From Myxococcota bacterium (lineage in GTDB: Bacteria; Myxococcota_A; Polyangia; JAAYKL01), in assembly GCA_030065855.1 (NCBI GenBank), contig JASJCT010000041.1, positions 1-64,000 on the forward strand: DNA of 64,000 nt, read 5' to 3'. How positions within the stretch are numbered: the stretch's first letter is position 1; each line of letters opens with the position of its first letter. Both the position numbers and the translations under genes were made by a program. The notes under the pieces were generated by a model. That model was not told the origin of the DNA. It worked only from the letters and a program-made list of their open reading frames with translations, and searched no databases. This document shows positions 1 to 64,000 of the stretch, one piece after another.

Positions 1-16
1 TCGATTGGACGTGTCA

Positions 17-196
17 AAATCCCCCTAACCCCCTTTTTCAAGGGGGAGATCCTTTACCCGGCATAAAAATAGCAAAAATCGCGACATTTGCCCTTAACCG
101 AATGCCATTGTGAAAAAGGGGGCCGGGGGGATTTCATCATTTCCCCTGGCATTGTGAGGTGACAAAATCCCCCTACCCCCCTTTTTCAAGGGGGAA
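17..196. repeat. G/C-run palindromic repeats (family A), left-edge cluster
   Basis: Three copies of a short imperfect palindrome made of a C5 run, a second C5-6 run, TTTTTCA and a G5 run lie at about 17-47, 112-135 (opposite orientation) and 163-196. The last two form a composite unit joined by a linker of about 27 bases that contains TTCCCCTGGCATTG. The same linker, in the opposite orientation, joins two copies at 56332-56427. The sequence is intergenic and lies downstream of the ablB stop. It resembles REP/BIME elements; no transposase is attached. Confidence 0.85.
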
Positions 197-246
197 TTTG
201 CTAACCTCGCCCGACAAATTTCGTTTAACATGGCACTACGCTGGCA

Positions 247-1089
247 TTACGCGTCGAAGTACCGGTACCAGACGTTCATGCTCTCTAGACCGCCCGAGAT
301 GTTGGTGTTGTTCACGAGGGTGCCTGCCAAATCATAGCCGCACCGGCTAAAGGTGAGGTTCATGCCCGCTGATAAGGATCGGGCAATGGTAAATGCCAGC
401 GAAATCCCCTGTTCTTTTGCTGTGTTATCCATTGACGTCAACAGTCGACGCGCCAGTCCGAGGCCTCGAAAGGCCGGATCTGTTGCAAAATCAGTCATCT
501 CCAACATGGTTCCGCCTTCAGCGGGCTCTGCTGCGGATACGGCTGCGATGGTGCCGGCTGCATCTCGTATCGTGAAATACGTAACCCCACTGTTCATGGA
601 CTGGGCGATGAAGGCAGGGTCGTGTATGGGAAAGGGGTAGCTGTCAAAAACAATCCCATAGAGTTGCGCAATTGCGTTGGCGTCTTCGATACAACCGGGC
701 TGCTGGCGCAGGTGTGAGGGTAGGGGAGGGGGGTCAGGTCCTCTTTTACGGTCAGCGCGCACCAACGCCAGTACGCCAGTCACTTCACCTGCACGCTGCT
801 CTATTTGGCGCATGGGATCACAGAACCGGGAAACAAACACCAGCCCCCCACAGCCAGGCCCCAGTGGGATTTGGGCCTCGACCCTGTAACCCCGGTCGGT
901 AAACCAAGACACAGCGGCTGGCGGGACTTTGGCAAAAATCTTGGCTCTCCCCCCTTGTTCGGCCAGGCGATCCAGCTGCGTCACAATGCCCGGGCCGTCT
1001 TTGGGAGAGAGATGCATCAGGTATACCCGGTCGTTGTGGGGGCCGTGCTGTATCGTGGAGCCCCCAATGGTCTCGATCACATCTCTCAT
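247..1089 (-). CDS. ablB: Putative beta-lysine N6-acetyltransferase AblB
   Basis: This is a 280-residue protein with a C-terminal GNAT acetyltransferase fold. The acetyl-CoA loop region reads FRGLGLARRLL, and the family-typical ending contains NNTNISGG followed by ESMNVWYR. AblB acetylates the beta-lysine made by lysine 2,3-aminomutase to N-epsilon-acetyl-beta-lysine, a compatible solute best known from methanogens and some bacteria. The start codon overlaps the stop of the upstream symporter (ATGA type), so the two are probably translationally coupled. The lysine 2,3-aminomutase gene is two genes upstream on the same strand, which supports the assignment strongly. The protein is presumably cytoplasmic. 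Confidence 0.9.
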   Translation of the reverse strand: MRDVIETIGGSTIQHGPHNDRVYLMHLSPKDGPGIVTQLDRLAEQGGRAKIFAKVPPAAVSWFTDRGYRVEAQIPLGPGCGGLVFVSRFCDPMRQIEQRAGEVTGVLALVRADRKRGPDPPPLPSHLRQQPGCIEDANAIAQLYGIVFDSYPFPIHDPAFIAQSMNSGVTYFTIRDAAGTIAAVSAAEPAEGGTMLEMTDFATDPAFRGLGLARRLLTSMDNTAKEQGISLAFTIARSLSAGMNLTFSRCGYDLAGTLVNNTNISGGLESMNVWYRYFDA

Positions 1090-2528
1090 GCAGACGCCTC
1101 GCTGCCACGGCCCTGGTCAGGCAAGGCCAAAGAAAGGCAGACAAAGACGATGCCAGATGCTGCGATGCCCAGTGCAGCGGCTGGCAAATAGGTCGGCAGA
1201 TCAGGTGCGGTGAGTAGCAACGTAAGGGTTAGCCCGCCGCCTACCACCATCGCGCCAAAGGCACCGGCATTGCTGGCGCGTGGCCAGAAATAGGCGCCCA
1301 AGGTTGGGACAAAGAGACCGGATACCAGGAATTCATAGGCGTACAAAATACCGTCCAGGACTTGGTCGAACTGACTTGCCAGGAGCATCGCAATGGCACC
1401 GGCCACCAGGGTGACTCCCTGGGAAAGGCGGATCAAGGCGCGCGCTGAAGCGCCCTTCCAGAGATACCGCTCGATCAGATCGTTCACGATGTTGCTCGAA
1501 GAAGCGAGCAGACAACTATCCGCCGTGGACATAATGGCTGAGAAGTAAGCAGCTACCACGATACCTGCAACGCCTAGGGGTAGGACTTGGGCGATGAGCA
1601 TGGGCAATGCTGTTTCTTTTTCCGAAAGGGGGAGATCTGGATAAATCGCCCGGGCACAGATGCCCAAAAAGACCCCCACAAAGGCCATCACCGGGTACTC
1701 AAAAAGTCCGGCAATATACCATGCCCGGCGGGCTTGTTTTGCATCCCGGCACGCGTACATCCGCTGGTACAGGGTCATGGCCACGACCCAAATCGGCAGG
1801 ATCGCCACTGCCCACCGCACGAGCTCAGCAACGGTGACATTGGTCAGGTCAAAATGGGCCGGACCGACGCATTCAAAGAGGCGGTTGAATCCACCTATCT
1901 CGCGCAATGCAAAGGGGATCGCCAAGAAGATCAGCCCGCCGAGCAGGATGATCCACTGAATGGTATCGGTGTAGATGACCGCCTTGAGGCCTCCGAGTAC
2001 GGTGTAGACGATCATGACCGCGCCGATGACCAGGATACCGAACGAGACCGGATCCATTCCCACATGAACATCGGCGAGGATCGTGGCTGACGCCAACTTG
2101 GCCCCGGCCAGTACTTGGCCGCCGGTGAATCCCAGGTATCCCCCGGCAGAGATGATCCCAGCAACGAGGGCAACGGCACTGCCGTATCGATGGCGGAGAA
2201 AGTCAGGATAGGTCATCATGTTGTGGCGCGCGTCAACGGCCTTGATGCGGGGGATGATGAACACGGCCGAGAGCCAGGCGCCGACCAGGCCGGTAAACAG
2301 CATCCAACTGCCGGCAAGACCGATGGCAAAGCCCAGACCACCCAAGCCAATGGAAAATCCACCGCCCACATCTGTGGCAACTATCGACAGGCCGACGTGA
2401 AAGGCCGGTATCTTTCGTCCGCCCACGTAATAATCCTCGGCATTTTTGTTCTTTTTGAGGAAATAGATACCGATGCCCAGCACACCAGCCAGGTAGAGGG
2501 CAAACAGGACAAAGTCTAGACCAGACAA
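1086..2528 (-). CDS. Sodium:solute symporter (SSS family)
   Basis: This 480-residue integral membrane protein has about 13 hydrophobic segments and the look of the sodium:solute symporter family (PutP/PanF-like). The N-terminus runs straight into the first helix, followed by a short charged loop containing YYVGGR that is typical of the family, and the core contains GGLKAVIYTDTIQ. It is sandwiched between lysine 2,3-aminomutase (2 bases upstream) and the beta-lysine acetyltransferase (4-base overlap downstream), so all three are very likely one transcript. The context suggests uptake of lysine, beta-lysine or another osmolyte, but the substrate cannot be read from sequence. Confidence 0.85.
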   Translation of the reverse strand: MSGLDFVLFALYLAGVLGIGIYFLKKNKNAEDYYVGGRKIPAFHVGLSIVATDVGGGFSIGLGGLGFAIGLAGSWMLFTGLVGAWLSAVFIIPRIKAVDARHNMMTYPDFLRHRYGSAVALVAGIISAGGYLGFTGGQVLAGAKLASATILADVHVGMDPVSFGILVIGAVMIVYTVLGGLKAVIYTDTIQWIILLGGLIFLAIPFALREIGGFNRLFECVGPAHFDLTNVTVAELVRWAVAILPIWVVAMTLYQRMYACRDAKQARRAWYIAGLFEYPVMAFVGVFLGICARAIYPDLPLSEKETALPMLIAQVLPLGVAGIVVAAYFSAIMSTADSCLLASSSNIVNDLIERYLWKGASARALIRLSQGVTLVAGAIAMLLASQFDQVLDGILYAYEFLVSGLFVPTLGAYFWPRASNAGAFGAMVVGGGLTLTLLLTAPDLPTYLPAAALGIAASGIVFVCLSLALPDQGRGSEASA

Positions 2529-2530
2529 TA

Positions 2531-3838
2531 CTAGCCTCTGCGGACGATCCGTTCGTTGTTTTCAGGGGTGAGCGAGATGGTGGTGTCCCAATCGGCCAGG
2601 AGCTTCTCAATGCCCACGGCCTTGTCTTCTTCTGCATCTTCAAGCTTGAGGTGGAGCTGGCATTCTTTGCAATCTCGCTCGCAAAAGATTGCTTCGTAGG
2701 ATTCTGGCTCCTCATATGTCGCGATGACCCCTTCGTAATTCCGAAGCACCACTTTGTTCGTAGACCAAGAGACCAGGTAATTGGGGATGAGCGGGACCTT
2801 GCCCCCGCCTCCAGGGGTGTCGATCACATAGGTGGGAACGGCAAATCCACTGGTATGGCCGATCAGGCTCTCCATGATCTCAATACCCTTGCCCACAGGC
2901 GTTCGAAAGTGGCTGAGCCCTTCTGAAAGGTCGCACTGGTAGATGTAATAGGGCCGGACGCGGTTCATAACGAGCTTGTGAACCAGGCTTCGGACAATGC
3001 GAGGACAGTCATTAATGCCGGCCAGCAGTACGGACTGATTTCCCAGAGGGATACCCGCGTCTGCGAGCTTTGCCAGCGCGGCTTTGGACGAGCTTGTGAT
3101 TTCTCGGGGGTGGTTGAAATGGGTATTGATCCACACTGGGTGATGTTGCTTGAGTACGTCGATGAGGCCACTGGTTATGCGATAGGGCAGCACCACCGGC
3201 GTCCGGGTGCCGATGCGCACGACTTCTACGTGTGGGATGGATTGAAGTTCGCCCAAGAGCCAGTCGAGCCGCTCATCTGACAGCAGGAACGGATCCCCTC
3301 CGGACACCACCACATCCCGAACCGTGGGGGACTTTCGGATATAATCAATCCCTTTGCTGAGCTGTTCCTTGGACGGGATTTCATCCTTATCGCCCACCTT
3401 TCGCTTGCGGGTGCAAAAGCGGCAGTACATGGCGCACATGTTGCTCGCGTGAAAGAGCACCCGGTCTGGATAGCGGTAAGTGATGCCCGGCACAGGGGAG
3501 TCCAAGTCCTCGGCCAGGGGATCCCGCATATCCCGGCGTTCCAAACTCAATTCTCGAATCGACGGAAACGCCTGTCGAAATACAGGGCAGTTGCCAATAT
3601 CCCGGGTGTCGATGAGTGACAGGTAGTATGGGGTGACACTCATTGGAAAGCGCTTGACAGTATTTCTGAAGGCCTTGCGGTCCTCATCTGGCAGGCGGAT
3701 GCCGAGGAGCCGTTCTGCAGTATCCAAGTCCCGAATCGCGTTGCGCAGTTGCCAGCGCCAATCTTTCCAGTGCAGTAGGTTCGAATCTTCGTCGATTCGC
3801 GCTGCAATTGCTTGCTGCTTCATGGTGTACACGGTCAT
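2531..3838 (-). CDS. ablA: L-lysine 2,3-aminomutase
   Basis: This 435-residue radical SAM, PLP-dependent enzyme interconverts L-lysine and L-beta-lysine. The CxxxCxxC motif that binds the [4Fe-4S] cluster is at residues 135-142 (CAMYCRFC), followed by TRKRKVG. The typical N-terminal tryptophan-rich segment ([10 protein letters not shown]) is at residues 24-33. Length matches KamA/AblA enzymes (about 415-470). It is the first gene of a minus-strand operon with a symporter and AblB, which points to synthesis of N-acetyl-beta-lysine rather than lysine fermentation; no fermentation partner such as a 5,6-aminomutase is nearby. An AAAGG ribosome site precedes the chosen ATG. Confidence 0.93.
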
Positions 3839-4016
3839 AGAGGAACCTTTCGATTGTGAGTATTCATTGTTTGAGCCTGGGGAGGAACTATCGCTTCAAT
3901 TGCATTCCCGTTCATCAGTGCGATTAACACTTGCTCCATCACAAGCATGTCCGCCATTTTGCCCCCTCGTGCCTTTACCACTTAACACACGAGCGAAAAC
4001 AAGGCAAATGACCGGG

Positions 4017-4072
4017 GGTCGGTCGGCCCCCTCCCAACCCTCTACTGGTGGACGTTCGGAGGTTGGGGGAGG
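4017..4072. repeat. Intergenic palindrome, family B copy 1
   Basis: The arms CCCTCCCAACC and GGTTGGGGGAGG can pair into a stem around a loop containing GTGGACGTTCGGA. The same core, GTGGACGTTCGGA or its complement TCCGAACGTCCAC, recurs near 50.5 kb and 60.4 kb. It sits in the 325-base gap between the divergent ablA and vapB genes. Apart from this palindrome and the vapB promoter, nothing else is visible in that gap. Confidence 0.75.
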
Positions 4073-4103
4073 TAGTAATGCACCCGTCGGTCGAGCACTG
4101 GGA

Positions 4104-4141
4104 TTGACAATTCTTAGCAATGATATATACTGGTATATACT
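4104..4141 (+). promoter_or_regulatory. vapBC promoter with duplicated -10/operator
   Basis: A canonical -35 (TTGACA, 4104-4109) is followed after 16 bases by TATACT (4126-4131). TATATACTGG is repeated directly at 10-base spacing, giving a second TATACT at 4136-4141. Duplicated AT-rich half sites over the -10 are expected for an AbrB-fold antitoxin that represses its own operon. A ribosome site (AGGAG, 4152-4156) then leads to the vapB ATG at 4164. Confidence 0.75.
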
Positions 4142-4163
4142 TTAAGTCTGCAGGAGATATTTC

Positions 4164-4394
4164 ATGGAGGCTACGGCAAAACTGTTCAACAATGGCAGGT
4201 CCCAAGCTGTACGGCTGCCCAAGGCGTTTCGGTTCAAGGGTACTGAGGTCAGGATTCGAAAGGAGGGAGACAAGGTCATATTGGAACCCATCGAGCGACG
4301 CAGTTGGCCTGCGGGATTCTGGAATGCGTTCGAGCCAGATCCTGACTTTGAAGTGCCTGAGCCACTCGATTCAGAAAGTGTTAGCCTAGATTAA
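4164..4394 (+). CDS. vapB: VapB-type antitoxin (AbrB/MazE fold)
   Basis: This 76-residue protein has an N-terminal swapped-hairpin AbrB/SpoVT DNA-binding domain (AKLFNNGRSQAVRLPKAFRF, residues 4-23). The acidic, flexible C-terminus is typical of the part that wraps the toxin. It should neutralise the PIN toxin encoded 10 bases downstream and repress the operon by binding the repeated promoter element just upstream. The start is fixed by a good ribosome site 7 bases before the ATG. An overlapping frame beginning at 4120 has no similarity and was ignored. Confidence 0.9.
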   Translation: MEATAKLFNNGRSQAVRLPKAFRFKGTEVRIRKEGDKVILEPIERRSWPAGFWNAFEPDPDFEVPEPLDSESVSLD

Positions 4395-4404
4395 AACAGT
4401 CAAA

Positions 4405-4821
4405 ATGTATCTACTCGATACGAATATTCTCAGCTACTGGATGCGCGGTGACGAGGCCTTGATCGCCCGAATCAAACGCTACTCTCCCTCTGATTTGGCG
4501 TTTACTGCTATCAGTTTGGCTGAGATTCAATACGGAATTGAGAAATCCCCAGTGAAAAAAAGGGTGCGAACCGCCAAACTACAAGCCATAGCAGCACAAC
4601 TCGACATCTACCCGTTCGATAAGATTGCCGCGCCGCACTATGCTGATATCAGGGCTCAACTTGAGAAAGCCGGCCAGCCCATAAGCGAAAGAGACACCCA
4701 AATCGCCGCTATTGCCAGGGCAAATAAGTTGACTATCGTTACCCACAATACCAGGGAATTCACTCTAATCCCTAGATTGGAAGTGCAGGATTGGGCGCCA
4801 TGCGACGGGAGCACCTACTGA
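4405..4821 (+). CDS. vapC: VapC-type PIN-domain toxin ribonuclease
   Basis: This 138-residue PIN domain is of normal length for VapC. The acidic metal-binding residues are D5 (LLDTN), E40 (SLAEIQYG) and D97 (ERDTQIAAIA), with the family-typical TIVTHNTREF strand near the end. VapC enzymes are Mg-dependent endoribonucleases that cut tRNA or rRNA and are held inactive by VapB. It is co-transcribed with the antitoxin. It ends 16 bases from the end of the convergent receptor gene. All catalytic positions are present, so the module looks intact. Confidence 0.92.
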   Translation: MYLLDTNILSYWMRGDEALIARIKRYSPSDLAFTAISLAEIQYGIEKSPVKKRVRTAKLQAIAAQLDIYPFDKIAAPHYADIRAQLEKAGQPISERDTQIAAIARANKLTIVTHNTREFTLIPRLEVQDWAPCDGSTY

Positions 4822-4837
4822 GATAGGTTCTTAACCG

Positions 4838-6412
4838 TCAGCTTTCGGTATCTCCGATTTTATCCATTAGGCCGTCAAGGGTAGTGCGGGTTGCTTTTAA
4901 CTTGTCCATGTTGGTGGTTACTGTGGCAACGGAAGTACTCAAATAATCCGCAGCTGTCTTTAGCTGGCTAATAGCGGCAACGACCTCGTGGACAGTGGAT
5001 TTTTGTTTTTGAGATGCATCTGCGATGACATCCACCTGGCGCGATGCTTCGCCAAAGGCGCTGGAGATGCCTGCAATCGCTGCCTCCACTGTACTGAGGT
5101 GGCCGACTTGATTGCGGATTAAGCGCGCGGTTTCCTGCGTGCTTGATGCACTGCCGTGGGCTTTGCGGCGGATGCTCTCCAATAACCGGTGGCTGCGCAC
5201 CACATGGGCTTCGATGACTTGAATCATCGCGCGGAGCTCATTTGCAATGACTCGAAATCCCTTGCCTTTTTTACCAGCGTGGACCGCCTGAACCGCCGCG
5301 TTAATGGCCAGGATATTAATTTGTTGGGCGATTTCTTGGATAAAGGTGAGGATCTCCTCTGTGCTGCCAATTTCTTTAGAGAGGTCGCTGATTTCCGTTT
5401 CCAGGTGTTCCATGATCGGCATTGTTTTAGAAAAACCTTCGGCGACATGCTTTAAGTTGTTTGCGCTGGTCATGGCTGAAGTGTTTGTTTTTTCTGCGAT
5501 ATCGCGACTTTGAAGTGCGGCAGTGGTCATAGCATCTGCGGCATTCCGGACGTTTTCAATCGAGTTGCTCACACTCTTGGCTGTGGATGCCTGCTCAGCT
5601 GCCTGGGCAGCTACGCTCTCGGAAACAGTCGCGAGCTCGGCTACCACGTTCTGAATTTCCGGTTGTACCCCTTTGATGGTCGTAAGGAGAGCGGCTTGCC
5701 GCAGGCCCGTGGCCTCGGTCAGGTCAAAGAGATTGATGAATTTGTCCCTCAGCATCATGGCTGCGGCGATAATGATCAAAACGAACCCGTACTCGACCAG
5801 GTAAACCGAGCTATAGACGGCTTCAGTGACCAAGATGTCGTTTAAACAGCAGACAAAAAAAAGACCGAGCGCAATCACCAGATACTTCAAGTGGCGCTCT
5901 CCCTTTCGATATTGCCGGTAAAACCGATAAAATCCATACGCTATAACAACAAAAATCGTGATAAAGAGGAGGGCAGCGCCGTCTCCGAGCTTGCATTCCA
6001 TGTAGGTGAGCCCGAGCCACTCGATGTGTTTGACTTCTGGTTTGCTTAAATCAACGCCTAGGGTCGTAAACTGATTGAGTAGAATAAGCACCCCTAGGAA
6101 GATGCCCAACCCTATTAATTTCTTGCGGACTTTTAACTTGAAGGTGTTAGTGGCATACCAAGTGGTCGTGTATGTAATGAAGGCTGACGAAATGAGTTGG
6201 CCTTGCTGCCAGTGGCCACCCGCTATTGCCGTTTCAGCCCCATACAATCCAGCAGCGCAAAAATCGTATGCTGCCACGGAAAAGCACGCGGCGGCAAAGG
6301 ATCGATTTTCCTTTTCCATCGGGCGTTTCAGATAGAGCATCAAATGGTAGATACCCACCCATACTGCCACAGCAGAGCACATATAGGCGAGAATGGTAGT
6401 CCAATACATCAT
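4838..6412 (-). CDS. 7-TM receptor with MCP-like signalling domain (paralogue 1)
   Basis: This 524-residue protein has seven predicted TM helices in residues 3-220 (about 5-27, 38-58, 70-88, 98-118, 146-166, 175-195 and 202-222). A long coiled coil follows, with a methyl-accepting chemotaxis hairpin whose tip is at about 358-393. The tip keeps IAQQINILAINAA but then reads VQAVHAGKKGKGF, where classical chemoreceptors have IEAARAGE.GRGF. There is no HAMP or periplasmic sensor domain, so the 7-TM bundle is presumably the sensor. It is the last of three close paralogues in tandem. The altered tip makes coupling to an ordinary CheA/CheW array uncertain. Confidence 0.8.
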   Translation of the reverse strand: MMYWTTILAYMCSAVAVWVGIYHLMLYLKRPMEKENRSFAAACFSVAAYDFCAAGLYGAETAIAGGHWQQGQLISSAFITYTTTWYATNTFKLKVRKKLIGLGIFLGVLILLNQFTTLGVDLSKPEVKHIEWLGLTYMECKLGDGAALLFITIFVVIAYGFYRFYRQYRKGERHLKYLVIALGLFFVCCLNDILVTEAVYSSVYLVEYGFVLIIIAAAMMLRDKFINLFDLTEATGLRQAALLTTIKGVQPEIQNVVAELATVSESVAAQAAEQASTAKSVSNSIENVRNAADAMTTAALQSRDIAEKTNTSAMTSANNLKHVAEGFSKTMPIMEHLETEISDLSKEIGSTEEILTFIQEIAQQINILAINAAVQAVHAGKKGKGFRVIANELRAMIQVIEAHVVRSHRLLESIRRKAHGSASSTQETARLIRNQVGHLSTVEAAIAGISSAFGEASRQVDVIADASQKQKSTVHEVVAAISQLKTAADYLSTSVATVTTNMDKLKATRTTLDGLMDKIGDTES

Positions 6413-6489
6413 TACTTAATGTAATACGTCAATCGATACGATATCTTTAAAGGCAAGTGTATCACCTCGTTGCTGGGAATCCACTCGGA

Positions 6490-7458
6490 CTAGATATTAA
6501 AAAGCGTTTCGATATTGGCGATTAGGTCCTGGCAGGTATCGTCGTCTGCTACGCGGACGCCCTCGGCTTTGCTTTCATCGTCGTGGGGGGTTACGATCGC
6601 GCCATTGGAGAAATTTATCACGTGGCCGCCGCCGATCCCTTCGAAACCGACCACGACCTGTTCGTTTCCAAATTTGTGCGGGCCTAGCAGCCTTCCGTTG
6701 CTTTCTAATTGAGCGTCAATCTGCGTCCAGAATCGCTGGACAAGAAAGAGGTCGGCGTCGACATAGGGGTCCATCTTGTAATGCACGGTGAGACCTGGTT
6801 TGCCGTCATTATCTCCATCGATGACCCTATCGTCGGTTGCCATGGAGTTGGGTGCCGGCAGTGGATCATTCTCAATATCGTCAAACCCGTCCCGATTAAG
6901 TCCTGCCAGATCCCACACTTTGGGCTGGGTAAAGTGGTTGTCTTCAAATGTTAACGCCCGGTCGACCAGAGGAATCGCCTCGAAAAAACCCTCAGGGATG
7001 GTCATTTCTGATTCGCTGTCAGATTCATTGGCGATGAAGCATAATTCAGCTTGGCCATTATAGGTATTTATCCCAGTCTCTGTGATGCCTAGCATCAAGT
7101 AGAGTCTCGCCGTACTTTTAACTTCTCCCACAGGTTCGTTGTACTGGGTCGTGGCGACTTGTTTTAGCTGAAATGCCCACTTTCCAGGCAACGGGTCCCC
7201 AGCGGTATCTGTTCCTGTATCTGTATCTGAGGCTGTATCAGCCTCCGTATCCGTATCCGTATCGCTATCAGCGTCTCCGTCAGTGTCCGTATCCCCATCC
7301 GTATCTGAGTCCCCATCAGAATCAGTATCAGCATCTCCGTCACTGTCTGCATCTGAATCAGATCCTACGCGCTCATCGGACCCGCCACAGCTCATATGGC
7401 TGAGCAGCAGTGTTGCTATTAAAACAGGCAGTAGTCGTATTGCCAAATACTGTATCAT
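6490..7458 (-). CDS. Asp/Ser/Thr-rich secreted lipoprotein, unknown function
   Basis: This 322-residue protein starts with a lipoprotein-type signal peptide; the mature N-terminus is probably the Cys of SHMSC, a weak lipobox. A linker of about 75 residues of alternating Asp with Ser, Thr, Gly or Ala follows, then a globular domain of about 210 residues that I do not recognise. The upstream in-frame ATG at 7485 would add nine charged residues before the signal sequence, so 7458 was chosen. Asp-rich tracts of this kind occur in cell-surface proteins of myxobacterial relatives and probably bind calcium. It lies between receptor paralogues 1 and 2 on the same strand, so it may be co-transcribed with them. 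Confidence 0.75.
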   Translation of the reverse strand: MIQYLAIRLLPVLIATLLLSHMSCGGSDERVGSDSDADSDGDADTDSDGDSDTDGDTDTDGDADSDTDTDTEADTASDTDTGTDTAGDPLPGKWAFQLKQVATTQYNEPVGEVKSTARLYLMLGITETGINTYNGQAELCFIANESDSESEMTIPEGFFEAIPLVDRALTFEDNHFTQPKVWDLAGLNRDGFDDIENDPLPAPNSMATDDRVIDGDNDGKPGLTVHYKMDPYVDADLFLVQRFWTQIDAQLESNGRLLGPHKFGNEQVVVGFEGIGGGHVINFSNGAIVTPHDDESKAEGVRVADDDTCQDLIANIETLFNI

Positions 7459-7543
7459 GCAGTGCCTCCACCAAAGACGTTTCAATGGATACTATAACGT
7501 TAGTTATTTTTTAGTACAACGGCAATATATTGAAAAATCACTT

Positions 7544-9118
7544 TCAGAGTTGGGTATCGCCGATTTTATCCATTAGGCCATCAAGGGTGCTGCGGGTTGC
7601 TTTTAACTTGTCCATGTTGGTTATGACCGTAGAAACGGAATTGTTTAGGTAATCCGTGGCTGTCTTTAGCTGGTCTATAGCTGCAGCCACCTCGTGGACA
7701 GTGGATTTTTGTTTTTGAGATGCGTCCGCGATGATGTCCACTTGGCGCAAAGCCTCGCCAAATGCACTGGAGATGCCCGCGATCCCAGTTTCCACCGTGC
7801 TGAGGTGGCCCACCTGATCCCGGATCAAATGCCCGGTCTCTCTTGTGTTTACTGCACCGCTGTGGGCTTTGCGGCGGATACTTTCCAATAATCGGTGGCT
7901 GCGCAACACATGGGCTTCGATGACTTGAATCATCCTGCGAAGCTCATTTGCAATTGATCGAAATCCTTTGCCTTTTTTGCCAGCGTAGACCGCCTGAACA
8001 GACGCGTTAACAGCGAGGATCTTTATTTGTTGGGCCATCTCTTGAATGAAGGTGAGGATCTCCTCTGTGCTACCGATTTCTTCTGACAGGTCGCCAATCT
8101 CCGTCTCCAAGTGATCCATAATCGGCATTGTCTTTGAAAAACCCTCTGCAACGTGCTTTAAGTTGCTTGCGCTGGTTGTGGCTGAAGCGTCTGTTTCTTC
8201 TGCAATATCGCGGCTTTGAAGTGCGGCAGTGGTCATAGCATCAGCGGCATTCCGGACGGTTTCAACCGAGTGGCCCACGCTCCTGGCTGTGAATGCTTGC
8301 TCACCTGCTTGGGCAGCCACGCTCTCGGAAACGGTCATGAGCTCGGCCACCACCTGTTGGATCTCTGGCTGTACCTCTTTGATGGTCGAAAGGAGCTCAG
8401 CCTGCTGATGGCGCGTGGTCTCGGTCAGGTCAAACAGGTCTATAAACTTATTCCTGAGCCCGAGAGTGACCGCGATGATGATCAAAATAAATGCATATTC
8501 GACCAAGTAGACCATGCTGTAGAGGTTTTCAGCGATGAGGATGTCGTTTACGCAAAAGGTGAAAAACAGGCCAAGGGCAACAACCAAGAATTTGAGGTGC
8601 TTTTCCCCTTGACGGTAGTGCTTCAAAGCGATGCGAAATCCATACGCCATGATAAAAAAAAGCATAAAGAAAAGGACGGTCGCGCCAAGGCCAAGGGAGC
8701 ATTCCATATAGGTGAGCCCGAGCCACTCGATGTGTTTGATCTCTGGATGGTTCAGATCGACGCCCAGGGTTGTAAACTGGTTGAGTATGGAAATGACACC
8801 CAGGATGATGCCCATACCGATGAGCTTTTTGCGGGCCCTGACGCCAAACGCATCAAACACATACCATGCCGTGTTGAACGTAATAAGCGCCGAGGAAAAG
8901 ATCTCTCCCTGCTGCCAGCGGCCGCCTGCTAAGGCCGTGTCAGCTCCATACAATCCAGCAGCGCAAAAATCGTACGCTGCAACAGAGAAGCACGCCATGG
9001 CAAAGGAGCGATTTTCCTTTTCCAGTGGCCGCTTTAGATAGAGCATCAAGTGATAGACGCCCACCCACACAGCCACGGCCGAGCACATATAAGCGAGAAT
9101 GGTGGTCCAATACATCAT
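7544..9118 (-). CDS. 7-TM receptor with MCP-like signalling domain (paralogue 2)
   Basis: This 524-residue protein is the closest relative of paralogue 1, including the MMYWTTILAYMCSAVAVWVG start and seven TM helices in the first 222 residues. The signalling tip reads INA-less KILAVNASVQAVYAGKKGKGF, again with Gln and Lys where chemoreceptors carry the two Glu of IEAARAGE. The chain ends GDTQL without a C-terminal CheR-tethering pentapeptide. The gene is preceded by paralogue 3 (124 bases) and followed by the Asp-rich lipoprotein (85 bases). The AT-rich upstream region resembles that of paralogue 1 (GATATC followed by an A/T run), as expected after tandem duplication. Confidence 0.8.
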   Translation of the reverse strand: MMYWTTILAYMCSAVAVWVGVYHLMLYLKRPLEKENRSFAMACFSVAAYDFCAAGLYGADTALAGGRWQQGEIFSSALITFNTAWYVFDAFGVRARKKLIGMGIILGVISILNQFTTLGVDLNHPEIKHIEWLGLTYMECSLGLGATVLFFMLFFIMAYGFRIALKHYRQGEKHLKFLVVALGLFFTFCVNDILIAENLYSMVYLVEYAFILIIIAVTLGLRNKFIDLFDLTETTRHQQAELLSTIKEVQPEIQQVVAELMTVSESVAAQAGEQAFTARSVGHSVETVRNAADAMTTAALQSRDIAEETDASATTSASNLKHVAEGFSKTMPIMDHLETEIGDLSEEIGSTEEILTFIQEMAQQIKILAVNASVQAVYAGKKGKGFRSIANELRRMIQVIEAHVLRSHRLLESIRRKAHSGAVNTRETGHLIRDQVGHLSTVETGIAGISSAFGEALRQVDIIADASQKQKSTVHEVAAAIDQLKTATDYLNNSVSTVITNMDKLKATRSTLDGLMDKIGDTQL

Positions 9119-9242
9119 TGTTATGGCAGTACTTGAATGTATCCGATATCATTAAAAGAATATCACTCCTTTGGCTGTTGAGCCAGTCAATCGATACTAT
9201 GGGGATTGCGTGTGAATGAATGCCTAATGCGACAATACTGTC

Positions 9243-10820
9243 CTATTTTTTTACGAGGTCGCCGATTTCATCCATCAGGCCATCCAGGGTTTTCCGGGCC
9301 AATACCAATCTTTCCATGTTACTGATCACATTGGCGGCCGAGGTGCTCAGGTAATCCGCAGCGGTCTTTAGTTGGTCAACAGACGCAGCCACCTCGTGGA
9401 TAGTTAACTTTTGTTTTTGAGAGGCCTCTGCAATGACATCCACATGACGGGATGCCTCTCCAAAAGCACTGGAGATACTTCCGATCGCGGCTTCGACGCT
9501 GCTGAGATGGGCCACCTGGTTGCCGATGAGGCGTGTGGTTTCCCGGGTGTTTACGGTGCTGCCATGGGCCTGGCGCCGGATATCAGTCAATAACCCGTGG
9601 CTGCGGGTCAAATAGTCCTCGATGACTTGAATCATCTCGCGGAGTTCAGTTGCAATGACCCGGAATCCCTTGCCTTTTTTTCCAGCGTGGACCGCCTGAA
9701 TGCCCGCATTAATAGCGAGGATGTTGATCTGCTGGGCGATCTCCTGAATGAAAGTTAGTATTTCTTCGGTGTTACCTATTTTTGTTGCTAGATTACCGAT
9801 TTCTGATTCCAGTTGTTCGATAATCGGCATTGTTTGGGAAAAGCGCTTTGCTACGTGTTTTAGGTTGTTTGCACTGGTAGTGGCTGAGGCATTTGTCTCT
9901 TCGGCAATATTCCGGCTTTGAATCGCAGCAGTGGACATCTCATCTGCGGTTTGCTTAACGCGCTCAATGGATGTGCCCACGTTGTTCGCCGTTATCGCGT
10001 GCTCAGAAGCCTGGGTGGCCACGCTTTGTGAGACCGCGGTGAGATCTGCCACGACGTGTTGGATTTCTGGCTGTACCTCCTTGATGGTCGTAAGGAGGGC
10101 GGCTTGTCGCTTGCCTGTCGCATCTGTTGCTTTGAATAGATCGGTAAACAATGTTTGAAGTCGGGCTGCCATGGCGACTAGGACAAAGAAGAACCCATAC
10201 TCAATCAAATAGACAGAGGCGTATACGTTCTCACCCACCAGAATGTCGTTGACACACATTATGAAAAACAGACCGATCGAAATGACCACGAACTTTAAGT
10301 TTTTTTCTCCTTGGCGATAGTGCTTTAATACGGTGTAAAAAACATAGCTGATACAAAAAATGATAATGGCAAACAGGGCGGTCGTACCTTCGCCGAGCTT
10401 GCATTCATAGATGGTGAGCCCAAGCCAGTCGATGTGTTTGGTTGTTGGTATAGAGAAATCAACGCCGAGCGAGGTAAAGTGATTTACTATCGCGACGGTT
10501 CCCAGGATGATCCCAATACCAATCAGTCGCTTTCGCGCCTTGAACTTGAACGTATCGTTGATATAGGAGCCAATCGCGTAGGTGATAAGGGCAGCTGAAA
10601 ACAGCTGCCCCTGCTGCCACCTCGCACCCTGTAGGTTTGTCGTTGATGCATACAACCCAGCAGAGCAAAAGTCATAGGCTGCCATGGCAAAGCAGAGCAT
10701 GGCAAAGGAGTGATTGGCCCTGTCAATGGGTTGTTTAATGTAGAGCATCAGGTGATAGGCCCCGACCCACATCGCCACAGCAAAGCACATATAGGTGAGA
10801 GTGGTGGTCCAATACGTCAT
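9243..10820 (-). CDS. 7-TM receptor with MCP-like signalling domain (paralogue 3)
   Basis: This 525-residue protein is the most diverged of the three (MTYWTTTLTYMCFAVAMWVG). It has the same plan of seven TM helices and a cytoplasmic coiled coil with an MCP hairpin tip. The tip reads INILAINAGIQAVHAGKKGKGF, so the Gln and Lys replacements are shared by all three. It is the promoter-proximal gene of the array. No cheA, cheW, cheB or cheR gene is in the window, so any chemotaxis partners are elsewhere, or the proteins signal to a different partner. Confidence 0.8.
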   Translation of the reverse strand: MTYWTTTLTYMCFAVAMWVGAYHLMLYIKQPIDRANHSFAMLCFAMAAYDFCSAGLYASTTNLQGARWQQGQLFSAALITYAIGSYINDTFKFKARKRLIGIGIILGTVAIVNHFTSLGVDFSIPTTKHIDWLGLTIYECKLGEGTTALFAIIIFCISYVFYTVLKHYRQGEKNLKFVVISIGLFFIMCVNDILVGENVYASVYLIEYGFFFVLVAMAARLQTLFTDLFKATDATGKRQAALLTTIKEVQPEIQHVVADLTAVSQSVATQASEHAITANNVGTSIERVKQTADEMSTAAIQSRNIAEETNASATTSANNLKHVAKRFSQTMPIIEQLESEIGNLATKIGNTEEILTFIQEIAQQINILAINAGIQAVHAGKKGKGFRVIATELREMIQVIEDYLTRSHGLLTDIRRQAHGSTVNTRETTRLIGNQVAHLSSVEAAIGSISSAFGEASRHVDVIAEASQKQKLTIHEVAASVDQLKTAADYLSTSAANVISNMERLVLARKTLDGLMDEIGDLVKK

Positions 10821-10867
10821 AATGGGTACGCAGTTTCTGTATAACTTTACTTATAAATTTAGCATAA

Positions 10868-11317
10868 TTCTTAGGAACTACCTCAGAATGGCTCAGCGTG
10901 CTCGAGGCATCGAACCAGATTACGCTGCTTGAACCGTGGTTTGCCAATTTCGGCAAACGGATTGTAAAGTCGCCAAAGCTCTACTTCTGTGACTCGGGGC
11001 TTCTTTGCGATCTCCTCGGCGTGACTCAGGAGAACCTGCTTTCGAGTCCGTTTCTCGGGGCTATCTGGGAAGGATATGTATTCAGTGAATTGAGGAAGCT
11101 TCTCGATTTTTCAGACAGACCTCTTCATCTTTGGTTCTATCGTGACCAACAGCAAGTCGAGGTTGATTTTTTGCTACTTGGAGGATGGCTCGGAAGATTG
11201 ATCGCGTGCAAATGGACCGAACTGCCAGGAAAGGCGGATGTCGGCAATATAAAAAAGGTTAAAAATATCGTAACAGAGAAAAAACTGCCCGATTTTGGGA
11301 GCACAAAGGCATGTTAG
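10868..11317 (+). pseudogene. 3' fragment of DUF4143-type AAA ATPase
   Basis: The reading frame begins after an in-frame stop at 10865-10867. It encodes WLSVLEASNQITLLEPWF, NFGKRIVKSPKLYF and later WFYRDQQQVEVDFLL, the C-terminal DUF4143 half of a large family of predicted AAA+ ATPases. The N-terminal ATPase domain with its Walker motifs is absent, so at least 200 residues are missing. The end is also degraded: it stops shortly after the EVDFLL strand and runs into transposase-derived DNA. A GTG at 10898 could start translation, but I see no reason to think that this remnant is functional. Confidence 0.8.
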
Positions 11318-11551
11318 TCCTGGCTTTTTGCCCTGTTCTATATCAAAGGCCTCGATCCACCGTCGCAATGCTGATTCACTGATGCCTAGGTCTTTGGCTG
11401 CTTTGCCCACACTAAGACCTTGTCCCGCTCCGATTTTATCAGTAATTTCAAATGTTTGCCTTTGAGCAGGGAGCCATGTGCCGCTATTGTGCCGTACAGA
11501 CTCAGCGCTAATAGTTGAATTCGTATCAACGGTCGCCTGTGCGCCAGGCAT
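11174..11551 (-). pseudogene. Transposase OrfA remnant (IS3-like helix-turn-helix)
   Basis: Roughly positions 11330-11460 encode GAGQGLSVGKAAKDLGISES followed by ALRRW. This is a clear HTH_Tnp_1 helix-turn-helix of the OrfA protein of IS3/IS911-type elements. The rest of the 125-residue frame is not transposase: its C-terminal part is simply the antisense of the DUF4143 fragment. There is no OrfB integrase and no obvious terminal inverted repeats. The insertion or a deletion associated with it probably explains why the neighbouring ATPase gene is truncated at its 3' end. Confidence 0.7.
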
Positions 11552-11565
11552 CCCAAGGGAGGCTA

Positions 11566-13398
11566 TTAATCGCAGTTCAATCCAGCCATGACGGCATCGA
11601 CAATATTGGAGCTGTCACTTGCAAGCGGCACGACCGTTCCCTCTAGCGAACCTGCAGCAGCGAGATCCTCGACGAGGATTTGATAACTCAATATCTCCCG
11701 AGTCGTTACTGCAAATATCGGTATAATTTCCTCAGCAGCAAGGGCACTGGCGACTTGATCAATGGTTGGATAATCCTCGTACAAATCGATTACGCCATCA
11801 CCATTATTGCCTGAGGTACAGGGGCCTGCACTGACACAATCCCCGTTTTGGTGGTAACGTGCATCGGTCATCATAATGACATACCGTTTCGCAACGGCCG
11901 CATCTCGAAAACCCAGGCCACCGGGAATGTCAGCATGTGTTCCCGTGTGCATCAGACCCTCTATTTGAGATTCTGGATAGTCGCTTCCACTGCCCAGCCT
12001 TAATGAATTCACTGCATTGACAAAAGTTGTTTTATCACTTGTAAGGGGATAGTTGATTTTGAAGACATAGTCACTCGAGATCCCGAACGGTGCGTATGGT
12101 TTATCAATAAACGAAGCCACACCCAGTCTGATATCTACACCCTCAGCGATCAAACGATCGTATATCACTGGCGCCATTCTCTTTACATTTGGAAGATCAT
12201 CCCTAAAAGACCCGGAAAGGTCGTGAAACAAAACAATATCCGCGGTCATTAGGCAGCATTCATAGATAGTTGGATCATCGTCATAACAATCGTCTTTACT
12301 ACCCTCACAGGAATCTGGCGTAGTGTGACCGTCTCCGTCTTCATCAAGGGTTAGGCCTTCGTCCACCTCGCCGTCGCAGTTATTGTCCGCACTGTCACAG
12401 ATCTCCGTAGCGCCCGGATAGATAGTTGCGTCACTGTCATCACAATCTGTGTTATCCTGGACGTACCCAACAGGCGGAACATCCCCCTTGCATACTAAGG
12501 AGACTATTGCTGTGTCATCGCCAAAACCGTCGCTGTCTGCGTCAGGATAATACTTAATGCCATCAAAATACGCGTAGAAATTGAGTTCACCATGGGACTC
12601 ATGTGGATAGCCTTCGAGAGCCAACCAGTCCTCGATGCGAATCAATGTATCGTCTTTCCAGGCCAAGTCATAGACCCTGGCCCCAAGGTCAAAGCGTCCC
12701 CAGTCATGACAGGTAAGATCGAAGCAAGCATCATCTTCGACCTCTGTCTCCACCAGAGCCACTTCGCATCCCTCTGGTGCGATCAGTTCAAACTCTAAGG
12801 GATCGTTATCCACATCGGTGGCATTCATACAAATGCGCTCTGCCGATCCACAGACGAATTTTGACTCAACAAAGTACACCTCATCCAGATTTGGCTCGTG
12901 ATTGATAGCCGCAATTGCGTCAATTGCACCTGGGTCAGAACCAGCGCATTGGATTATCAATAGTACTTCGGTAGTCTGTGCCTCTAACACCATTACATCC
13001 TCTTTCCAGGCAGGAGCACAAACCTCAGACGCTTTGCCCAATTCATTAAGAGGCTGCACATGAATATCGTAACATCCCGGGGTTAGGCTTTGGAATAAGT
13101 CGGCAAACAGGTGTCCACTCTCTTCCTCTAGTGGTGTATTCTGTAAATCGTAAATATTCCCCGGAATTAATTGATCTTCTAGGGGTCTAACAACAACGAG
13201 ACTGCTGTCTGGTTTGCCGCACGAGGTAATGGTATAACGGATATTGGCAATGTCGGAGTCCTCGTCGACGATAGCCCCAGCTCGCAGTGCAGAACCCATT
13301 CCAGAGGCACCTGTTTCAAATGACTCACCTTGGTTACATGCTGCAATGAATACAATCGAAACTATTATAGCCAATATTAATAGCGCTTTTGATCTCAT
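11566..13398 (-). CDS. Secreted VWA-domain lipoprotein with MopE-like repeat
   Basis: The signal peptide MRSKALLILAIIVSIVFIAA ends at a lipidation Cys. The ATG at 13398 has an AAAGGA ribosome site; a longer frame to 13494 would put 32 residues before the signal sequence. The 610-residue protein continues with an unassigned N-terminal half. A MopE-type metal-binding motif follows (NTDCDDSDATIYPGA, then CDSADNNCDGEVDEG). The C-terminal von Willebrand A domain has a MIDAS-type DLSGS. The stretch LFHDLSGSFRDDLPNVKRM is strikingly like the beta-I domain of integrins (DLSYSMKDDLENVK). It is probably an outer-membrane-anchored adhesion or binding protein. Confidence 0.8.
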   Translation of the reverse strand: MRSKALLILAIIVSIVFIAACNQGESFETGASGMGSALRAGAIVDEDSDIANIRYTITSCGKPDSSLVVVRPLEDQLIPGNIYDLQNTPLEEESGHLFADLFQSLTPGCYDIHVQPLNELGKASEVCAPAWKEDVMVLEAQTTEVLLIIQCAGSDPGAIDAIAAINHEPNLDEVYFVESKFVCGSAERICMNATDVDNDPLEFELIAPEGCEVALVETEVEDDACFDLTCHDWGRFDLGARVYDLAWKDDTLIRIEDWLALEGYPHESHGELNFYAYFDGIKYYPDADSDGFGDDTAIVSLVCKGDVPPVGYVQDNTDCDDSDATIYPGATEICDSADNNCDGEVDEGLTLDEDGDGHTTPDSCEGSKDDCYDDDPTIYECCLMTADIVLFHDLSGSFRDDLPNVKRMAPVIYDRLIAEGVDIRLGVASFIDKPYAPFGISSDYVFKINYPLTSDKTTFVNAVNSLRLGSGSDYPESQIEGLMHTGTHADIPGGLGFRDAAVAKRYVIMMTDARYHQNGDCVSAGPCTSGNNGDGVIDLYEDYPTIDQVASALAAEEIIPIFAVTTREILSYQILVEDLAAAGSLEGTVVPLASDSSNIVDAVMAGLNCD

Positions 13399-13857
13399 TT
13401 TTCTAATCCTTTGTTTTTGAAAGTAACTGAGCCTGGAAATGGTATTCCACCCCGATCGTAGCTTCGCATAGTGCGAAGCTACATCACTTCCCAATTATAT
13501 TGATTGTTTTTTTCTATACACTAGCGACCCATTTTGTTGCTTGCAGATACACCTCCTTTGTTAGGAGCACCATCAGCATTGCTGTTGTATTAATCGACTG
13601 CGCAATCTTTTACATGTTATGCGAACCTAATAATGCTATATTTTATTTTCCGCGTCAAGCGAATTTTAAAGAACATGCGATAGGTATCATAGTATAATGA
13701 GGACAATTGTTTTAACCAACAGCATCAGCTGTGACGCCTTTGGTTTTTATATTTTGATCTTCATTACTTGTTGCGTCTCAGGCGCCAACCCTCTATAATA
13801 TCTGAACAAAACATCCGGTGGTAACTTAACCAATGTGCACCCTGGAACGCTAGACTG
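13399..13857. other. Intergenic region with a perfect 11-bp dyad
   Basis: This 459-base AT-rich gap separates the divergent VWA lipoprotein and methyltransferase genes. The only structure seen is the inverted repeat at 13458-13482. No open frame here looks like a protein, and the longest one (about 65 codons at 13500-13697) has no recognisable features. Confidence 0.6.
13458..13482 (-). promoter_or_regulatory. Perfect inverted repeat upstream of VWA lipoprotein
   Basis: GTAGCTTCGCA (13458-13468) and TGCGAAGCTAC (13472-13482) form a perfect 11-base-pair dyad around a 3-base loop. It lies 60-84 bases upstream of the lipoprotein ATG. It could be a stem-loop in the 5' untranslated RNA, an operator, or a single copy of a dispersed palindrome. 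No T-run follows on either strand, so it is not a classical terminator. Confidence 0.6.
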
Positions 13858-14559
13858 ATGGTAGAAAAGCTGACGCATATAGTGCCGCGTAAGGGGTATG
13901 ATCTCTGGGCACCGCACTACGATGAGTACGATAATCCACTTATCGCACTTGAAGAGCCAATCTTGGCCGAGTTGATGGACCCGGTAGCGGGACTACGCAT
14001 CGCAGACATCGGTTGTGGCACAGGACGGTACACACTGCCATTGGCTGAGGCCGGTGGGATCGTAACAGGCGTGGACTTTTCTACCAGGATGCTTGATGTG
14101 TTGCGCAGCAAGCACCTTCCGAGCTCTATCAACGTCATTGAGCATGACTTGACCAAAGGGTTGCCCCTCGAAAGCGGTGTGTTCGATCTAGCCATCTCTT
14201 GCCTGGTAATCGAACACTTGCCCAACATCAACAGAGTATTTAAGGAATTGGCGCGAATTTGTAAGGCAGGAGGAAAGGTGATTGTCAGCGATTTTCATCC
14301 CGAAATGATCCGGCGCGGATACCACGCTCGCTTTCGCAAAGCATCGGGCGGTCAAAAATACCAGATCGAAGGTATGCATCGTTCGGTATCTGAGTACGTA
14401 ATGGCAGCACTAAACGCAGGGCTTCAGATCCAACATATAAGCGAGCACATAGTGGACCAAGCTCTGGTAAGGCGTACTCAAAGTGCTAAGCAATGGTTGG
14501 GGCAGCCACTTTTATTAGTTCTCAAACTGATCAAATCAAATAGCTCGTTCACTTTGTAA
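13858..14559 (+). CDS. SAM-dependent methyltransferase (class I)
   Basis: This 233-residue protein has a Rossmann-fold methyltransferase core. Motif I is LRIADIGCGTGRYTLPLAEA at residues 46-65, an acidic motif II is in VTGVDFSTRML, and the motif-IV region reads FDLAISCLVIEHL. It belongs to the broad Methyltransf_11/UbiE-like group. The substrate (small molecule, quinone precursor or lipid) cannot be assigned. It stands alone between a divergent lipoprotein and a downstream exporter gene 106 bases away on the same strand. Confidence 0.85.
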   Translation: MVEKLTHIVPRKGYDLWAPHYDEYDNPLIALEEPILAELMDPVAGLRIADIGCGTGRYTLPLAEAGGIVTGVDFSTRMLDVLRSKHLPSSINVIEHDLTKGLPLESGVFDLAISCLVIEHLPNINRVFKELARICKAGGKVIVSDFHPEMIRRGYHARFRKASGGQKYQIEGMHRSVSEYVMAALNAGLQIQHISEHIVDQALVRRTQSAKQWLGQPLLLVLKLIKSNSSFTL

Positions 14560-14665
14560 GTCCAGGACGTATCAGTTACGGATTGATCAGAAGGGCGGTG
14601 TCGTTATTTTTGTGGATGAGCTGGAACCGCGTTCCGCAAAATCTCAGACATCAGAATAGAATATC

Positions 14666-15439
14666 ATGTTTGGACTGGACACCTGTTTTCCGGCGGCAAT
14701 CGATTTTGTGGCAACATTGGTAGTATTAATGGCTGCCCAAGTTGTCTACGTGATGCTCGGGTTCGGCTCAGGGCTGATCGCGCTGGGAGCCCTGGCGGTG
14801 CTGTTTCCCGATATTCGAGACGTAGTTGTGATGCTTCTTATAGTGAACGCTCCTGCGGAGATCATCATTGTTATTAAAGAGCGTAAGAACATCCAATGGC
14901 AAGCACTTTTGCTTCCTCTGCTCGGGATAGCCGTCGGGATACCCATTGGTTCATGGGTACTCCAAACCCAAAAAGCCACATTCCTTCTCACTATCTTGGG
15001 GGGATTGCTCGTTGTCTTCGGGCTGTTCTTTTTTACGACCAGCAGGAAAACCAGAAAGTCTGTAATCTTAGCTCTGCCCAAGTGGCTTGAGCTACTGATG
15101 GGTACCCTAGCTGGATTGCTAGCGGCTTTGTTCGGCACTGGAGGGCCACCCCTTATAATAATGTTTCAGGCCAGTGGAGCTAATAAAACGCTATTCCGAG
15201 CAAACTTAATGGTATGCTTTTTCTTCTTTTCTTTGTTACGGGTGCCTTCCTACTGGGTTTCCGGCTTACTTACTGAAGAACGGATTGTCTCTGCCGTATT
15301 GGTACTGCCAGCGGTGCTCTTAGGAGCTCTCATCGGCAACCGCATTCACGTGAGAATGTCGGAAGGGCGATTCAAGCAGGTCGTTAGCCTCAGCATCGTT
15401 GCCATCGGGATTGTTCTGCTATCTCACTTAGCTGTTTGA
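14666..15439 (+). CDS. TSUP (TauE/SafE) family membrane exporter
   Basis: This 257-residue protein has eight or so hydrophobic segments. It shows the duplicated signature of the TauE/SafE family: VYVMLGFGSGLIALGALAVL near the start, and AALFGTGGPPLIIMF in the second half. Members export sulfite, sulfoacetate or other organosulfonates, or act as anion transporters. No sulfur-metabolism gene is adjacent, so the substrate is unknown. Length is normal for the family. Confidence 0.85.
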   Translation: MFGLDTCFPAAIDFVATLVVLMAAQVVYVMLGFGSGLIALGALAVLFPDIRDVVVMLLIVNAPAEIIIVIKERKNIQWQALLLPLLGIAVGIPIGSWVLQTQKATFLLTILGGLLVVFGLFFFTTSRKTRKSVILALPKWLELLMGTLAGLLAALFGTGGPPLIIMFQASGANKTLFRANLMVCFFFFSLLRVPSYWVSGLLTEERIVSAVLVLPAVLLGALIGNRIHVRMSEGRFKQVVSLSIVAIGIVLLSHLAV

Positions 15440-15818
15440 TGTCCTTTACGTAAGTGGTTCTGATGGTTCGAATCAAAAATTTTCAGGAAGGCCGATGCTG
15501 TCAATCTTGCTCAAACAAGTCCGTCGTTGATGGCGGGTCTTGTTCAGTTGAGTTGCTGCAAGTTGTGCCCAAAGAAACCGCCAACATCGAAGTCAGATCT
15601 ATTACCTCTGAGCATTGCATTGAGGATAGACAACTGCCTTATTTTCGCCACATCTTGCCTTCCAATTGCCCTATCCCTGGCTCATCAGTGTCGAACTGCG
15701 ATCGTTTAATCGCGTAACTGGCGATCAGGACTACTGCTGATGGGGCCGTAGCCCGCTTCAGCTCTGTCGCCTAATACCGGGATCAACCCCGCACACGACG
15801 CATCGAGAGGAGATGGAC
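15440..15818. other. Intergenic region, no feature recognised
   Basis: This gap of about 380 bases lies between the TSUP exporter and the CreD-like gene. Short frames here (for example 15454-15717, Cys- and Ser-rich) have no ribosome site or recognisable motif and are probably chance. The promoter of the creD-like operon must lie here, but no convincing -35/-10 pair stands out. A ribosome site (GAGAGGAG, 15805-15812) closes the region. Confidence 0.5.
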
Positions 15819-17183
15819 ATGAAAACAGTTATCGCACTAAGTGCCATTTTAATCGGCAGTTGGATCGGTTGGCTCTCGCTCTCAGCAGCGATGGATTACC
15901 GCACCGATTCCCGGGAGCCCAACATAGCCAACGAGGTGGGCCATCTGTGGGGCACTAACCATACCCAGGCCGCGCCGCAAGTGGAGATCGCGTGGCAAAC
16001 CATCACCAGGCGGGAGTTCACCGAAAAGGAAAAGCGCGCCTACGAAGAATCAAAGCGCAAGGAAGCGGTCGACGAAGCGGCCAAGCTGGGTCACAAGCAT
16101 CCGCGGGAGATCAAGATCTTTCCGGATGAACTATTTGAGATTAATGAGGAGCACCACCAGCAGAACCTCCCCCTGAGCAGCACTGATGTCGATGTGGATC
16201 TGGGGCTGCAACACCGCCGTCGTGGATTGCTTTGGTTCTCGACCTACACGGTGGGATTTGCCGCACAGTACACTGTGGTCAACCCGATCGAACAGCCAGT
16301 CACCGCGCAGGTGATCTTTCCCTTTCCCAGTAGCAACGCGGTTTATGACAACATGACGGTCACTGCCCCCGGGTGCGAAGATTTGTTGGTAACCACCGAA
16401 GGGGACAAGATGATCGGCACCTTTACCCTTCCGGCTCGGACTGATCAAATGCTCTCGTTTAGTTACCAATCCCGCGGCATGGACCAGTGGAGCTACCGCT
16501 TTGGCAGCAGTGTACACATGGTAGAGAACCTGAAGGTGGTAATGCGAACCGATTTTAATCAAATCGATTTCCCGCTCAAATCGATCAGCCCAGACGACAA
16601 AGAAAGGCGTGCTGACGGCGCGGGGTGGATCCTGACTTGGGACAAACGATCTCTGGTCAGCGGCTTGGAGATTGGCATGCTAACCCCTCAAAAGCTCAAC
16701 CCCGGTCCACTGGCCTCGGCGATGAGCATGCACGCCCCGATCTCCCTGTTTTTCTTTTTCTTTGTAATGTTCATACTGCAATCGTTAAGACGCCTTGAGA
16801 TTCACCCGATGAACTACTTCTTCTTGGCCACAAGTTTCTTTGCCTTTAACCTGCTTTTTTCATACCTGGTCGATCACATCTCGATCATCGCTGCCTTTAG
16901 CCTTTCGTCAGCGGTCTCCTTATTGCTGGTTTTCACCTATCTCAAGCGGCTAGTAGGCACCCGCTTTGCTCTTTTAGAAGCGGGTGGCAGCCAATTGATC
17001 TACCAGGTGCTGTTCAGCCTGGCCCATTTCTTTGAAGGCTACACTGGCCTAACGATCACTATTGGTGCGATCCTCACATTGGCCGTTGTGATGCACCTCA
17101 CCACCCGGCTTGACTGGACCGAGGTACTTACGAATAAGACCCGCTGCCAACCTGAGAAAAAACTGGTAAAATCAACACCGTAA
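15819..17183 (+). CDS. creD: CreD-like inner-membrane protein
   Basis: This 454-residue protein has an N-terminal TM anchor, a large periplasmic beta-rich domain (about residues 25-295) and a C-terminal bundle of about five TM helices. The bundle starts with HPMNYFFLATSFFAFNLLFS and ends with MHLTTRLDW. That arrangement and the closing HPxxY...TRxDW pattern match CreD, the inner-membrane protein of the Cre regulon linked to envelope stability and beta-lactam response. The second ATG (15819) fits the AGGAG site better than the ATG at 15813. Response regulator and sensor kinase genes follow in the creB-creC order. The domain is more diverged than enterobacterial CreD, so confidence in the family is good but not complete. 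Confidence 0.75.
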   Translation: MKTVIALSAILIGSWIGWLSLSAAMDYRTDSREPNIANEVGHLWGTNHTQAAPQVEIAWQTITRREFTEKEKRAYEESKRKEAVDEAAKLGHKHPREIKIFPDELFEINEEHHQQNLPLSSTDVDVDLGLQHRRRGLLWFSTYTVGFAAQYTVVNPIEQPVTAQVIFPFPSSNAVYDNMTVTAPGCEDLLVTTEGDKMIGTFTLPARTDQMLSFSYQSRGMDQWSYRFGSSVHMVENLKVVMRTDFNQIDFPLKSISPDDKERRADGAGWILTWDKRSLVSGLEIGMLTPQKLNPGPLASAMSMHAPISLFFFFFVMFILQSLRRLEIHPMNYFFLATSFFAFNLLFSYLVDHISIIAAFSLSSAVSLLLVFTYLKRLVGTRFALLEAGGSQLIYQVLFSLAHFFEGYTGLTITIGAILTLAVVMHLTTRLDWTEVLTNKTRCQPEKKLVKSTP

Positions 17184-17213
17184 ACTGTACAACAAACGGG
17201 CGAGGAAAAGACG

Positions 17214-17900
17214 ATGGCGCTAGTACTAGTAGTGGATGACGATCCCCACATTCGACACGTTGTGCAGTTCGCCCTTCAAAAGGCCGGGTTCCAAGTGATT
17301 TTCGCCCAGGACGGAAGGGAGGCGATCGACGCCTGTCGGGCTCAGCAGCCCGACTTGATGGTGCTCGATATCCTGATGCCCGAGCTGGACGGTCTTGCGG
17401 TGTGCCGGGAGGTTCGTGCAGAGAGCGCTGTGCCGATCATCTTTCTCACCTCAGTCGACGAGGAACTCGATCGGGTGATCGGTTTGGAGCTGGGTGCAGA
17501 TGACTACGTCACCAAGCCGTTCAGCCCGCGCGAGCTGACCGCCCGGGTCAAGTCCGTTCTGCGCCGAACACAGGTCGCCGCACCCCCAGAGGCCAAGGTG
17601 CTGAACCACGGTGCCATTCGCATGGACCTGGACGGATACTGCGTGTCCTGCCGCGGAGCCGCTGTAGAACTGACCGCTACCGAGTTCAATATCCTTAAGG
17701 CCCTGTTGGCATATCCCAGAAAGGTCTTCACTCGTAGTGAACTCATGGATCACGCCTATTCAGACGGCACGATGGTATCCGAGCGCACCATCGACAGCCA
17801 TATGAAGCGCATCCGGCGCAAATTCGAACGCCACTGCGTGCCCCCCATCGAAACGGTCCACGGCATCGGCTATCGTATTGCCCGCGCCGATCATGGGTAA
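17214..17900 (+). CDS. creB: OmpR/PhoB-family response regulator (CreB-like)
   Basis: This 228-residue protein has a receiver domain at residues 3-115 with acidic pocket D8-D10, phospho-acceptor D52 (LMVLDILMPE), a conserved Ser/Thr in IIFLTS and Lys in TKPFSP. A winged-helix DNA-binding domain follows (about 130-226, ending VHGIGYRIA). It is encoded 30 bases after the CreD-like gene and overlaps the sensor kinase start by 8 bases. The order creD-creB-creC supports a Cre-type system; the protein would activate transcription when phosphorylated by the adjacent kinase. Confidence 0.85.
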   Translation: MALVLVVDDDPHIRHVVQFALQKAGFQVIFAQDGREAIDACRAQQPDLMVLDILMPELDGLAVCREVRAESAVPIIFLTSVDEELDRVIGLELGADDYVTKPFSPRELTARVKSVLRRTQVAAPPEAKVLNHGAIRMDLDGYCVSCRGAAVELTATEFNILKALLAYPRKVFTRSELMDHAYSDGTMVSERTIDSHMKRIRRKFERHCVPPIETVHGIGYRIARADHG

Positions 17901-19470
17901 GCGCTGGCGCAGCCGATTCTATTCCCTACGAGCCCTGGTGCTCAGCGTCAGTCTGCTGGTCCTAGCGCTGCCTTTTGTCGGCTTGGGAGTTCTGCGCATC
18001 ATGGAGAGCTTTCTCCACCGCCAGACAGAGGCCAAGCTGATCGCCGAAGCAGCCTATGTACAGCTGATCTATCTTAAAGCGGTTCGACAGATCGACCCAA
18101 CCGATGTTCCTGTTTTTGCCAAACCAATGCCTCACTGGCCGCCGCCAAAAGATGAAGTTTTCCATCCCTTCTTTCCCCAGATCGATCTGCTTAAAGACGA
18201 GGTGCTGCCACCCATCTGGGAGAGCTCACCGGCAACATCGGAGATCCACCCGGCTGCCAAACTCGCGGGTGCAGCGATCGAACCGCTGATCAAAGAGGTG
18301 CAAACCCAAAATCTCTCTGGTATTCGCCTGCTCGATCCCAATGGTGTCGTGGTGGCCAGTACGGGTGGCGAACAGGGGGCAGACCTCTCTGACCGTCGGC
18401 CGATAAAACAGGCTCTTGATGGGTACTACGCTTCGGCTGTACGGCGACGGCCAAATATACCCGCCCAGCAGGGTATCTTCAATCGGCGCGGCCGATATCG
18501 AGTCTCGGTAGCCGTACCGATCCTCGTCCAGCAACGCTACCTGGCAGGAGTGGTCTACCTCAATCGCACCAGCCTCTCCTTCATTTTGGATGTTTGGCGC
18601 ACCCCATATACTGTGACCCTGATTGTATTGTTTGCAGTAACGATACTGATCGGATTGATCTTAGCATCTGTGATCACTCGCCCGTTGAAAAACCTGGTGG
18701 ACAAAGCCCGAAGCATCAGTGAGGGGAGAGGCGATGTCTCACTTGCGGTGAGCAAGGTTGCCCCCCGCGAAGCTTACGAGCTCTCGGCTGCTCTCACTGC
18801 AATGGTAGAGACTCTGGAGAAGAGGCTAGACTACGTACAGGAGTTTACCCGGAGCGTATCCCACGAGTTTAAAACACCACTAACCAGCATCCGCGGTTCG
18901 ATCGAGCTCCTACAGGAAGGGATGACCGAGATGACCGAACAAGAGCGCGGCGAGTTTCTCGACATCGTTCATGCGGATGTGCTGCGCATGAACCGATTGG
19001 TAGTCCGCCTAACCGAGCTGGCTCGGATTGAGCTCCGTCGGCCAGACAGCAGTCAGACCGACCTCCGGGGCTGTCTAACCGGAATAGTGGCGGGCTACAG
19101 GGAGAGCGGTCAAGCAGTGGAGATCCAGATCGATTCTTTATGCGGGAGGAGGATAGAGGTGGAGATGGCGCCTGACCTCGTCGAAACCCTTTTTGTCAAC
19201 TTGATCGACAACGGCCTGCGACATGGGGATAACTCTGGCGTCAGGGTTGAAATAACCCCCGGTCCAACCATAGCGGTAATCAACAAAGGGCCCGCGATCT
19301 CAACCGCCAACCAGAGCAGGATCTTCGACCGGTTTTTCACCACCGCTCGCGCAGCCGGAGGAACAGGTTTGGGACTTTCGATCGTCCGGGCGATCGCCCA
19401 GGCCCATCAGGCTCGCTTGGACGTTACATCGAATGACCGGGTTACGGTGTTTACTCTGGGGTTCCGTTGA
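17893..19470 (+). CDS. creC: Sensor histidine kinase (CreC-like)
   Basis: This 525-residue kinase is counted from the ATG at 17893; an upstream TTG would add five residues. TM1 is at about 10-36, a periplasmic sensor region at about 45-235 and TM2 at about 238-263. HAMP follows, then HisKA with the phospho-acceptor His in SVSHEFKTPLTSIRGSIELL (H324), and an HATPase domain with N box LIDNGLRHG and G box GGTGLGLSIVRAI. The last 8 bases of the response regulator gene overlap its start, implying coupled translation. The periplasmic region is of a size seen in CreC proteins. The signal is unknown. Confidence 0.85.
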   Translation: MGKRWRSRFYSLRALVLSVSLLVLALPFVGLGVLRIMESFLHRQTEAKLIAEAAYVQLIYLKAVRQIDPTDVPVFAKPMPHWPPPKDEVFHPFFPQIDLLKDEVLPPIWESSPATSEIHPAAKLAGAAIEPLIKEVQTQNLSGIRLLDPNGVVVASTGGEQGADLSDRRPIKQALDGYYASAVRRRPNIPAQQGIFNRRGRYRVSVAVPILVQQRYLAGVVYLNRTSLSFILDVWRTPYTVTLIVLFAVTILIGLILASVITRPLKNLVDKARSISEGRGDVSLAVSKVAPREAYELSAALTAMVETLEKRLDYVQEFTRSVSHEFKTPLTSIRGSIELLQEGMTEMTEQERGEFLDIVHADVLRMNRLVVRLTELARIELRRPDSSQTDLRGCLTGIVAGYRESGQAVEIQIDSLCGRRIEVEMAPDLVETLFVNLIDNGLRHGDNSGVRVEITPGPTIAVINKGPAISTANQSRIFDRFFTTARAAGGTGLGLSIVRAIAQAHQARLDVTSNDRVTVFTLGFR

Positions 19471-19471
19471 G

Positions 19472-20227
19472 CTAAGCCAAGATTGGTGGACAGCATTGGA
19501 GCCATTGAGCCCAGTCGGGACGGCCGTTGGCTGTTGCTTTGGCAGCTGCGCGATCCCAGTCGTAGGCCACGGAGATAATATCGATTTTCAAATCAGGGTC
19601 TGTCTTCGTGATCAATGCGTACTTGGCATGAGGAGATCGGGAAGACATCGCGTGGGCATGAGGTGCATCGTCTTCATAGGCCGGCAGCCCCACGCTGCCT
19701 GCATTGACCACGGTCGTGCCACAGGAGAGGCGCGCTACACCGGGTACATGAGAATGGCCGCACAATACGGTCGAGCAATTGACTGTTGACAGGACCTGCG
19801 CGATCTCGGCTTCTGGGCGCTGGACAACGCCCTCAGGGGTTACCTTCTCCATCAGGTACTCGCGATCGCTCATAGGGGTGCCATGGGTCATGAAGATGCC
19901 GTCTACAGTCAGAGACCCGGGCAAAGAACCGAGCCAGTCTAAAATCTGCGGGGTCAGCTGATCGAGGGTTTGTGAGAATTTTGGATGCACCGCGACTCCC
20001 TGGCTCGCCTCAAGGAGAACGCGGTCCTCGTTTCCGGAGATTGAAGGAATATTCAGATGAATGAGCAGCTCAGCGGTCTCCAACGGCTCTAACGGACCGT
20101 ATAGGCTGTCGCCCAGGTTATAGATTCGCTCGATCTGCCTACGGTTGATATCAGCCAGAACCTTTTCCAGAGCCAAGCTGTTGCCGTGAATATCGGAAAT
20201 GACTGCGATTTGCTCATGCGCTTTCAT
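19472..20227 (-). CDS. Calcineurin-like metallophosphoesterase (YfcE/MJ0936-like)
   Basis: This 251-residue protein has the phosphoesterase metal motifs in order: SDIHGN, GDSLYGP, a GNED variant of GN(H/C)D, THG and GHSHVP. Members of this group hydrolyse phosphodiesters such as 2',3'-cyclic nucleotides or model substrates. GNED replaces the usual His or Cys and is worth noting, since that position normally supports catalysis. The gene is convergent with the creC-like gene (1 base apart) and begins 12 bases after the small zinc-ribbon gene upstream, so those two probably share a transcript. Confidence 0.85.
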   Translation of the reverse strand: MKAHEQIAVISDIHGNSLALEKVLADINRRQIERIYNLGDSLYGPLEPLETAELLIHLNIPSISGNEDRVLLEASQGVAVHPKFSQTLDQLTPQILDWLGSLPGSLTVDGIFMTHGTPMSDREYLMEKVTPEGVVQRPEAEIAQVLSTVNCSTVLCGHSHVPGVARLSCGTTVVNAGSVGLPAYEDDAPHAHAMSSRSPHAKYALITKTDPDLKIDIISVAYDWDRAAAKATANGRPDWAQWLQCCPPILA

Positions 20228-20239
20228 GGTTACTCCAAG

Positions 20240-20620
20240 TCAGCCCAATACCAGGCCGCAGTCGCTGCAGGCGTTGTTGACCAGGGGAGCGGCTGTTCCG
20301 CAGGCTGGACAGGCGACCGCACCTTTTTCCTTGGGGACCTGCATTTCGACCGGGGTTAGGCCATCCCGGGCGAGCTGGTCGACCCACTTTTGGTTCTGTA
20401 GCGCTGCGACTTTTGCTGCGTCTCGCTCCTCGACGAGGAGGCTACCCTTTGTGCTTCACCCGCTGACCGTGCACGGCCCCAGCATGACCGGGATGCCAGC
20501 CTGGAGGCATTCGTCCAGCAGGCGTTTGATTACCCGCAGATCTCCGTTTGCCACGGTTCGAAGGGGGTGCCCGGCCTGGGCCCGGGTCTGCAGCGTTTCT
20601 CTTGCGTGCTCTTCTTGCAT
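20240..20620 (-). CDS. Candidate selenoprotein: small zinc-ribbon protein with in-frame TGA
   Basis: Starting at the ATG at 20620 (GAGGAG ribosome site 8 bases upstream), the frame runs 54 codons to GPCTVSG. It meets TGA at 20456-20458, then stays open in the same frame for 71 codons and ends at TGA 20240-20242. The part after the TGA is clearly coding: it begins STKGSLLVEERDAAKVAAL and ends with a zinc ribbon (CPACGT, 14 residues, CSDCG). A hairpin CUCCUC-GUC-GAGGAG lies 16-30 bases after the TGA with G first in the loop, which fits the bacterial SECIS pattern. The product would be 126 residues with Sec at 55, five residues after a Cys. The alternative is a simple nonsense mutation. The function of the family is unknown to me. 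Confidence 0.65.
20426..20440 (-). promoter_or_regulatory. Possible SECIS hairpin
   Basis: Read on the minus strand, CTCCTC (20440-20435), loop GTC and GAGGAG (20431-20426) form a perfect 6-bp stem. The loop begins 22 bases after the in-frame TGA and starts with G followed by T, as in known bacterial SECIS loops. The stem lies inside coding sequence, as bacterial SECIS elements do. There is no bulged U comparable to fdhF, so support is moderate. Confidence 0.55.
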
Positions 20621-20758
20621 AATTTGAGCTCCTCTGTTGATGAAATTGTACACCGATTTCGGTTCGGTTGTCTGCTCTAGGGCCGGGGGAAGGATTGACT
20701 TCTCCTCCCTCTGTCTACTAAGTTCTTCCTTGTTTTGTTAATAAAAATGGAGGCCAAC

Positions 20759-21775
20759 ATGAGTGCAATAGCAAGTGGTGCCCGACAGGCAGTGAGGAAC
20801 TGCGTCAATGTCCAGCCAGGGGAGATGGTTGTCATCGTCACGGATCTGGAAACGAAATATCTGGCGGACGCCGTTGAAAAAGAAGTGCTGGACGCTGGCG
20901 CAAAAACGAACATGTTCATCATGGAGGACTTTGGCGAACGACCAGAGGACGGTACCAACCCACTGCCGTTTCCAGAGGAAATAGGCTCGGCCTTGGCTCA
21001 GGCCCAAGTGAGCTTCTACATGGCCCAGGGTAAAGCCGGCGAGCTGCCTAGCTTTCGTGTGCCCATGCTCAAGGTCGCAGAAAAAAACAACCTCCGTCAC
21101 GCCCATATGCCCAACTTTGTCGAGGAGATGATGAGCCAGGGCATGGCCTCGGACTACGCCGAGATTCAAGCGCTCTCCAAAAAAGTCTACGATATTGTCT
21201 CTCAGGCAAAGGAAATACGTATCACCACCCCAGCTGGCACGGATTTTACCGCGACTTTTGATCCACGCTATAAATGGGTGATCAGCGATGGCCATATCAC
21301 CCCTGGTAACTGGAGTAACCTACCCGATGGGGAGGTATTTACCCAACCCGTCTCCGCCAATGGCACGGTGGTAGTGGACGGGTGTTTTGGCGACTTTTTC
21401 AACAAAAAGTACGGGGATATTGGCCAGACACCGCTGACCTATCAGCTCAAAGACGGGCGCTGTCAACGAGTATCTGTAACCTGTACCAATCAAGCGCTCA
21501 AAGAAGAATTCGACAGATACACCTTTGAAACCGACGATAATTCGGATCGATTGGGTGAGTTTGCTATTGGGACCAATGTCGGCTTGACCCACCTCATCGG
21601 CAACCTGTTGCAGGACGAAAAATTTCCTGGGATTCACCTCGCTTTGGGCAGTCCCTACCCCGATAAAACCGGTGCCACTTGGGATAGCAGCGCCCACAAC
21701 GATGGCATCTTGCGCAATCCCACGATCATCGTCGATGGCCGCACGATCATGAAAGATGGAAAATTTACAATTTGA
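20759..21775 (+). CDS. M29-family metallo-aminopeptidase
   Basis: This 338-residue protein starts at the ATG preceded by GGAGG (20749-20753). The carboxy half holds the metal ligands of M29 aminopeptidases (AmpS/AmpT/PepS type): a Glu in RLGEFAIGTN, a His in GIHLALGSPYPDKTG, and His plus Asp in SSAHNDGIL. These enzymes are dinuclear, cytoplasmic exopeptidases. The chain is shorter than AmpS (about 410), with the N-terminal domain reduced. It is divergent from the candidate selenoprotein gene, with about 140 bases between starts. Confidence 0.8.
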   Translation: MSAIASGARQAVRNCVNVQPGEMVVIVTDLETKYLADAVEKEVLDAGAKTNMFIMEDFGERPEDGTNPLPFPEEIGSALAQAQVSFYMAQGKAGELPSFRVPMLKVAEKNNLRHAHMPNFVEEMMSQGMASDYAEIQALSKKVYDIVSQAKEIRITTPAGTDFTATFDPRYKWVISDGHITPGNWSNLPDGEVFTQPVSANGTVVVDGCFGDFFNKKYGDIGQTPLTYQLKDGRCQRVSVTCTNQALKEEFDRYTFETDDNSDRLGEFAIGTNVGLTHLIGNLLQDEKFPGIHLALGSPYPDKTGATWDSSAHNDGILRNPTIIVDGRTIMKDGKFTI

Positions 21776-21902
21776 GCTGTACTCCCTCCGTTAGAAAACA
21801 TAGCCATCATAAAGGCATGACCGCCATTCTCAATGACCGCAACGACTGAATGGCCGTACCGGTAGACTGCTATGAGTGTCTTCCGGATTGGATGAAATGT
21901 CA

Positions 21903-23510
21903 TTATTTCCCAACTTCATATATACTTATACGAGGTCCTGTCTTAATTGAGACTTCCGGAGTAAATTCCTTTATAAGAATATTTTTGTCGAAGATGTCTT
22001 TGTATCTAGCGTATTCAATATTATACTTCTCTTTATTTCTAAAGTACCTGTTATAATCTATGCTGCTAGTAATGATATAATCGTATCCTTTATAGTTTCT
22101 TGGTGCTTTACCTAACCCGCATATCCCCCACATTTCTACTGTGAATCGACGTTCATCAGGACGAGGTGTATAGTAATCCATTGCGATTATTGAACCTTCG
22201 GGTAAATTCTCATTTATCCAGAGTGTACTTAATAACCGCGTGTCTGGCAGTAACAAATTGTCTAAATAGTCCTTTGTTTTTATGCCTTGTAGTGAAATGC
22301 CTGAGAATAGTATGATGATAGTTATTGTACTGCTTACGGTCAAAGATGTATGTGAACGTAACATGATACCTAATCGGCCTATTAACCCTATATTACTAGT
22401 GTTGGTAGTTTGTAGTTCTTTCAAATTTTTCACTAGATGCGCTACCAAATACGCAGGAAGAACACTGGCTAAAATGGACAAGTGTGGTACCAGCGGAATA
22501 ATGTTCCGCTCGAAATGTACCTTGAACTTACCTAGCAATATGAAATATATGATGGGAAATACCAGAATGAATAATAGCTCTCTGTACTTTCGTCGTAGCA
22601 TAAGGTATGCCGAGCTTATCAATGATAATGAAAAAACTAGAATGCCCAATCCATTGAGAATATCCTTGCCATAATTCAAATAGCTCGTGCCGCTGTTGTC
22701 AAAACCAATGTGTCCCTTCGAATAGTGTTGAAACTCAAAAAATAAGTCTTTTAGGAAGTGGTTATAATTCAAAACTGCATAGGGTGTTGTCGTAACAAAG
22801 CTCACCAGTGAAACTATCCCAGCTATTAGAATATACACATTTCTGTTGGGCGGACTGGTGTTGCACCTTGAAAAAAAATGAGCAGCGACAATAGATACGA
22901 AACATATTGAGCCATTATATTTCGAACTTGCTGCTAAGCCAACAGCAATAGCCGCTAAAATATAGTTCCGTAGCGTTTTATTTCCTTTGAATATTAAAAC
23001 AGAAAAGTACAAAGCAACCACAACCCATAGTGTCATTGGTATGTCTACAGCAATAAAGAAGGATCCCTTGACGTGCAAAACAGAAAAGGCTGTTATTGCT
23101 AAGGCAAATAATCCTGCCCAGATATTAACTAATTTACGGCCAATTAAAAACACAACCCACAGAGAAACAGCAGCAATAACAACAGTTGTAACTCTTCCCC
23201 AGTAATAAAAATTGAGAACGGGCACCTCGCTAAAAGCATCATAGTTTCCTATGAGTTTGCCGGCTAAAAACACGCTGCTATACACAATTGCCTGAAAATA
23301 TATATATCCAGTCGGATACTTGAAGAAATCAGGGTCTAAGTCGCCAGTTCTTGCAATCTTCAGCGCTCGTTCCGCGATAGCGGGCTCATCAGAATGGAGA
23401 AGGAGTGGAAAACCATAATCTACACCTTTGAAACGAAAATAGATGGCAGTAAGCAGAATGAAAAATAATAGTGCGAATAAGGCTAGCTTTGTTTGTTGAT
23501 ATGAAAGCAT
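21903..23510 (-). CDS. Membrane glycosyltransferase, family 39/83-like
   Basis: This protein of about 535 residues has some ten hydrophobic helices. An early luminal or periplasmic loop contains LLHSDEPAIAERA, where the acidic residues match the catalytic loop of PMT/ArnT-type glycosyltransferases that use polyprenyl-phosphate sugars. A large soluble C-terminal domain follows the last helix. The ATG at 23510 begins just before the first helix; a GTG at 23528 is an alternative. The gene is markedly more AT-rich than its neighbours and stands alone, which suggests horizontal acquisition. The acceptor (protein, lipid or polymer) is unknown. Confidence 0.75.
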   Translation of the reverse strand: MLSYQQTKLALFALLFFILLTAIYFRFKGVDYGFPLLLHSDEPAIAERALKIARTGDLDPDFFKYPTGYIYFQAIVYSSVFLAGKLIGNYDAFSEVPVLNFYYWGRVTTVVIAAVSLWVVFLIGRKLVNIWAGLFALAITAFSVLHVKGSFFIAVDIPMTLWVVVALYFSVLIFKGNKTLRNYILAAIAVGLAASSKYNGSICFVSIVAAHFFSRCNTSPPNRNVYILIAGIVSLVSFVTTTPYAVLNYNHFLKDLFFEFQHYSKGHIGFDNSGTSYLNYGKDILNGLGILVFSLSLISSAYLMLRRKYRELLFILVFPIIYFILLGKFKVHFERNIIPLVPHLSILASVLPAYLVAHLVKNLKELQTTNTSNIGLIGRLGIMLRSHTSLTVSSTITIIILFSGISLQGIKTKDYLDNLLLPDTRLLSTLWINENLPEGSIIAMDYYTPRPDERRFTVEMWGICGLGKAPRNYKGYDYIITSSIDYNRYFRNKEKYNIEYARYKDIFDKNILIKEFTPEVSIKTGPRISIYEVGK

Positions 23511-23607
23511 ATGGCAATAACCATCCACTAATAATTATCTGCTAAAAAGGTTCTATATATCTTTTTAATTTTAGAAACAAGAGGGCATCTGTACGTGCAG
23601 ATTTGGA

Positions 23608-26600
23608 TTATAAGCCAATGCGGAGCCTGAGCTCCAGGTGATCTTTTGAAAAAACAAAGGCCAAGAGAGCACCTGCACCGGGCAGATCGGAAAGTGAGCC
23701 TGATAGGGTAGACGTGAGGTTGCTTAGCCCTGCCAACCCGCCAAGAAGGGACCCGGCCGAGAGAAACCCTGCTCGGTAACCAACAGCCAGGCACTGTTCG
23801 ACCAGCGATCCTCGATTGAGCACATCGGTGCAGTCAAACGCAAACGGTCGAATCTGATCAGTGACCCTATCCAACCCTGCCTTGCTCAATCTTCTCGTCG
23901 CTTGCTCGATCTCTGCGTCGCTCATGCCGCTTGGCACGAACCCGGGCACAAATACCCGAACAACACCTGATAGCAAGCGAATCAATTGCTCGTCCGGGAA
24001 CAGGGTGGCCAGCGATAGTCCCAATCGCATCATTTGGAGACCGGTCCCAATAGCGAATCGGTGCACTGCCGCATCCTCGCTTTTCACAACATATTGAGGC
24101 AAAAGGATGTCTACCGGAGATCCTGGCACAATGCGAAAACTGTCGTCCAAACTCTGGTAGAGCACGGGCGGATCCAAACTGAACCCTGGTGCCATTTGGT
24201 TTGCCAATGTAGAAATTGGGCTCCGACGGGCCAGTCGCCGATTTCTATCGGCGCCGAAGTTTCTAGCGCTGATATCCATTGAGCCTGCGATAATCCCCTC
24301 TGTCGCTTTCATGGTTTCACGCAGGCCTGGGGAAATGGTTTTGGGGCACAGAAATGCTTCGTATGCTGGATCTCCGATCCTGGCACCCGCATCCCAGGTC
24401 ACCCGTTTGAGCGGCTGGGTGACGTCCTCTGGTACATTGCCGAGCATTTCTATTAATTCAACAGCAAAGGACGCAGATAAATCATCCCCCTTCAGGGAGA
24501 GGATCTTGCGGATATTATCGTACAGGTCGACGTTGTCTAGGTGATCTGGCAGCAGGGCGGCCATGCTGGAAAGTGCGCTGTCCAGATGAACACCAAGGGC
24601 CATCATATCTCCTTCGTTTCTCAGCAAATCTGCAAGCACCGCGACTGGTTCGAAGAGCAGAGGATTTATCTGGCGGACCTGGGTGAGTAATTTTTCTCCG
24701 TCCTTGGGGCGATCCAGATGTGTGATGTAAATTTTAGCCAACAGCACCATCTTGGCCAGCTTGATCTCTGTATCCTCAGTGAGATTTACGATGTGCTGAA
24801 GGGCTTGCGCGGCGCGTTCATATTGTCCTGTCTTCAAGTAGAGATCAGAGATGCGGGTGAGTGCGCCCGAGTGGAACTGGTGCCAACCCAGGACCTTGAG
24901 AAAGCTCTTTTCGGCCAAGCCATCGCAGGGCGTATGATCCATGTAGATTTGGCCGAGGGAGAAAAACACGTCGATGCCTGTTTCCCGGTCTTGCGTGTGC
25001 GTTGCAGCAAGGGTCAAATGATCGATGGCGTCATTCCATTCCTCATCTTCCCGGTGCAGGCGAGCGATAAATTGTTGGGTTTCGATATCGCCGGGCGCAA
25101 TATCGAGGGCGCTCTTTAAGTGGGTCTTGGCCTGATCCCGTTCTTCTTTCTTCCCGCTTTGGAGGAGTAGATGTGCCAGTTCGAGGTGCAGTACCCGTCG
25201 GTCATCGTCTGACTGCTCGGCCGTCAGTCGGTGAGAGATGAACGCCTTTAGTAAAGATGGGCGATTTCGATCTTCCTCAGTGGTCTGCGCGTTGGCCTCC
25301 TGGTCGTCCAGGGCTTCCCGTCCAAGGGTGTAGGCCACGCTATGACGTGGGTCCACGGTCAGCACGTCCAGGCAGAGTTTCACCAGCAGCTTGGGATCGT
25401 CCAGCTCTTTATGGGCAAGACCGATGGCCTCGGTGAGCGTCTGAACTTTGTGCTCTGGAATGGTGAGCGCTTCGACCAATGCCACCAGCGTGTCTACCAG
25501 TGCTGTATGGTCGCCTGCGGCCCGTTGGTGTTTGGCAATCGAGAACAGATCGATCAGTGCAGCAGGGTATTGATCGATCACCTGTTGATGAAGCGCGATC
25601 GCCCGATCGATATCGCCGGTCTGGCCAATGGCTTCGGCAAGCCTTGATAGGTGCACTGGGATCGAATGGGCAGCAGCGACCAATTTTTCAAGGAGGTCGA
25701 TTTTCCTAACCGGATCTGCGCTGAGAGATTCGAGCTCGGTCATCTCAAAGATCGCGTTGGGATCCTTGTCGACGATAAGGTTCAACAGGTCTGTATCAGA
25801 GGGCAGGGAACATCGCGCGGCCCGGGCCAAGGCGATGCTTACCTCGGGGTCACTTGTCAAATGGGCAAGCCGTGCTGCGAGAGGGGACGCTGCAGTTCCG
25901 CTGCCAAGTGCATAGACAAGCAGCCACGTGACGACAGTTCGGTTTTCTGGCACCAGGTGGCTTAGTTCTTCAAGCGCGGATACCACTGCAGCAGGATCGT
26001 TCCCGTGGTTGCTTTCTAAGTGAACGAGCTGTTGATAAGCTGCGATGCGCGTCCTACTGGCAGTTGTAGTATCAAGTGCTGAGCGCACCTCCTCGATAAC
26101 GCGCAATGCACCATCGGAGCGCAACAGGGATTCCCGGTGACCGAATTTGACAATCGGATCGTCCGGGTTTTTTTCAAGTGCTTTTTCAAACCAGAACACC
26201 CCTGCGCTCGGTAGGATTTCCATAGCCAAGAAGCCCAAGGAGCAAAGGGTTTCTGTGCTGTCAATCGCATCTTCAACTTGGAGCGGTTCGACATATTCAG
26301 ATTGCGCTGTCTCGATGTGGGATCGTACGAGCCTCACGACCACATCCCGCAGCACCGGGTCATCTGGTTTGATAACGAACGCCCGACCGAGCAGTTCGGC
26401 TGACTTGGCGCCCCTTCCTAGGATGAGGTATTGAATACCGGCGCGGACGAGAAAGTAAAAACGCGCGTCGCCTGTCTCAGCCACTTCTGCAGCGCTTTGG
26501 AACGCTTCGGCTAAAACCACTGGATCTGAGCGGGTTCGTACCAAGCCGTTTAATGCAAGTCGGTTTGTCGGCATGAGCCCGAGGGATCTCAAATAGATTT

Positions 26601-28197
26601 CGCCGGCTTCATGGGCATCTGTGGCTTCTATATGGTGACCTGCCCAGGCAAATCGCCAGGCCTTAAACCCATCGTCATCCCCATCCTCGGCTTCTGCAAT
26701 GGCAAGGGCAGCCAAGTGCTTGGGATCTGTCTCGAACGCGCGCGTAAAGGCGGGCAGGGGAGGGCGGTCCACCCGGTCAGCCTCGGCTCTCAGCATCTCA
26801 AGCGCATCCTGGGGGCACTTCAAGTAATGGGCGCGAATGCCCGCTTCGCCGACCGAGATGGCCCACCGATCCAATGCTTCGGCTGATTTTTGCCTTACCA
26901 GCGTAAGGGCATCTGCCAGTGCTGCCCAGTCTTGATGGGTGATCGCAGCGTGGATTTGATAAGCCAGAGACGCTGGTTGTGACGGATCCTGGGATCGGAC
27001 AGTAGGTGGTGGTGCTTCGATCCTGAGAAAGTTGGCCAGGGCCTGTCTCACATCGGGGTCGATGGTGGGGTCAATGGCGTCGGGACGCGCCCTGTTCTTC
27101 CAATCGGCGATCAAGGCGGATGTTTCCAAGGCGCCTTTGAGGGCGTTGGATTGAACCCGATCCTTTAAGTTACGGGCACTTGAGGCAATTCGGGCCGCAT
27201 CGTCTTCGGTACCAGCACCCAGGGTATCCCAATCCCAAATCAGGTGGGTGTTGGGGTCATTACCTCCCAGGTCACTCGGTGGATGCTCAAAAGCAATACA
27301 GTGGATGGCCCACTTTAGACGAACAAGTGCCTGGGTCAGCTGGGTATCGCCCAACTGAAGAACGAGCCGATCGATGCTGTCAAGGGCCTCTTGATACGCT
27401 TCGATCCTAATCGAGAGGCGCAATTGGGCCCACTCACCGGCGGTTGAGGGCGTGTCGCTCGGCGCCATCTCTTTGAGGGCTTTCAGGGCTGCATCTGGCC
27501 GGCCGAGGCGCTCCAGGAGCAGGGCGCGGGCCAAATGAAGTTCCCTGGAAAAAGTCGGCTCAGGCCAACCGGTTAAGAGATCATCCAAGGCATCTAGAAT
27601 CTCTGAATCGTCTTTTTCCTGAGCAGCGACGCCTATTTTCAGGAGGCGCGGCACGCGGGCGCGGGGCCATGCAACCTCAGCCTCCCGAAATGCAGCAAGT
27701 GCTTCTCTTGCAGATCCTCGCCCTAGGGCGGTCACAGCGACTTCGGTCCAGAGGGCTGCTTTTTCTGTAGCTGGTGGTGAGGCATCGATTGTTGCTCGCA
27801 ATATGCGCTCCAGGAGCGCTGAATCTCCAGAAAACCTCGCCAGCCGCCTGAGTGCAGCCAGCGCGGGTTTGTGCCCGTTACATACGACGAGTGCCCGGCT
27901 GTGACAGAGCCATGCTTCGGCTTTTCTGCCCGCCCGTTGATCGAGGAGCCTGCCTGCTTCGTGCCAGCACTGGGCAGCTGTTTCCGGGGATTGGTCGCGA
28001 ACGAGCGTCGCGTTGGTAGCGAGCGCGCGGATTCGCTGCGCGAGTGCAGGAGACAATCCCGCTTGTGTATCCTCAAACTCGACGAGTGTCGGCGGCGGGG
28101 GGCCATATGGCATCAATTCGTCTGCAATATCCGACGGCGTGAGGGGCAGGGTGGCTGGCGGGACAGAAGATGTGGTTTTGACTGGTTCGCCCGTCAT
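23608..28197 (-). CDS. Giant TPR-repeat protein (second of pair)
   Basis: This 1529-residue, soluble-looking protein consists mostly of degenerate tetratricopeptide repeats (many A-x-x-Y/L-x-x-A helices, e.g. HLSRLAEAIGQTGDIDRAIA). A shorter non-repeat C-terminal region follows, with AVHRFAIGTGLQMMRLGLSL and later AVGYRAGFLSAGSLLGGL. Its ATG overlaps the stop of the preceding TPR gene (ATGA), with GGAGAGG upstream; the longer open frame to 28290 would overlap that gene by about 97 bases and was rejected. No signal peptide or catalytic motif is seen. It is probably a scaffold working with its paralogue and the MshEN/HEAT protein encoded first in the operon. Confidence 0.8.
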   Translation of the reverse strand: MTGEPVKTTSSVPPATLPLTPSDIADELMPYGPPPPTLVEFEDTQAGLSPALAQRIRALATNATLVRDQSPETAAQCWHEAGRLLDQRAGRKAEAWLCHSRALVVCNGHKPALAALRRLARFSGDSALLERILRATIDASPPATEKAALWTEVAVTALGRGSAREALAAFREAEVAWPRARVPRLLKIGVAAQEKDDSEILDALDDLLTGWPEPTFSRELHLARALLLERLGRPDAALKALKEMAPSDTPSTAGEWAQLRLSIRIEAYQEALDSIDRLVLQLGDTQLTQALVRLKWAIHCIAFEHPPSDLGGNDPNTHLIWDWDTLGAGTEDDAARIASSARNLKDRVQSNALKGALETSALIADWKNRARPDAIDPTIDPDVRQALANFLRIEAPPPTVRSQDPSQPASLAYQIHAAITHQDWAALADALTLVRQKSAEALDRWAISVGEAGIRAHYLKCPQDALEMLRAEADRVDRPPLPAFTRAFETDPKHLAALAIAEAEDGDDDGFKAWRFAWAGHHIEATDAHEAGEIYLRSLGLMPTNRLALNGLVRTRSDPVVLAEAFQSAAEVAETGDARFYFLVRAGIQYLILGRGAKSAELLGRAFVIKPDDPVLRDVVVRLVRSHIETAQSEYVEPLQVEDAIDSTETLCSLGFLAMEILPSAGVFWFEKALEKNPDDPIVKFGHRESLLRSDGALRVIEEVRSALDTTTASRTRIAAYQQLVHLESNHGNDPAAVVSALEELSHLVPENRTVVTWLLVYALGSGTAASPLAARLAHLTSDPEVSIALARAARCSLPSDTDLLNLIVDKDPNAIFEMTELESLSADPVRKIDLLEKLVAAAHSIPVHLSRLAEAIGQTGDIDRAIALHQQVIDQYPAALIDLFSIAKHQRAAGDHTALVDTLVALVEALTIPEHKVQTLTEAIGLAHKELDDPKLLVKLCLDVLTVDPRHSVAYTLGREALDDQEANAQTTEEDRNRPSLLKAFISHRLTAEQSDDDRRVLHLELAHLLLQSGKKEERDQAKTHLKSALDIAPGDIETQQFIARLHREDEEWNDAIDHLTLAATHTQDRETGIDVFFSLGQIYMDHTPCDGLAEKSFLKVLGWHQFHSGALTRISDLYLKTGQYERAAQALQHIVNLTEDTEIKLAKMVLLAKIYITHLDRPKDGEKLLTQVRQINPLLFEPVAVLADLLRNEGDMMALGVHLDSALSSMAALLPDHLDNVDLYDNIRKILSLKGDDLSASFAVELIEMLGNVPEDVTQPLKRVTWDAGARIGDPAYEAFLCPKTISPGLRETMKATEGIIAGSMDISARNFGADRNRRLARRSPISTLANQMAPGFSLDPPVLYQSLDDSFRIVPGSPVDILLPQYVVKSEDAAVHRFAIGTGLQMMRLGLSLATLFPDEQLIRLLSGVVRVFVPGFVPSGMSDAEIEQATRRLSKAGLDRVTDQIRPFAFDCTDVLNRGSLVEQCLAVGYRAGFLSAGSLLGGLAGLSNLTSTLSGSLSDLPGAGALLAFVFSKDHLELRLRIGL

Positions 28198-31100
28198 TTT
28201 GCCTCTCCTGCCTTGGGGATTGTAAGGCCGACTTGGCGGCGCGCTTCTAGATAGGCTTCTGATAGGGCAAACCGCAACAGTTCTGTACAACGAGGTATTT
28301 CAAGTATTGTAGCCCCGGCATTTTCATCGAGTTTCTGCAGTCCCCGAGTACCTGCCTCTTCTTCGACGATACACGGTATTACCTCTAAAATCCGCGTGGC
28401 AGCGAGCAGTCCGAACCTATCAGCGCTGAATGAAATGGCCTGTGACCAAGTGCGTAGGGATTTACGCGTCTCTTTTAATAGGGCCTCGCACGGTTCGGTA
28501 AGACCGCGGCGGAGTCTCCTGGGCATGGCCTTGCGCGACCTCGATACCGTGTCCGTTTCTGTGGGCAATGGTAGCTCGATCCGTTCGCCGAGGACAGCAG
28601 CGGCCACGGTCACCACCCACCTGGCAGGACCGGCTGTATCTCCTTCTTCGAATGCACCGAGTCCCCTGGCAGAGCGCCAAATATTCCGCGCTAAAAAGAA
28701 TCGATGCCGCGCGATGAGCGGTGATCTGACATCCTCGGCCACGGCAACCGCCGGTGGATTATTGGGCAGTGGCTGGGATCCCCGCGGATCTGTGCCGATG
28801 CGATACACGTCCACCGCCTCGCACCCCAACAGGGCGGCCCAGGTGTCCAGCCAACGCGCCACTGAATCTGTCTCTCTGCTTTGGATCAGCGTGGCTTGGG
28901 TCGTCTGGGGTAGATGGTCGCCCTGGACAAGAGATGCTCCCAGGATACCGGCTGCCATCTGGGCAACCCTGGACGGGGTGGATTTCTCACTGGGGTGGAT
29001 GAAAAAGCGGCGCTGTTTTTCCACATCCAAGTCCGAAGCCGGTACCAGGTCCCCTGGCCAGGGATCGCTTTTCCCGCCTGTGAGCAGCAGAATGACGTCA
29101 TCACAGAGAGATGCCAAATCCGATTCATCCGCGAGCAGGGCCAGTTGGCGCAAACTTACCACAAGCTTGATGTCGGTGGGATGCGCGTCCAACTGAGCGC
29201 GCACGGATCGCTTGGCCTCATCCAATAATTGGGCCTGCGCGCCTGCTTCAAAAAATGTCGCGGCAAATTCCAAAGTCCCCAGGTCAGCGGGGTGTTCTGT
29301 TAGGATTTCCCGGACAATGTCGTTGGCTGTTGCAGTATCTGCGAGGTGCTCGATCAGCATGGCTGCCTGCTCTTGCTTTACAGCAATGCGCGTCTGATCG
29401 TCCGAGACCAGTTGGGCCAGGCGCGCAAGGGCGTTGGCTGCTTTGTCCCATTGTGTTGCCTTTTTCGAAATAGCGATGATCCGGCGTTGGGTATCTGGAT
29501 GCCGATCCCCCTTTTCGACGAGCGCGTCAAGCCAGGTAAGGGCTGTTTCCGCATCCCCAATCTCAGCCTCAAATAAATCAGCAATCCGCCACGTCATCAT
29601 GCGAATTTCAACCGGATCCTCTGAGCGTTCCATGTACGCGCGCATCGCTTCTATCAGTTCTGACCAACGGCCGAGCTCTGAAAGAAGTTCTATCTTTGTG
29701 ACGTAGGCGGACAGTCGATCCGGATCAAAGGCGATGAGATGGTCTAGGGCATTGAGCGCACCTTGTGCGTTGTCCATCCCCAGTAGCTGATCGGCTTTTT
29801 GCTCATATAAATCGGCTAGTTCTGACGTGTCTTCTTTGGCGTTGATACGGGCTTCTAGCAATTGCTCGATGGATGTGTCATCCCCCTTGGCCTTGAAAAT
29901 ACGAATGATTAAGTCATTGGCAGCGTCATCATCTGGTGCGTGTTCAAGTGCATCTTTGCACAGGGTTTCAGCCAGGTCAGTATCGTCGAGCGCGTCCATG
30001 GCGATGGATGCTGCCGCAACCAGCTGATGGGCTTTTTCACTCTCTGACACATAGAAGGCCGAGAGCTTCAAGTGGGCGTCCACCGATGCGTTCCAGTCTT
30101 GAGCGAGCAGGGCATACCTGAGATGGGCTTCGAGCAACCCCGGATGGTTAGGCGCTTTTTCAAGAGCCTCGGCAATCGTTGTGTAGGCCATGTTGCAGTT
30201 ATTGGTCTTTTCTTGCGCCTCTGCTTTGCCCAACACCCAGTCAACCCATTCCAATCCCGACTCTGCAGCTGCCAGTTGGGCCCGTTCTTCAAATAATTGC
30301 TCCGCAAAAACCGGATCCCTGTCCACCTCAAACCTGTCTGACACGCAATAGACAGCTTCTAGGGATTCCAGATCCGCGTCGTGTAAAAATGTATCGTCGA
30401 GTGATTGAGCGCCGGGCTTGAGCAGGAGTGCAGCTGAGCGGCAAGCACCGGACATCTCCCCTGGTGTCGCGATTGTCGCCAGTGTTGCCAGGGCATTGCT
30501 GTAGGTCTCCTGTTCAGTCCGGTTTAACCCTGAAAGGACTTGCCAAAGAACGCGCATCGGCTGCTCGATGGGCTCTTTTATAGGTGCTTTGATGGGTGGT
30601 TTCCCAAGATCTAAGGTCCGCTGGACTTCGAACAACTCGGGCAATAACATCAGCGTGACGTCGGGTCCCCCTGCATCGGCCAACCCCTTAAGGGTATCAA
30701 AAAGTGCATCGAGGTCATTCTGCCTGAAGAGGACTTGGCACATATTCAGTCGAGCGGCCCATGAGACAGCGCTATCTGTCTCGTTGCTAGCCTGCTCGAA
30801 ATAATCCATTGCCTCGTCCAAGATACCGAATTTATAGAATAGCATCTCGCCGTAGAGGAGCTTGATACGCGCCGCGTCCTCTGGACAACAGGTTGCCAGC
30901 TGATCGAGATAGTCCGTGACGCGTCGCCAATCATGTTGGCAGAACGCGAGACGGATTGCAGACCACTTTACGACGACATCACTCGGATATTTCTCCAATA
31001 GGTCGGCGATCGCCTCTGTCGCTTGGGGTTTGTTGTCCAATGCGGATTCGAGAATGAATGCGCGCTCATACAGTGTCTTCCTCACTTCGCTAGGGTCGTC

Positions 31101-32705
31101 GGATATTGCCGCTTCATCTGCCAGGCGTTCTATAAGTTCAGTCCATTGGCCCATTTTTCGCATGAGCGATAAGGCCTGAAGGCCGTGGCTTTCATTCTCC
31201 GGATCTAACAATTCAGCGCGTTTATAGAGATCAAGGGCGGTTTCGTAACATGCTTCAGATTGCTGAAACACGCGCGCCGCAATCGAAAGCAGCGTTGCCT
31301 TGAGTGCGAGATCCACCGACACTTCGGCCCATTTTAAAAATCGATTGGCATTGGTTTCTGGATCGGCGCCTGGGGTCGACATGACAGCGTCCAGGGCCAG
31401 TTGCCACGGCGCCTCTTTTTCAGTTGCCACGGCGTCCAGCCAGGTTGGATCCTCTCCCCCCCTGGTCTCGCGAACCGAGAGGGCGATAGGCGGCGTGTCT
31501 AAGCCCGATACAGCGAGATGAATCGCAATCTCGCGGGCCTTAGGATGGCCGGGGTGCGCCAGGAACCACTTTTCGAGTGTATCGATATCGGCCTCTAGGT
31601 CCGGTGCTTGTACGTCACTCCCGCCCGCGAAGTCCATCATGGCCTGACCTATCGCTGATCCGCCTGCATTCCCGTTTAATAGGGTTGAGACGACCATCGA
31701 AGGTGGCATGTCTTCGACCAAGGCCAGCCCGGCTTTTATAATACTCGACACACTGCTGTCTGTCGCAGCTGCCAGTGCTTCGTCCGGTCGGTGCAGCGCC
31801 TCGAGGTAGCGCACGGTTTCGTAGGAAAGAAAGGGATGGCCCGGGAGCAGCTCCCTTGCTTTTGTGATGGCTGCCACGGCCTCACCCAACCGGCCGCGGC
31901 GTTCGCGTGCATGGGCGATGCGGAGCCAGGCGATAGCCGCGGCTTCCCCGGGTGGATCACCCTCGGTTTGCTCAGGCCCAGGCCTGTCGGTCAGTATTTT
32001 TAGGGCTTTTTCATGAAGATTTAAATCACCGATAGCCCATGTCAGTGCAAGGATCTCTTGGATCACCAGCGCATCGAGTTCTGGTTCGTCCAGTACCGAC
32101 TCGATATACGCGATAACAGGACCGCTTTCTCCCTTTTGCTGGTGCTCGATGCCAGCTATTTGGGCGAGCAATGCGGATCGGATCTCGCTGTCTCCGATGT
32201 GGGTGGCCACCTGGTTGAAGGCCTCGATGCACGCTGTGGGATGCTTGAGGTCGGTGCAGAACTCGAGGCGCGTCCAAGCCGCACCCAAGTGATTTGGTAG
32301 GCGTGCCTCGGCTTTGTCGAGTTCAGCGTACGCGCCGGCTGCATCTCCAATGTGTTCTTTTAGGATGCGGGCGCGCCATACCCTTAGCATCGCCTCTTCT
32401 TCTGGCGTTCTGTCGTCTTCCAAAAATCGGTCGATACACGCCAGTCGATACTCGGCTGACCGCCGGTGTGCCACGCGCCACGCTTCCCAGTTGAGATCAG
32501 GTGATGTTGGATTGCTCTGCAGTGCTGCATCCATGCACGCGTCAGCATCTTGTTCGTTATCGAGTTTATCGGCAAACAACCGCGCAAGAGAGTGAAGCAG
32601 GTGACTTCGCTTTGCTGCATCTGGATTATGGGCGAGCTCGCGCTTTAGCCTGTCGGCGATTTCACTCGGTTGGTATGATTTTGAAGCGCGTTCTCCATAA
32701 CGCAT
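28194..32705 (-). CDS. Giant TPR-repeat protein (first of pair)
   Basis: This 1503-residue protein is made largely of TPR-like helical pairs (for example AYAELDKAEARLPNHLGAAW and YTTIAEALEKAPNHPGLLEA). Its C-terminal domain of about 300 residues contains RHRFFLARNIWRSARGLGAF and ISFSADRFGLLAATRILEVI. The same pattern, an HRF...AR helix followed by an Ala-rich xDRxGLL-like helix, appears at the end of the second TPR protein, so the two are paralogues sharing a terminal domain. The start is 5 bases after the stop of the upstream HEAT gene. No membrane segment is present. The function is unknown; such proteins usually organise large complexes. Confidence 0.8.
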   Translation of the reverse strand: MRYGERASKSYQPSEIADRLKRELAHNPDAAKRSHLLHSLARLFADKLDNEQDADACMDAALQSNPTSPDLNWEAWRVAHRRSAEYRLACIDRFLEDDRTPEEEAMLRVWRARILKEHIGDAAGAYAELDKAEARLPNHLGAAWTRLEFCTDLKHPTACIEAFNQVATHIGDSEIRSALLAQIAGIEHQQKGESGPVIAYIESVLDEPELDALVIQEILALTWAIGDLNLHEKALKILTDRPGPEQTEGDPPGEAAAIAWLRIAHARERRGRLGEAVAAITKARELLPGHPFLSYETVRYLEALHRPDEALAAATDSSVSSIIKAGLALVEDMPPSMVVSTLLNGNAGGSAIGQAMMDFAGGSDVQAPDLEADIDTLEKWFLAHPGHPKAREIAIHLAVSGLDTPPIALSVRETRGGEDPTWLDAVATEKEAPWQLALDAVMSTPGADPETNANRFLKWAEVSVDLALKATLLSIAARVFQQSEACYETALDLYKRAELLDPENESHGLQALSLMRKMGQWTELIERLADEAAISDDPSEVRKTLYERAFILESALDNKPQATEAIADLLEKYPSDVVVKWSAIRLAFCQHDWRRVTDYLDQLATCCPEDAARIKLLYGEMLFYKFGILDEAMDYFEQASNETDSAVSWAARLNMCQVLFRQNDLDALFDTLKGLADAGGPDVTLMLLPELFEVQRTLDLGKPPIKAPIKEPIEQPMRVLWQVLSGLNRTEQETYSNALATLATIATPGEMSGACRSAALLLKPGAQSLDDTFLHDADLESLEAVYCVSDRFEVDRDPVFAEQLFEERAQLAAAESGLEWVDWVLGKAEAQEKTNNCNMAYTTIAEALEKAPNHPGLLEAHLRYALLAQDWNASVDAHLKLSAFYVSESEKAHQLVAAASIAMDALDDTDLAETLCKDALEHAPDDDAANDLIIRIFKAKGDDTSIEQLLEARINAKEDTSELADLYEQKADQLLGMDNAQGALNALDHLIAFDPDRLSAYVTKIELLSELGRWSELIEAMRAYMERSEDPVEIRMMTWRIADLFEAEIGDAETALTWLDALVEKGDRHPDTQRRIIAISKKATQWDKAANALARLAQLVSDDQTRIAVKQEQAAMLIEHLADTATANDIVREILTEHPADLGTLEFAATFFEAGAQAQLLDEAKRSVRAQLDAHPTDIKLVVSLRQLALLADESDLASLCDDVILLLTGGKSDPWPGDLVPASDLDVEKQRRFFIHPSEKSTPSRVAQMAAGILGASLVQGDHLPQTTQATLIQSRETDSVARWLDTWAALLGCEAVDVYRIGTDPRGSQPLPNNPPAVAVAEDVRSPLIARHRFFLARNIWRSARGLGAFEEGDTAGPARWVVTVAAAVLGERIELPLPTETDTVSRSRKAMPRRLRRGLTEPCEALLKETRKSLRTWSQAISFSADRFGLLAATRILEVIPCIVEEEAGTRGLQKLDENAGATILEIPRCTELLRFALSEAYLEARRQVGLTIPKAGEAK

Positions 32706-32709
32706 CGCA

Positions 32710-35187
32710 TCAGTCGCCTTCCCGATAGGGATACAATGCCCGGCCCTCTCGTTGCCACCATTCAGTGAGACGCCGCTGGAGATCGAGGCGCTGCTTGTGA
32801 TCGAGGGGTCCTTGTGGTTTTTGGACGACGTCGCCTACCATGTCTCCGAGTTCTTGTATCGCAGCGTTGCGAATGGCCTCCTTGGGATGGACGACCGAGT
32901 CAATTGCCCATTCGACGCGATGTCGCCGGCGGTTGCTGCTGAGCCAGGTTTGCCACCGCCCTGAGGAAAACCCAAAATCATTGAAGGTTATTCGCACAAG
33001 GGCGCGGTGACATCGCGTTACCAAGTTTTCATCTATAGATTCGAGCATCTCTATCAATTCACGAACACCTGAGGGTTCCCGCAGTTCACCGAGGGCCTGA
33101 CCGGCGATTCGCTTGGCCTCGACGCTGAAGTGCGAACTCTTCAGCACGCCTGCGACCTCGCGCATGGCCCACTTGTATTCCGGGTATTGCTTGAATTGGT
33201 GAATAACATTGAGCGTTAGGGTCCGGATTTGTCCATCGTTGTCAAACAGGCGCGCTGTCAGTGTGCCGATAGCCTCGGGATAAATCAGCTCCGAAAAGAT
33301 AAATGTGGCATAGAAACGAACATCAGAATCAGGGCTCTCAAAAAGCGGCAACAGATGTGGCACTGCTTTTTTTCCGAACTTAAGCAATGCCCGCAAAAGG
33401 GGACCGTGATCTGCGACGCGTCCCAACCTGTCAGCCTCTTGATATCGATCGCGAGTCAGAGGGCCGGGAAATTCCGCAATTAGCCTGACCAGTGCGTCAT
33501 CGCCGATACCCACGAGTAAATCCGCTGCGATTTCATCAAAACGGGTCGTCACCAGGACCCGTTCGACCAAGCGATCGATCTCTTCTTTCATCTCCACGAC
33601 GACTGACTGGGGCCGATGGGACGGCCCAATGGAAACCACTGTCGAGGAGGTTACCCCACTTGCGGCCGGGGCAGAAACCGATGTATCGGTTTTAACAGGG
33701 TCAGTGGGAGATGGCGTCGCCCTGGGCGACCCTTTAATCATCACCACCGAACTCTTGATGACCCCTGCAGCTGGTTCGCCTGATGGTGCTTTTTTCTGAG
33801 CAGGCGAGGTTGCTTCAGATCCTTCTGAGCCGCTGATCAAACCACTCGGCGGCTGCGGCCGTGGCGTTTCTGCAATACCGTCGGTGATGGAATGGCGGGC
33901 AACAGTGACTTCATCGCCTTGTAAATGATACCGACCTGCAGAAGCGGTGAGGCTTGGTCTGTCCTCTGGCACCGCTGGTTGTTGAGGAGGCACAGACGGT
34001 GGTTCAGAGGGTCTTAGTGGCGGGCGGGACGGCATCGCCTTGCCGGCGCCGTATTTTTGTTTGAGGAGGAGTTGTTCAAAGGCTTCTCCCACGGCGTGAA
34101 GAAAGTGAACGAATTCAGATACTTGGCCTGACTGCACCCCCTGATCACCGCAGTCCGCGTATAGCAACAGAATGACCCGGTTGCGCAGGGTAACCGGCAG
34201 TACAGCACAGTTTTTAGGCCAGGATCGGCCGAGTCGGCTCAGCACCTGTTCTTCCACTTCCGAAGTGCTGAGCGGTCCTAGGTAGAACGATCGGGTCTCG
34301 AATGCGATCTGAAACACACCGCCCTTATCGAGTGGCACGGTGAGGGAATCGATTTTTTTTGAGCGGTCTCCGCGCCACACCGCTGCTCTGCCCTGCGCTG
34401 TGGTACCTTGAACAACCCACAACGCTGTGAAATCGAAAATTTCAGCTGCGCTTGCCAACATCAGCTCCAGGATTGCGTCCCGGGTCGGGGCTGCTTCGAG
34501 CTGCTGGGTTGCTGCGGTCAAGTCAAATGGCGCTTTGGCGTCGCCCTCAGTGGCGATCTTGGGTTGGACCCTTTCCCGGGGCTGTTCAGGGGGCATTGTT
34601 TCGGCAGTTGGTTCGTCCAGTGATACGTAGAACTCCTTTTCAGAGACCGGATCCTTGCTTTCGGTTTTGGGTGGAGGCGGGAGGGCTGAGATTTGGATCG
34701 GCGCATCTGCAATAAAATCTGGGACGAGCTCCTCCTGCAGGGCCTTGTATCGCGGCGGTATGGGCACGCCATAATACCGGTTGCGCCCCATGGCCAATCT
34801 AAACCCGAGGACAATGCGGGGTTCGAAATCGATGTGTTCCACGCCTGCCAGGGCCTCGCGTGTATCAGGCGACAGGGGCGCGTCCACCGCGATCACCATC
34901 AAGTCGTCGTTGACCGAAATCGGTAGCACAGGGTGAGCATCTGCGATGGATCGAGGTATTTTGCGAATCGCGTGGATATCGGCCTGATCGACGAGGCTCG
35001 GGTCCAAAGCGGGCAGTCCGATAGACCGCGCCCAGTACTCGGTTAGAATGGATTCGCTGATGAGCGACAGCTCGAGCAGATTGGTTGCCAGGTCTCCACC
35101 ATAGATCACCTGATGTTCCAGGGCTTGTTCGATTTCTGCCACACCGACAATCTGGTCCTGAACTAGTAATGAACCGAGCGCTGACAT
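32710..35187 (-). CDS. MshEN-GAF-HEAT protein
   Basis: The first 160 residues of this 825-residue protein resemble the N-terminal MshEN domain of type II secretion and type IV pilus ATPases (LGSLLVQDQIVGVAEIEQAL; MVIAVDAPLSPDTREAL). In MshE this domain binds cyclic-di-GMP. A GAF-like region lies at about 240-390. A Pro/Ser-rich linker follows, and a C-terminal HEAT-repeat block (about 580-800, e.g. VPHLLPLFESPDSDVRFYAT). There is no ATPase domain, so it is not a secretion motor. It is the first gene of a three-gene operon with two giant TPR proteins. It is plausibly a regulatory adaptor sensing a nucleotide or another small ligand. Confidence 0.7.
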   Translation of the reverse strand: MSALGSLLVQDQIVGVAEIEQALEHQVIYGGDLATNLLELSLISESILTEYWARSIGLPALDPSLVDQADIHAIRKIPRSIADAHPVLPISVNDDLMVIAVDAPLSPDTREALAGVEHIDFEPRIVLGFRLAMGRNRYYGVPIPPRYKALQEELVPDFIADAPIQISALPPPPKTESKDPVSEKEFYVSLDEPTAETMPPEQPRERVQPKIATEGDAKAPFDLTAATQQLEAAPTRDAILELMLASAAEIFDFTALWVVQGTTAQGRAAVWRGDRSKKIDSLTVPLDKGGVFQIAFETRSFYLGPLSTSEVEEQVLSRLGRSWPKNCAVLPVTLRNRVILLLYADCGDQGVQSGQVSEFVHFLHAVGEAFEQLLLKQKYGAGKAMPSRPPLRPSEPPSVPPQQPAVPEDRPSLTASAGRYHLQGDEVTVARHSITDGIAETPRPQPPSGLISGSEGSEATSPAQKKAPSGEPAAGVIKSSVVMIKGSPRATPSPTDPVKTDTSVSAPAASGVTSSTVVSIGPSHRPQSVVVEMKEEIDRLVERVLVTTRFDEIAADLLVGIGDDALVRLIAEFPGPLTRDRYQEADRLGRVADHGPLLRALLKFGKKAVPHLLPLFESPDSDVRFYATFIFSELIYPEAIGTLTARLFDNDGQIRTLTLNVIHQFKQYPEYKWAMREVAGVLKSSHFSVEAKRIAGQALGELREPSGVRELIEMLESIDENLVTRCHRALVRITFNDFGFSSGRWQTWLSSNRRRHRVEWAIDSVVHPKEAIRNAAIQELGDMVGDVVQKPQGPLDHKQRLDLQRRLTEWWQREGRALYPYREGD

Positions 35188-35283
35188 GGAACTCCATTAT
35201 TTTACGACAAAAAGACGATAAATTCTATCGTCGTCCCTAGCGCTCTGTCAATTAATCCTGATTTTCACTTTAGATAAATATAT

Positions 35284-36993
35284 TTAGCGAGATTGGATAG
35301 TGGACTGCCTCGGTGACCGGCGCCGTAAAAAGCGCCATACAATCGCAGATAATAAGAAAAACCAAAAAATACACCAGGCCTGGGGTCTGTCAGATCCTGC
35401 CCCGATAATGCCGCAATCGCACCCACCGTCATAGGAACGGGTTGACCCCTTTACCTTGATCAGGGCAGATGCCTCGGCATATTCTCCAACATTGCCGGTG
35501 TAGGTGTCTGCGGTTAATTGGGTTACCTGGACCGTTACCTTGTAGGTGCCCTTCTTATAGGCCTCGAAGTAGGGTGCAAACACGAAGCCCGCGGTGTCGT
35601 TGAACATGGTATAAAAATAATGATATTCGTACGGTGTTGAAAACCCGGAGACGCCGGTTTCATTGTCGATGGTGGCAGGGCCGTCTCCTTCAATTATCTC
35701 GGCTATTTTCCAATGATAACGAAGCATGGCATTTTGGCGGTTGGCAAAGAGGCGAAGTATCTCCGGTCTAGACGTCCTTGGCGTAGACGCAAACGCGTTT
35801 AGTATATTGGGCGTGTCTACCATGAAGGGGCAATCTGGATCGAGGCAAGTTTCCGTGGGCGAGCAGTACCCATCGATGGGGTTTCCCATGGCATCGCATC
35901 CCAAGAGCGGATCCACGGGTGGTGGCGGATATGTATCCATCAACTTGGGGACCACAAAGCAATTTGGATTGCAGTCACACGCGTCGCCGCGGCCATCCCG
36001 ATCTGAATCTACTTGATCGGCATTTGGGGTATCCTCGTATAGGGTCCAATCTGTTATTGTTTCGAAACTTTGATTGGTGCTGTTTTTCAAGCGATAACAG
36101 TTGTCTCGCCAGTTTTCCACACCATCCCCATCCATATCGATATCACACGCGTCTCCAATACCGTCCTGATCCGCGTCGGCCTGATCCGAATTGGCCCTCG
36201 CTCTGCAGTTGTCCAGGGGGCGAATCTCATCTGCCTGCACGTCAAAGTCAGATACGCCATCGCCATCCGCATCTCCGGCGCAGGCAACCGGGCTCAACAG
36301 GGCAGGGTCGCCATAGGGACAGGTATCGACGAAGTTCAGGATACCATCCCCATCGATATCATCATCGCAGATGTCTCCAACGCCATCCCCGTCAATATCG
36401 CCCTGGGCCGGGTTGTGAACACCTGGACAGTTGTCCGCATTCGTTTGGGTGTCGCCCCCATCTACGCCCCCATCGATATTTTCATCAATCGATTCATCTG
36501 CTGTGTAATCCACCACGAAATCACCGTCCATGTCGTGATCGCAGACATCTCCCATGCCATCCCCATCCTGATCCTCCTGCAGCGGATTCGGCGTTGCAAG
36601 GCAATTATCACACGCGTCCCCAATGCCGTCTTCGTCAATATCGAGCTGAAAAATAGAATCCTCTTCAGTGTCTTCTGAATCAGTGTCATTTGAATCAGTG
36701 TCCTCTGCGTCAGCCTCATTTGAATTTGGATCAGTGTCATCTGGATCAGTATCATCTGGATCGTTTTGATTATTGAAGCTATCTGGGACTCTCGGGCACA
36801 GGTCTTCCAAATCCGGGATTCTGTCGTCGTCATAATCGTCGGGTGATTGATAGGCGATGACCTGCTCGTCCGGCGTCTCGCACTCTCCAGACGGCTCGTC
36901 ACAGCCGTAGGGTGGGGCATCCTGGGCCCATGCCCCGGACGTCACTAAAAAGTAAGCCAACGCCAGATAACAGTTAATTCTTAATCGGTTCAA
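35284..36993 (-). CDS. TSP3-repeat surface protein with MYXO-CTERM-like tail
   Basis: This 569-residue protein has a Sec signal peptide (cleavage after GAWA). An Asp-rich tract and at least six thrombospondin type-3 calcium-binding repeats follow (DxDxDGxGD..D forms such as [12 protein letters not shown]). A beta-rich domain comes next, and the tail [17 protein letters not shown] leads into a hydrophobic helix that ends in RRR. The Cys-Gly motif, TM helix and Arg cluster match the plan of the MYXO-CTERM sorting signal of Myxococcota. The protein is therefore probably secreted, then processed or anchored at the outer surface. An antisense frame of similar length is an artefact of the GAT/GAC-rich repeats. 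Confidence 0.8.
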
Positions 36994-37085
36994 TGTCTCG
37001 ACCTCATCTGCGCTTTAGCCCTCGATTGGGCGGAGGCATTCTAATGGATTTCGAGCTGCTTGGCCAGGTGTGAAGCCACCTTCTC

Positions 37086-37532
37086 TTACTCGACTCCCCC
37101 AACTCCCTCATCCTTAAACGGGTTAAGTATTCGTACACCGCGAACAACCTGCTGGTGATTCATGTCTTCAGTGAGTAGATAACTGCAGGCAGCGCTCTCG
37201 GCTGAGACCACTATCAATGCATCCCAAAAAGAGAGGAGGTTGACCACGCTCGTATCTATTGCAGCCTTGATGAGGTTGGTAGTCACTTGGACAACTTCAA
37301 CGTTTTCGAAAGAATCGATTATTTCTTTGGCGATAATCGGATCGAGACCGAGTTTCTTTGTTGCTACAACATAGAACTCCTGAAGTACTTGGGTTGAAAG
37401 AGCGCACCTACTCTCTCTTACAAGTGCTCGCAAAACCCTCCGACATCGGCTGCGTTTATTAGGGTCGTGGGTGTCAGTTGAATAAATGAGGATGTTGGTA
37501 TCTACAAATACCTTAGATGTCGTAGAGCTCAT
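37086..37532 (-). CDS. PIN-domain toxin (VapC-like)
   Basis: This 148-residue PIN domain has acidic active-site residues D11 (VFVDTNIL), E52 (LQEFYVVA), D104 (SFWDALIV) and a fourth acidic position in LLTEDM (D123). The ATG at 37532 lies inside the upstream antitoxin gene (20-base overlap), a typical arrangement for coupled toxin-antitoxin pairs; a longer frame to 37595 has no ribosome site of its own. It is predicted to be a Mg-dependent ribonuclease. It is only distantly similar to the first VapC of this window and belongs to a different PIN subgroup. Confidence 0.88.
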   Translation of the reverse strand: MSSTTSKVFVDTNILIYSTDTHDPNKRSRCRRVLRALVRESRCALSTQVLQEFYVVATKKLGLDPIIAKEIIDSFENVEVVQVTTNLIKAAIDTSVVNLLSFWDALIVVSAESAACSYLLTEDMNHQQVVRGVRILNPFKDEGVGGVE

Positions 37533-37737
37533 CGCGGGTCCATCTTTTGCCTTTGGAATCACCTTGAGCCATGTCCATCTTTGCGAAACACTCATCTAAC
37601 CAATCAATACTGTCGCGATGGACACACTGCTCAAGCATTTTTCGTATCAATCCATTGAGGGACATGTTGTGGCGCTTGGCATATGTGCGGCTTGCTTCAA
37701 GCGTCTTTTCATCTATTGAAATAGTTACGTTAGGCAT
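37513..37737 (-). CDS. Antitoxin of second PIN module (ribbon-helix-helix-like)
   Basis: This 74-residue protein begins MPNVTISIDEKTLEASRTYA, with a short beta strand followed by two helices, as in ribbon-helix-helix DNA-binding antitoxins. Its acidic, aromatic C-terminus (KRWTRDELYDI) is the likely toxin-binding segment. Its stop lies within the toxin gene. A near-consensus promoter with repeated TACACATA boxes precedes it and is the probable autoregulatory operator. All elements of a functional module appear intact. Confidence 0.85.
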   Translation of the reverse strand: MPNVTISIDEKTLEASRTYAKRHNMSLNGLIRKMLEQCVHRDSIDWLDECFAKMDMAQGDSKGKRWTRDELYDI

Positions 37738-37758
37738 TGCATCAACCGCTCCCCTCGC

Positions 37759-37792
37759 TACACATAATAAGTGTACACATAGGCTGTGTCAA
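37759..37792 (-). promoter_or_regulatory. Promoter and operator of second PIN module
   Basis: On the minus strand TTGACA (37792-37787) is followed after 17 bases by TATTAT (37769-37764), a near-consensus promoter. Two direct TACACATA boxes (plus strand 37759-37766 and 37774-37781, 15 bases apart) and the palindrome GTGTACAC (37771-37778) overlap it. These are likely binding sites for the antitoxin. Confidence 0.72.
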
Positions 37793-37987
37793 CTGGGCGG
37801 CGTGTAACTGTACCCATTTTTAGCTCCCTTTTTTCAGGGTCATTTTCCAGCGTCTCTTAGCCCTTAAATTGGGCCGCTAAAAGCTCTTTAATTATCACCC
37901 AGATGATTTATTATGTGCTATCCGCTTTCCAAATAATATTATAGGGGCTTGTAGGGGCGTGATGTGCAAAAAGATGAGGTCTAAAAT

Positions 37988-38605
37988 ATGTCAGAAAAGC
38001 GAGAAGCAACGCTGCATAAAAGGCTGGCTGAAGGCTTGGGAGAATGCTCTCCAGAGGATGATAGAAATTTTCTTGCTCGGCTTGCTGAGTATGTGAAATA
38101 TCTTTACGAGGAAGAGAACGCACGAAGGGATGTGCTCAACAACACGACGAAGCTCTATCTTGGATCTTTTGCTTTTGTTGTAGGTGTCGGGCTTGTCAAA
38201 GTAGCGGCCATCGAGAAGCTTCCGCCGATGATATCAGTTCTATTTAGCAGCACGGCAGGTGGAAAATTTTTAGCTATACTCATTACCGTTCTATTTGTTG
38301 CAGTTGCTGGATTGTTTTGTATATCGTTTTTGTTCACAATCTCTGTTCTGAGAATGTGGAAGCGTGAGCGACTCTGTGATCCGCAGAAATTTGTTTTTCG
38401 TTCGACAATAATGCCAGATGAGGCTCGTTTGTTGTCGGCTATAGTTGCAGACTATGTGGTAGCAACAAATCGTAATTTTCGGATAAACGAGCAAAAAGCC
38501 AGGTTGTTGGCTATCGCACTTCGATCATTTATCTATGCCTTTATTACTTTTATAGCGACGTGGATGATGTTGCACACCATAGAAATTTTCGGGAGATACC
38601 AATGA
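37988..38605 (+). CDS. Membrane protein with two or three TM helices, paired with S74 protein
   Basis: This 205-residue protein has a charged N-terminal helix region (about 1-50) and TM helices at about 53-75, 94-120 and 180-200. A cytoplasmic segment with RMWKRERLCD lies between the second and third. I do not recognise the family. The architecture, a short amphipathic head on a small TM bundle, resembles membrane effectors found in conflict systems, but nothing specific proves this. The stop codon overlaps the start of the next gene (ATGA), so the two are translationally coupled. The pair is AT-rich relative to its neighbours and lies next to a toxin-antitoxin module, consistent with an acquired island. 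Confidence 0.7.
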   Translation: MSEKREATLHKRLAEGLGECSPEDDRNFLARLAEYVKYLYEEENARRDVLNNTTKLYLGSFAFVVGVGLVKVAAIEKLPPMISVLFSSTAGGKFLAILITVLFVAVAGLFCISFLFTISVLRMWKRERLCDPQKFVFRSTIMPDEARLLSAIVADYVVATNRNFRINEQKARLLAIALRSFIYAFITFIATWMMLHTIEIFGRYQ

Positions 38606-39300
38606 TACAATGGATGAAAAAACTATTTGGTGGCTCTAAGACGCCTAGGGCCATTGCATCAAAAAATTCTGAGGAAAAAAATCTTGATGATATTGGTAGC
38701 TCTAAATCCCCTAGAGCCACTGCATCAAAGAACTTTGAGGAAAAAATCCCCGACTCTCTTATTAAGGGTCTCGCGTCAGAAATCGCGAAAGAAGAGTGGG
38801 AGAAATTGTCCGGTTACAGTACTGCAGATAGCGGAGATGATTATGATATATTTAAGAGAATGGTAGAGGAACAGTTGCGCGAGATTCTAACTGATAAAAA
38901 TAGGGCTATTGCTTTGCTCAGGGCGCTGTATCTTCGAAACAAGAACACACATTCTTCCGGCTCCAGCAGTCCCATTTCTGACATTCGGTTAAAGGAAAAC
39001 ATACGCCCTTTGCAAAACGCTCTCAAAACTACAGTGGCTATGCGCGGTGTTCAATTCAATTGGCAGAGTGAGAATAATTTAACATATGATTTTTCAAAAT
39101 ATCCTGAAGTTGGCCTTCTCGCACAGGAAGTTGAAGAAGTGCTTCCATCAGTAGTATGCGAGAACGAGGAAGGTTACAAGACAGTCAATTACGCCTGTTT
39201 AGTTCCAGTATTGATTGAAGCAATAAAGGAGCAACAGCTTTCGATTAATAGACTGCAAGATAGCGTGCGTGAGTTGGAAGCTGTGTTGACCGAGATTTGA
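38602..39300 (+). CDS. Protein with C-terminal S74 (endosialidase-type) chaperone domain
   Basis: The last 110 residues or so of this 232-residue protein match the S74 intramolecular chaperone of phage tail spikes and fibres: SDIRLKENIRPLQNAL, then VGLLAQEVEEVLPSVV, then NYACLVPVLIEAIKEQQ and a final coiled coil. In phages this domain trimerises the fibre and cleaves itself off at a Ser; SSPISDIRLKEN provides the expected serine. Here no beta-helical fibre precedes it. The first half is instead a charged region with a duplicated 22-residue unit (KTPRAIASKNSEEK and KSPRATASKNFEEK). The ATG at 38602 overlaps the upstream stop, so it is coupled to the membrane protein. Confidence 0.75.
   Translation: MIQWMKKLFGGSKTPRAIASKNSEEKNLDDIGSSKSPRATASKNFEEKIPDSLIKGLASEIAKEEWEKLSGYSTADSGDDYDIFKRMVEEQLREILTDKNRAIALLRALYLRNKNTHSSGSSSPISDIRLKENIRPLQNALKTTVAMRGVQFNWQSENNLTYDFSKYPEVGLLAQEVEEVLPSVVCENEEGYKTVNYACLVPVLIEAIKEQQLSINRLQDSVRELEAVLTEI
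38631..38762 (+). repeat. 66-bp tandem duplication inside the S74 gene
   Basis: The segment starting GGCTCTAAGACGCCTAGGGC (38631) is repeated 66 bases later as AGCTCTAAATCCCCTAGAGC (38697). It encodes two similar 22-residue units. The divergence between copies shows that the duplication is not recent. Confidence 0.7.
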
Positions 39301-39611
39301 TCTGACGGTTACCCCTCACGCTTCCAGGTTGTCAGTTAGGCCGCTGGTCACCTGCTTTCTTTGGTGAATAGATTGTTGTAAATAGTGTTGTTGAAGGATT
39401 TGGGCGTGGAGTACTACCTCTATCACTGTCGGGACGAGGATAAGACGTATCAATTAGGGCGCGGAAAAGCTGTTGGGAACTGGAAAACCCGTAATAATCT
39501 CTAAACCGTTCAATATGGGTACCAATCTCGATTTCGTTCCAAATGCTTGTTTTATATTGTGTTTGCATGTAAATATAAATGTTAATGCTTTTGTGTACAA
39601 AATATAAGAAC
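39301..39611. other. Intergenic region, no feature recognised
   Basis: About 310 bases lie between the S74 gene and the exonuclease/GIY-YIG gene. No hairpin with a T-run, repeat or convincing open frame was seen. Frames on the minus strand (for example 39332-39628) have no ribosome site and no protein-like composition. Confidence 0.45.
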
Positions 39612-41333
39612 ATGTGCTCGGATAGCATTTTACTGGAGCATATCGACGCACTGATGGTGGACTGTCAGACCACTGGAGCGACACCTAAAACCGGGCATTT
39701 GCTGGAGATCGCCTGGTGTTCGAGGAGTGCGCATGGCGACGAAGAAAATGTAAAGACTTACTTGGTAACGCTTCCCAAAGGAGAAAACATATCACCCCAG
39801 GTGGGGCGGATTACCGGCATTTGCCAGACAGACTTGGATGCTGCGCTCACGTTCGAGGAAGTATCGCGCCTATTTAGAGCCGAGCTTAAAAAGCGGAGCA
39901 ATAATGGGATAGCGACCATTGTGGCGCATTACGCGCGGTTCGAGCAGCGGTTTGTCGCACACCTGCTTGGCGGCTGTCCCACATCGGTGCCTACTTTGGA
40001 TTACATCTGTACCTATGAACTGTCCCGTCGATTGATGCCGGATCTACCAAAACATACGCTCAGAGCAGTTTCGGGCTTTCTCGGCCACCAGCTGCCCGAG
40101 AAGAGACGGGCTGGCGATCACGTCTTGGCTACGGCCACTGTTTGGGCCGGGCTTATAAATATATTGAGACAAAAAGAAAAAGTATTCACTCTAGCCGAAT
40201 TAAAACAGTACTTGTCCAATCCACCGCCAAAGCCTCCCAAGAAAAAACGATACATGATAGGAAAGCACCAGCGAGAAGGCTTGCCTGCTAAACCCGGCGT
40301 CTATCGCTTTTTAGATAGAAATGGCGCCGAGCTTTACATTGGCAAGGCCACAAGCCTCAAGCAGCGGGTAAACAGCTACTTTACCCATGCTGCTGGTAAG
40401 GCGAGTCACATTTTAGAGATGCTATCAGGGGCACACGAGGTTGCATATACACCTACTGCAACGGCCTTGGAAGCAGCGCTCCTGGAAGTCGATGCCATCA
40501 AACAGCACAACCCGCCATACAATAGATCCCTGCGAACAGAGCATCCTCAGCTGCTATTTTACAGCCCGGGGTTTGAGCGCTCAAGTGACGCCCCTCATCC
40601 TGGGTTTCCATTGGGCCCATTTCCCAACCAGACCATCGCTCAAGGGTTAACAGCACTTACAAGCCTTCTTGAAAATCTGGATAACCCCCGAACGCAATGG
40701 TCAGAGCCTGGGCGCGCGCTCTTTGAACTATTTGATGAGGGACCAGATGATGCAACACTGTTGCAAGGCATGACGTTGTTTTCGAGGTGCTTTCTATCAT
40801 CAACGCAGCAATCCATCTCAACAGACCGCTTGATAGCCCTGGGCATGGCAATGAACCAGCAGGAAAGACAAGCGACTGATGAAGAAAACCACATCGAGGA
40901 AGTAGCGCGAGATGAAGAAGATCCTATAGCTGCGCCTGTGTGGCACCCTGGCCGTGTGCTCAGATACTGCACCCATATCACAAGGGCGGCCGCGCGGCAC
41001 TGGCAGCGGGCCGTGTGGTACCGCATGCTCGGCAATGCGGTGCTGACCTGGATGCCCGCTACAAGAGAAGGGCCAGCGTCCTTAAGGCTACTTAGGCTGA
41101 GGCAATGTACCATCGTTGATGCCGGGGATGTGGACCCTGAAGCTGGGGTTGAGCCGGTTTCTTTTTTAGGCACTGCAGACGGTCCCAAGGACCGCACTGC
41201 TTACGATCGTATGCGCGTGCTCACCACTGAACTCAAACGCCTCGTTGCCAGCGGTCGAGCTGTTGTCACCTACATTTACGGTATCGATCCTCTCTCTGGA
41301 GAGCGCCTTGCCAGCTTTTTAAGAGGGGTATGA
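39612..41333 (+). CDS. DnaQ-like exonuclease / GIY-YIG nuclease fusion
   Basis: The first 160 residues are a DEDDh 3'-5' exonuclease fold, but the signature residues are altered: motif I is DCQTTG where DxETTG is expected, motif II has FEQRF for FDxxF, and motif III (RAGDHVLATA) lacks the usual final Asp. At about residues 215-310 a GIY-YIG domain as in UvrC/Cho is intact (KPGVYRFLD, ELYIGKATSLKQRVNSYF, and EAALLEVDAIKQHNPPYN with the catalytic Glu). The C-terminal 270 residues are unassigned. Related fusions (Cho-type) act in nucleotide excision repair. The next gene, 3 bases later, is an XPD-like helicase. The start is uncertain: ATGs at 39579 and 39612 both lack a good ribosome site. Confidence 0.75.
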   Translation: MCSDSILLEHIDALMVDCQTTGATPKTGHLLEIAWCSRSAHGDEENVKTYLVTLPKGENISPQVGRITGICQTDLDAALTFEEVSRLFRAELKKRSNNGIATIVAHYARFEQRFVAHLLGGCPTSVPTLDYICTYELSRRLMPDLPKHTLRAVSGFLGHQLPEKRRAGDHVLATATVWAGLINILRQKEKVFTLAELKQYLSNPPPKPPKKKRYMIGKHQREGLPAKPGVYRFLDRNGAELYIGKATSLKQRVNSYFTHAAGKASHILEMLSGAHEVAYTPTATALEAALLEVDAIKQHNPPYNRSLRTEHPQLLFYSPGFERSSDAPHPGFPLGPFPNQTIAQGLTALTSLLENLDNPRTQWSEPGRALFELFDEGPDDATLLQGMTLFSRCFLSSTQQSISTDRLIALGMAMNQQERQATDEENHIEEVARDEEDPIAAPVWHPGRVLRYCTHITRAAARHWQRAVWYRMLGNAVLTWMPATREGPASLRLLRLRQCTIVDAGDVDPEAGVEPVSFLGTADGPKDRTAYDRMRVLTTELKRLVASGRAVVTYIYGIDPLSGERLASFLRGV

Positions 41334-41336
41334 CAG

Positions 41337-43721
41337 GTGATCCAACCGATTGAGTGGCAAGTATCGGTCCGCGAGTTGGCAGATCATGTCTGGTGCAAAG
41401 GGGATCTGCGTGTCGGTCTTGGGGGCGCTGCTGTCTCCAAGTGGCAAGGCGCACAAGGGCATCGATGGCTGCAGCAACATCAACCCGAGTGCTATGAGCC
41501 AGAAGTATGTGTATCTCGCAAGATATACGAGAGAGATATTATCCTGACCGTCAGTGGCCGGGCAGATGGTATCTACACCGATGCATCCCCAGTGGTGGTT
41601 GAGGAGATAAAAACCACCACCGAGAGCCTGATGTTTGTATTTCCCAGCAATCGACCCCAGCACTGGGCCCAGGCCAAGTTGTACGGGGCCCTGGTCGCAA
41701 CGCAGCAACATCTGAAAGAGATTGAGGTCCAACTCACCTATTTGCAGGTGGAGCGTCTTGAGACGCGAAGTTTTAAAAAGCAGTACCTTAACGAGACATT
41801 GGAGCGGTACTTCTCAGAGACCATTGCCCATTATATCAGATGGTTGAGGGCAGTGTTTGCTTGGCAAGGAAAGCGGGATAGGCGCCTCCAATCCCTGGCA
41901 TTTCCTTTTGCGACATATCGACCGGGACAGGCAGCGATGATACGCGCCACAGAACAATTGACAAAGAAAAAACCTCGTCGCTTCGTCGAGGCAGCCACTG
42001 GGAGCGGCAAGACCATTGCCCTGCTTTGGGGTGGTTTAAAAGCGCTTTTGCGCCAAGACGTATCCCAGATTGTGTTTTCAACTGCCAAGACAGTGGGGCA
42101 ATTATCTGCGAGGCAGGCACTTGGTCTTTTAGAAAACAATGGGGCACGTATCAACAGTGTGTGGATCAGCTCTAGAAACCGCGCCTGTCTTTACAACAAC
42201 GAGCAGTGCTCACTTGTATGTCCCCTTGCAAAAGGATTCTATGACAGGCTTCCGATGGCAAGGGATGAGATGATGAAACGCCCCTGCGTTGCGGACATTG
42301 CCCGAGAACATCATGTATGTCCCTACTGGTTCGCCAGGGAGATGGCACCATGGGCAGACGTGGTGGTGTGCGACTATAACTATCTATTTGACCCAAGGGT
42401 GCGGTTGAGAGCATTGGGCGACCCCCGTCGAGGTCCGAAGTTGCTTTTAGTTGACGAGGCACACAACCTGGTGGATCGCGCTAGGGAGATGTACAGCGCT
42501 GAGATACGCATGGAGACAGTGCAGCATCTCTTAAGTGATTTCAAAGGACACAATGGGTTGATTAAAGACCGACTTCTAAAACTAAGACAGCGACTACAGC
42601 AGGCGATAATCTCTGCCAAAACAGCTGCTGGATCACGGCCCGTTACAAACGAGCTTCTTGGGGCACTCCTCGAAGCAATCGAAGCATTTGTCACCCTGGC
42701 CAACACATGGGTTGAAGATAGCCTCAGCTTGTCGTGTCCAGCTGGGATGACCAGTTTTTTTTATGAATGCCATGCATTTTTGCGTGCTGCCCAGCGCATT
42801 GGCAGATCAGATGTCACAGTGGCTGAAGGGGTAGGAACCCATGCAAGGCTGAAAATTTTCTGTTTGGATCCAGCTGGACGACTGAAAGAAACAATGGATA
42901 GGATGGGTGCTTACGCGGTGTATTTTTCTGCCACATTGTCACCTATCAGACACTTCAGTCGCTTATTGGGTGGAGATGAACGGGACGTCGGGTTAACGCT
43001 ACCGTCTCCTTTTAATAAGGATAATCTTTGTACAGTCGTCGTAGATTACATCTCGACCCGGTACAAGGATAGATTCAACACGTTAAAGCAAACTGCCGAG
43101 ACAATCCAAGCCGCGGCAATGTCCCAGCAAGGGCACTACATCGCTTTTTTTCCATCGTATCAATATTTGAATGACGTTGCCCAGTACCTACCTAACTCAT
43201 CCGCATCCCTGAGGACAGTGATGCAAACCCCGGCATTGGGGGAAGCTGACAAAAGGCGCTTTTTGGCTGCCTTTGAAAGGAAGCAGCAGGGATCTCTATT
43301 AGGACTCGCCGTTTTGGGTGGGCTGTTTGGAGAGGGCATTGACCTGGTCGGCAAGCGGCTTATCGGCGTGATCATTGTAAGCCCGGGGCTTCCCAAGGTG
43401 TGTATTGAACGGGAGCGTATTGGGCATTACTTCGATACCCTGGGCGCTGACGGATTCAAGCATGCATACCTGTATCCCGGTATGAATAGGGTCGTCCAGG
43501 CTGGCGGGCGCCTGATCCGTTCGGAACGAGATCGAGGTGTGATTATTCTCATCGGAGATCGCTTTACAAAATCGGCGTACGCCAATCTGCTACCCGACCA
43601 TTGGAAGCCGAGCCATCGCGTATCATCTCTGGATCACCTCGTTGACTGCCTGGCTACTTTTTGGTCCAAGAGCGATCATCAACACCCCAGCATTTATCCA
43701 CGTCTGAGGGCTTGCTCTTAG
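41337..43721 (+). CDS. PD-(D/E)XK nuclease / XPD-DinG-like Fe-S helicase fusion
   Basis: The N-terminal 180 residues of this 794-residue, GTG-start protein are a Cas4/RecB-like nuclease (GRADGIYTD, then VVVEEIKTTT with the catalytic Asp, Glu and Lys). The helicase follows. Its Walker A is ATGSGKTIALLWGG. An Fe-S insertion with four Cys is spread over CLYNNEQCSLVC and CVADIAREHHVC. Walker B is LLLVDEAHN, and a C-terminal Rad3-type half contains GGLFGEGIDLVGKRL and AGGRLIRSERDRG. It is a complete superfamily-2 helicase of the XPD/DinG group, predicted to unwind 5' to 3', with an attached nuclease. It is operonic with the GIY-YIG fusion, which suggests a joint role in DNA repair or replication-intermediate processing. 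Confidence 0.85.
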   Translation: MIQPIEWQVSVRELADHVWCKGDLRVGLGGAAVSKWQGAQGHRWLQQHQPECYEPEVCVSRKIYERDIILTVSGRADGIYTDASPVVVEEIKTTTESLMFVFPSNRPQHWAQAKLYGALVATQQHLKEIEVQLTYLQVERLETRSFKKQYLNETLERYFSETIAHYIRWLRAVFAWQGKRDRRLQSLAFPFATYRPGQAAMIRATEQLTKKKPRRFVEAATGSGKTIALLWGGLKALLRQDVSQIVFSTAKTVGQLSARQALGLLENNGARINSVWISSRNRACLYNNEQCSLVCPLAKGFYDRLPMARDEMMKRPCVADIAREHHVCPYWFAREMAPWADVVVCDYNYLFDPRVRLRALGDPRRGPKLLLVDEAHNLVDRAREMYSAEIRMETVQHLLSDFKGHNGLIKDRLLKLRQRLQQAIISAKTAAGSRPVTNELLGALLEAIEAFVTLANTWVEDSLSLSCPAGMTSFFYECHAFLRAAQRIGRSDVTVAEGVGTHARLKIFCLDPAGRLKETMDRMGAYAVYFSATLSPIRHFSRLLGGDERDVGLTLPSPFNKDNLCTVVVDYISTRYKDRFNTLKQTAETIQAAAMSQQGHYIAFFPSYQYLNDVAQYLPNSSASLRTVMQTPALGEADKRRFLAAFERKQQGSLLGLAVLGGLFGEGIDLVGKRLIGVIIVSPGLPKVCIERERIGHYFDTLGADGFKHAYLYPGMNRVVQAGGRLIRSERDRGVIILIGDRFTKSAYANLLPDHWKPSHRVSSLDHLVDCLATFWSKSDHQHPSIYPRLRACS

Positions 43722-43795
43722 GTTACAACGCAGATGCCCATCGGGCTTGATTCCATCGAGCGACTGAGGCACTCTTTTGGCTACGCAGGAGATCC

Positions 43796-46474
43796 ATGAC
43801 AGCGGAAAGAGGCGAGAAACCGACCCCCCCTAAAAACGCCGAAGCGTTGATCAGGCAGTATGAATCTGGAGAGCGGGATTTTTGTGGGGTCGTTCTCAGC
43901 GGCGCCACCCTCATCCAAGTTGATCTTTGCGACGTCATTCTGAAAGAGGCCGACCTGCGCGAAGCCAAGCTCATCGTGGCCAACCTAGGTAGATCAGACC
44001 TGCGCGACATTGATCTTCGATATGCCAACCTCATCGGCGCCGAACTAACCAAAGTCGATCTGCGTGGGGGCGACCTTCGCGGGGCCAATCTGATCGAGGC
44101 CGATTTCTATCAGGCTGACCTCCGCGGGGTCGATTTCCGTGGGGCCAACCTTACATCGGCTAACTTAGAACAAGCGAGGGTTGACAGCAGTACCATCTGG
44201 AGTGGCATCTCGTGGGACGCCGATACCAAGTTCCCGTCGGGATTCTATCCCACAGACCTTAATCGCCACGAGACGTACAAACCTTATCCAGTTGAGCTCG
44301 TCGATGCGCTCGACCAGCTGACGCTCGATAGATACGCGGTAGAGAAGGAAAAAAGGCCGATTGGTCAAGCATTAAAAGACAAGATTAGGAATACAACTCA
44401 AAAGCTCAATGCCATTCGACCGGCACAAGCCGGTGATGTTGTGGCGAATGCCGAATTGATCGACGTCATCGGCTCAGGCGATTTCGGCGATGTCTGGGAA
44501 GCAAGGGATCTTACCACCCAAAAAAAAGTAGCGGTCAAAATATTCCACGCCAGCAAGATGGCATTGAGTCTGACACTGCACTATTTCCGTCGCGGCGTGG
44601 AAGCCATGGAAAAACTCACTAGGGTTAGCGGGCGGCCCGAATCTGTGATCGCGCTTCAGGAAGTCGAACCGTCGCGTCTTGCCTTTTCAATGCCGCTCAT
44701 ACCGAAGACAGACCTGAGAAAGCAAATAAAGAACTGGAGCCTAGAACAAAAATTAATGTTTTTCAGGAATGTCTGCGAGGCAGTGAAATTTGCCCATGCA
44801 AACCGAATTCTTCATCGAGACATCAAACCTGAGAACATACTTGTAACAGATGAATTAAAGCCGATCCTGACGGATTTTGATATCTGTGATCTGCTGTTTA
44901 AAAAAACCCTGTCGACCCAGTCCAAGGGAAGCATGGTGTATGCGTCTCCAGAGCAGCTCCTAGGCAGCAATCAACGGGAGTTCAGCACGGACATCTACAG
45001 CCTGGGACGCATTTTGCATTTTCTCCTATTGGAAAAAGACCCCAGCTTCTTACATGAAAAGACCCCTGAACTCAGCGAACTTTGGGATCAGCCTGAAGGG
45101 CTTGTTCGCCTCATCAGAAAGTGCACCCTCTTTGAGCGAGGTGATCGCTATCAATCAGTGGATGAGTTGCTATTGGATCTCAAGGAGTACGAGAGAGATC
45201 CTAAAACGGCAAACATCGGTATTGAACACCCGACTGTTTCCCGGGGCAGTACATTGTTGGGACAGATTAAAAGACATCCCATGGCTTTAGGTGCAGGGGC
45301 AACAATCATCGCGGCGCTCATTGGATTTGCCGGGTTAATCATTGCCGCCAAGATACAATCAAATGATAAACCTGCAACAGGCTCGGGCCAGACAGATGTG
45401 CCGGTCGGCATACCCAGCGGGAGCAGCGACCAGAAAGCACACGCACCGTTCTCGTTTGCCGTATTAGGGGATAGTCGCGATCACAATCCATCGGGCGTGA
45501 ACATATCCACTGTAAAAAAGATTTTAGACCACGTGGAGGTGCAAAAAGAAGTATCGTTGGTCGTCTATACCGGTGACATGGTCAATGGCGCTGCAAATGC
45601 CGACGACATGGCCATACAATTGGAGCACTGGAAAAACCTGATTAAGCCATACCAAAATAGGGGCATGGAGTTTCTCGTCACAGCGGGCAATCACGAGATC
45701 GACGACGGCACAGCACGTGAATTCGAACCCGGTCGATTGGGCCACCCCACCCCTGAGGCATTGGCGCACCAACAGGCGATGAAGGCCGCGTTTCCCAATC
45801 TACCGAGTAATGGCCCAGCCAATGGCGGCTTTACCTATTGGCGACGGATAGGAGATATCCTATTTGTAATGCTCGATTCTTTTCGCCCGGGCTATTTTAA
45901 CACCGTCGACATCGCCTGGCTCAAAGAGGTGCTAAGTAGGAAAGCGGCTGATCCGCGTCCAGCGCATATTTTTGTGGCTACCCACTCACCCGCGTTTCCC
46001 TCAGGTGGGCATGTGATGAATAGTTTACCAAACTACAGTCTGGATAGAAAAGAGCTTGCCCAACAGATGGTGCCGACGTGGCCGTGGCAGCCAGGCAAAG
46101 GTGGGCCGCGGGATGTGGACGTGGATTGGCGAAGTAAACGGGATGCCCTTTGGCAGGTATTGGGGGAGGCCGATGTGACTGCTTTCCTCGCGGGGCACGA
46201 GCATAATTTAAGCGTGCAGCGAATTGCCGGTGTCTGGCATTTGGTCTCCGGCGCAATGACGAAGAAACTCTATCCGGAAAATCGGGTTCCGCTCGGGCTC
46301 TACGGCGGACATCCACACAGCCCCAGGGCAGGACATACCTATTGGAGTGGCGGTGACAGGATCTGGGGGTATATGCTAATAACGACGAGCGTCCCAGTAG
46401 CTAGCGCCAGAATCTTCGGTTGGACCAAGTCAGATCCGGAGATACGCCTGATTAAGACAGTTGAGCTCTACTAG
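43796..46474 (+). CDS. Pentapeptide-repeat / Ser-Thr kinase / TM / phosphoesterase fusion
   Basis: The domains of this 892-residue protein run in order. Pentapeptide repeats occupy about 30-128 (A(D/N)LR pattern). A Hanks-type kinase at about 221-465 has glycine loop IGSGDFGDVWEA, Lys248 in VAVKIF, HRDIKPEN at 340-347 and GSMVYASPEQ; its DFG motif reads DFD (360-362). One TM helix spans about 497-519. An extracytoplasmic calcineurin-like phosphoesterase follows from 553 with GDS (558), TGD (592), GNHE (631-634), THS (729-731) and GHEH (800-803). The kinase would face the cytoplasm and the phosphatase the periplasm. I know of no described family with this exact combination. No ribosome site stronger than GGAGA precedes the ATG. 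Confidence 0.85.
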   Translation: MTAERGEKPTPPKNAEALIRQYESGERDFCGVVLSGATLIQVDLCDVILKEADLREAKLIVANLGRSDLRDIDLRYANLIGAELTKVDLRGGDLRGANLIEADFYQADLRGVDFRGANLTSANLEQARVDSSTIWSGISWDADTKFPSGFYPTDLNRHETYKPYPVELVDALDQLTLDRYAVEKEKRPIGQALKDKIRNTTQKLNAIRPAQAGDVVANAELIDVIGSGDFGDVWEARDLTTQKKVAVKIFHASKMALSLTLHYFRRGVEAMEKLTRVSGRPESVIALQEVEPSRLAFSMPLIPKTDLRKQIKNWSLEQKLMFFRNVCEAVKFAHANRILHRDIKPENILVTDELKPILTDFDICDLLFKKTLSTQSKGSMVYASPEQLLGSNQREFSTDIYSLGRILHFLLLEKDPSFLHEKTPELSELWDQPEGLVRLIRKCTLFERGDRYQSVDELLLDLKEYERDPKTANIGIEHPTVSRGSTLLGQIKRHPMALGAGATIIAALIGFAGLIIAAKIQSNDKPATGSGQTDVPVGIPSGSSDQKAHAPFSFAVLGDSRDHNPSGVNISTVKKILDHVEVQKEVSLVVYTGDMVNGAANADDMAIQLEHWKNLIKPYQNRGMEFLVTAGNHEIDDGTAREFEPGRLGHPTPEALAHQQAMKAAFPNLPSNGPANGGFTYWRRIGDILFVMLDSFRPGYFNTVDIAWLKEVLSRKAADPRPAHIFVATHSPAFPSGGHVMNSLPNYSLDRKELAQQMVPTWPWQPGKGGPRDVDVDWRSKRDALWQVLGEADVTAFLAGHEHNLSVQRIAGVWHLVSGAMTKKLYPENRVPLGLYGGHPHSPRAGHTYWSGGDRIWGYMLITTSVPVASARIFGWTKSDPEIRLIKTVELY

Positions 46475-46909
46475 GTCTCTATCATTGGGGTTCTGCTGCG
46501 AAATGACCTGCGCTTAGGTCCTCCAAGCACGGGGACCACTAGCATAAACCATCGGAATGGTCTTCAAAACACGTATGCCACATATACCAACCATCGCGAT
46601 GGTTCTCAAAACACGTATGCAACTTATACCAACCATCGGGATGGTTCCAAAAACACGCATGCCACATATACCAACCATCGGGATGGTTCCCAAAACACGT
46701 ATGCAACTTATACCAACCATCGCGATGGTCCTCAAAACACGTTTGCCAAACATACAAACCATCCGGATGGTTTCTAAGTGTGGCAAGCGGGTCAAAGATC
46801 ACCTATAGGGTCGATATCTGGATAAAAGGCAGATCAATGCGCTCATTTAAGAAAAACTCGGTGTTGGACCGGGGATCATCCCGGGCCGGTTATGGGACGT
46901 GATGCAAGG
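46475..46909. other. Gap between convergent genes holding the 42-bp array
   Basis: These 435 bases lie between the kinase-phosphoesterase gene (plus) and the HoxU-like gene (minus). The array at 46547-46772 is the only structure seen. The remaining flanks show no hairpin terminator or open frame with support. Confidence 0.6.
46547..46772. repeat. Array of six palindromes at exact 42-bp spacing
   Basis: Six copies of a 16-base palindrome, AACCATCGCGATGGTT or a variant, begin at 46547, 46589, 46631, 46673, 46715 and 46757, exactly 42 bases apart. Two central sequences (CGCG and, in the last copy, CCGG) keep perfect symmetry, whereas CGGG and CGGA copies do not. The intervening 26 bases are also conserved (CAAAACACGTATGC...), with a smaller dyad GTAT-N7-ATAC. 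They alternate between GCCACATAT and GCAACTTAT, giving an 84-base higher order. Because 42 is a multiple of three, open frames run through on both strands; none has a ribosome site. It is not a CRISPR, since the spacers are conserved. Confidence 0.9.
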
Positions 46910-47638
46910 TTATCGCGCGCCAGGGGCCTTTTTGTAGAAATCAGGGGGGAGCTCAGCTCTCTTTGAGAATTGAAAGAGCTGAAACTTGGGGGCAAACAGC
47001 CGGCCGTCTGCGTCTTTTTCCAGGGGCAGTTCCCGCCCCCAGCGAACCACTTTCCTGAGCCCGTCTTCCTCGACAAACCCGATGCAATTCGTTGGACATG
47101 CCCAGGCGCAGGCGCCGCAGGCAATGCATTCCTTGGGTTCTTCTAAAAACGCGGGGCCGATGCTGCGCTTGTCCCCTCGCCCCTTGAAGGCCAGGGCGTT
47201 TGCTTCGACGACTTCAGCACAGACACGCGAGCAAAGACCGCACAGGATGCAGTCGTCCCGGTGTTGTTCTGCGTCTTCCTGGCGCGAGAAGCGGGACTTG
47301 CGAACCCCGTACTCGGCTGCCAGTTTTTTGATATGCGCGTTGTCAGGGGCTTCGGCCAGAATGAGCTCGAGTACCATGGCGCGGTGCTTGCGGATTTCAG
47401 GCGAGTCAGTGACCACGTCGATACCCTCTAACACCTCGTAATTACAGCTCGTCGTGGTTTTTTTTCTGCCCCCCTTGGTGATCTCCACCAGGCACAATCG
47501 ACACGCACCATAGGGGATGATCGCTTCGCTGTGGCAAAGAGAGGGGACGTCGAACCCATAGGACCTCGCTGTATCTAGGACATTGCTGCCAGCCGGAGCC
47601 TCAACCGCTACCCCGTTTATTGTGAACGCTACAGACAT
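46910..47638 (-). CDS. HoxU/NuoG-N-like ferredoxin-type diaphorase subunit
   Basis: This 242-residue protein has an N-terminal [2Fe-2S] ferredoxin domain (CHSEAIIPYGACRLC, plus a distal Cys in TTTSCNYE). A helical segment follows, then two [4Fe-4S] motifs (CILCGLCSRVC and CIACGACAWACP). This is the arrangement of HoxU of bidirectional hydrogenases and of the N-terminal part of complex I NuoG. There is no molybdopterin or hydrogenase catalytic part. With the NuoE- and NuoF-like genes upstream it forms a soluble NADH dehydrogenase module that passes electrons to an unidentified partner. It is the last gene of the operon and is separated from the NuoF gene by two palindromic repeats. Confidence 0.85.
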   Translation of the reverse strand: MSVAFTINGVAVEAPAGSNVLDTARSYGFDVPSLCHSEAIIPYGACRLCLVEITKGGRKKTTTSCNYEVLEGIDVVTDSPEIRKHRAMVLELILAEAPDNAHIKKLAAEYGVRKSRFSRQEDAEQHRDDCILCGLCSRVCAEVVEANALAFKGRGDKRSIGPAFLEEPKECIACGACAWACPTNCIGFVEEDGLRKVVRWGRELPLEKDADGRLFAPKFQLFQFSKRAELPPDFYKKAPGAR

Positions 47639-47675
47639 CGTACTACCTCCATATTCCTAGGACAATTTTGATAAG

Positions 47676-47763
47676 CTCCCCCTTGAAAAGGGGGTTGGGG
47701 GGATTTCGTCAATCTGCCCGCAGTATTTGAAAATCCCCCTGGCCCCCTTTTTCAAAGGGGGAA
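47676..47763. repeat. Family A palindrome pair between diaphorase genes
   Basis: Two oppositely oriented family A repeats (about 47676-47707 and 47730-47763) are joined by a 22-base linker that differs from the linker shared by the 0.1-kb and 56.4-kb copies. They lie inside the diaphorase operon, between the NuoF-like and HoxU-like genes. They could form a strong RNA hairpin that adjusts expression or stability of the downstream part. Confidence 0.8.
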
Positions 47764-47801
47764 GGCTTATTTTTACCCACCAGGATACATTTGACATAGC
47801 G

Positions 47802-49652
47802 CTAAGCAACAATCACAGCACTGTCTTTGCAGACATCTTCGCAGATGCCGCATTGAATGCACTTTTCCTGAATGATCGAGTGGGGTTTCTTCTTGGTTCC
47901 GATGACCGCCTCTTGAGGACAGCGTGACTTGCACAGCAAGCATCCCGTGCACGCTTTGGGGTCAATGGTGAATGTGATGAGTGATTTGCACACAGCAGCA
48001 GGGCATTTTTTATCGTTTACATGGGCTTCGTATTCCTCGCGGAACAACTTGAGGGTTGATCGCACCGGGTTGATCGCGGTGGTGCCCAAAGCACAAAGGG
48101 ATGCCGCTTCTACCGTGTCGGCCAGTTCTTCGATGAGGGAAATGGTTTCGGCCGTGCCCCTGCCCTCGGTAATGTCGGTCACCAGCTGGTGCAGGCGGCG
48201 CAGACCTTCGCGACAGGTCGTGCACTTGCCGCACGACTCGAACTTTAAAAAGCCCAAGAAGTACTTGGCCACGTCCACCATGCACGTGCGCTCGTCCATG
48301 ACGATCATACCGCCCGAGCCCATCATGGAGCCCTCTTCCCAAAGGGTGTCGAAATCCACGGGCAGGTCCAGTTTATCTGCGGGCAGGCATCCGCCAGACG
48401 GACCGCCGGTCTGGACTGCCTTAAAAGCCTTGCCACCGACAATACCGCCGCCCACGTCGTAGATGATCTGGCGCAGGGTCATGCCCATGGGCGCCTCGAC
48501 CAGGCCGGTGTTGTTCACCTTGCCCACCAGGGAGAAAATCTTTGTGCCAGGAGAGCCGTCCGTGCCAATGGACGTATACCACTTGGCGCCTTTCTGGACG
48601 ATCAGCGGCACGTTTGCCCATGTCTCCACATTGTTCAGGTTTGAGGGCTTGTCATAGAGGCCGGAGACCACCGTATGGATGTGCTTGGCCCTGGGCTCCC
48701 CGACCTTGCCCTCGATAGACGCCATCAGGGCAGTGGACTCACCACACACAAACGCGCCTCCGCCCCGGTTGATTGTAATATCGAAATCAAGGCCTTGGCC
48801 GAGGATGTTTTTTCCTAAAAAGCCCATATCCCGTGCTTGCTTCAGGGCGATGCCCAGTCGCTCTACGGCCAAAGGATACTCGTGGCGCACGTAGACATAC
48901 CCCTCATCTGACCCGATGGTGAGGGCGCCGATGATCATGCCTTCGATGACCGAATGGGGATTGCCCTCGAGAATCGATCGGTCCATGAACGCGCCTGGAT
49001 CCCCTTCGTCGGCATTGCAGATCACGTAGCGCTTGTCTGACGCTGCATTGCGACAGGTCTCCCACTTGCGCCCTGCCGGGAAACCACCGCCCCCGCGACC
49101 TCGTAATTTTGCCTGTTTTACTTCGTCCAGAACCCGATCAGGTCCCAGCTCGAATGCTTTGACCAGGGCGTTGTATCCGCCGGTAGCGATATAGTCATCT
49201 ATTGAAGTGGGATCGATAAATCCGTTCTTGCCTAAGATGAGCCGGTTTTGGTGTTTGTAAAAAGGAATATCCTTTTCAAATTTATATTTCTCGCCTGTTA
49301 CTGGATGCTCGTAGAAGAACTGTTCCAAGTACTGGCCGTCTCGTACGGTTTTTTCCACTATTTCCGGTACGTCTTTTGCTTTTACCCGCTGGTACAGGAC
49401 CCCGTCCGGGTGGAACAACACCAGTGTCCCGCGTTCACAGAATCCGTGGCATCCTGTGGGGCGAAGCGCAACAGTCTCATTGAGACCGCACTTGTCGAGC
49501 TCCTCGCGAAATGCAGCGACCACATCCCTCGATCCATAGGCGTTGCACCCGGTACCGGCGCAGACGGCGATGACCCGTTGCTTCTCAGGTCTATCGGCCA
49601 GCAGCGATGTACGGTAGTTCGCCAGGTCCTCGGGGCTTCCTATCCGCGTCAT
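47802..49652 (-). CDS. NuoF/HoxF/HndC-type NADH-binding diaphorase subunit
   Basis: This 616-residue protein starts with a thioredoxin-like [2Fe-2S] domain (CAGTGCN, then GCHGFC). The NADH/FMN domain follows ([32 protein letters not shown]), then the [4Fe-4S] site [10 protein letters not shown] and a C-terminal 2x[4Fe-4S] ferredoxin tail ([12 protein letters not shown] and [11 protein letters not shown]). This layout is that of HndC and other flavin-based bifurcating diaphorases. The start overlaps the NuoE-like stop by 4 bases (ATGA). It oxidises or reduces NAD(H) and exchanges electrons with Fe-S partners. The extra clusters at both ends suggest ferredoxin as a possible partner. Confidence 0.9.
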
Positions 49653-50128
49653 TTAGTTCCTCCTTTGGTCTCGGCTTTGCGCATCTTTTTAACCACCTTC
49701 TGTAGGCTGCCAGATGTCATGTTCCCATGGTATTCTCCATCGACAATGACCAGCGGGCCCAGGGCGCAGGCGCCCACGCAATTCACTTCTTCGATGGTGA
49801 ACATCATATCAGCGGTGGTCTGGCCAGACCCGATGTCCAAATCCCTTTCCAGTTGTTCCACGAGGCGGGAAGCGCCGCGCACGTGGCATGCCGTGCCCAT
49901 GCATACGGTGCAAATATGTTTGCCCCTGGGCTCTAAGTGGAAGGATTCGAAAAACGTGGCCATCTGGTACACCCGGGCAATCGGTACATCAAGCCTGGTG
50001 GCGATGCGCGCCATTGCGTCCCGCGGCAGATACCGGGCTTCATCCTGAACATCTTGCATGATCGCCAGCAGCGACGACGGTGCAGCATCGTAGCGATCTA
50101 CGATTGCATCAACTTGACTTATCTCCAT
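49649..50128 (-). CDS. NuoE/HndA-type [2Fe-2S] diaphorase subunit
   Basis: This 159-residue protein has an N-terminal helical bundle and a thioredoxin-like domain with the four [2Fe-2S] ligands: Cys in [12 protein letters not shown] and Cys in [12 protein letters not shown]. It matches the 24-kDa subunit of complex I (NuoE) and HndA. It is the first gene of the minus-strand diaphorase operon, and its end is translationally coupled to the NuoF-like gene. Its 5' region faces the divergent isocitrate dehydrogenase operon across a 690-base gap, so the two units could be co-regulated. Confidence 0.9.
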
Positions 50129-50255
50129 TGCGTTCCTCCTTAAGAAAGAAGACGAGCATCAGCTTGAACGCCTGTGGGGCGTTGCGTTAACGCCGTTTTA
50201 CTTGAAGTAGCAAGGATGAGAGGAAAAGAAAATCCCTTATTTTTAATTATTCATT

Positions 50256-50332
50256 GAGAGCCCCTATTTTTAATGAGAGCCCCTATTTTTAATAGCCCCC
50301 ACCCCGGCCCTCTAGCCCCCACCCCGGCCCTC
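50256..50332. repeat. Two short tandem duplications
   Basis: GAGAGCCCCTATTTTTAAT occurs at 50256-50274 and again at 50275-50293. It is followed directly by TAGCCCCCACCCCGGCCCTC at 50293-50312 and 50313-50332. Both are perfect tandem pairs next to the first family B palindrome. Confidence 0.9.
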
Positions 50333-50530
50333 CCCCGGTGGATACTTGGACGTTGGGGGAGGGAAGCTATCATGTCTCAATAACGGCCGTTAAATCTAAA
50401 ACTCATCGAACCTCGGATAGGGGAACAATCGCCTTTGCCTGAAAACTTCTAAGAAACTGATAAATAAAAATTGTCCCACACCCTCCCCCGATGTCCGAAC
50501 GTCCACCGGGGGAGGGCCGGGGTGGGGGCC
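50313..50530. repeat. Family B palindromes in opposite orientation
   Basis: Copy 2 (about 50313-50365, CCCCACCCCGGCCCTCCCCC ... TTGGGGGAGGG) and copy 3 (about 50478-50530, CCCTCCCCC ... GGGGGAGGGCCGGGGTGGGG) are near inverses of each other, about 115 bases apart. Each can fold on its own, or the two can pair as a long hairpin. The core TCCGAACGTCCACCGG of copy 3 is shared with the copies near 4.05 kb and 60.36 kb. Confidence 0.8.
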
Positions 50531-50757
50531 AAAGACTGGCGAGACAGCACCGCTCTTTTAATATAATTGACCCCTTTATGATTTTCGTCATAGACTGCGA
50601 GGCCGGTTATGATTTGTATCATAGCAGGATAATTGTAAGCGCTAAAACTGGTAAGTTGTAACTCTTTATTCTGGTTGGGAAAGCTGGTTAGAGTCTGTTT
50701 GGAAGTGGAAAGGGTTGGTCGCTAGTCAACACCTTTCATTTTTGAAATATGATTGCA

Positions 50758-50783
50758 CTATTTGCGTAAAACACTGCAAATAG
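50758..50783 (+). promoter_or_regulatory. Perfect 8-bp dyad upstream of icd
   Basis: CTATTTGC (50758-50765) and GCAAATAG (50776-50783) are a perfect inverted repeat with a 10-base centre, 38-63 bases before the icd ATG. Half-site spacing of about 18 bases centre to centre suits a dimeric regulator. A GGAGG ribosome site follows at 50811-50815. The regulator is unknown. Confidence 0.65.
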
Positions 50784-50820
50784 AGGTGGGCGCAATTCGT
50801 CTAACAAACAGGAGGATCCT

Positions 50821-52005
50821 ATGAGCAAGCCGACAATCGTTTCAATGCCCGGAGATGGAATTGGTCAAACTGTCCTTCCGGCAGCAATACGCGTTCTCGA
50901 GGCAGCTGGTTTTCAAGCCGAGTACGTTCATGCTGACATCGGTTGGGAATTCTGGTGCAACGAGGGAAATCCGCTTCCCGACAGAACCATTGATTTACTG
51001 AAGAAGCACAAACTGGGGCTGTTTGGCGCCATCACCTCGAAACCCAAGACCGACGCAGCAGCAGAGCTCATCCCCGAGCTACAGGGCAAGGGCCTGGTTT
51101 ATGCCAGCCCCATCGTGCGCATGCGCCAGCTCTTTAGTTTGGACGTATGTATCCGGCCCTGCCGTTCGTTCAAGGGCAATCCATTGAACTTCATTCGCAG
51201 GGGTAAAGGGGATACCATCGAGGAGCCCATGGTGGATACGGTGATCTTCAGACAGAACACAGAAGGCCTGTATGGCGGTGTCGAGTGGACCGATCCACCG
51301 CCGAACGTCCGCGCCGCACTCGATACCCATCCAAAGTTCAAGGCCTTTGCGAATGTTCCCGGCCCTGAGCTGGCGATCTCGACCCGGATTTTTACCCAAA
51401 ACGCCTGTACGCGGATTGTGTCCGAGGCGTTTAAGTATGCGAAGAAATTCGGATACAAGAGCGTTACCATTTGCGAGAAACCAAATGTCATTCGCGAGAC
51501 CTCTGGCATGATGCTGGAGACGGGCAAGCGCATCCAAAAGGACTATCCCGAAATTCAGCTCTGGGATACCAACATCGACGCCCAGATGATGTGGCTGACC
51601 AAAAATCCAGAGGATTACGGGGTTATCGTAGCTGGAAATATGTTCGGCGACATCGTTTCCGACGGTTTTGCCGGACTGGTCGGCGGTCTTGGATTTGCTT
51701 GCAGCGCCAATATCGGCGAAGAAGTCGCGGTGTTCGAGCCCACCCACGGGTCAGCACCCAAGTACGAGAAGCTCAATCCATCCATCGTGAATCCCATGGC
51801 CATGGTACTGAGTGCCTGCATGATGCTGGACCACATTGGCGAGAGCGAGAAGGCGACGAAAATCAGGGATGCGATATCTGCGGTGGTCATCGAGGCCAAG
51901 ACCCTGCCGTACGACATGCTGAAGCTGAGAGGTGGACCCAACGCCATCAGCCAGGGGGCCGCATCCACAGACGATGTTACCGACGCCATCATCGCAAAGC
52001 TTTAA
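50821..52005 (+). CDS. icd: Isocitrate/isopropylmalate dehydrogenase family, probably isocitrate dehydrogenase
   Basis: This 394-residue beta-decarboxylating dehydrogenase starts PTIVSMPGDGIGQTVLPAAI. It carries the substrate-binding RMRQLF and RQNTEGLYGGVEW segments, the catalytic Lys/Asp region (NIDAQMMWLTKNP, GNMFGDIVSDGFAGLVGGLG) and EPTHGSAPKY near the coenzyme site. The family includes isocitrate, isopropylmalate and homoisocitrate dehydrogenases. Clustering with aconitase- and citrate-synthase-like genes favours isocitrate as substrate. It is the first gene of an eight-gene plus-strand operon. NAD or NADP preference cannot be decided. It would interconvert isocitrate with 2-oxoglutarate and CO2 in either direction. 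Confidence 0.85.
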   Translation: MSKPTIVSMPGDGIGQTVLPAAIRVLEAAGFQAEYVHADIGWEFWCNEGNPLPDRTIDLLKKHKLGLFGAITSKPKTDAAAELIPELQGKGLVYASPIVRMRQLFSLDVCIRPCRSFKGNPLNFIRRGKGDTIEEPMVDTVIFRQNTEGLYGGVEWTDPPPNVRAALDTHPKFKAFANVPGPELAISTRIFTQNACTRIVSEAFKYAKKFGYKSVTICEKPNVIRETSGMMLETGKRIQKDYPEIQLWDTNIDAQMMWLTKNPEDYGVIVAGNMFGDIVSDGFAGLVGGLGFACSANIGEEVAVFEPTHGSAPKYEKLNPSIVNPMAMVLSACMMLDHIGESEKATKIRDAISAVVIEAKTLPYDMLKLRGGPNAISQGAASTDDVTDAIIAKL

Positions 52006-52120
52006 CGACCGTGAGACCAGAGGGAAGGGGCTGCTGCCCAAGTGACCCCTAATACAACAGAACCCACTCGGGCAAGCATCCCCTTCACCTCCAATCCGTC
52101 TTTGATAGGAGAAAAGAAGA

Positions 52121-52696
52121 ATGATTAGCAAAGAAGACATCGCAAAAAAGTTTGCTTCGCAGCTCGAGAAGATTTCCAACCAGGATCTCCGCGAAAAAGT
52201 CGTCGAGACCTGGTATGCGGCCTGCAAGCAAGGGGGGTGGGAGAGCTTTGAAGAAATCGAGCGCATGCCGTTTACAATGCTTACCGACACCCATGGGGTC
52301 AATTTCATCGAACACACCATTGCTGTAACCGAGGGTGCCTACGCGCTCGGCAAGTCCCAAGTGGCGACCTACAAAAAGCTGCCGTACGAGATTGATTTTG
52401 ATCGGCTCGTTGCCGGCGGCATTCTCCACGACGTGGGCAAGTTGGTGGAGACGATCAAAGACGGCAAGGGGGGATTTGTAAAGAGCCTCACGGGCAAGTG
52501 CACGCGTCATCCGATTTCAGGCACCGTGCTAGCAGACCGGGCAGGCCTGGACGATAAAACCCTGAACACCATTGCCTGCCACGCCAAGGAAGGGGAGGGC
52601 CGGCCCCAGGTCATCGAGACCGTGCTCATCCACCAGGCTGATTTTGCCACCTTTAACCCGCTGGTCATGCTGAACGGCGGCAAGCTGATCACCTAG
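52121..52696 (+). CDS. HD-domain phosphohydrolase-like protein in TCA operon
   Basis: This 191-residue protein has a canonical HD fold: H65 (NFIEHT), HD at 103-104 (GGILHDVGK), H130 (CTRHPISG) and H154 (IACHAKEG), all consistent with a metal centre. HD proteins act mostly on nucleotides or phosphate esters. It sits between the isocitrate dehydrogenase and aconitase-like genes (115 bases after the first, 17 before the second), so it is part of the operon. That placement suggests a metabolite- or signal-nucleotide-directed role tied to the pathway, but the substrate is unknown. Confidence 0.8.
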   Translation: MISKEDIAKKFASQLEKISNQDLREKVVETWYAACKQGGWESFEEIERMPFTMLTDTHGVNFIEHTIAVTEGAYALGKSQVATYKKLPYEIDFDRLVAGGILHDVGKLVETIKDGKGGFVKSLTGKCTRHPISGTVLADRAGLDDKTLNTIACHAKEGEGRPQVIETVLIHQADFATFNPLVMLNGGKLIT

Positions 52697-52713
52697 TTAC
52701 AGCGGAGGACATC

Positions 52714-54519
52714 ATGGGTAAAACCATTATTGAAAAAATTCTCGGTAGCCACTCTGGCAAAGATGTCTCACCCGGAGATATCGTCGACATCGCTATCGAT
52801 GCTCGCGCGGCCAGGGATTTTGGCGGCGCCAATGTGGTAAAGAACATCACTGATAACGGGCTCTCCGTAGAAAACCCGGAAAAGACCTATTTTACTTTTG
52901 ATTGCAATCCAGGCGGGTCGGATCAGAAGTACGCCACCAATCAGCAGGTCTGTCGCCTCTTTGCCAGGGATCACGATATTAATGTATACGATATTGATCA
53001 AGGGATCGGCACGCACCTGGCCATCGACGCAGGGCTGGCCTATCCGGGTTCCACGTTTGTCTCCACAGATTCCCACGCCAATATCCTGGGCGCCATCGGT
53101 GCCTTTGGTCAAGGCATGGGAGACGTGGATATCGCCCACGCCTTTGCCTTTGGCCGGGTGTGGTTCAAGGTACCGCCATCTGCGAAGATTATCCTCAACG
53201 GTACCCCCTCTGCGGCAGCATCGGCCAAGGACATCGTCCTTGCCATGCTAAAAAAACTAGGGGCCAATACCCTGCTCGGCTATTCAGCGGAAATCTACGG
53301 CCCTGCAGCAGAGCAGCTCGGGGTGTCAGATCGCATTACCATCTCGTCCATGGCCACGGAAATGGCCGGCATTATCGCCCTGTTTCCACCCAACGACGCG
53401 GTCGTGAAATATGCTTCAAAAGTCACGGGTAGAACCATCGATCCGGTACTCGCCGACAGTGATGCGGCCTACGAAAAGACATTTGAAATCGACATCGACG
53501 GCCTGGTCCCCCAGATCGCTCGACCCGGCCATCCAGAGGATGTGGTCGACGTGACCGAGGTCGTGGGGACCAAAATCGGTTCCGCCTTTATCGGTTCGTG
53601 CACCAACGGGCGATTCGAGGACATGAAGGCCGCTGCGGATCTGCTGGCAAATCGCAAGGTCGCGCCAGGTGTTGTGCTCAAGATCGTGCCCAGCACCAAC
53701 CAGGTCTGGCAACAGTGCCTCGACGAGGGGCTGATCAAGACGTTCAAAGATGCGGGCGCCCTGGTGGGCAATGCTGGATGTGCCGGGTGCGCTGCGGGGC
53801 AGATCGGCCAAAACGGCCCTGGGGAGATCACCGTGAGCACGGGCAATCGCAACTTTGCCGGCAAGCAGGGCAAGGGCGAGGTGTACCTGGCCTCACCCGC
53901 GGTCGTGGCCGCATCTGCCGTGGCCGGGGCCATCTCCCTGCCCGATGCCATTCCCGCACAGCCAGCTGTCTTTGAGGTCGGATCCGGGGGCAAACCAGCG
54001 CAAGCCGCAGCAGGCAAAGCTGCGGCTGCCAAGGAAAAACCCACCGCGTTCAAAGGCCGGGTGTGGGTCATCCGCAAAGACAATATCGATACGGACATGA
54101 TCTACCACAACCGCTACCTCACCATCACCAACATCGAGGAGATGGGGCAATACACCTTTGACAATCTCGAGGGGTGGGAGGACTTTGCCAAGAAAGCAAA
54201 GCCCGAAGATATTGTCGTGGTCGGCAAGAATTTCGGGGCAGGATCCTCGCGCCAACAGGCAGTGGATTGCTTTGAAAGCCTTGGTGTGTCGTGCATTATC
54301 GGCGAATCCTTTGGCGCTATCTACGAGCGCAACGCTATCAACAAGGGGTTTCCCATTGTCACGGCAGATCTGGTCTCGACCAACCTGGAAAGCGGTCAGA
54401 CACTGGAGGTCGATCTATCCACAGGTGCCATCAAATTGCCGTCTGGCGAGGTCGTCACAGGCGCCTTCTCAGATGTCCAAATGGAGATCTATAAAAAGGG
54501 CGGACTCCTTAACAACTAG
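52714..54519 (+). CDS. Aconitase-family enzyme, fused LeuC-LeuD type
   Basis: This 601-residue protein has a LeuC-like large domain (residues 1-420), an Ala/Lys-rich linker (about 424-450) and a LeuD-like swivel domain (about 452-601, with RKDNIDTDMI and NFGAGSSRQQAV). Fe-S ligands are present in GSCTNGRFEDM and NAGCAGCAAG. Compared with the neighbouring split enzyme, the segment that normally reads DHVIPA is FDCNPGGSD, and SDSHTC is TDSHANI, so parts of the active site differ. It probably hydrates or dehydrates a tricarboxylic acid (citrate/isocitrate or a relative), but the divergence leaves the substrate open. Confidence 0.8.
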   Translation: MGKTIIEKILGSHSGKDVSPGDIVDIAIDARAARDFGGANVVKNITDNGLSVENPEKTYFTFDCNPGGSDQKYATNQQVCRLFARDHDINVYDIDQGIGTHLAIDAGLAYPGSTFVSTDSHANILGAIGAFGQGMGDVDIAHAFAFGRVWFKVPPSAKIILNGTPSAAASAKDIVLAMLKKLGANTLLGYSAEIYGPAAEQLGVSDRITISSMATEMAGIIALFPPNDAVVKYASKVTGRTIDPVLADSDAAYEKTFEIDIDGLVPQIARPGHPEDVVDVTEVVGTKIGSAFIGSCTNGRFEDMKAAADLLANRKVAPGVVLKIVPSTNQVWQQCLDEGLIKTFKDAGALVGNAGCAGCAAGQIGQNGPGEITVSTGNRNFAGKQGKGEVYLASPAVVAASAVAGAISLPDAIPAQPAVFEVGSGGKPAQAAAGKAAAAKEKPTAFKGRVWVIRKDNIDTDMIYHNRYLTITNIEEMGQYTFDNLEGWEDFAKKAKPEDIVVVGKNFGAGSSRQQAVDCFESLGVSCIIGESFGAIYERNAINKGFPIVTADLVSTNLESGQTLEVDLSTGAIKLPSGEVVTGAFSDVQMEIYKKGGLLNN

Positions 54520-54545
54520 CAAACTCCCTTTGGAAGGAGAAACTC

Positions 54546-55814
54546 ATGGGCAAAACATTTGCAGAAAAAGTCCTGGCCAAGAAATCAGGCCAGGCCGAGG
54601 TGGTCCCAGGGCAGATCGTCATTGTTCAGCCAGACCACCTCCTGACCCACGACAACACAGCAGCTATCGTGGGAAAAATAAAAGACGATCTAGACGAGTT
54701 CGGCGTCGCCAGGCCGGCCATGCCGGTCATCGTGCTGGACCATGTAATCCCTGCAGCCACTGAAAAGCACGCCACCAACCACAAAACCGCGCGGGCGTTT
54801 GCCGAAAAATTCAAGCTCCCCAACTTTTACGACGTGGGAGCTGGGGTCTGCCATCAGGTGCTGATGGAAAAGGGCCACGCCCTACCGGGCAGCATCATCG
54901 TCGGTAGCGACTCCCATACCTGCTCCTACGGCGCGGTAGGGGTTTTTTCCACTGGCGTGGACCGGACAGAAGCCGCGGCGCTCTACCTCAAGGGCGAGAC
55001 CTGGCTCAGGGTGCCGGACACCATCAAGATAACACTGACCGGCAAATTCGTCCCTGGCGTGTCAGCAAAGGATCTGGTCCTCTCCATCATCGGGGATATT
55101 GGTGCAGACGGTGCTGCGTATCAGGCAGTGGAATTCCACGGCGATATTCAGAACCTCTCGGTAGAGGATCGGTTCGCCATCTCTAACATGGGCGTGGAGA
55201 TGGGCGCCAAGATCGCCGCGTTCCCAGTGGACGACATCACCCGGGCCTACCTCAAGTCCATCGGTGTTCAAGACAATGCCTACGAGCCGGTGTGGGCAGA
55301 CCCAGATGCTCAGTACATCCGGGAGCTGACCTATGACATGGGCGCCATCGAGCCGGTGATTGCAGCGCCCCACAAGGTGGACAATACAAAGAAGATCGGC
55401 GAGCTCGAGGGCATGGCCATTGACCAGTGCCTGCTCGGCACCTGCACCAACGGACGCCTGAGCGATCTGGAGGCGGCAGCGCGCATCCTCGGTGGCAAGA
55501 AAGTGGCCTCGACTGTCAGGCTATTGGTGCTTCCGGCATCAAAAGATATCTACGAAGCTGCCATTGAAAACGGCACCATTACAGCCCTATCCAAGGCCGG
55601 CGGGGTGGTATTACCACCTGGGTGTGGTCCATGTCTCGGCGCGCATCAAGGGGCCCTGGCGCCAAATGAAAAATGCCTATCCACAGCAAATCGCAACTTC
55701 AAAGGGCGCATGGGCTGCAAAGAGGCGGAGATCTATCTCTCCAGCCCTGAGACCCTGGCTGCCTCTGCGATTTACGGCAAAGTAACCGATCCCAGGAAGG
55801 TGGTGGCAAAATGA
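54546..55814 (+). CDS. Aconitase-family large subunit (LeuC/homoaconitase type)
   Basis: This 422-residue protein has the canonical catalytic features: DHVIPAATEKHATNHKTA, GSDSHTCSYGAVG, the Fe-S Cys in GTCTNGRLSDLE and the pair in PPGCGPCLGAHQG. The stop overlaps the start of the small-subunit gene (ATGA), as expected for a heterodimer. In this operon it most likely acts as aconitase (citrate to isocitrate); 3-isopropylmalate or homoaconitate activity is possible because the family shares these motifs. The gene starts 26 bases after the fused homologue. Confidence 0.87.
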   Translation: MGKTFAEKVLAKKSGQAEVVPGQIVIVQPDHLLTHDNTAAIVGKIKDDLDEFGVARPAMPVIVLDHVIPAATEKHATNHKTARAFAEKFKLPNFYDVGAGVCHQVLMEKGHALPGSIIVGSDSHTCSYGAVGVFSTGVDRTEAAALYLKGETWLRVPDTIKITLTGKFVPGVSAKDLVLSIIGDIGADGAAYQAVEFHGDIQNLSVEDRFAISNMGVEMGAKIAAFPVDDITRAYLKSIGVQDNAYEPVWADPDAQYIRELTYDMGAIEPVIAAPHKVDNTKKIGELEGMAIDQCLLGTCTNGRLSDLEAAARILGGKKVASTVRLLVLPASKDIYEAAIENGTITALSKAGGVVLPPGCGPCLGAHQGALAPNEKCLSTANRNFKGRMGCKEAEIYLSSPETLAASAIYGKVTDPRKVVAK

Positions 55815-56293
55815 AAGTGTGGAAATACGGCGACGACATCAATACGGACATGCTCTTTCCCGGCAAATACACCTACACCTGCTCGACAGCTGAGGAAATA
55901 AAACCCCACCTGCTCGAGGACCTGGACGCCGACTTTGCCGGCAGTGTGACCAGTGGTGATGTTATCTTTGGCGGCAAGAATTTCGGGTGCGGTTCCTCTC
56001 GGGAACAACCCACCCTGGGCCTAAAAGCCGTGGGCATTCAGGCCATCGTGGCCAAGAGCTTTGCCCGCATTTTTTACCGCTCCTCCATCAACCAAGGGCT
56101 GCTTCTCGTCGAGTGCCCAGAAGCGGTGGATGCCTATAATGCAGGCGATCCTGTGACCTTTGACGCCCAAAATGGAAAAATAACCGTGGCTGGCAAGGAA
56201 TTTTCATTCCCCAAATTGCCACCCGAGATCCTGGCCATCCGCGATGCAGGGGGCCTGCTGCCCTATACGCGGGCAGCGCTGAAAAATCGCTAG
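55811..56293 (+). CDS. Aconitase-family small subunit (LeuD type)
   Basis: This 160-residue swivel domain begins MKVWKYGDDINTDMLFPGKY and carries NFGCGSSREQPT, the substrate-binding loop of LeuD/homoaconitase small subunits. It is translationally coupled to the large subunit and completes the heterodimer. A composite palindromic repeat follows its stop before the citrate synthase-like gene, which may separate two expression segments of the operon. Confidence 0.88.
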   Translation: MKVWKYGDDINTDMLFPGKYTYTCSTAEEIKPHLLEDLDADFAGSVTSGDVIFGGKNFGCGSSREQPTLGLKAVGIQAIVAKSFARIFYRSSINQGLLLVECPEAVDAYNAGDPVTFDAQNGKITVAGKEFSFPKLPPEILAIRDAGGLLPYTRAALKNR

Positions 56294-56331
56294 ACCATGT
56301 CAAACGCTATTTGTCGGATTAAATCAGCAGA

Positions 56332-56427
56332 TTCCCCCTTGAAAAAGGGGGTAAGGGGGATTTTGTCACCTCGCAATGCCAGGGGAAAAGACGAAATCCC
56401 CCCAGCCCCCTTTGCCAAAGGGGGAGG
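56332..56427. repeat. Composite family A repeat inside the TCA operon
   Basis: Two family A palindromes (about 56332-56365 and 56393-56427) flank a linker containing CAATGCCAGGGGAA. This is the reverse complement of the unit at 112-196, linker included, so the whole composite of about 90 bases is a dispersed element. It lies between the small aconitase subunit and the citrate synthase-like gene, and an upstream extension of the latter frame would translate it. Confidence 0.87.
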
Positions 56428-56486
56428 CCTTTTTTCCGACATTTTTGACTGGACAGAGCACTAGGACGAATAAAGGAGATATTACC

Positions 56487-57590
56487 GTGGCAGAGGAAAA
56501 AAAATCCGGATGGGGTACGGTAACGACCCGGGTAGAGCCGAATAACCTGGTGATCGCCGGATACCCCCTGGCCCAGCTGATCGAAAAATCCAATGTGCTG
56601 GAGACAGCGCACTTACTCATCAAGACCGAGCTGCCGACCAAAGAGGAGCTCGCAGCGCATACAAAGAGCGCGTACAAGGCCGCGATGATGCCCGCGCCCC
56701 AGGTCGCCCGATTCGAAGGAGAGGACATCTCCGCGGCCCTGGGTAAATCCCTGCTCATGGACAAGGCGCTGTTCGAAGTGCCCACAGCAGGGGATGACGG
56801 ACCTGTGAACAAGACCATCTTTGCCCTGGGGCGATTCTGTCGATACCTGGCCAATTTGCTCGGAAACGAGGCGGCCCTGGACAAGGCTTCAGACACAGAG
56901 CCCTTTGGCAATCTCATCTACCGCGCTGTGACCGGCGAGGCCTCTGTCGATCCAAAGCGCGGGTTGATGATCGAAACCATGGTCGTCGCCAGCGTGGATC
57001 ACGGTGTCACACCGCCTTCTGCCCAGGCCGGTATGATCGCTGCATCTGTACGGGCGGATTATGCCATGTCCCTGTGCAGTGGCGTGGGTGCAATCACCGA
57101 TGTCCATGGCGGTGCCGGACGCATGGCTGCCCTGTTTTTCATGAAGGTCGTGGATAGGGCCAAGGCCGAGGACATCTCTCTCGAAAAGGCGTGTGAAGCC
57201 CTGGTGCGCGAATACAAGGAAAACAAAAAGCGCATCCAGGGACTTGGCCACCGGGTGCACAGCCAGGATCCCCGCCGGGATATCCTGTGGCAGCGGTCCA
57301 AGGAGTACGGACTTGCCAGTGATTACGTGGCTGTATCAGAGATGATCACAGACATCTTTAAGAATATCAGCGGCAAAAACCTGCCGATAAACGTGGACGG
57401 CGTGATCGGCGCGGTCGTGGCAGACATGGGGGTGGACGTAGACCTGGCCAAGGCCCTGTTTGTATTTGGTCGGGTCGCTGGATTGTCAGCCCACTACTTC
57501 GAGGAGATCTCGACCCAACGGCCCATGCGTCGCATCAATTTTGGCGATGCGGTCTACGAGGGAAAGCCAGATCGGAATTATCCGGCGTAG
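56487..57590 (+). CDS. Citrate synthase / citryl-CoA lyase-like protein
   Basis: This 367-residue protein begins at a GTG with AAAGGAGA 8 bases upstream; the longer frame to 56376 would read through the palindromic repeat. Citrate synthase-fold motifs are present: ASVDHGVTPPSAQA (catalytic His), LGHRVHSQDPRR and NLPINVDGVIGAVVADMG, then FGRVAGLSAHYFEE. The segments around INVDGVIG and GRxxGxxxHYxEE resemble the C-terminal lyase domain of ATP-citrate lyase more than ordinary citrate synthase. The next two genes encode an ATP-grasp and a CoA-binding synthetase subunit. It may therefore be the citryl-CoA lyase half of a citrate cleavage system, although plain citrate synthase activity cannot be excluded. 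Confidence 0.8.
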   Translation: MAEEKKSGWGTVTTRVEPNNLVIAGYPLAQLIEKSNVLETAHLLIKTELPTKEELAAHTKSAYKAAMMPAPQVARFEGEDISAALGKSLLMDKALFEVPTAGDDGPVNKTIFALGRFCRYLANLLGNEAALDKASDTEPFGNLIYRAVTGEASVDPKRGLMIETMVVASVDHGVTPPSAQAGMIAASVRADYAMSLCSGVGAITDVHGGAGRMAALFFMKVVDRAKAEDISLEKACEALVREYKENKKRIQGLGHRVHSQDPRRDILWQRSKEYGLASDYVAVSEMITDIFKNISGKNLPINVDGVIGAVVADMGVDVDLAKALFVFGRVAGLSAHYFEEISTQRPMRRINFGDAVYEGKPDRNYPA

Positions 57591-57602
57591 GATGCGAGAA
57601 CC

Positions 57603-57652
57603 TATCCCCCCGGCCCCTTTCCCTGCGAGAGAAGGGGGAGCGGAGTGGATTT
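57603..57652. repeat. G/C-run palindrome between citrate genes
   Basis: CCCCCCGGCCCCTTTCCCTG and GAGAGAAGGGGGAGCGG can pair through their C- and G-runs. It resembles families A and B in composition but shares neither core, so it is a separate variant. It lies in the 95-base spacer before the ATP-grasp gene. Confidence 0.55.
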
Positions 57653-57685
57653 TGAAATGTGGACGCAACTTGAAAAGGAGTGAGA

Positions 57686-59173
57686 ATGTCAGCGCTACCT
57701 GAATACAAGACCCGAGTCCTGCTCGAGGGTCAAGGGGTGCCCCTCGTGAACGGCGTATTTGTCGCTGCCGGGTCAGCAATCCCCGATGATCTTCCTGCGC
57801 CGCCGGTCTATCTCAAGGCCCAGATTCCAGGTGCCACGAGTCGCGCGGCCCATGGATTGGTCCGTCGATGTGACACCAAAGAAGAGCTCAACGCAAACCT
57901 GGCCGAATTGCTCGCCCCTGGTGCCTGGGGTCAGGCAGAAGGCGTGCTCGTGGCGAGCGCCGTGGACATGGTCGGTGAATACTATGCTGCCTGCATGCTC
58001 GACTTCGGCAGTGCGGAAAAACTGCCAGGTGGTACCCTGCTATTTTCGACCCAAGGTGGATCTGGTGTCGAAGGGCGATCGGAGAGCCTTAAAAAAATAT
58101 CGTTCTCCCTGCTGAACCTGCCGACCGCGGCCGAGCTGGCCGAAAAGTTCGGAGACGTGGAAAACAAAGCCAACATCGGCGCGTTTCTTGAGGGATTCAT
58201 TAAGACCTATGCCAAGTACAAGTTGATCGTCTTGGAGACCAACCCCATTGGCGTGCTCAAAGACGGCTCATTACTCGTGGTGGACTGTCGGGCCGAGTTC
58301 GAGGGCCAGGCCGTGGGCAAGGCAGATAAAGAGCTCTTTGCCCCGGCCTCGGTTACCAAAGAGGACAAGACCCGCCTCGAGCGCCTGGTCGACAAGATAA
58401 ACGAAGGCGATCCAGCCGGCACGGGGTTTATTCGGGAAGAACGGGAATCTCCCCCCAAAGATGCGTGGTGCGTGGCCACCAACCTGTGCGGTGGCGGCGG
58501 TAAAATGCTCTGGGAGATGACCACCGGAGCTCGAAAAGACATCTTCTCGATGAACGAGTCCGATACCTCGGGCGGCCTGTCTGCCTTTAAGAGCTACCGT
58601 GTGCTCCGAGCCATCCTCGAAATGGAAGGATCCCACGTGATCCTACTCACAGGATCGGGCATGGGGTTCCAGAACCAATACCACCTGGCCGCGGCCATGT
58701 GGAAGGGGCTCAGGGAGAGTCCCACACCCCTGCCGGCCATGCTCAGATTCGGCGGTACTGACGAGGACAAGGCAAGGGATCTGATCGCCAAGGTGGCGTC
58801 GTCTCTGCCCGTAAAGGTAAAGACCTACTTCCCCCACGTGTTTCCCAACGCCATGGTGGATGAAATTTCAGAAGTCGCCTCAAGAGAACGGGTTCGGGTA
58901 ACACCCGAGCCCCAGCCCGAGGGAGCGCCCACGTTTAGCGTCAAGATGCCCCCAGGGGATTTTTTCTACTATCCGGATAAATGGACCAAGGACGAGGCAC
59001 CCCCGTGCGTGGGGATCTGTCCCAATCAATTTTTGAGTTGGAATGCCGAGACGCGCATGGTTTCCCCTGTTGAGGGGGCGCGCTGCATCGGCTGTTTGCT
59101 GTGCGAAGTGGCCTCCTTGCTCGATGGCAACGGAGAGTTGCGCATCAGACTCGACATGCCGGAGGTGGACTAA
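57686..59173 (+). CDS. ATP-grasp acyl-CoA synthetase subunit with C-terminal Fe-S motif
   Basis: The body of this 495-residue protein resembles the ATP-grasp subunits of succinyl-CoA synthetase (SucC), citryl-CoA synthetase and ATP-citrate lyase: VLETNPIGVLKDGSLLVVD near 205-225, then an Asp/Ser-rich CoA-ligase-like half containing LLTGSGMGFQNQYH. It is about 100 residues longer than SucC. The extra C-terminus has CVGICP and CIGCLLC, five Cys in a spacing that suits a ferredoxin-type [4Fe-4S] cluster, with Ser at the usual fourth position of the second motif. The ATG at 57686 follows AAGGAG; its stop overlaps the partner start (TAATG). Confidence 0.8.
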   Translation: MSALPEYKTRVLLEGQGVPLVNGVFVAAGSAIPDDLPAPPVYLKAQIPGATSRAAHGLVRRCDTKEELNANLAELLAPGAWGQAEGVLVASAVDMVGEYYAACMLDFGSAEKLPGGTLLFSTQGGSGVEGRSESLKKISFSLLNLPTAAELAEKFGDVENKANIGAFLEGFIKTYAKYKLIVLETNPIGVLKDGSLLVVDCRAEFEGQAVGKADKELFAPASVTKEDKTRLERLVDKINEGDPAGTGFIREERESPPKDAWCVATNLCGGGGKMLWEMTTGARKDIFSMNESDTSGGLSAFKSYRVLRAILEMEGSHVILLTGSGMGFQNQYHLAAAMWKGLRESPTPLPAMLRFGGTDEDKARDLIAKVASSLPVKVKTYFPHVFPNAMVDEISEVASRERVRVTPEPQPEGAPTFSVKMPPGDFFYYPDKWTKDEAPPCVGICPNQFLSWNAETRMVSPVEGARCIGCLLCEVASLLDGNGELRIRLDMPEVD

Positions 59174-60138
59174 TGAGTGGCATACTTGAATATTTAGTCG
59201 GTGTGGAAACACCAAAGGTCCTCGTCATTGGCATCACGGGCAAGCAAGGTGCGAGCCGCAGCAAACTGATGATGAAAATGGGCACCAACGTGGTCGCGGG
59301 CTGTACCCCGGGCAAGGGCGGACAAGAGGTCAACGGCGTACCGGTCTTCAACTCCCCCCAGGAGGCCAAGGAGGCCATGCCAGAGATCAACAGTGCGTGC
59401 ACCTACGTGCCTGCTGGCGCGATCAAAAAAGCAGCTATGGACGCCATGGACGCGGGTATCAAGTTCACAGTGCTGACTGCGGATGGCGTGCCCACCCAAG
59501 ACGAAGCAGTGTTCAAGGAGTATTCCAAAGCAAAGGGCTGTACCCACCTCGGTCCCAACACCGTGGGCATGCTGGATACCTCTGGATACCTGTTCGGCCT
59601 CATCGGCGGCAGTGCCTCCTGGGCCAAGAAGAATTACCTGCCGGGTTGCGTGGGTGTCATCTCCCGGTCTGGTGGTCTGTCCCAGCTTCTAGGTGCCTTT
59701 CACTGCCGGCCCAACCTGCCCGGCCCGAGGGAGGATGGGTCCTTTGGCCCGCTGTGGGGCGATAAGTATCCCGGTGTCAGCGCTGTGATGTGCACTGGCG
59801 GAGACCCCATGCCTGGCGTGACCATGCTCGACGCGGCCCTTGCTTTCCAAAAGGACCCGCGCACCAAGGTCATCGTGGCCTACGGCGAAACCGGCACTAC
59901 CCAGGAAAACGACCTGGCCGCTGCGGTCAAGGCCGGCGCCATTACCAAGCCGATCATCATCTTCCTGGGCGGCATGTTCACCAAAGCCGGGGTTGCCCAA
60001 AGCCATGCCGGCGCCATGATTCGCAACGAGGAAGAGACCTACGCCTTCAAGCGTAAAATCATGGAGGAAGTGGGCATCATCGTCGTGGAACGTCCAGACG
60101 CCGTATTCGCCCAAACCGCCAAAGTCCTCGGCCTGTAA
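59173..60138 (+). CDS. CoA-binding acyl-CoA synthetase subunit (SucD/citryl-CoA synthetase-like)
   Basis: This 321-residue protein has an N-terminal CoA-binding Rossmann domain (VLVIGITGKQGASRSKLMMK and TPGKGGQEVNGVPVF). The ligase half carries ISRSGGLSQLL and SHAGAMIRNEE, where the His corresponds to the phospho-histidine of SucD. It is slightly longer than SucD (about 290). Its start overlaps the ATP-grasp gene, so the two are made together as one enzyme. Succinyl-CoA and citryl-CoA synthetases share these motifs; the upstream citrate synthase/lyase-like gene favours citryl-CoA, but succinyl-CoA synthetase is a fair alternative. It is the last gene of the operon. Confidence 0.83.
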   Translation: MSGILEYLVGVETPKVLVIGITGKQGASRSKLMMKMGTNVVAGCTPGKGGQEVNGVPVFNSPQEAKEAMPEINSACTYVPAGAIKKAAMDAMDAGIKFTVLTADGVPTQDEAVFKEYSKAKGCTHLGPNTVGMLDTSGYLFGLIGGSASWAKKNYLPGCVGVISRSGGLSQLLGAFHCRPNLPGPREDGSFGPLWGDKYPGVSAVMCTGGDPMPGVTMLDAALAFQKDPRTKVIVAYGETGTTQENDLAAAVKAGAITKPIIIFLGGMFTKAGVAQSHAGAMIRNEEETYAFKRKIMEEVGIIVVERPDAVFAQTAKVLGL

Positions 60139-60182
60139 TTAGTATCCGCCCCGAGATACCTATTTTCAACTTTACCTTGTAG

Positions 60183-60203
60183 CCGTGGGGTTTATCCCCA
60201 CGG
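60183..60203 (+). terminator. Hairpin at end of TCA operon
   Basis: CCGTGGGG (60183-60190), loop TTTAT and CCCCACGG (60196-60203) form a perfect 8-bp stem 45 bases after the last stop. No T-run follows, so it may be an RNA-stabilising 3' hairpin or a factor-assisted terminator rather than a classical intrinsic one. Confidence 0.6.
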
Positions 60204-60295
60204 TGAAAAACAAAGTAATACCCTTTCCTGGCTTCTCCCAAAAAGGCTCACACCTGACATTTCTCTTGTGCTTAACATTCTGGGAGCTGCCTCCC

Positions 60296-60390
60296 CAAGC
60301 CCCCCTCCTGGCCTCCCCCCGGTGTGCAAATGGTCATTGGGGGGAGGGATAGGGTCCGAACGTCCACCGGGTTGGGGAGGGGGCCCTCAA
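60296..60390. repeat. Family B palindrome pair
   Basis: Copy 4 (about 60296-60350, CCCCCTCCTGGCCTCCCCCC ... TTGGGGGGAGGG) is followed directly by copy 5 (about 60352-60390, containing TCCGAACGTCCACCGG). The pair is bracketed by two copies of CATTTCTCTTGTGCTT, about 150 bases apart. Confidence 0.75.
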
Positions 60391-60464
60391 GACTGTTAAG
60401 CACGCACATTTCTCTTGTGCTTCTAAAAATAAGTAGATAATGTTGATAATAAGGAGGAATGCCG

Positions 60465-61793
60465 ATGTGGAGAACGACACAAATACTACATATTAGTACT
60501 GTTTTCACGGCTGCCGTGATCTTTCACTTTGGGTGTAACGTGACGAGTGCAGATAGTCAGAACATAGATGTTGGTTCAGATGCGGATGCAGATGGGGACG
60601 CTGATACTGACACAGATTCTGATTCGGATAGTGATGCAGATTCGGATGCTGACTCTGATGCGGATTCAGATTCAGATGGGGATTCTGATACTGATTCCGA
60701 CTCGGACTCAGATTCTGACTCGGATATCGACACCGATACGGGCTGCAGCGATCAGGATGGGGATGACTGGTGCGATGATTTTGATTGCGAGCCCACAAAT
60801 CCAGATATTAACCCGGGCGCAGAAGAAATCTACGATCCCCCGAATGGCGTGGATGAGGACTGTGACGGCGCAACCGACGAAGATCCAGAACCTATAATCG
60901 ATACAGACTCGGGCCCCATTATTCCGGATTGCTCAGATTGTCCCACCACAGGTACGACATTGGAACACATGCGCTGCGCCATTGATCTGTGCGATGATGC
61001 AGTGCACTTGTCTTCTGAGTACACGTCGCCCAGCAACGCCACGACCACAGATACCTATGCGGCAGTGGCGCGCTTTGGAGAGACAACCAACGACTTGGCC
61101 CCCTTGCTCTTTGACGCCTACGCCCTCATGGCCACGGGTCCGGCCACTGGCACCATCCACACCCAGAACATGGGTGGCACCAATATTGAGGACCCTTACT
61201 CACAAGAGGAATTTTTGGTTAACGATGTGATGGAGTGGCGCATCCACCTCAAGGCCCCGCCCAAGGCCAAGGGATTTCGCGTGCACTACGTATTTCTCTC
61301 TATGGAGTACGACGAATACGTGGGTGAACGATATAATGATAAATTTTACATCTTCTTAGAGGCACAGAGTACCAATGGCGGTGAGCGCACCATTATCAAC
61401 TTTACCAAGTGTCGGGACCCAGATGTCTACTATGACTTCATCTGCGATGAAGCGACCATGGACTGGTGTGAGGACGGGGAGAAGTACTGTTACATTGCCA
61501 TCAATACATCGTTTTCCGAATGTTGTTGGTACAATGACTGCCCAGACGGCACCTGGACCACGGACCTCTCAGGCACGGGATATTCCTGTGCAGACAGTTG
61601 GATCGAGGATACACCAGGCACAGGATCGTCCACTGGGTGGCTTTATACCGAATGGGTGGTGGAGGAAGGTGAGGAATTCGATGTCATTTTTCACATTCAC
61701 GACACCAGCGACTCCATCCTCGACTCCGAGGTCATTCTAGACGAATTCATCTTCCTAAAGGATGCCACCCCAGGAACCAACGAAGTCGTCTGA
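60465..61793 (+). CDS. Asp-rich lipoprotein with choice-of-anchor-L-like domain (paralogue 1)
   Basis: The signal peptide of this 442-residue protein ends at FHFGC, a probable lipidation Cys. A DxDx tract of about 50 residues (Asp with Ser, Ala or Thr) comes next. A MopE-like motif then reads DGDDWCDDFDCEPTNPDINP, followed by PNGVDEDCDGATDEDP. The C-terminal 280 residues are a choice-of-anchor-L-like domain (VHYVFLSMEYDEYVGERYND). Many Cys lie in the middle (for example CCWYNDC). The ATG at 60465 fits the AAGGAGG site (7-base spacing) better than that at 60459. It is almost certainly surface exposed and calcium binding. The next gene is a close paralogue. Confidence 0.8.
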   Translation: MWRTTQILHISTVFTAAVIFHFGCNVTSADSQNIDVGSDADADGDADTDTDSDSDSDADSDADSDADSDSDGDSDTDSDSDSDSDSDIDTDTGCSDQDGDDWCDDFDCEPTNPDINPGAEEIYDPPNGVDEDCDGATDEDPEPIIDTDSGPIIPDCSDCPTTGTTLEHMRCAIDLCDDAVHLSSEYTSPSNATTTDTYAAVARFGETTNDLAPLLFDAYALMATGPATGTIHTQNMGGTNIEDPYSQEEFLVNDVMEWRIHLKAPPKAKGFRVHYVFLSMEYDEYVGERYNDKFYIFLEAQSTNGGERTIINFTKCRDPDVYYDFICDEATMDWCEDGEKYCYIAINTSFSECCWYNDCPDGTWTTDLSGTGYSCADSWIEDTPGTGSSTGWLYTEWVVEEGEEFDVIFHIHDTSDSILDSEVILDEFIFLKDATPGTNEVV

Positions 61794-61902
61794 TTTTTTT
61801 GCCGCACCTGCGTTTGTTACCCCCTCTCACTCATTCTTTTATTCTTGAAAAGAAACTGAGAAGCAGATAAATTTGATTTATAAGGAGGAATGCAAATGTA
61901 TG

Positions 61903-61910
61903 AAAAAAAA
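61903..61910 (+). repeat. A8 tract at the start of the second lipoprotein gene
   Basis: Eight A residues fall between the ATG that is properly spaced from the AAGGAGG site (61896, 7 bases after 61888) and the long reading frame. From that ATG translation reads MYEKKC and stops. One slip of -1 on the A8 run would continue into the lipoprotein frame. The ATG at 61910 uses the last A of the run but is 21 bases from the ribosome site. Confidence 0.8.
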
Positions 61911-63235
61911 TGCTAGTAAAAATAGCAGTTTATCTGTTCTCGATCGCATTGCTCGCTGGATGTGACGTAGAAAATCCAGATGGGCAGATTTCGGACGATC
62001 CCTCAACAGACGCTGACTCAGATGCGGATGCCGATACTGATGCTGACTCTGATTCAGATGCTGACTCTGATTCAGATGCTGACTCTGATTCAGATGCTGA
62101 CTCTGATTCAGATGCTGATTCTGATTCAGATGCTGATTCCGATTCTGACACAGACACCGACACGGACATAGACACCGATACGGGTTGCAATGACCAGGAT
62201 GACGATGGCTGGTGCGATGAATTTGACTGCGAGCCCACAAATCCGGACATAAACCCCGGGGCTGAAGAGATTCACGACCCCCAAAATGGCATAGACGACG
62301 ATTGCGACGGCTTGATCGACGAAGACCCAGATCCTCTAATCGATACTGACTCGGGCCCCATCATCCCAGATTGTTCAAATTGTCCCTCCACAGGCACCAG
62401 TTTAGAGCACATGCGCTGCGCCGTCGACCTTTGCGATGATGCGGTTTACCTGTCCGCCGACTATACCTCACCCAGTAATGCCGACACCACAGGAACATAC
62501 GCGGCAGTGGATCGGTTTGGCAGTGCGAGCAACGATTTAGAACCCCTGCTTTATGACGCTTATGCTCTCGTGGCAACCGGGCCGGCCACTGGAACGAGCC
62601 ACAGCCAAAACATGGGTGGCAGTGGGATCGAAGATCCATTTTCCCAAGACGGGTACGATGTCAATGACGTGATGGAGTGGCGCATTCACCTCAAGGCCCC
62701 ACCCAAAGCCGAGGGATTTAGGGTACACTACGTGTTTTTCTCAGAGGAGTACGACGAATTTGTGGGGTCGATGTTTAACGATAAGTTTTACATTTTCATA
62801 GAGGCGCAGAGCACCAATGATGGGGAGAGAACTATCATCAATTTCTCTAAATGCCGGGCCCCTGACATGTACTACGATTTCATCTGCGATGAGGCGACCA
62901 TGGACTGGTGTGAAGACGGTGAGAAGTACTGCTACATCAACATCCATAACGCTTTTTCAGAATGCTGCTGGTACAACGATTGTCCAGACGGCACATGGAC
63001 CACGGATATCTCCGGTACGGGTTATTCCTGCTCGAACAGCCAAATAGGCGATTTTAGTAGCACTGGATCATCCACTGGATGGCTCTACACAGAGTGGGTC
63101 GTGGAAGAAGGCGAGGAATTCGACGTTATCTTCCACATTCACGACACCAGTGACCACATCCTGGACTCTGAAGTCATTCTCGATGAGTTCATCTTTGTAA
63201 AGGACGCCAATCCCGGCACCAACGAAGTTGTCTGA
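61910..63235 (+). CDS. Asp-rich lipoprotein with choice-of-anchor-L-like domain (paralogue 2)
   Basis: This 441-residue protein has a textbook lipobox (SIALLAGC), a DxDx tract of about 55 residues encoded largely by an 18-base tandem repeat, and a MopE-like motif (DDGWCDEFDCEPTNPDINP; DDDCDGLIDEDP). The same choice-of-anchor-L-like domain as its upstream paralogue follows (VHYVFFSEEYDEFVGSMFND). The two proteins are near-identical over their last 250 residues, so the gene arose by tandem duplication. Expression may be switched by the A8 tract at its start. The likely role is at the cell surface, in adhesion or matrix; nothing enzymatic is seen. Confidence 0.8.
   Translation: MLVKIAVYLFSIALLAGCDVENPDGQISDDPSTDADSDADADTDADSDSDADSDSDADSDSDADSDSDADSDSDADSDSDTDTDTDIDTDTGCNDQDDDGWCDEFDCEPTNPDINPGAEEIHDPQNGIDDDCDGLIDEDPDPLIDTDSGPIIPDCSNCPSTGTSLEHMRCAVDLCDDAVYLSADYTSPSNADTTGTYAAVDRFGSASNDLEPLLYDAYALVATGPATGTSHSQNMGGSGIEDPFSQDGYDVNDVMEWRIHLKAPPKAEGFRVHYVFFSEEYDEFVGSMFNDKFYIFIEAQSTNDGERTIINFSKCRAPDMYYDFICDEATMDWCEDGEKYCYINIHNAFSECCWYNDCPDGTWTTDISGTGYSCSNSQIGDFSSTGSSTGWLYTEWVVEEGEEFDVIFHIHDTSDHILDSEVILDEFIFVKDANPGTNEVV
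62039..62146 (+). repeat. 18-bp coding tandem repeat (DADSDS)
   Basis: Six copies of GATGCTGACTCTGATTCA or a one- to three-base variant run head to tail. The first four are identical. Each encodes Asp-Ala-Asp-Ser-Asp-Ser, so copy number could change without a frameshift. Confidence 0.92.
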
Positions 63236-63416
63236 CCAAAAAAGTTTCCCTCCTGAAAAGCAGCTTTTTTGTTGTTTTGTTCGATTATTTGACTTGAGCG
63301 AAATCAGTGGTACGGTTTTTGAAACAGGAGTAATAACAGAATCTTACCATGATGCTGAAAGAAAGCGCCTATATGACCTGACCTAGAGGCTCAGGCTCGA
63401 ATTAAGGGGGAAGAGC

Positions 63417-63908
63417 GTGTCTAGGAAATCAACAGTTGTTTACGAATTTTCATCTGGCTGGTGTGTGCTAAAGGAGTTGCGTGAAAAGCTGCAATCCCAG
63501 CTTAGCGAAACCAGTGAAGATGTGTCAGATGCCGTTATTATGGCTTCCTCAGAGCTCGTAGAGAATGCGATAAAGTACGGTGATTCGAATTTTACGTATC
63601 GGCTGAAGATACAGGACGAGGGCATCGAGATTGAGGTGATCAATAACAAGGCCGATGGGAGCAATATCGTTCGGTTAAGGGACCATATAGATAAAATAAG
63701 AAAGAGTGAAAACCCGTTTGATTTGTATACGGAACGCCTGCTCGAACTGATGAACAATCCACAAAACGGACCCACCCAGTTGGGTCTGATTCGGATCGCA
63801 TATGAGGGGCGGTTTGATCTTTCTTGTCGCGAAGAGGATAAGATGATTTGCATTACTGCAAAAAGAAAAACAGACAGTGAAAATGAAAGTGCAACAGGAC
63901 AAGGATAA
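63417..63908 (+). CDS. HATPase-domain protein (anti-sigma/switch kinase-like)
   Basis: This 163-residue protein has a GHKL ATPase fold: the N box is ASSELVENAIKYGD, and the later helix region TQLGLIRIAYEG is typical of small single-domain anti-sigma or serine-kinase proteins (RsbW/SpoIIAB-like), not of sensor kinases. The start is a GTG, with GGGGGAAGAG upstream. A second small gene begins 47 bases after it, which fits a partner-switching pair. The sigma factor or target is not in the window. Confidence 0.75.
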   Translation: MSRKSTVVYEFSSGWCVLKELREKLQSQLSETSEDVSDAVIMASSELVENAIKYGDSNFTYRLKIQDEGIEIEVINNKADGSNIVRLRDHIDKIRKSENPFDLYTERLLELMNNPQNGPTQLGLIRIAYEGRFDLSCREEDKMICITAKRKTDSENESATGQG

Positions 63909-63955
63909 GGCAAAGATCCGGTGATGTAGTGCAACAGCAAGATTGGGAGGATCGC

Positions 63956-64000
63956 GTGGATAACTTAAAAAAAGACGAGCTGGAAATTGTGGTCGAGGCG
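63956..64000 (+). CDS. Start of a gene cut by the window edge
   Basis: A GTG preceded by GGGAGG (63945-63950) opens a frame MDNLKKDELEIVVEA that runs off the window. Fifteen codons are too few for assignment. Position after an anti-sigma-like ATPase suggests an anti-sigma antagonist or a related regulator, but this is only a guess from context. Confidence 0.45.
   Translation, partial: MDNLKKDELEIVVEA

Follow-up and report, generated by a model that had tools for sequence, protein, structure and literature searches.

A selenoprotein gene in a Myxococcota genome that appears to belong to a distant, short branch of the zinc-ribbon DG family

In a 64,000-nucleotide stretch of a Myxococcota genome (hereafter the window), a gene on the minus strand (20240-20620) almost certainly encodes a selenoprotein of 126 residues, in which the UGA at codon 55 would stand for selenocysteine (Sec) and which we take to be a distant, short-form member of the zinc ribbon-containing DG family. 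All comparative tests point to a genuine selenoprotein gene. In the proposed mechanism, tRNA-Sec and SelB would read the UGA at codon 55 as Sec under the direction of a hairpin, the loop of which is found 21 nt further on. The product would have two parts: a small α/β domain, in which a loop bears Sec55 (a position held by Cys in relatives) not far from Cys50, and a zinc ribbon at the C-terminus. Gene callers are likely to split or drop some forty such genes, most of them in Myxococcota, and their annotation would be corrected if this reading is true.

The reading frame opens at an ATG at 20620, 8 nt after a Shine-Dalgarno-like AGAGGAG (20629-20635). It runs for 54 codons, meets the in-frame TGA at 20458-20456, continues for 71 codons and ends with a second TGA at 20242-20240, all on the minus strand. 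Cys50 lies five residues ahead of the TGA-coded residue 55, and the part after the TGA carries the zinc ribbon, CPACG...CSDCG, at its C-terminal end. An earlier note on this DNA had described a gene with these traits, and its ribosome site, interrupted frame, upstream Cys, ribbon and proper stop are all present. It had also called the gene a candidate for an unrecognised selenoprotein, of a family that it did not recognise among the known ones. Those of its proposed refuting checks that sequence data can answer all favoured its reading of the TGA: the genome has sel genes, relatives have Cys at this codon, and the same TGA recurs in relatives. Comparison strongly supports a selenoprotein with a bacterial SECIS element, but the protein is not unrecognised, since it matches the family model NF049953; only a divergent branch below the curated cut-off of that model had escaped recognition.

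Relatives were sought in 96 related genomes, then in 318 of the class and in GTDB contigs, and further loci were added later. Scanning genome contigs with the single protein returned nothing, while an alignment query returned 56 loci. The relatives come chiefly from Myxococcota, with one in a record named Binatia, and homologues with the same TGA occur in 33 genomes of the class. No relatives were found in viral and phage collections. In the final alignment of 83 proteins, the column of codon 55 holds TGA in 39, from unrelated assemblies, a Cys codon (TGC/TGT) in 38, as the earlier note had proposed to look for, and another residue in six (Ala, Leu, Val, Gly, His and His). Such an exchange of an in-frame TGA for Cys among homologues is the pattern by which selenoproteins are recognised. 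In all 39 TGA genes this TGA is the sole stop codon that interrupts the frame. With the Sec/Cys column masked, a maximum-likelihood tree, some deep forks of which are weakly supported, implied at least three changes between Sec and Cys. In all 13 pairs where both could be estimated, dN was below dS before as well as after the TGA, and the sequence downstream of the TGA is under purifying selection. A Cys lies at most 12 residues upstream of Sec in 35 of the 39 TGA forms and is also the rule in Cys forms; such a Cys together with Sec would suit a redox or ligand pair.

The putative SECIS hairpin, CUCCUC-GUC-GAGGAG, was found where the earlier note had placed it, with its start 16 nt past the TGA and a G opening the loop (20440-20426, minus strand). 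Its arms span 20440-20435 and 20431-20426, on either side of the loop at 20434-20432. Bacterial SECIS elements are described as having a stem of 4-16 bp, an apical loop of 3-9 nt located 16-37 nt after the UGA, a G as the first or second base of that loop and a minimum free energy of at most -7.5 (PMC13188914). The window hairpin falls within these limits, with 6 bp, the 3-nt loop GUC, a distance of 21 nt and -12.5 kcal/mol. Its folding energy corresponds to z = -1.13, and 31 of 200 shuffled sequences folded as well. By itself, the hairpin could be due to chance, and the case for a selenoprotein must therefore rest on comparison. An Rfam scan of the window gave no match.

The comparative evidence does place the hairpin beyond chance. 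Each of the 39 TGA genes carries a hairpin with its loop beginning 20-21 nt past the TGA. At least five of the six pairs form in register in 35 of them, which make up the clade of the window gene, as against 5 of the 38 Cys genes, where the pairing is by chance. The CUCCU/AGGAG stem itself occurs in the same number of TGA genes (35/39) and in none of the 38 Cys genes. Within this main clade, all 35 genes have CTC at codon +6, although CTC accounts for 41% of the Leu codons in the rest of their sequence (a simple probability of 3e-14, which ignores relatedness). Codon +10 is GAG, likewise in 35 of 35, and the Glu/Gln-Glu pair encoding the 3' arm is mostly absent in Cys relatives. The four remaining, distant TGA genes (L136:986-1348, L137:601-969, L156:1498-1863 and L162:1498-1869) make up a second branch of DG-like proteins with Sec. 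They carry another stem, GCUCGC/GCGAGC, in the form GCUCGC-GGUC-GCGAGC or close to it, with the loop at the same place and the same distance from the TGA. The main-clade hairpin is nearly invariant and shows little covariation. When pairs were formally counted across both groups in one alignment, the main stem hardly varied and the four distant sequences paired one column over, so that the count is uninformative. The coexistence of Sec and Cys forms, of which only the former keep the hairpin, and of a second branch using another stem amounts to a clean natural experiment on what a SECIS element requires.

These observations bear directly on other ways of reading the TGA. The gene is short and comes from a metagenome assembly in which the base was read out once, and the TGA could in principle be a sense codon that had mutated in a pseudogene or been misread. 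This is extremely unlikely, as 38 further genes, all from other assemblies, share the TGA and the downstream part is under purifying selection; the conserved TGA in relatives refutes it. With Sec in the product predicted from sequence, the UGA could also be read as another amino acid, for instance Trp through near-cognate read-through or a changed code. However, 38 of the 44 non-TGA forms have Cys in this column and none has Trp, the gene's own terminator is a TGA, so that UGA is not a sense codon throughout, and the genome holds a Sec system. We consider this explanation very unlikely.

Finally, the two parts of the frame could be separate proteins, or the real gene could be the antisense frame at 20199-20627 on the plus strand, which stays open over 142 codons. 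Yet it is the minus-strand frame that shows the homology, the constraint on codons and the zinc ribbon, the corresponding antisense frame contains stops in 21 of the 39 relatives, and the Sec/Cys column falls inside one predicted domain. Homology that continues unbroken across the TGA refutes both variants, to which we assign next to no probability. Incorporation of Sec at codon 55 is the reading that we retain.

The machinery for Sec incorporation, for which the earlier note had proposed to search, is complete in the host genome (7.08 Mb in 228 contigs, with an estimated bin contamination of 5.4%). It encodes selA, selB and selD, all above curated cut-offs, and a tRNA-Sec (selC) with a UCA anticodon. 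It has in fact two divergent selA-selB-selC sets, at C97:10767-14199 and C114:9919-13349 (L002, L001, L009 and L010), which differ in gene order, share 40% identity in SelA and each include a tRNA-Sec with the UCA anticodon. Both contigs match the window in tetranucleotide make-up, with correlations of 0.87-0.88 that equal those of the window's own best 4-kb pieces, and contamination is therefore not needed to explain the Sec machinery. Across genomes, selA was found in 30 of the 33 with a TGA form (in two as fragments) versus 6 of the 18 with a Cys form (Fisher p = 3e-5, uncorrected for relatedness). The three TGA-form genomes in which selA was not found (G012, G104 and G120) are all fragmented, with 510-1770 contigs. 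Two selA genes are also present in a genome of the same family (G002). The host further carries two selD genes (C216:9936-10859 and C202:34290-35213), one with and one without an in-frame TGA; the former perhaps encodes a Sec-containing SelD.

The only NCBIfam match of the window protein below an E-value of 1 was NF049953, "zinc ribbon-containing (seleno)protein DG" (E 1.7e-13). Its score of 50.8 bits falls far short of the curated cut-off of 130 bits, which none of 379 sampled genomes in the phylum reaches (best, 116.5). The N-terminal part alone also matches only this model (E 0.0017). In 2025 deep-Sep reported DG as "hypothetical protein DG" of Desulfosediminicola, along with homologues that have Sec and others that have Cys (PMC12013277), and its motif was given as GUxG in a 2026 review (PMC13188914). 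Our literature search returned nothing specific on the DG family in Myxococcota. Residues 2-125 of the window protein are collinear with positions 41-171 of the model, so that the likeness extends over 124 residues and includes both the α/β domain and the C-terminal ribbon. In both groups Gly precedes Sec, and both have Sec and Cys forms. When a Cys at residue 55 was exchanged for Ala, the model score fell by 2.7 bits, the largest drop among seven changes tried in the N-terminal domain, and in L154, which scores 115 bits, this column is occupied by Cys. Judging from the model and L154, the Sec/Cys positions of the window branch and of DG coincide. The second Sec branch, at 71-82 bits, and L154 form a chain leading from the window branch to DG.

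The window branch differs from DG in the context of its Sec, which is GUST or GUGT rather than GUxG, and in being shorter. Model positions 1-40, which form a ribbon in L118 and L154, are unmatched by the window protein, where the match begins at position 41 and no Cys occurs before residue 38. Its SECIS stem is also unlike the one in the branch nearer DG. We conclude that the window gene represents a distant, shorter branch of a known family, found mainly in Myxococcota and missed by the present cut-off, and not a new family. DG would thus extend well past the sulfate reducers of its naming, to Myxococcota and, with one record, Binatota.

An AlphaFold2 model built from 54 rows (mean pLDDT 89) predicts the order helix, strand, helix, strand, strand, helix, followed by the ribbon. 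Sec55 falls in a predicted loop that connects the strand at 45-48 to the one at 58-64. The C-terminal ribbon, CPAC...CSDC (residues 102-126; 20243-20317, minus strand), has C104, C107, C118 and C121 invariant in 54 relatives. The α/β domain (residues about 19-89; 20354-20566, minus strand) weakly suggests a likeness to DUF2007 (PF09413, putative prokaryotic signal transducing protein), with a similar predicted order of strands and helices and an hhalign match over most of the domain (probability 67%). PF09413 matched 3 of the 54 relatives weakly (best E 0.002), and a Pfam scan of the window protein gave no DUF2007 match. Unlike the window protein, the DUF2007 sequences compared here have neither Cys nor Sec at the place of Sec55. 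DUF3343 / Se_S_carrier (PF11823) is also a small protein with one conserved mid-protein Cys, and two relatives match it weakly. As a parent fold it was rejected, with an hhalign probability of only 8%, and it was not found in the window's own genome. A PDB sequence search returned mostly ribbon matches, none informative, and Foldseek against the PDB gave nothing with E under 0.001, only weak PII-like and 2hfv matches.

With regard to function, we put at roughly even chances that the protein acts in thiol/selenol redox chemistry or carries metal, selenium or sulfur, the ribbon serving for docking. No conserved neighbourhood was found around the TGA forms, and hence no pathway is indicated. The downstream phosphoesterase-like and upstream peptidase-like genes, named by the look of their sequences, are not common to the TGA-form relatives. 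A further reading, which we regard as unlikely, is that the window branch is a functionally distinct selenoprotein subfamily with a role unlike that of DG and its own SECIS stem, in a host whose two divergent Sec systems (two selA-selB-selC sets) may include one matched to particular SECIS types.

Among the other loci, a large double-ribbon group in the phylum (L154, L118, L138-L140 and L157-L182), arranged as ribbon, α/β domain and ribbon, matches the DG model weakly and mostly lacks Cys at the Sec column. L124 (4944-5321) has Ala at the Sec/Cys column amid close Cys-form kin, which suggests that the residue there can be lost. A DG-like gene in a record titled Comamonas sp. KCTC 72670 (L085) groups with Myxococcus; this record is probably misnamed or its assembly contaminated.
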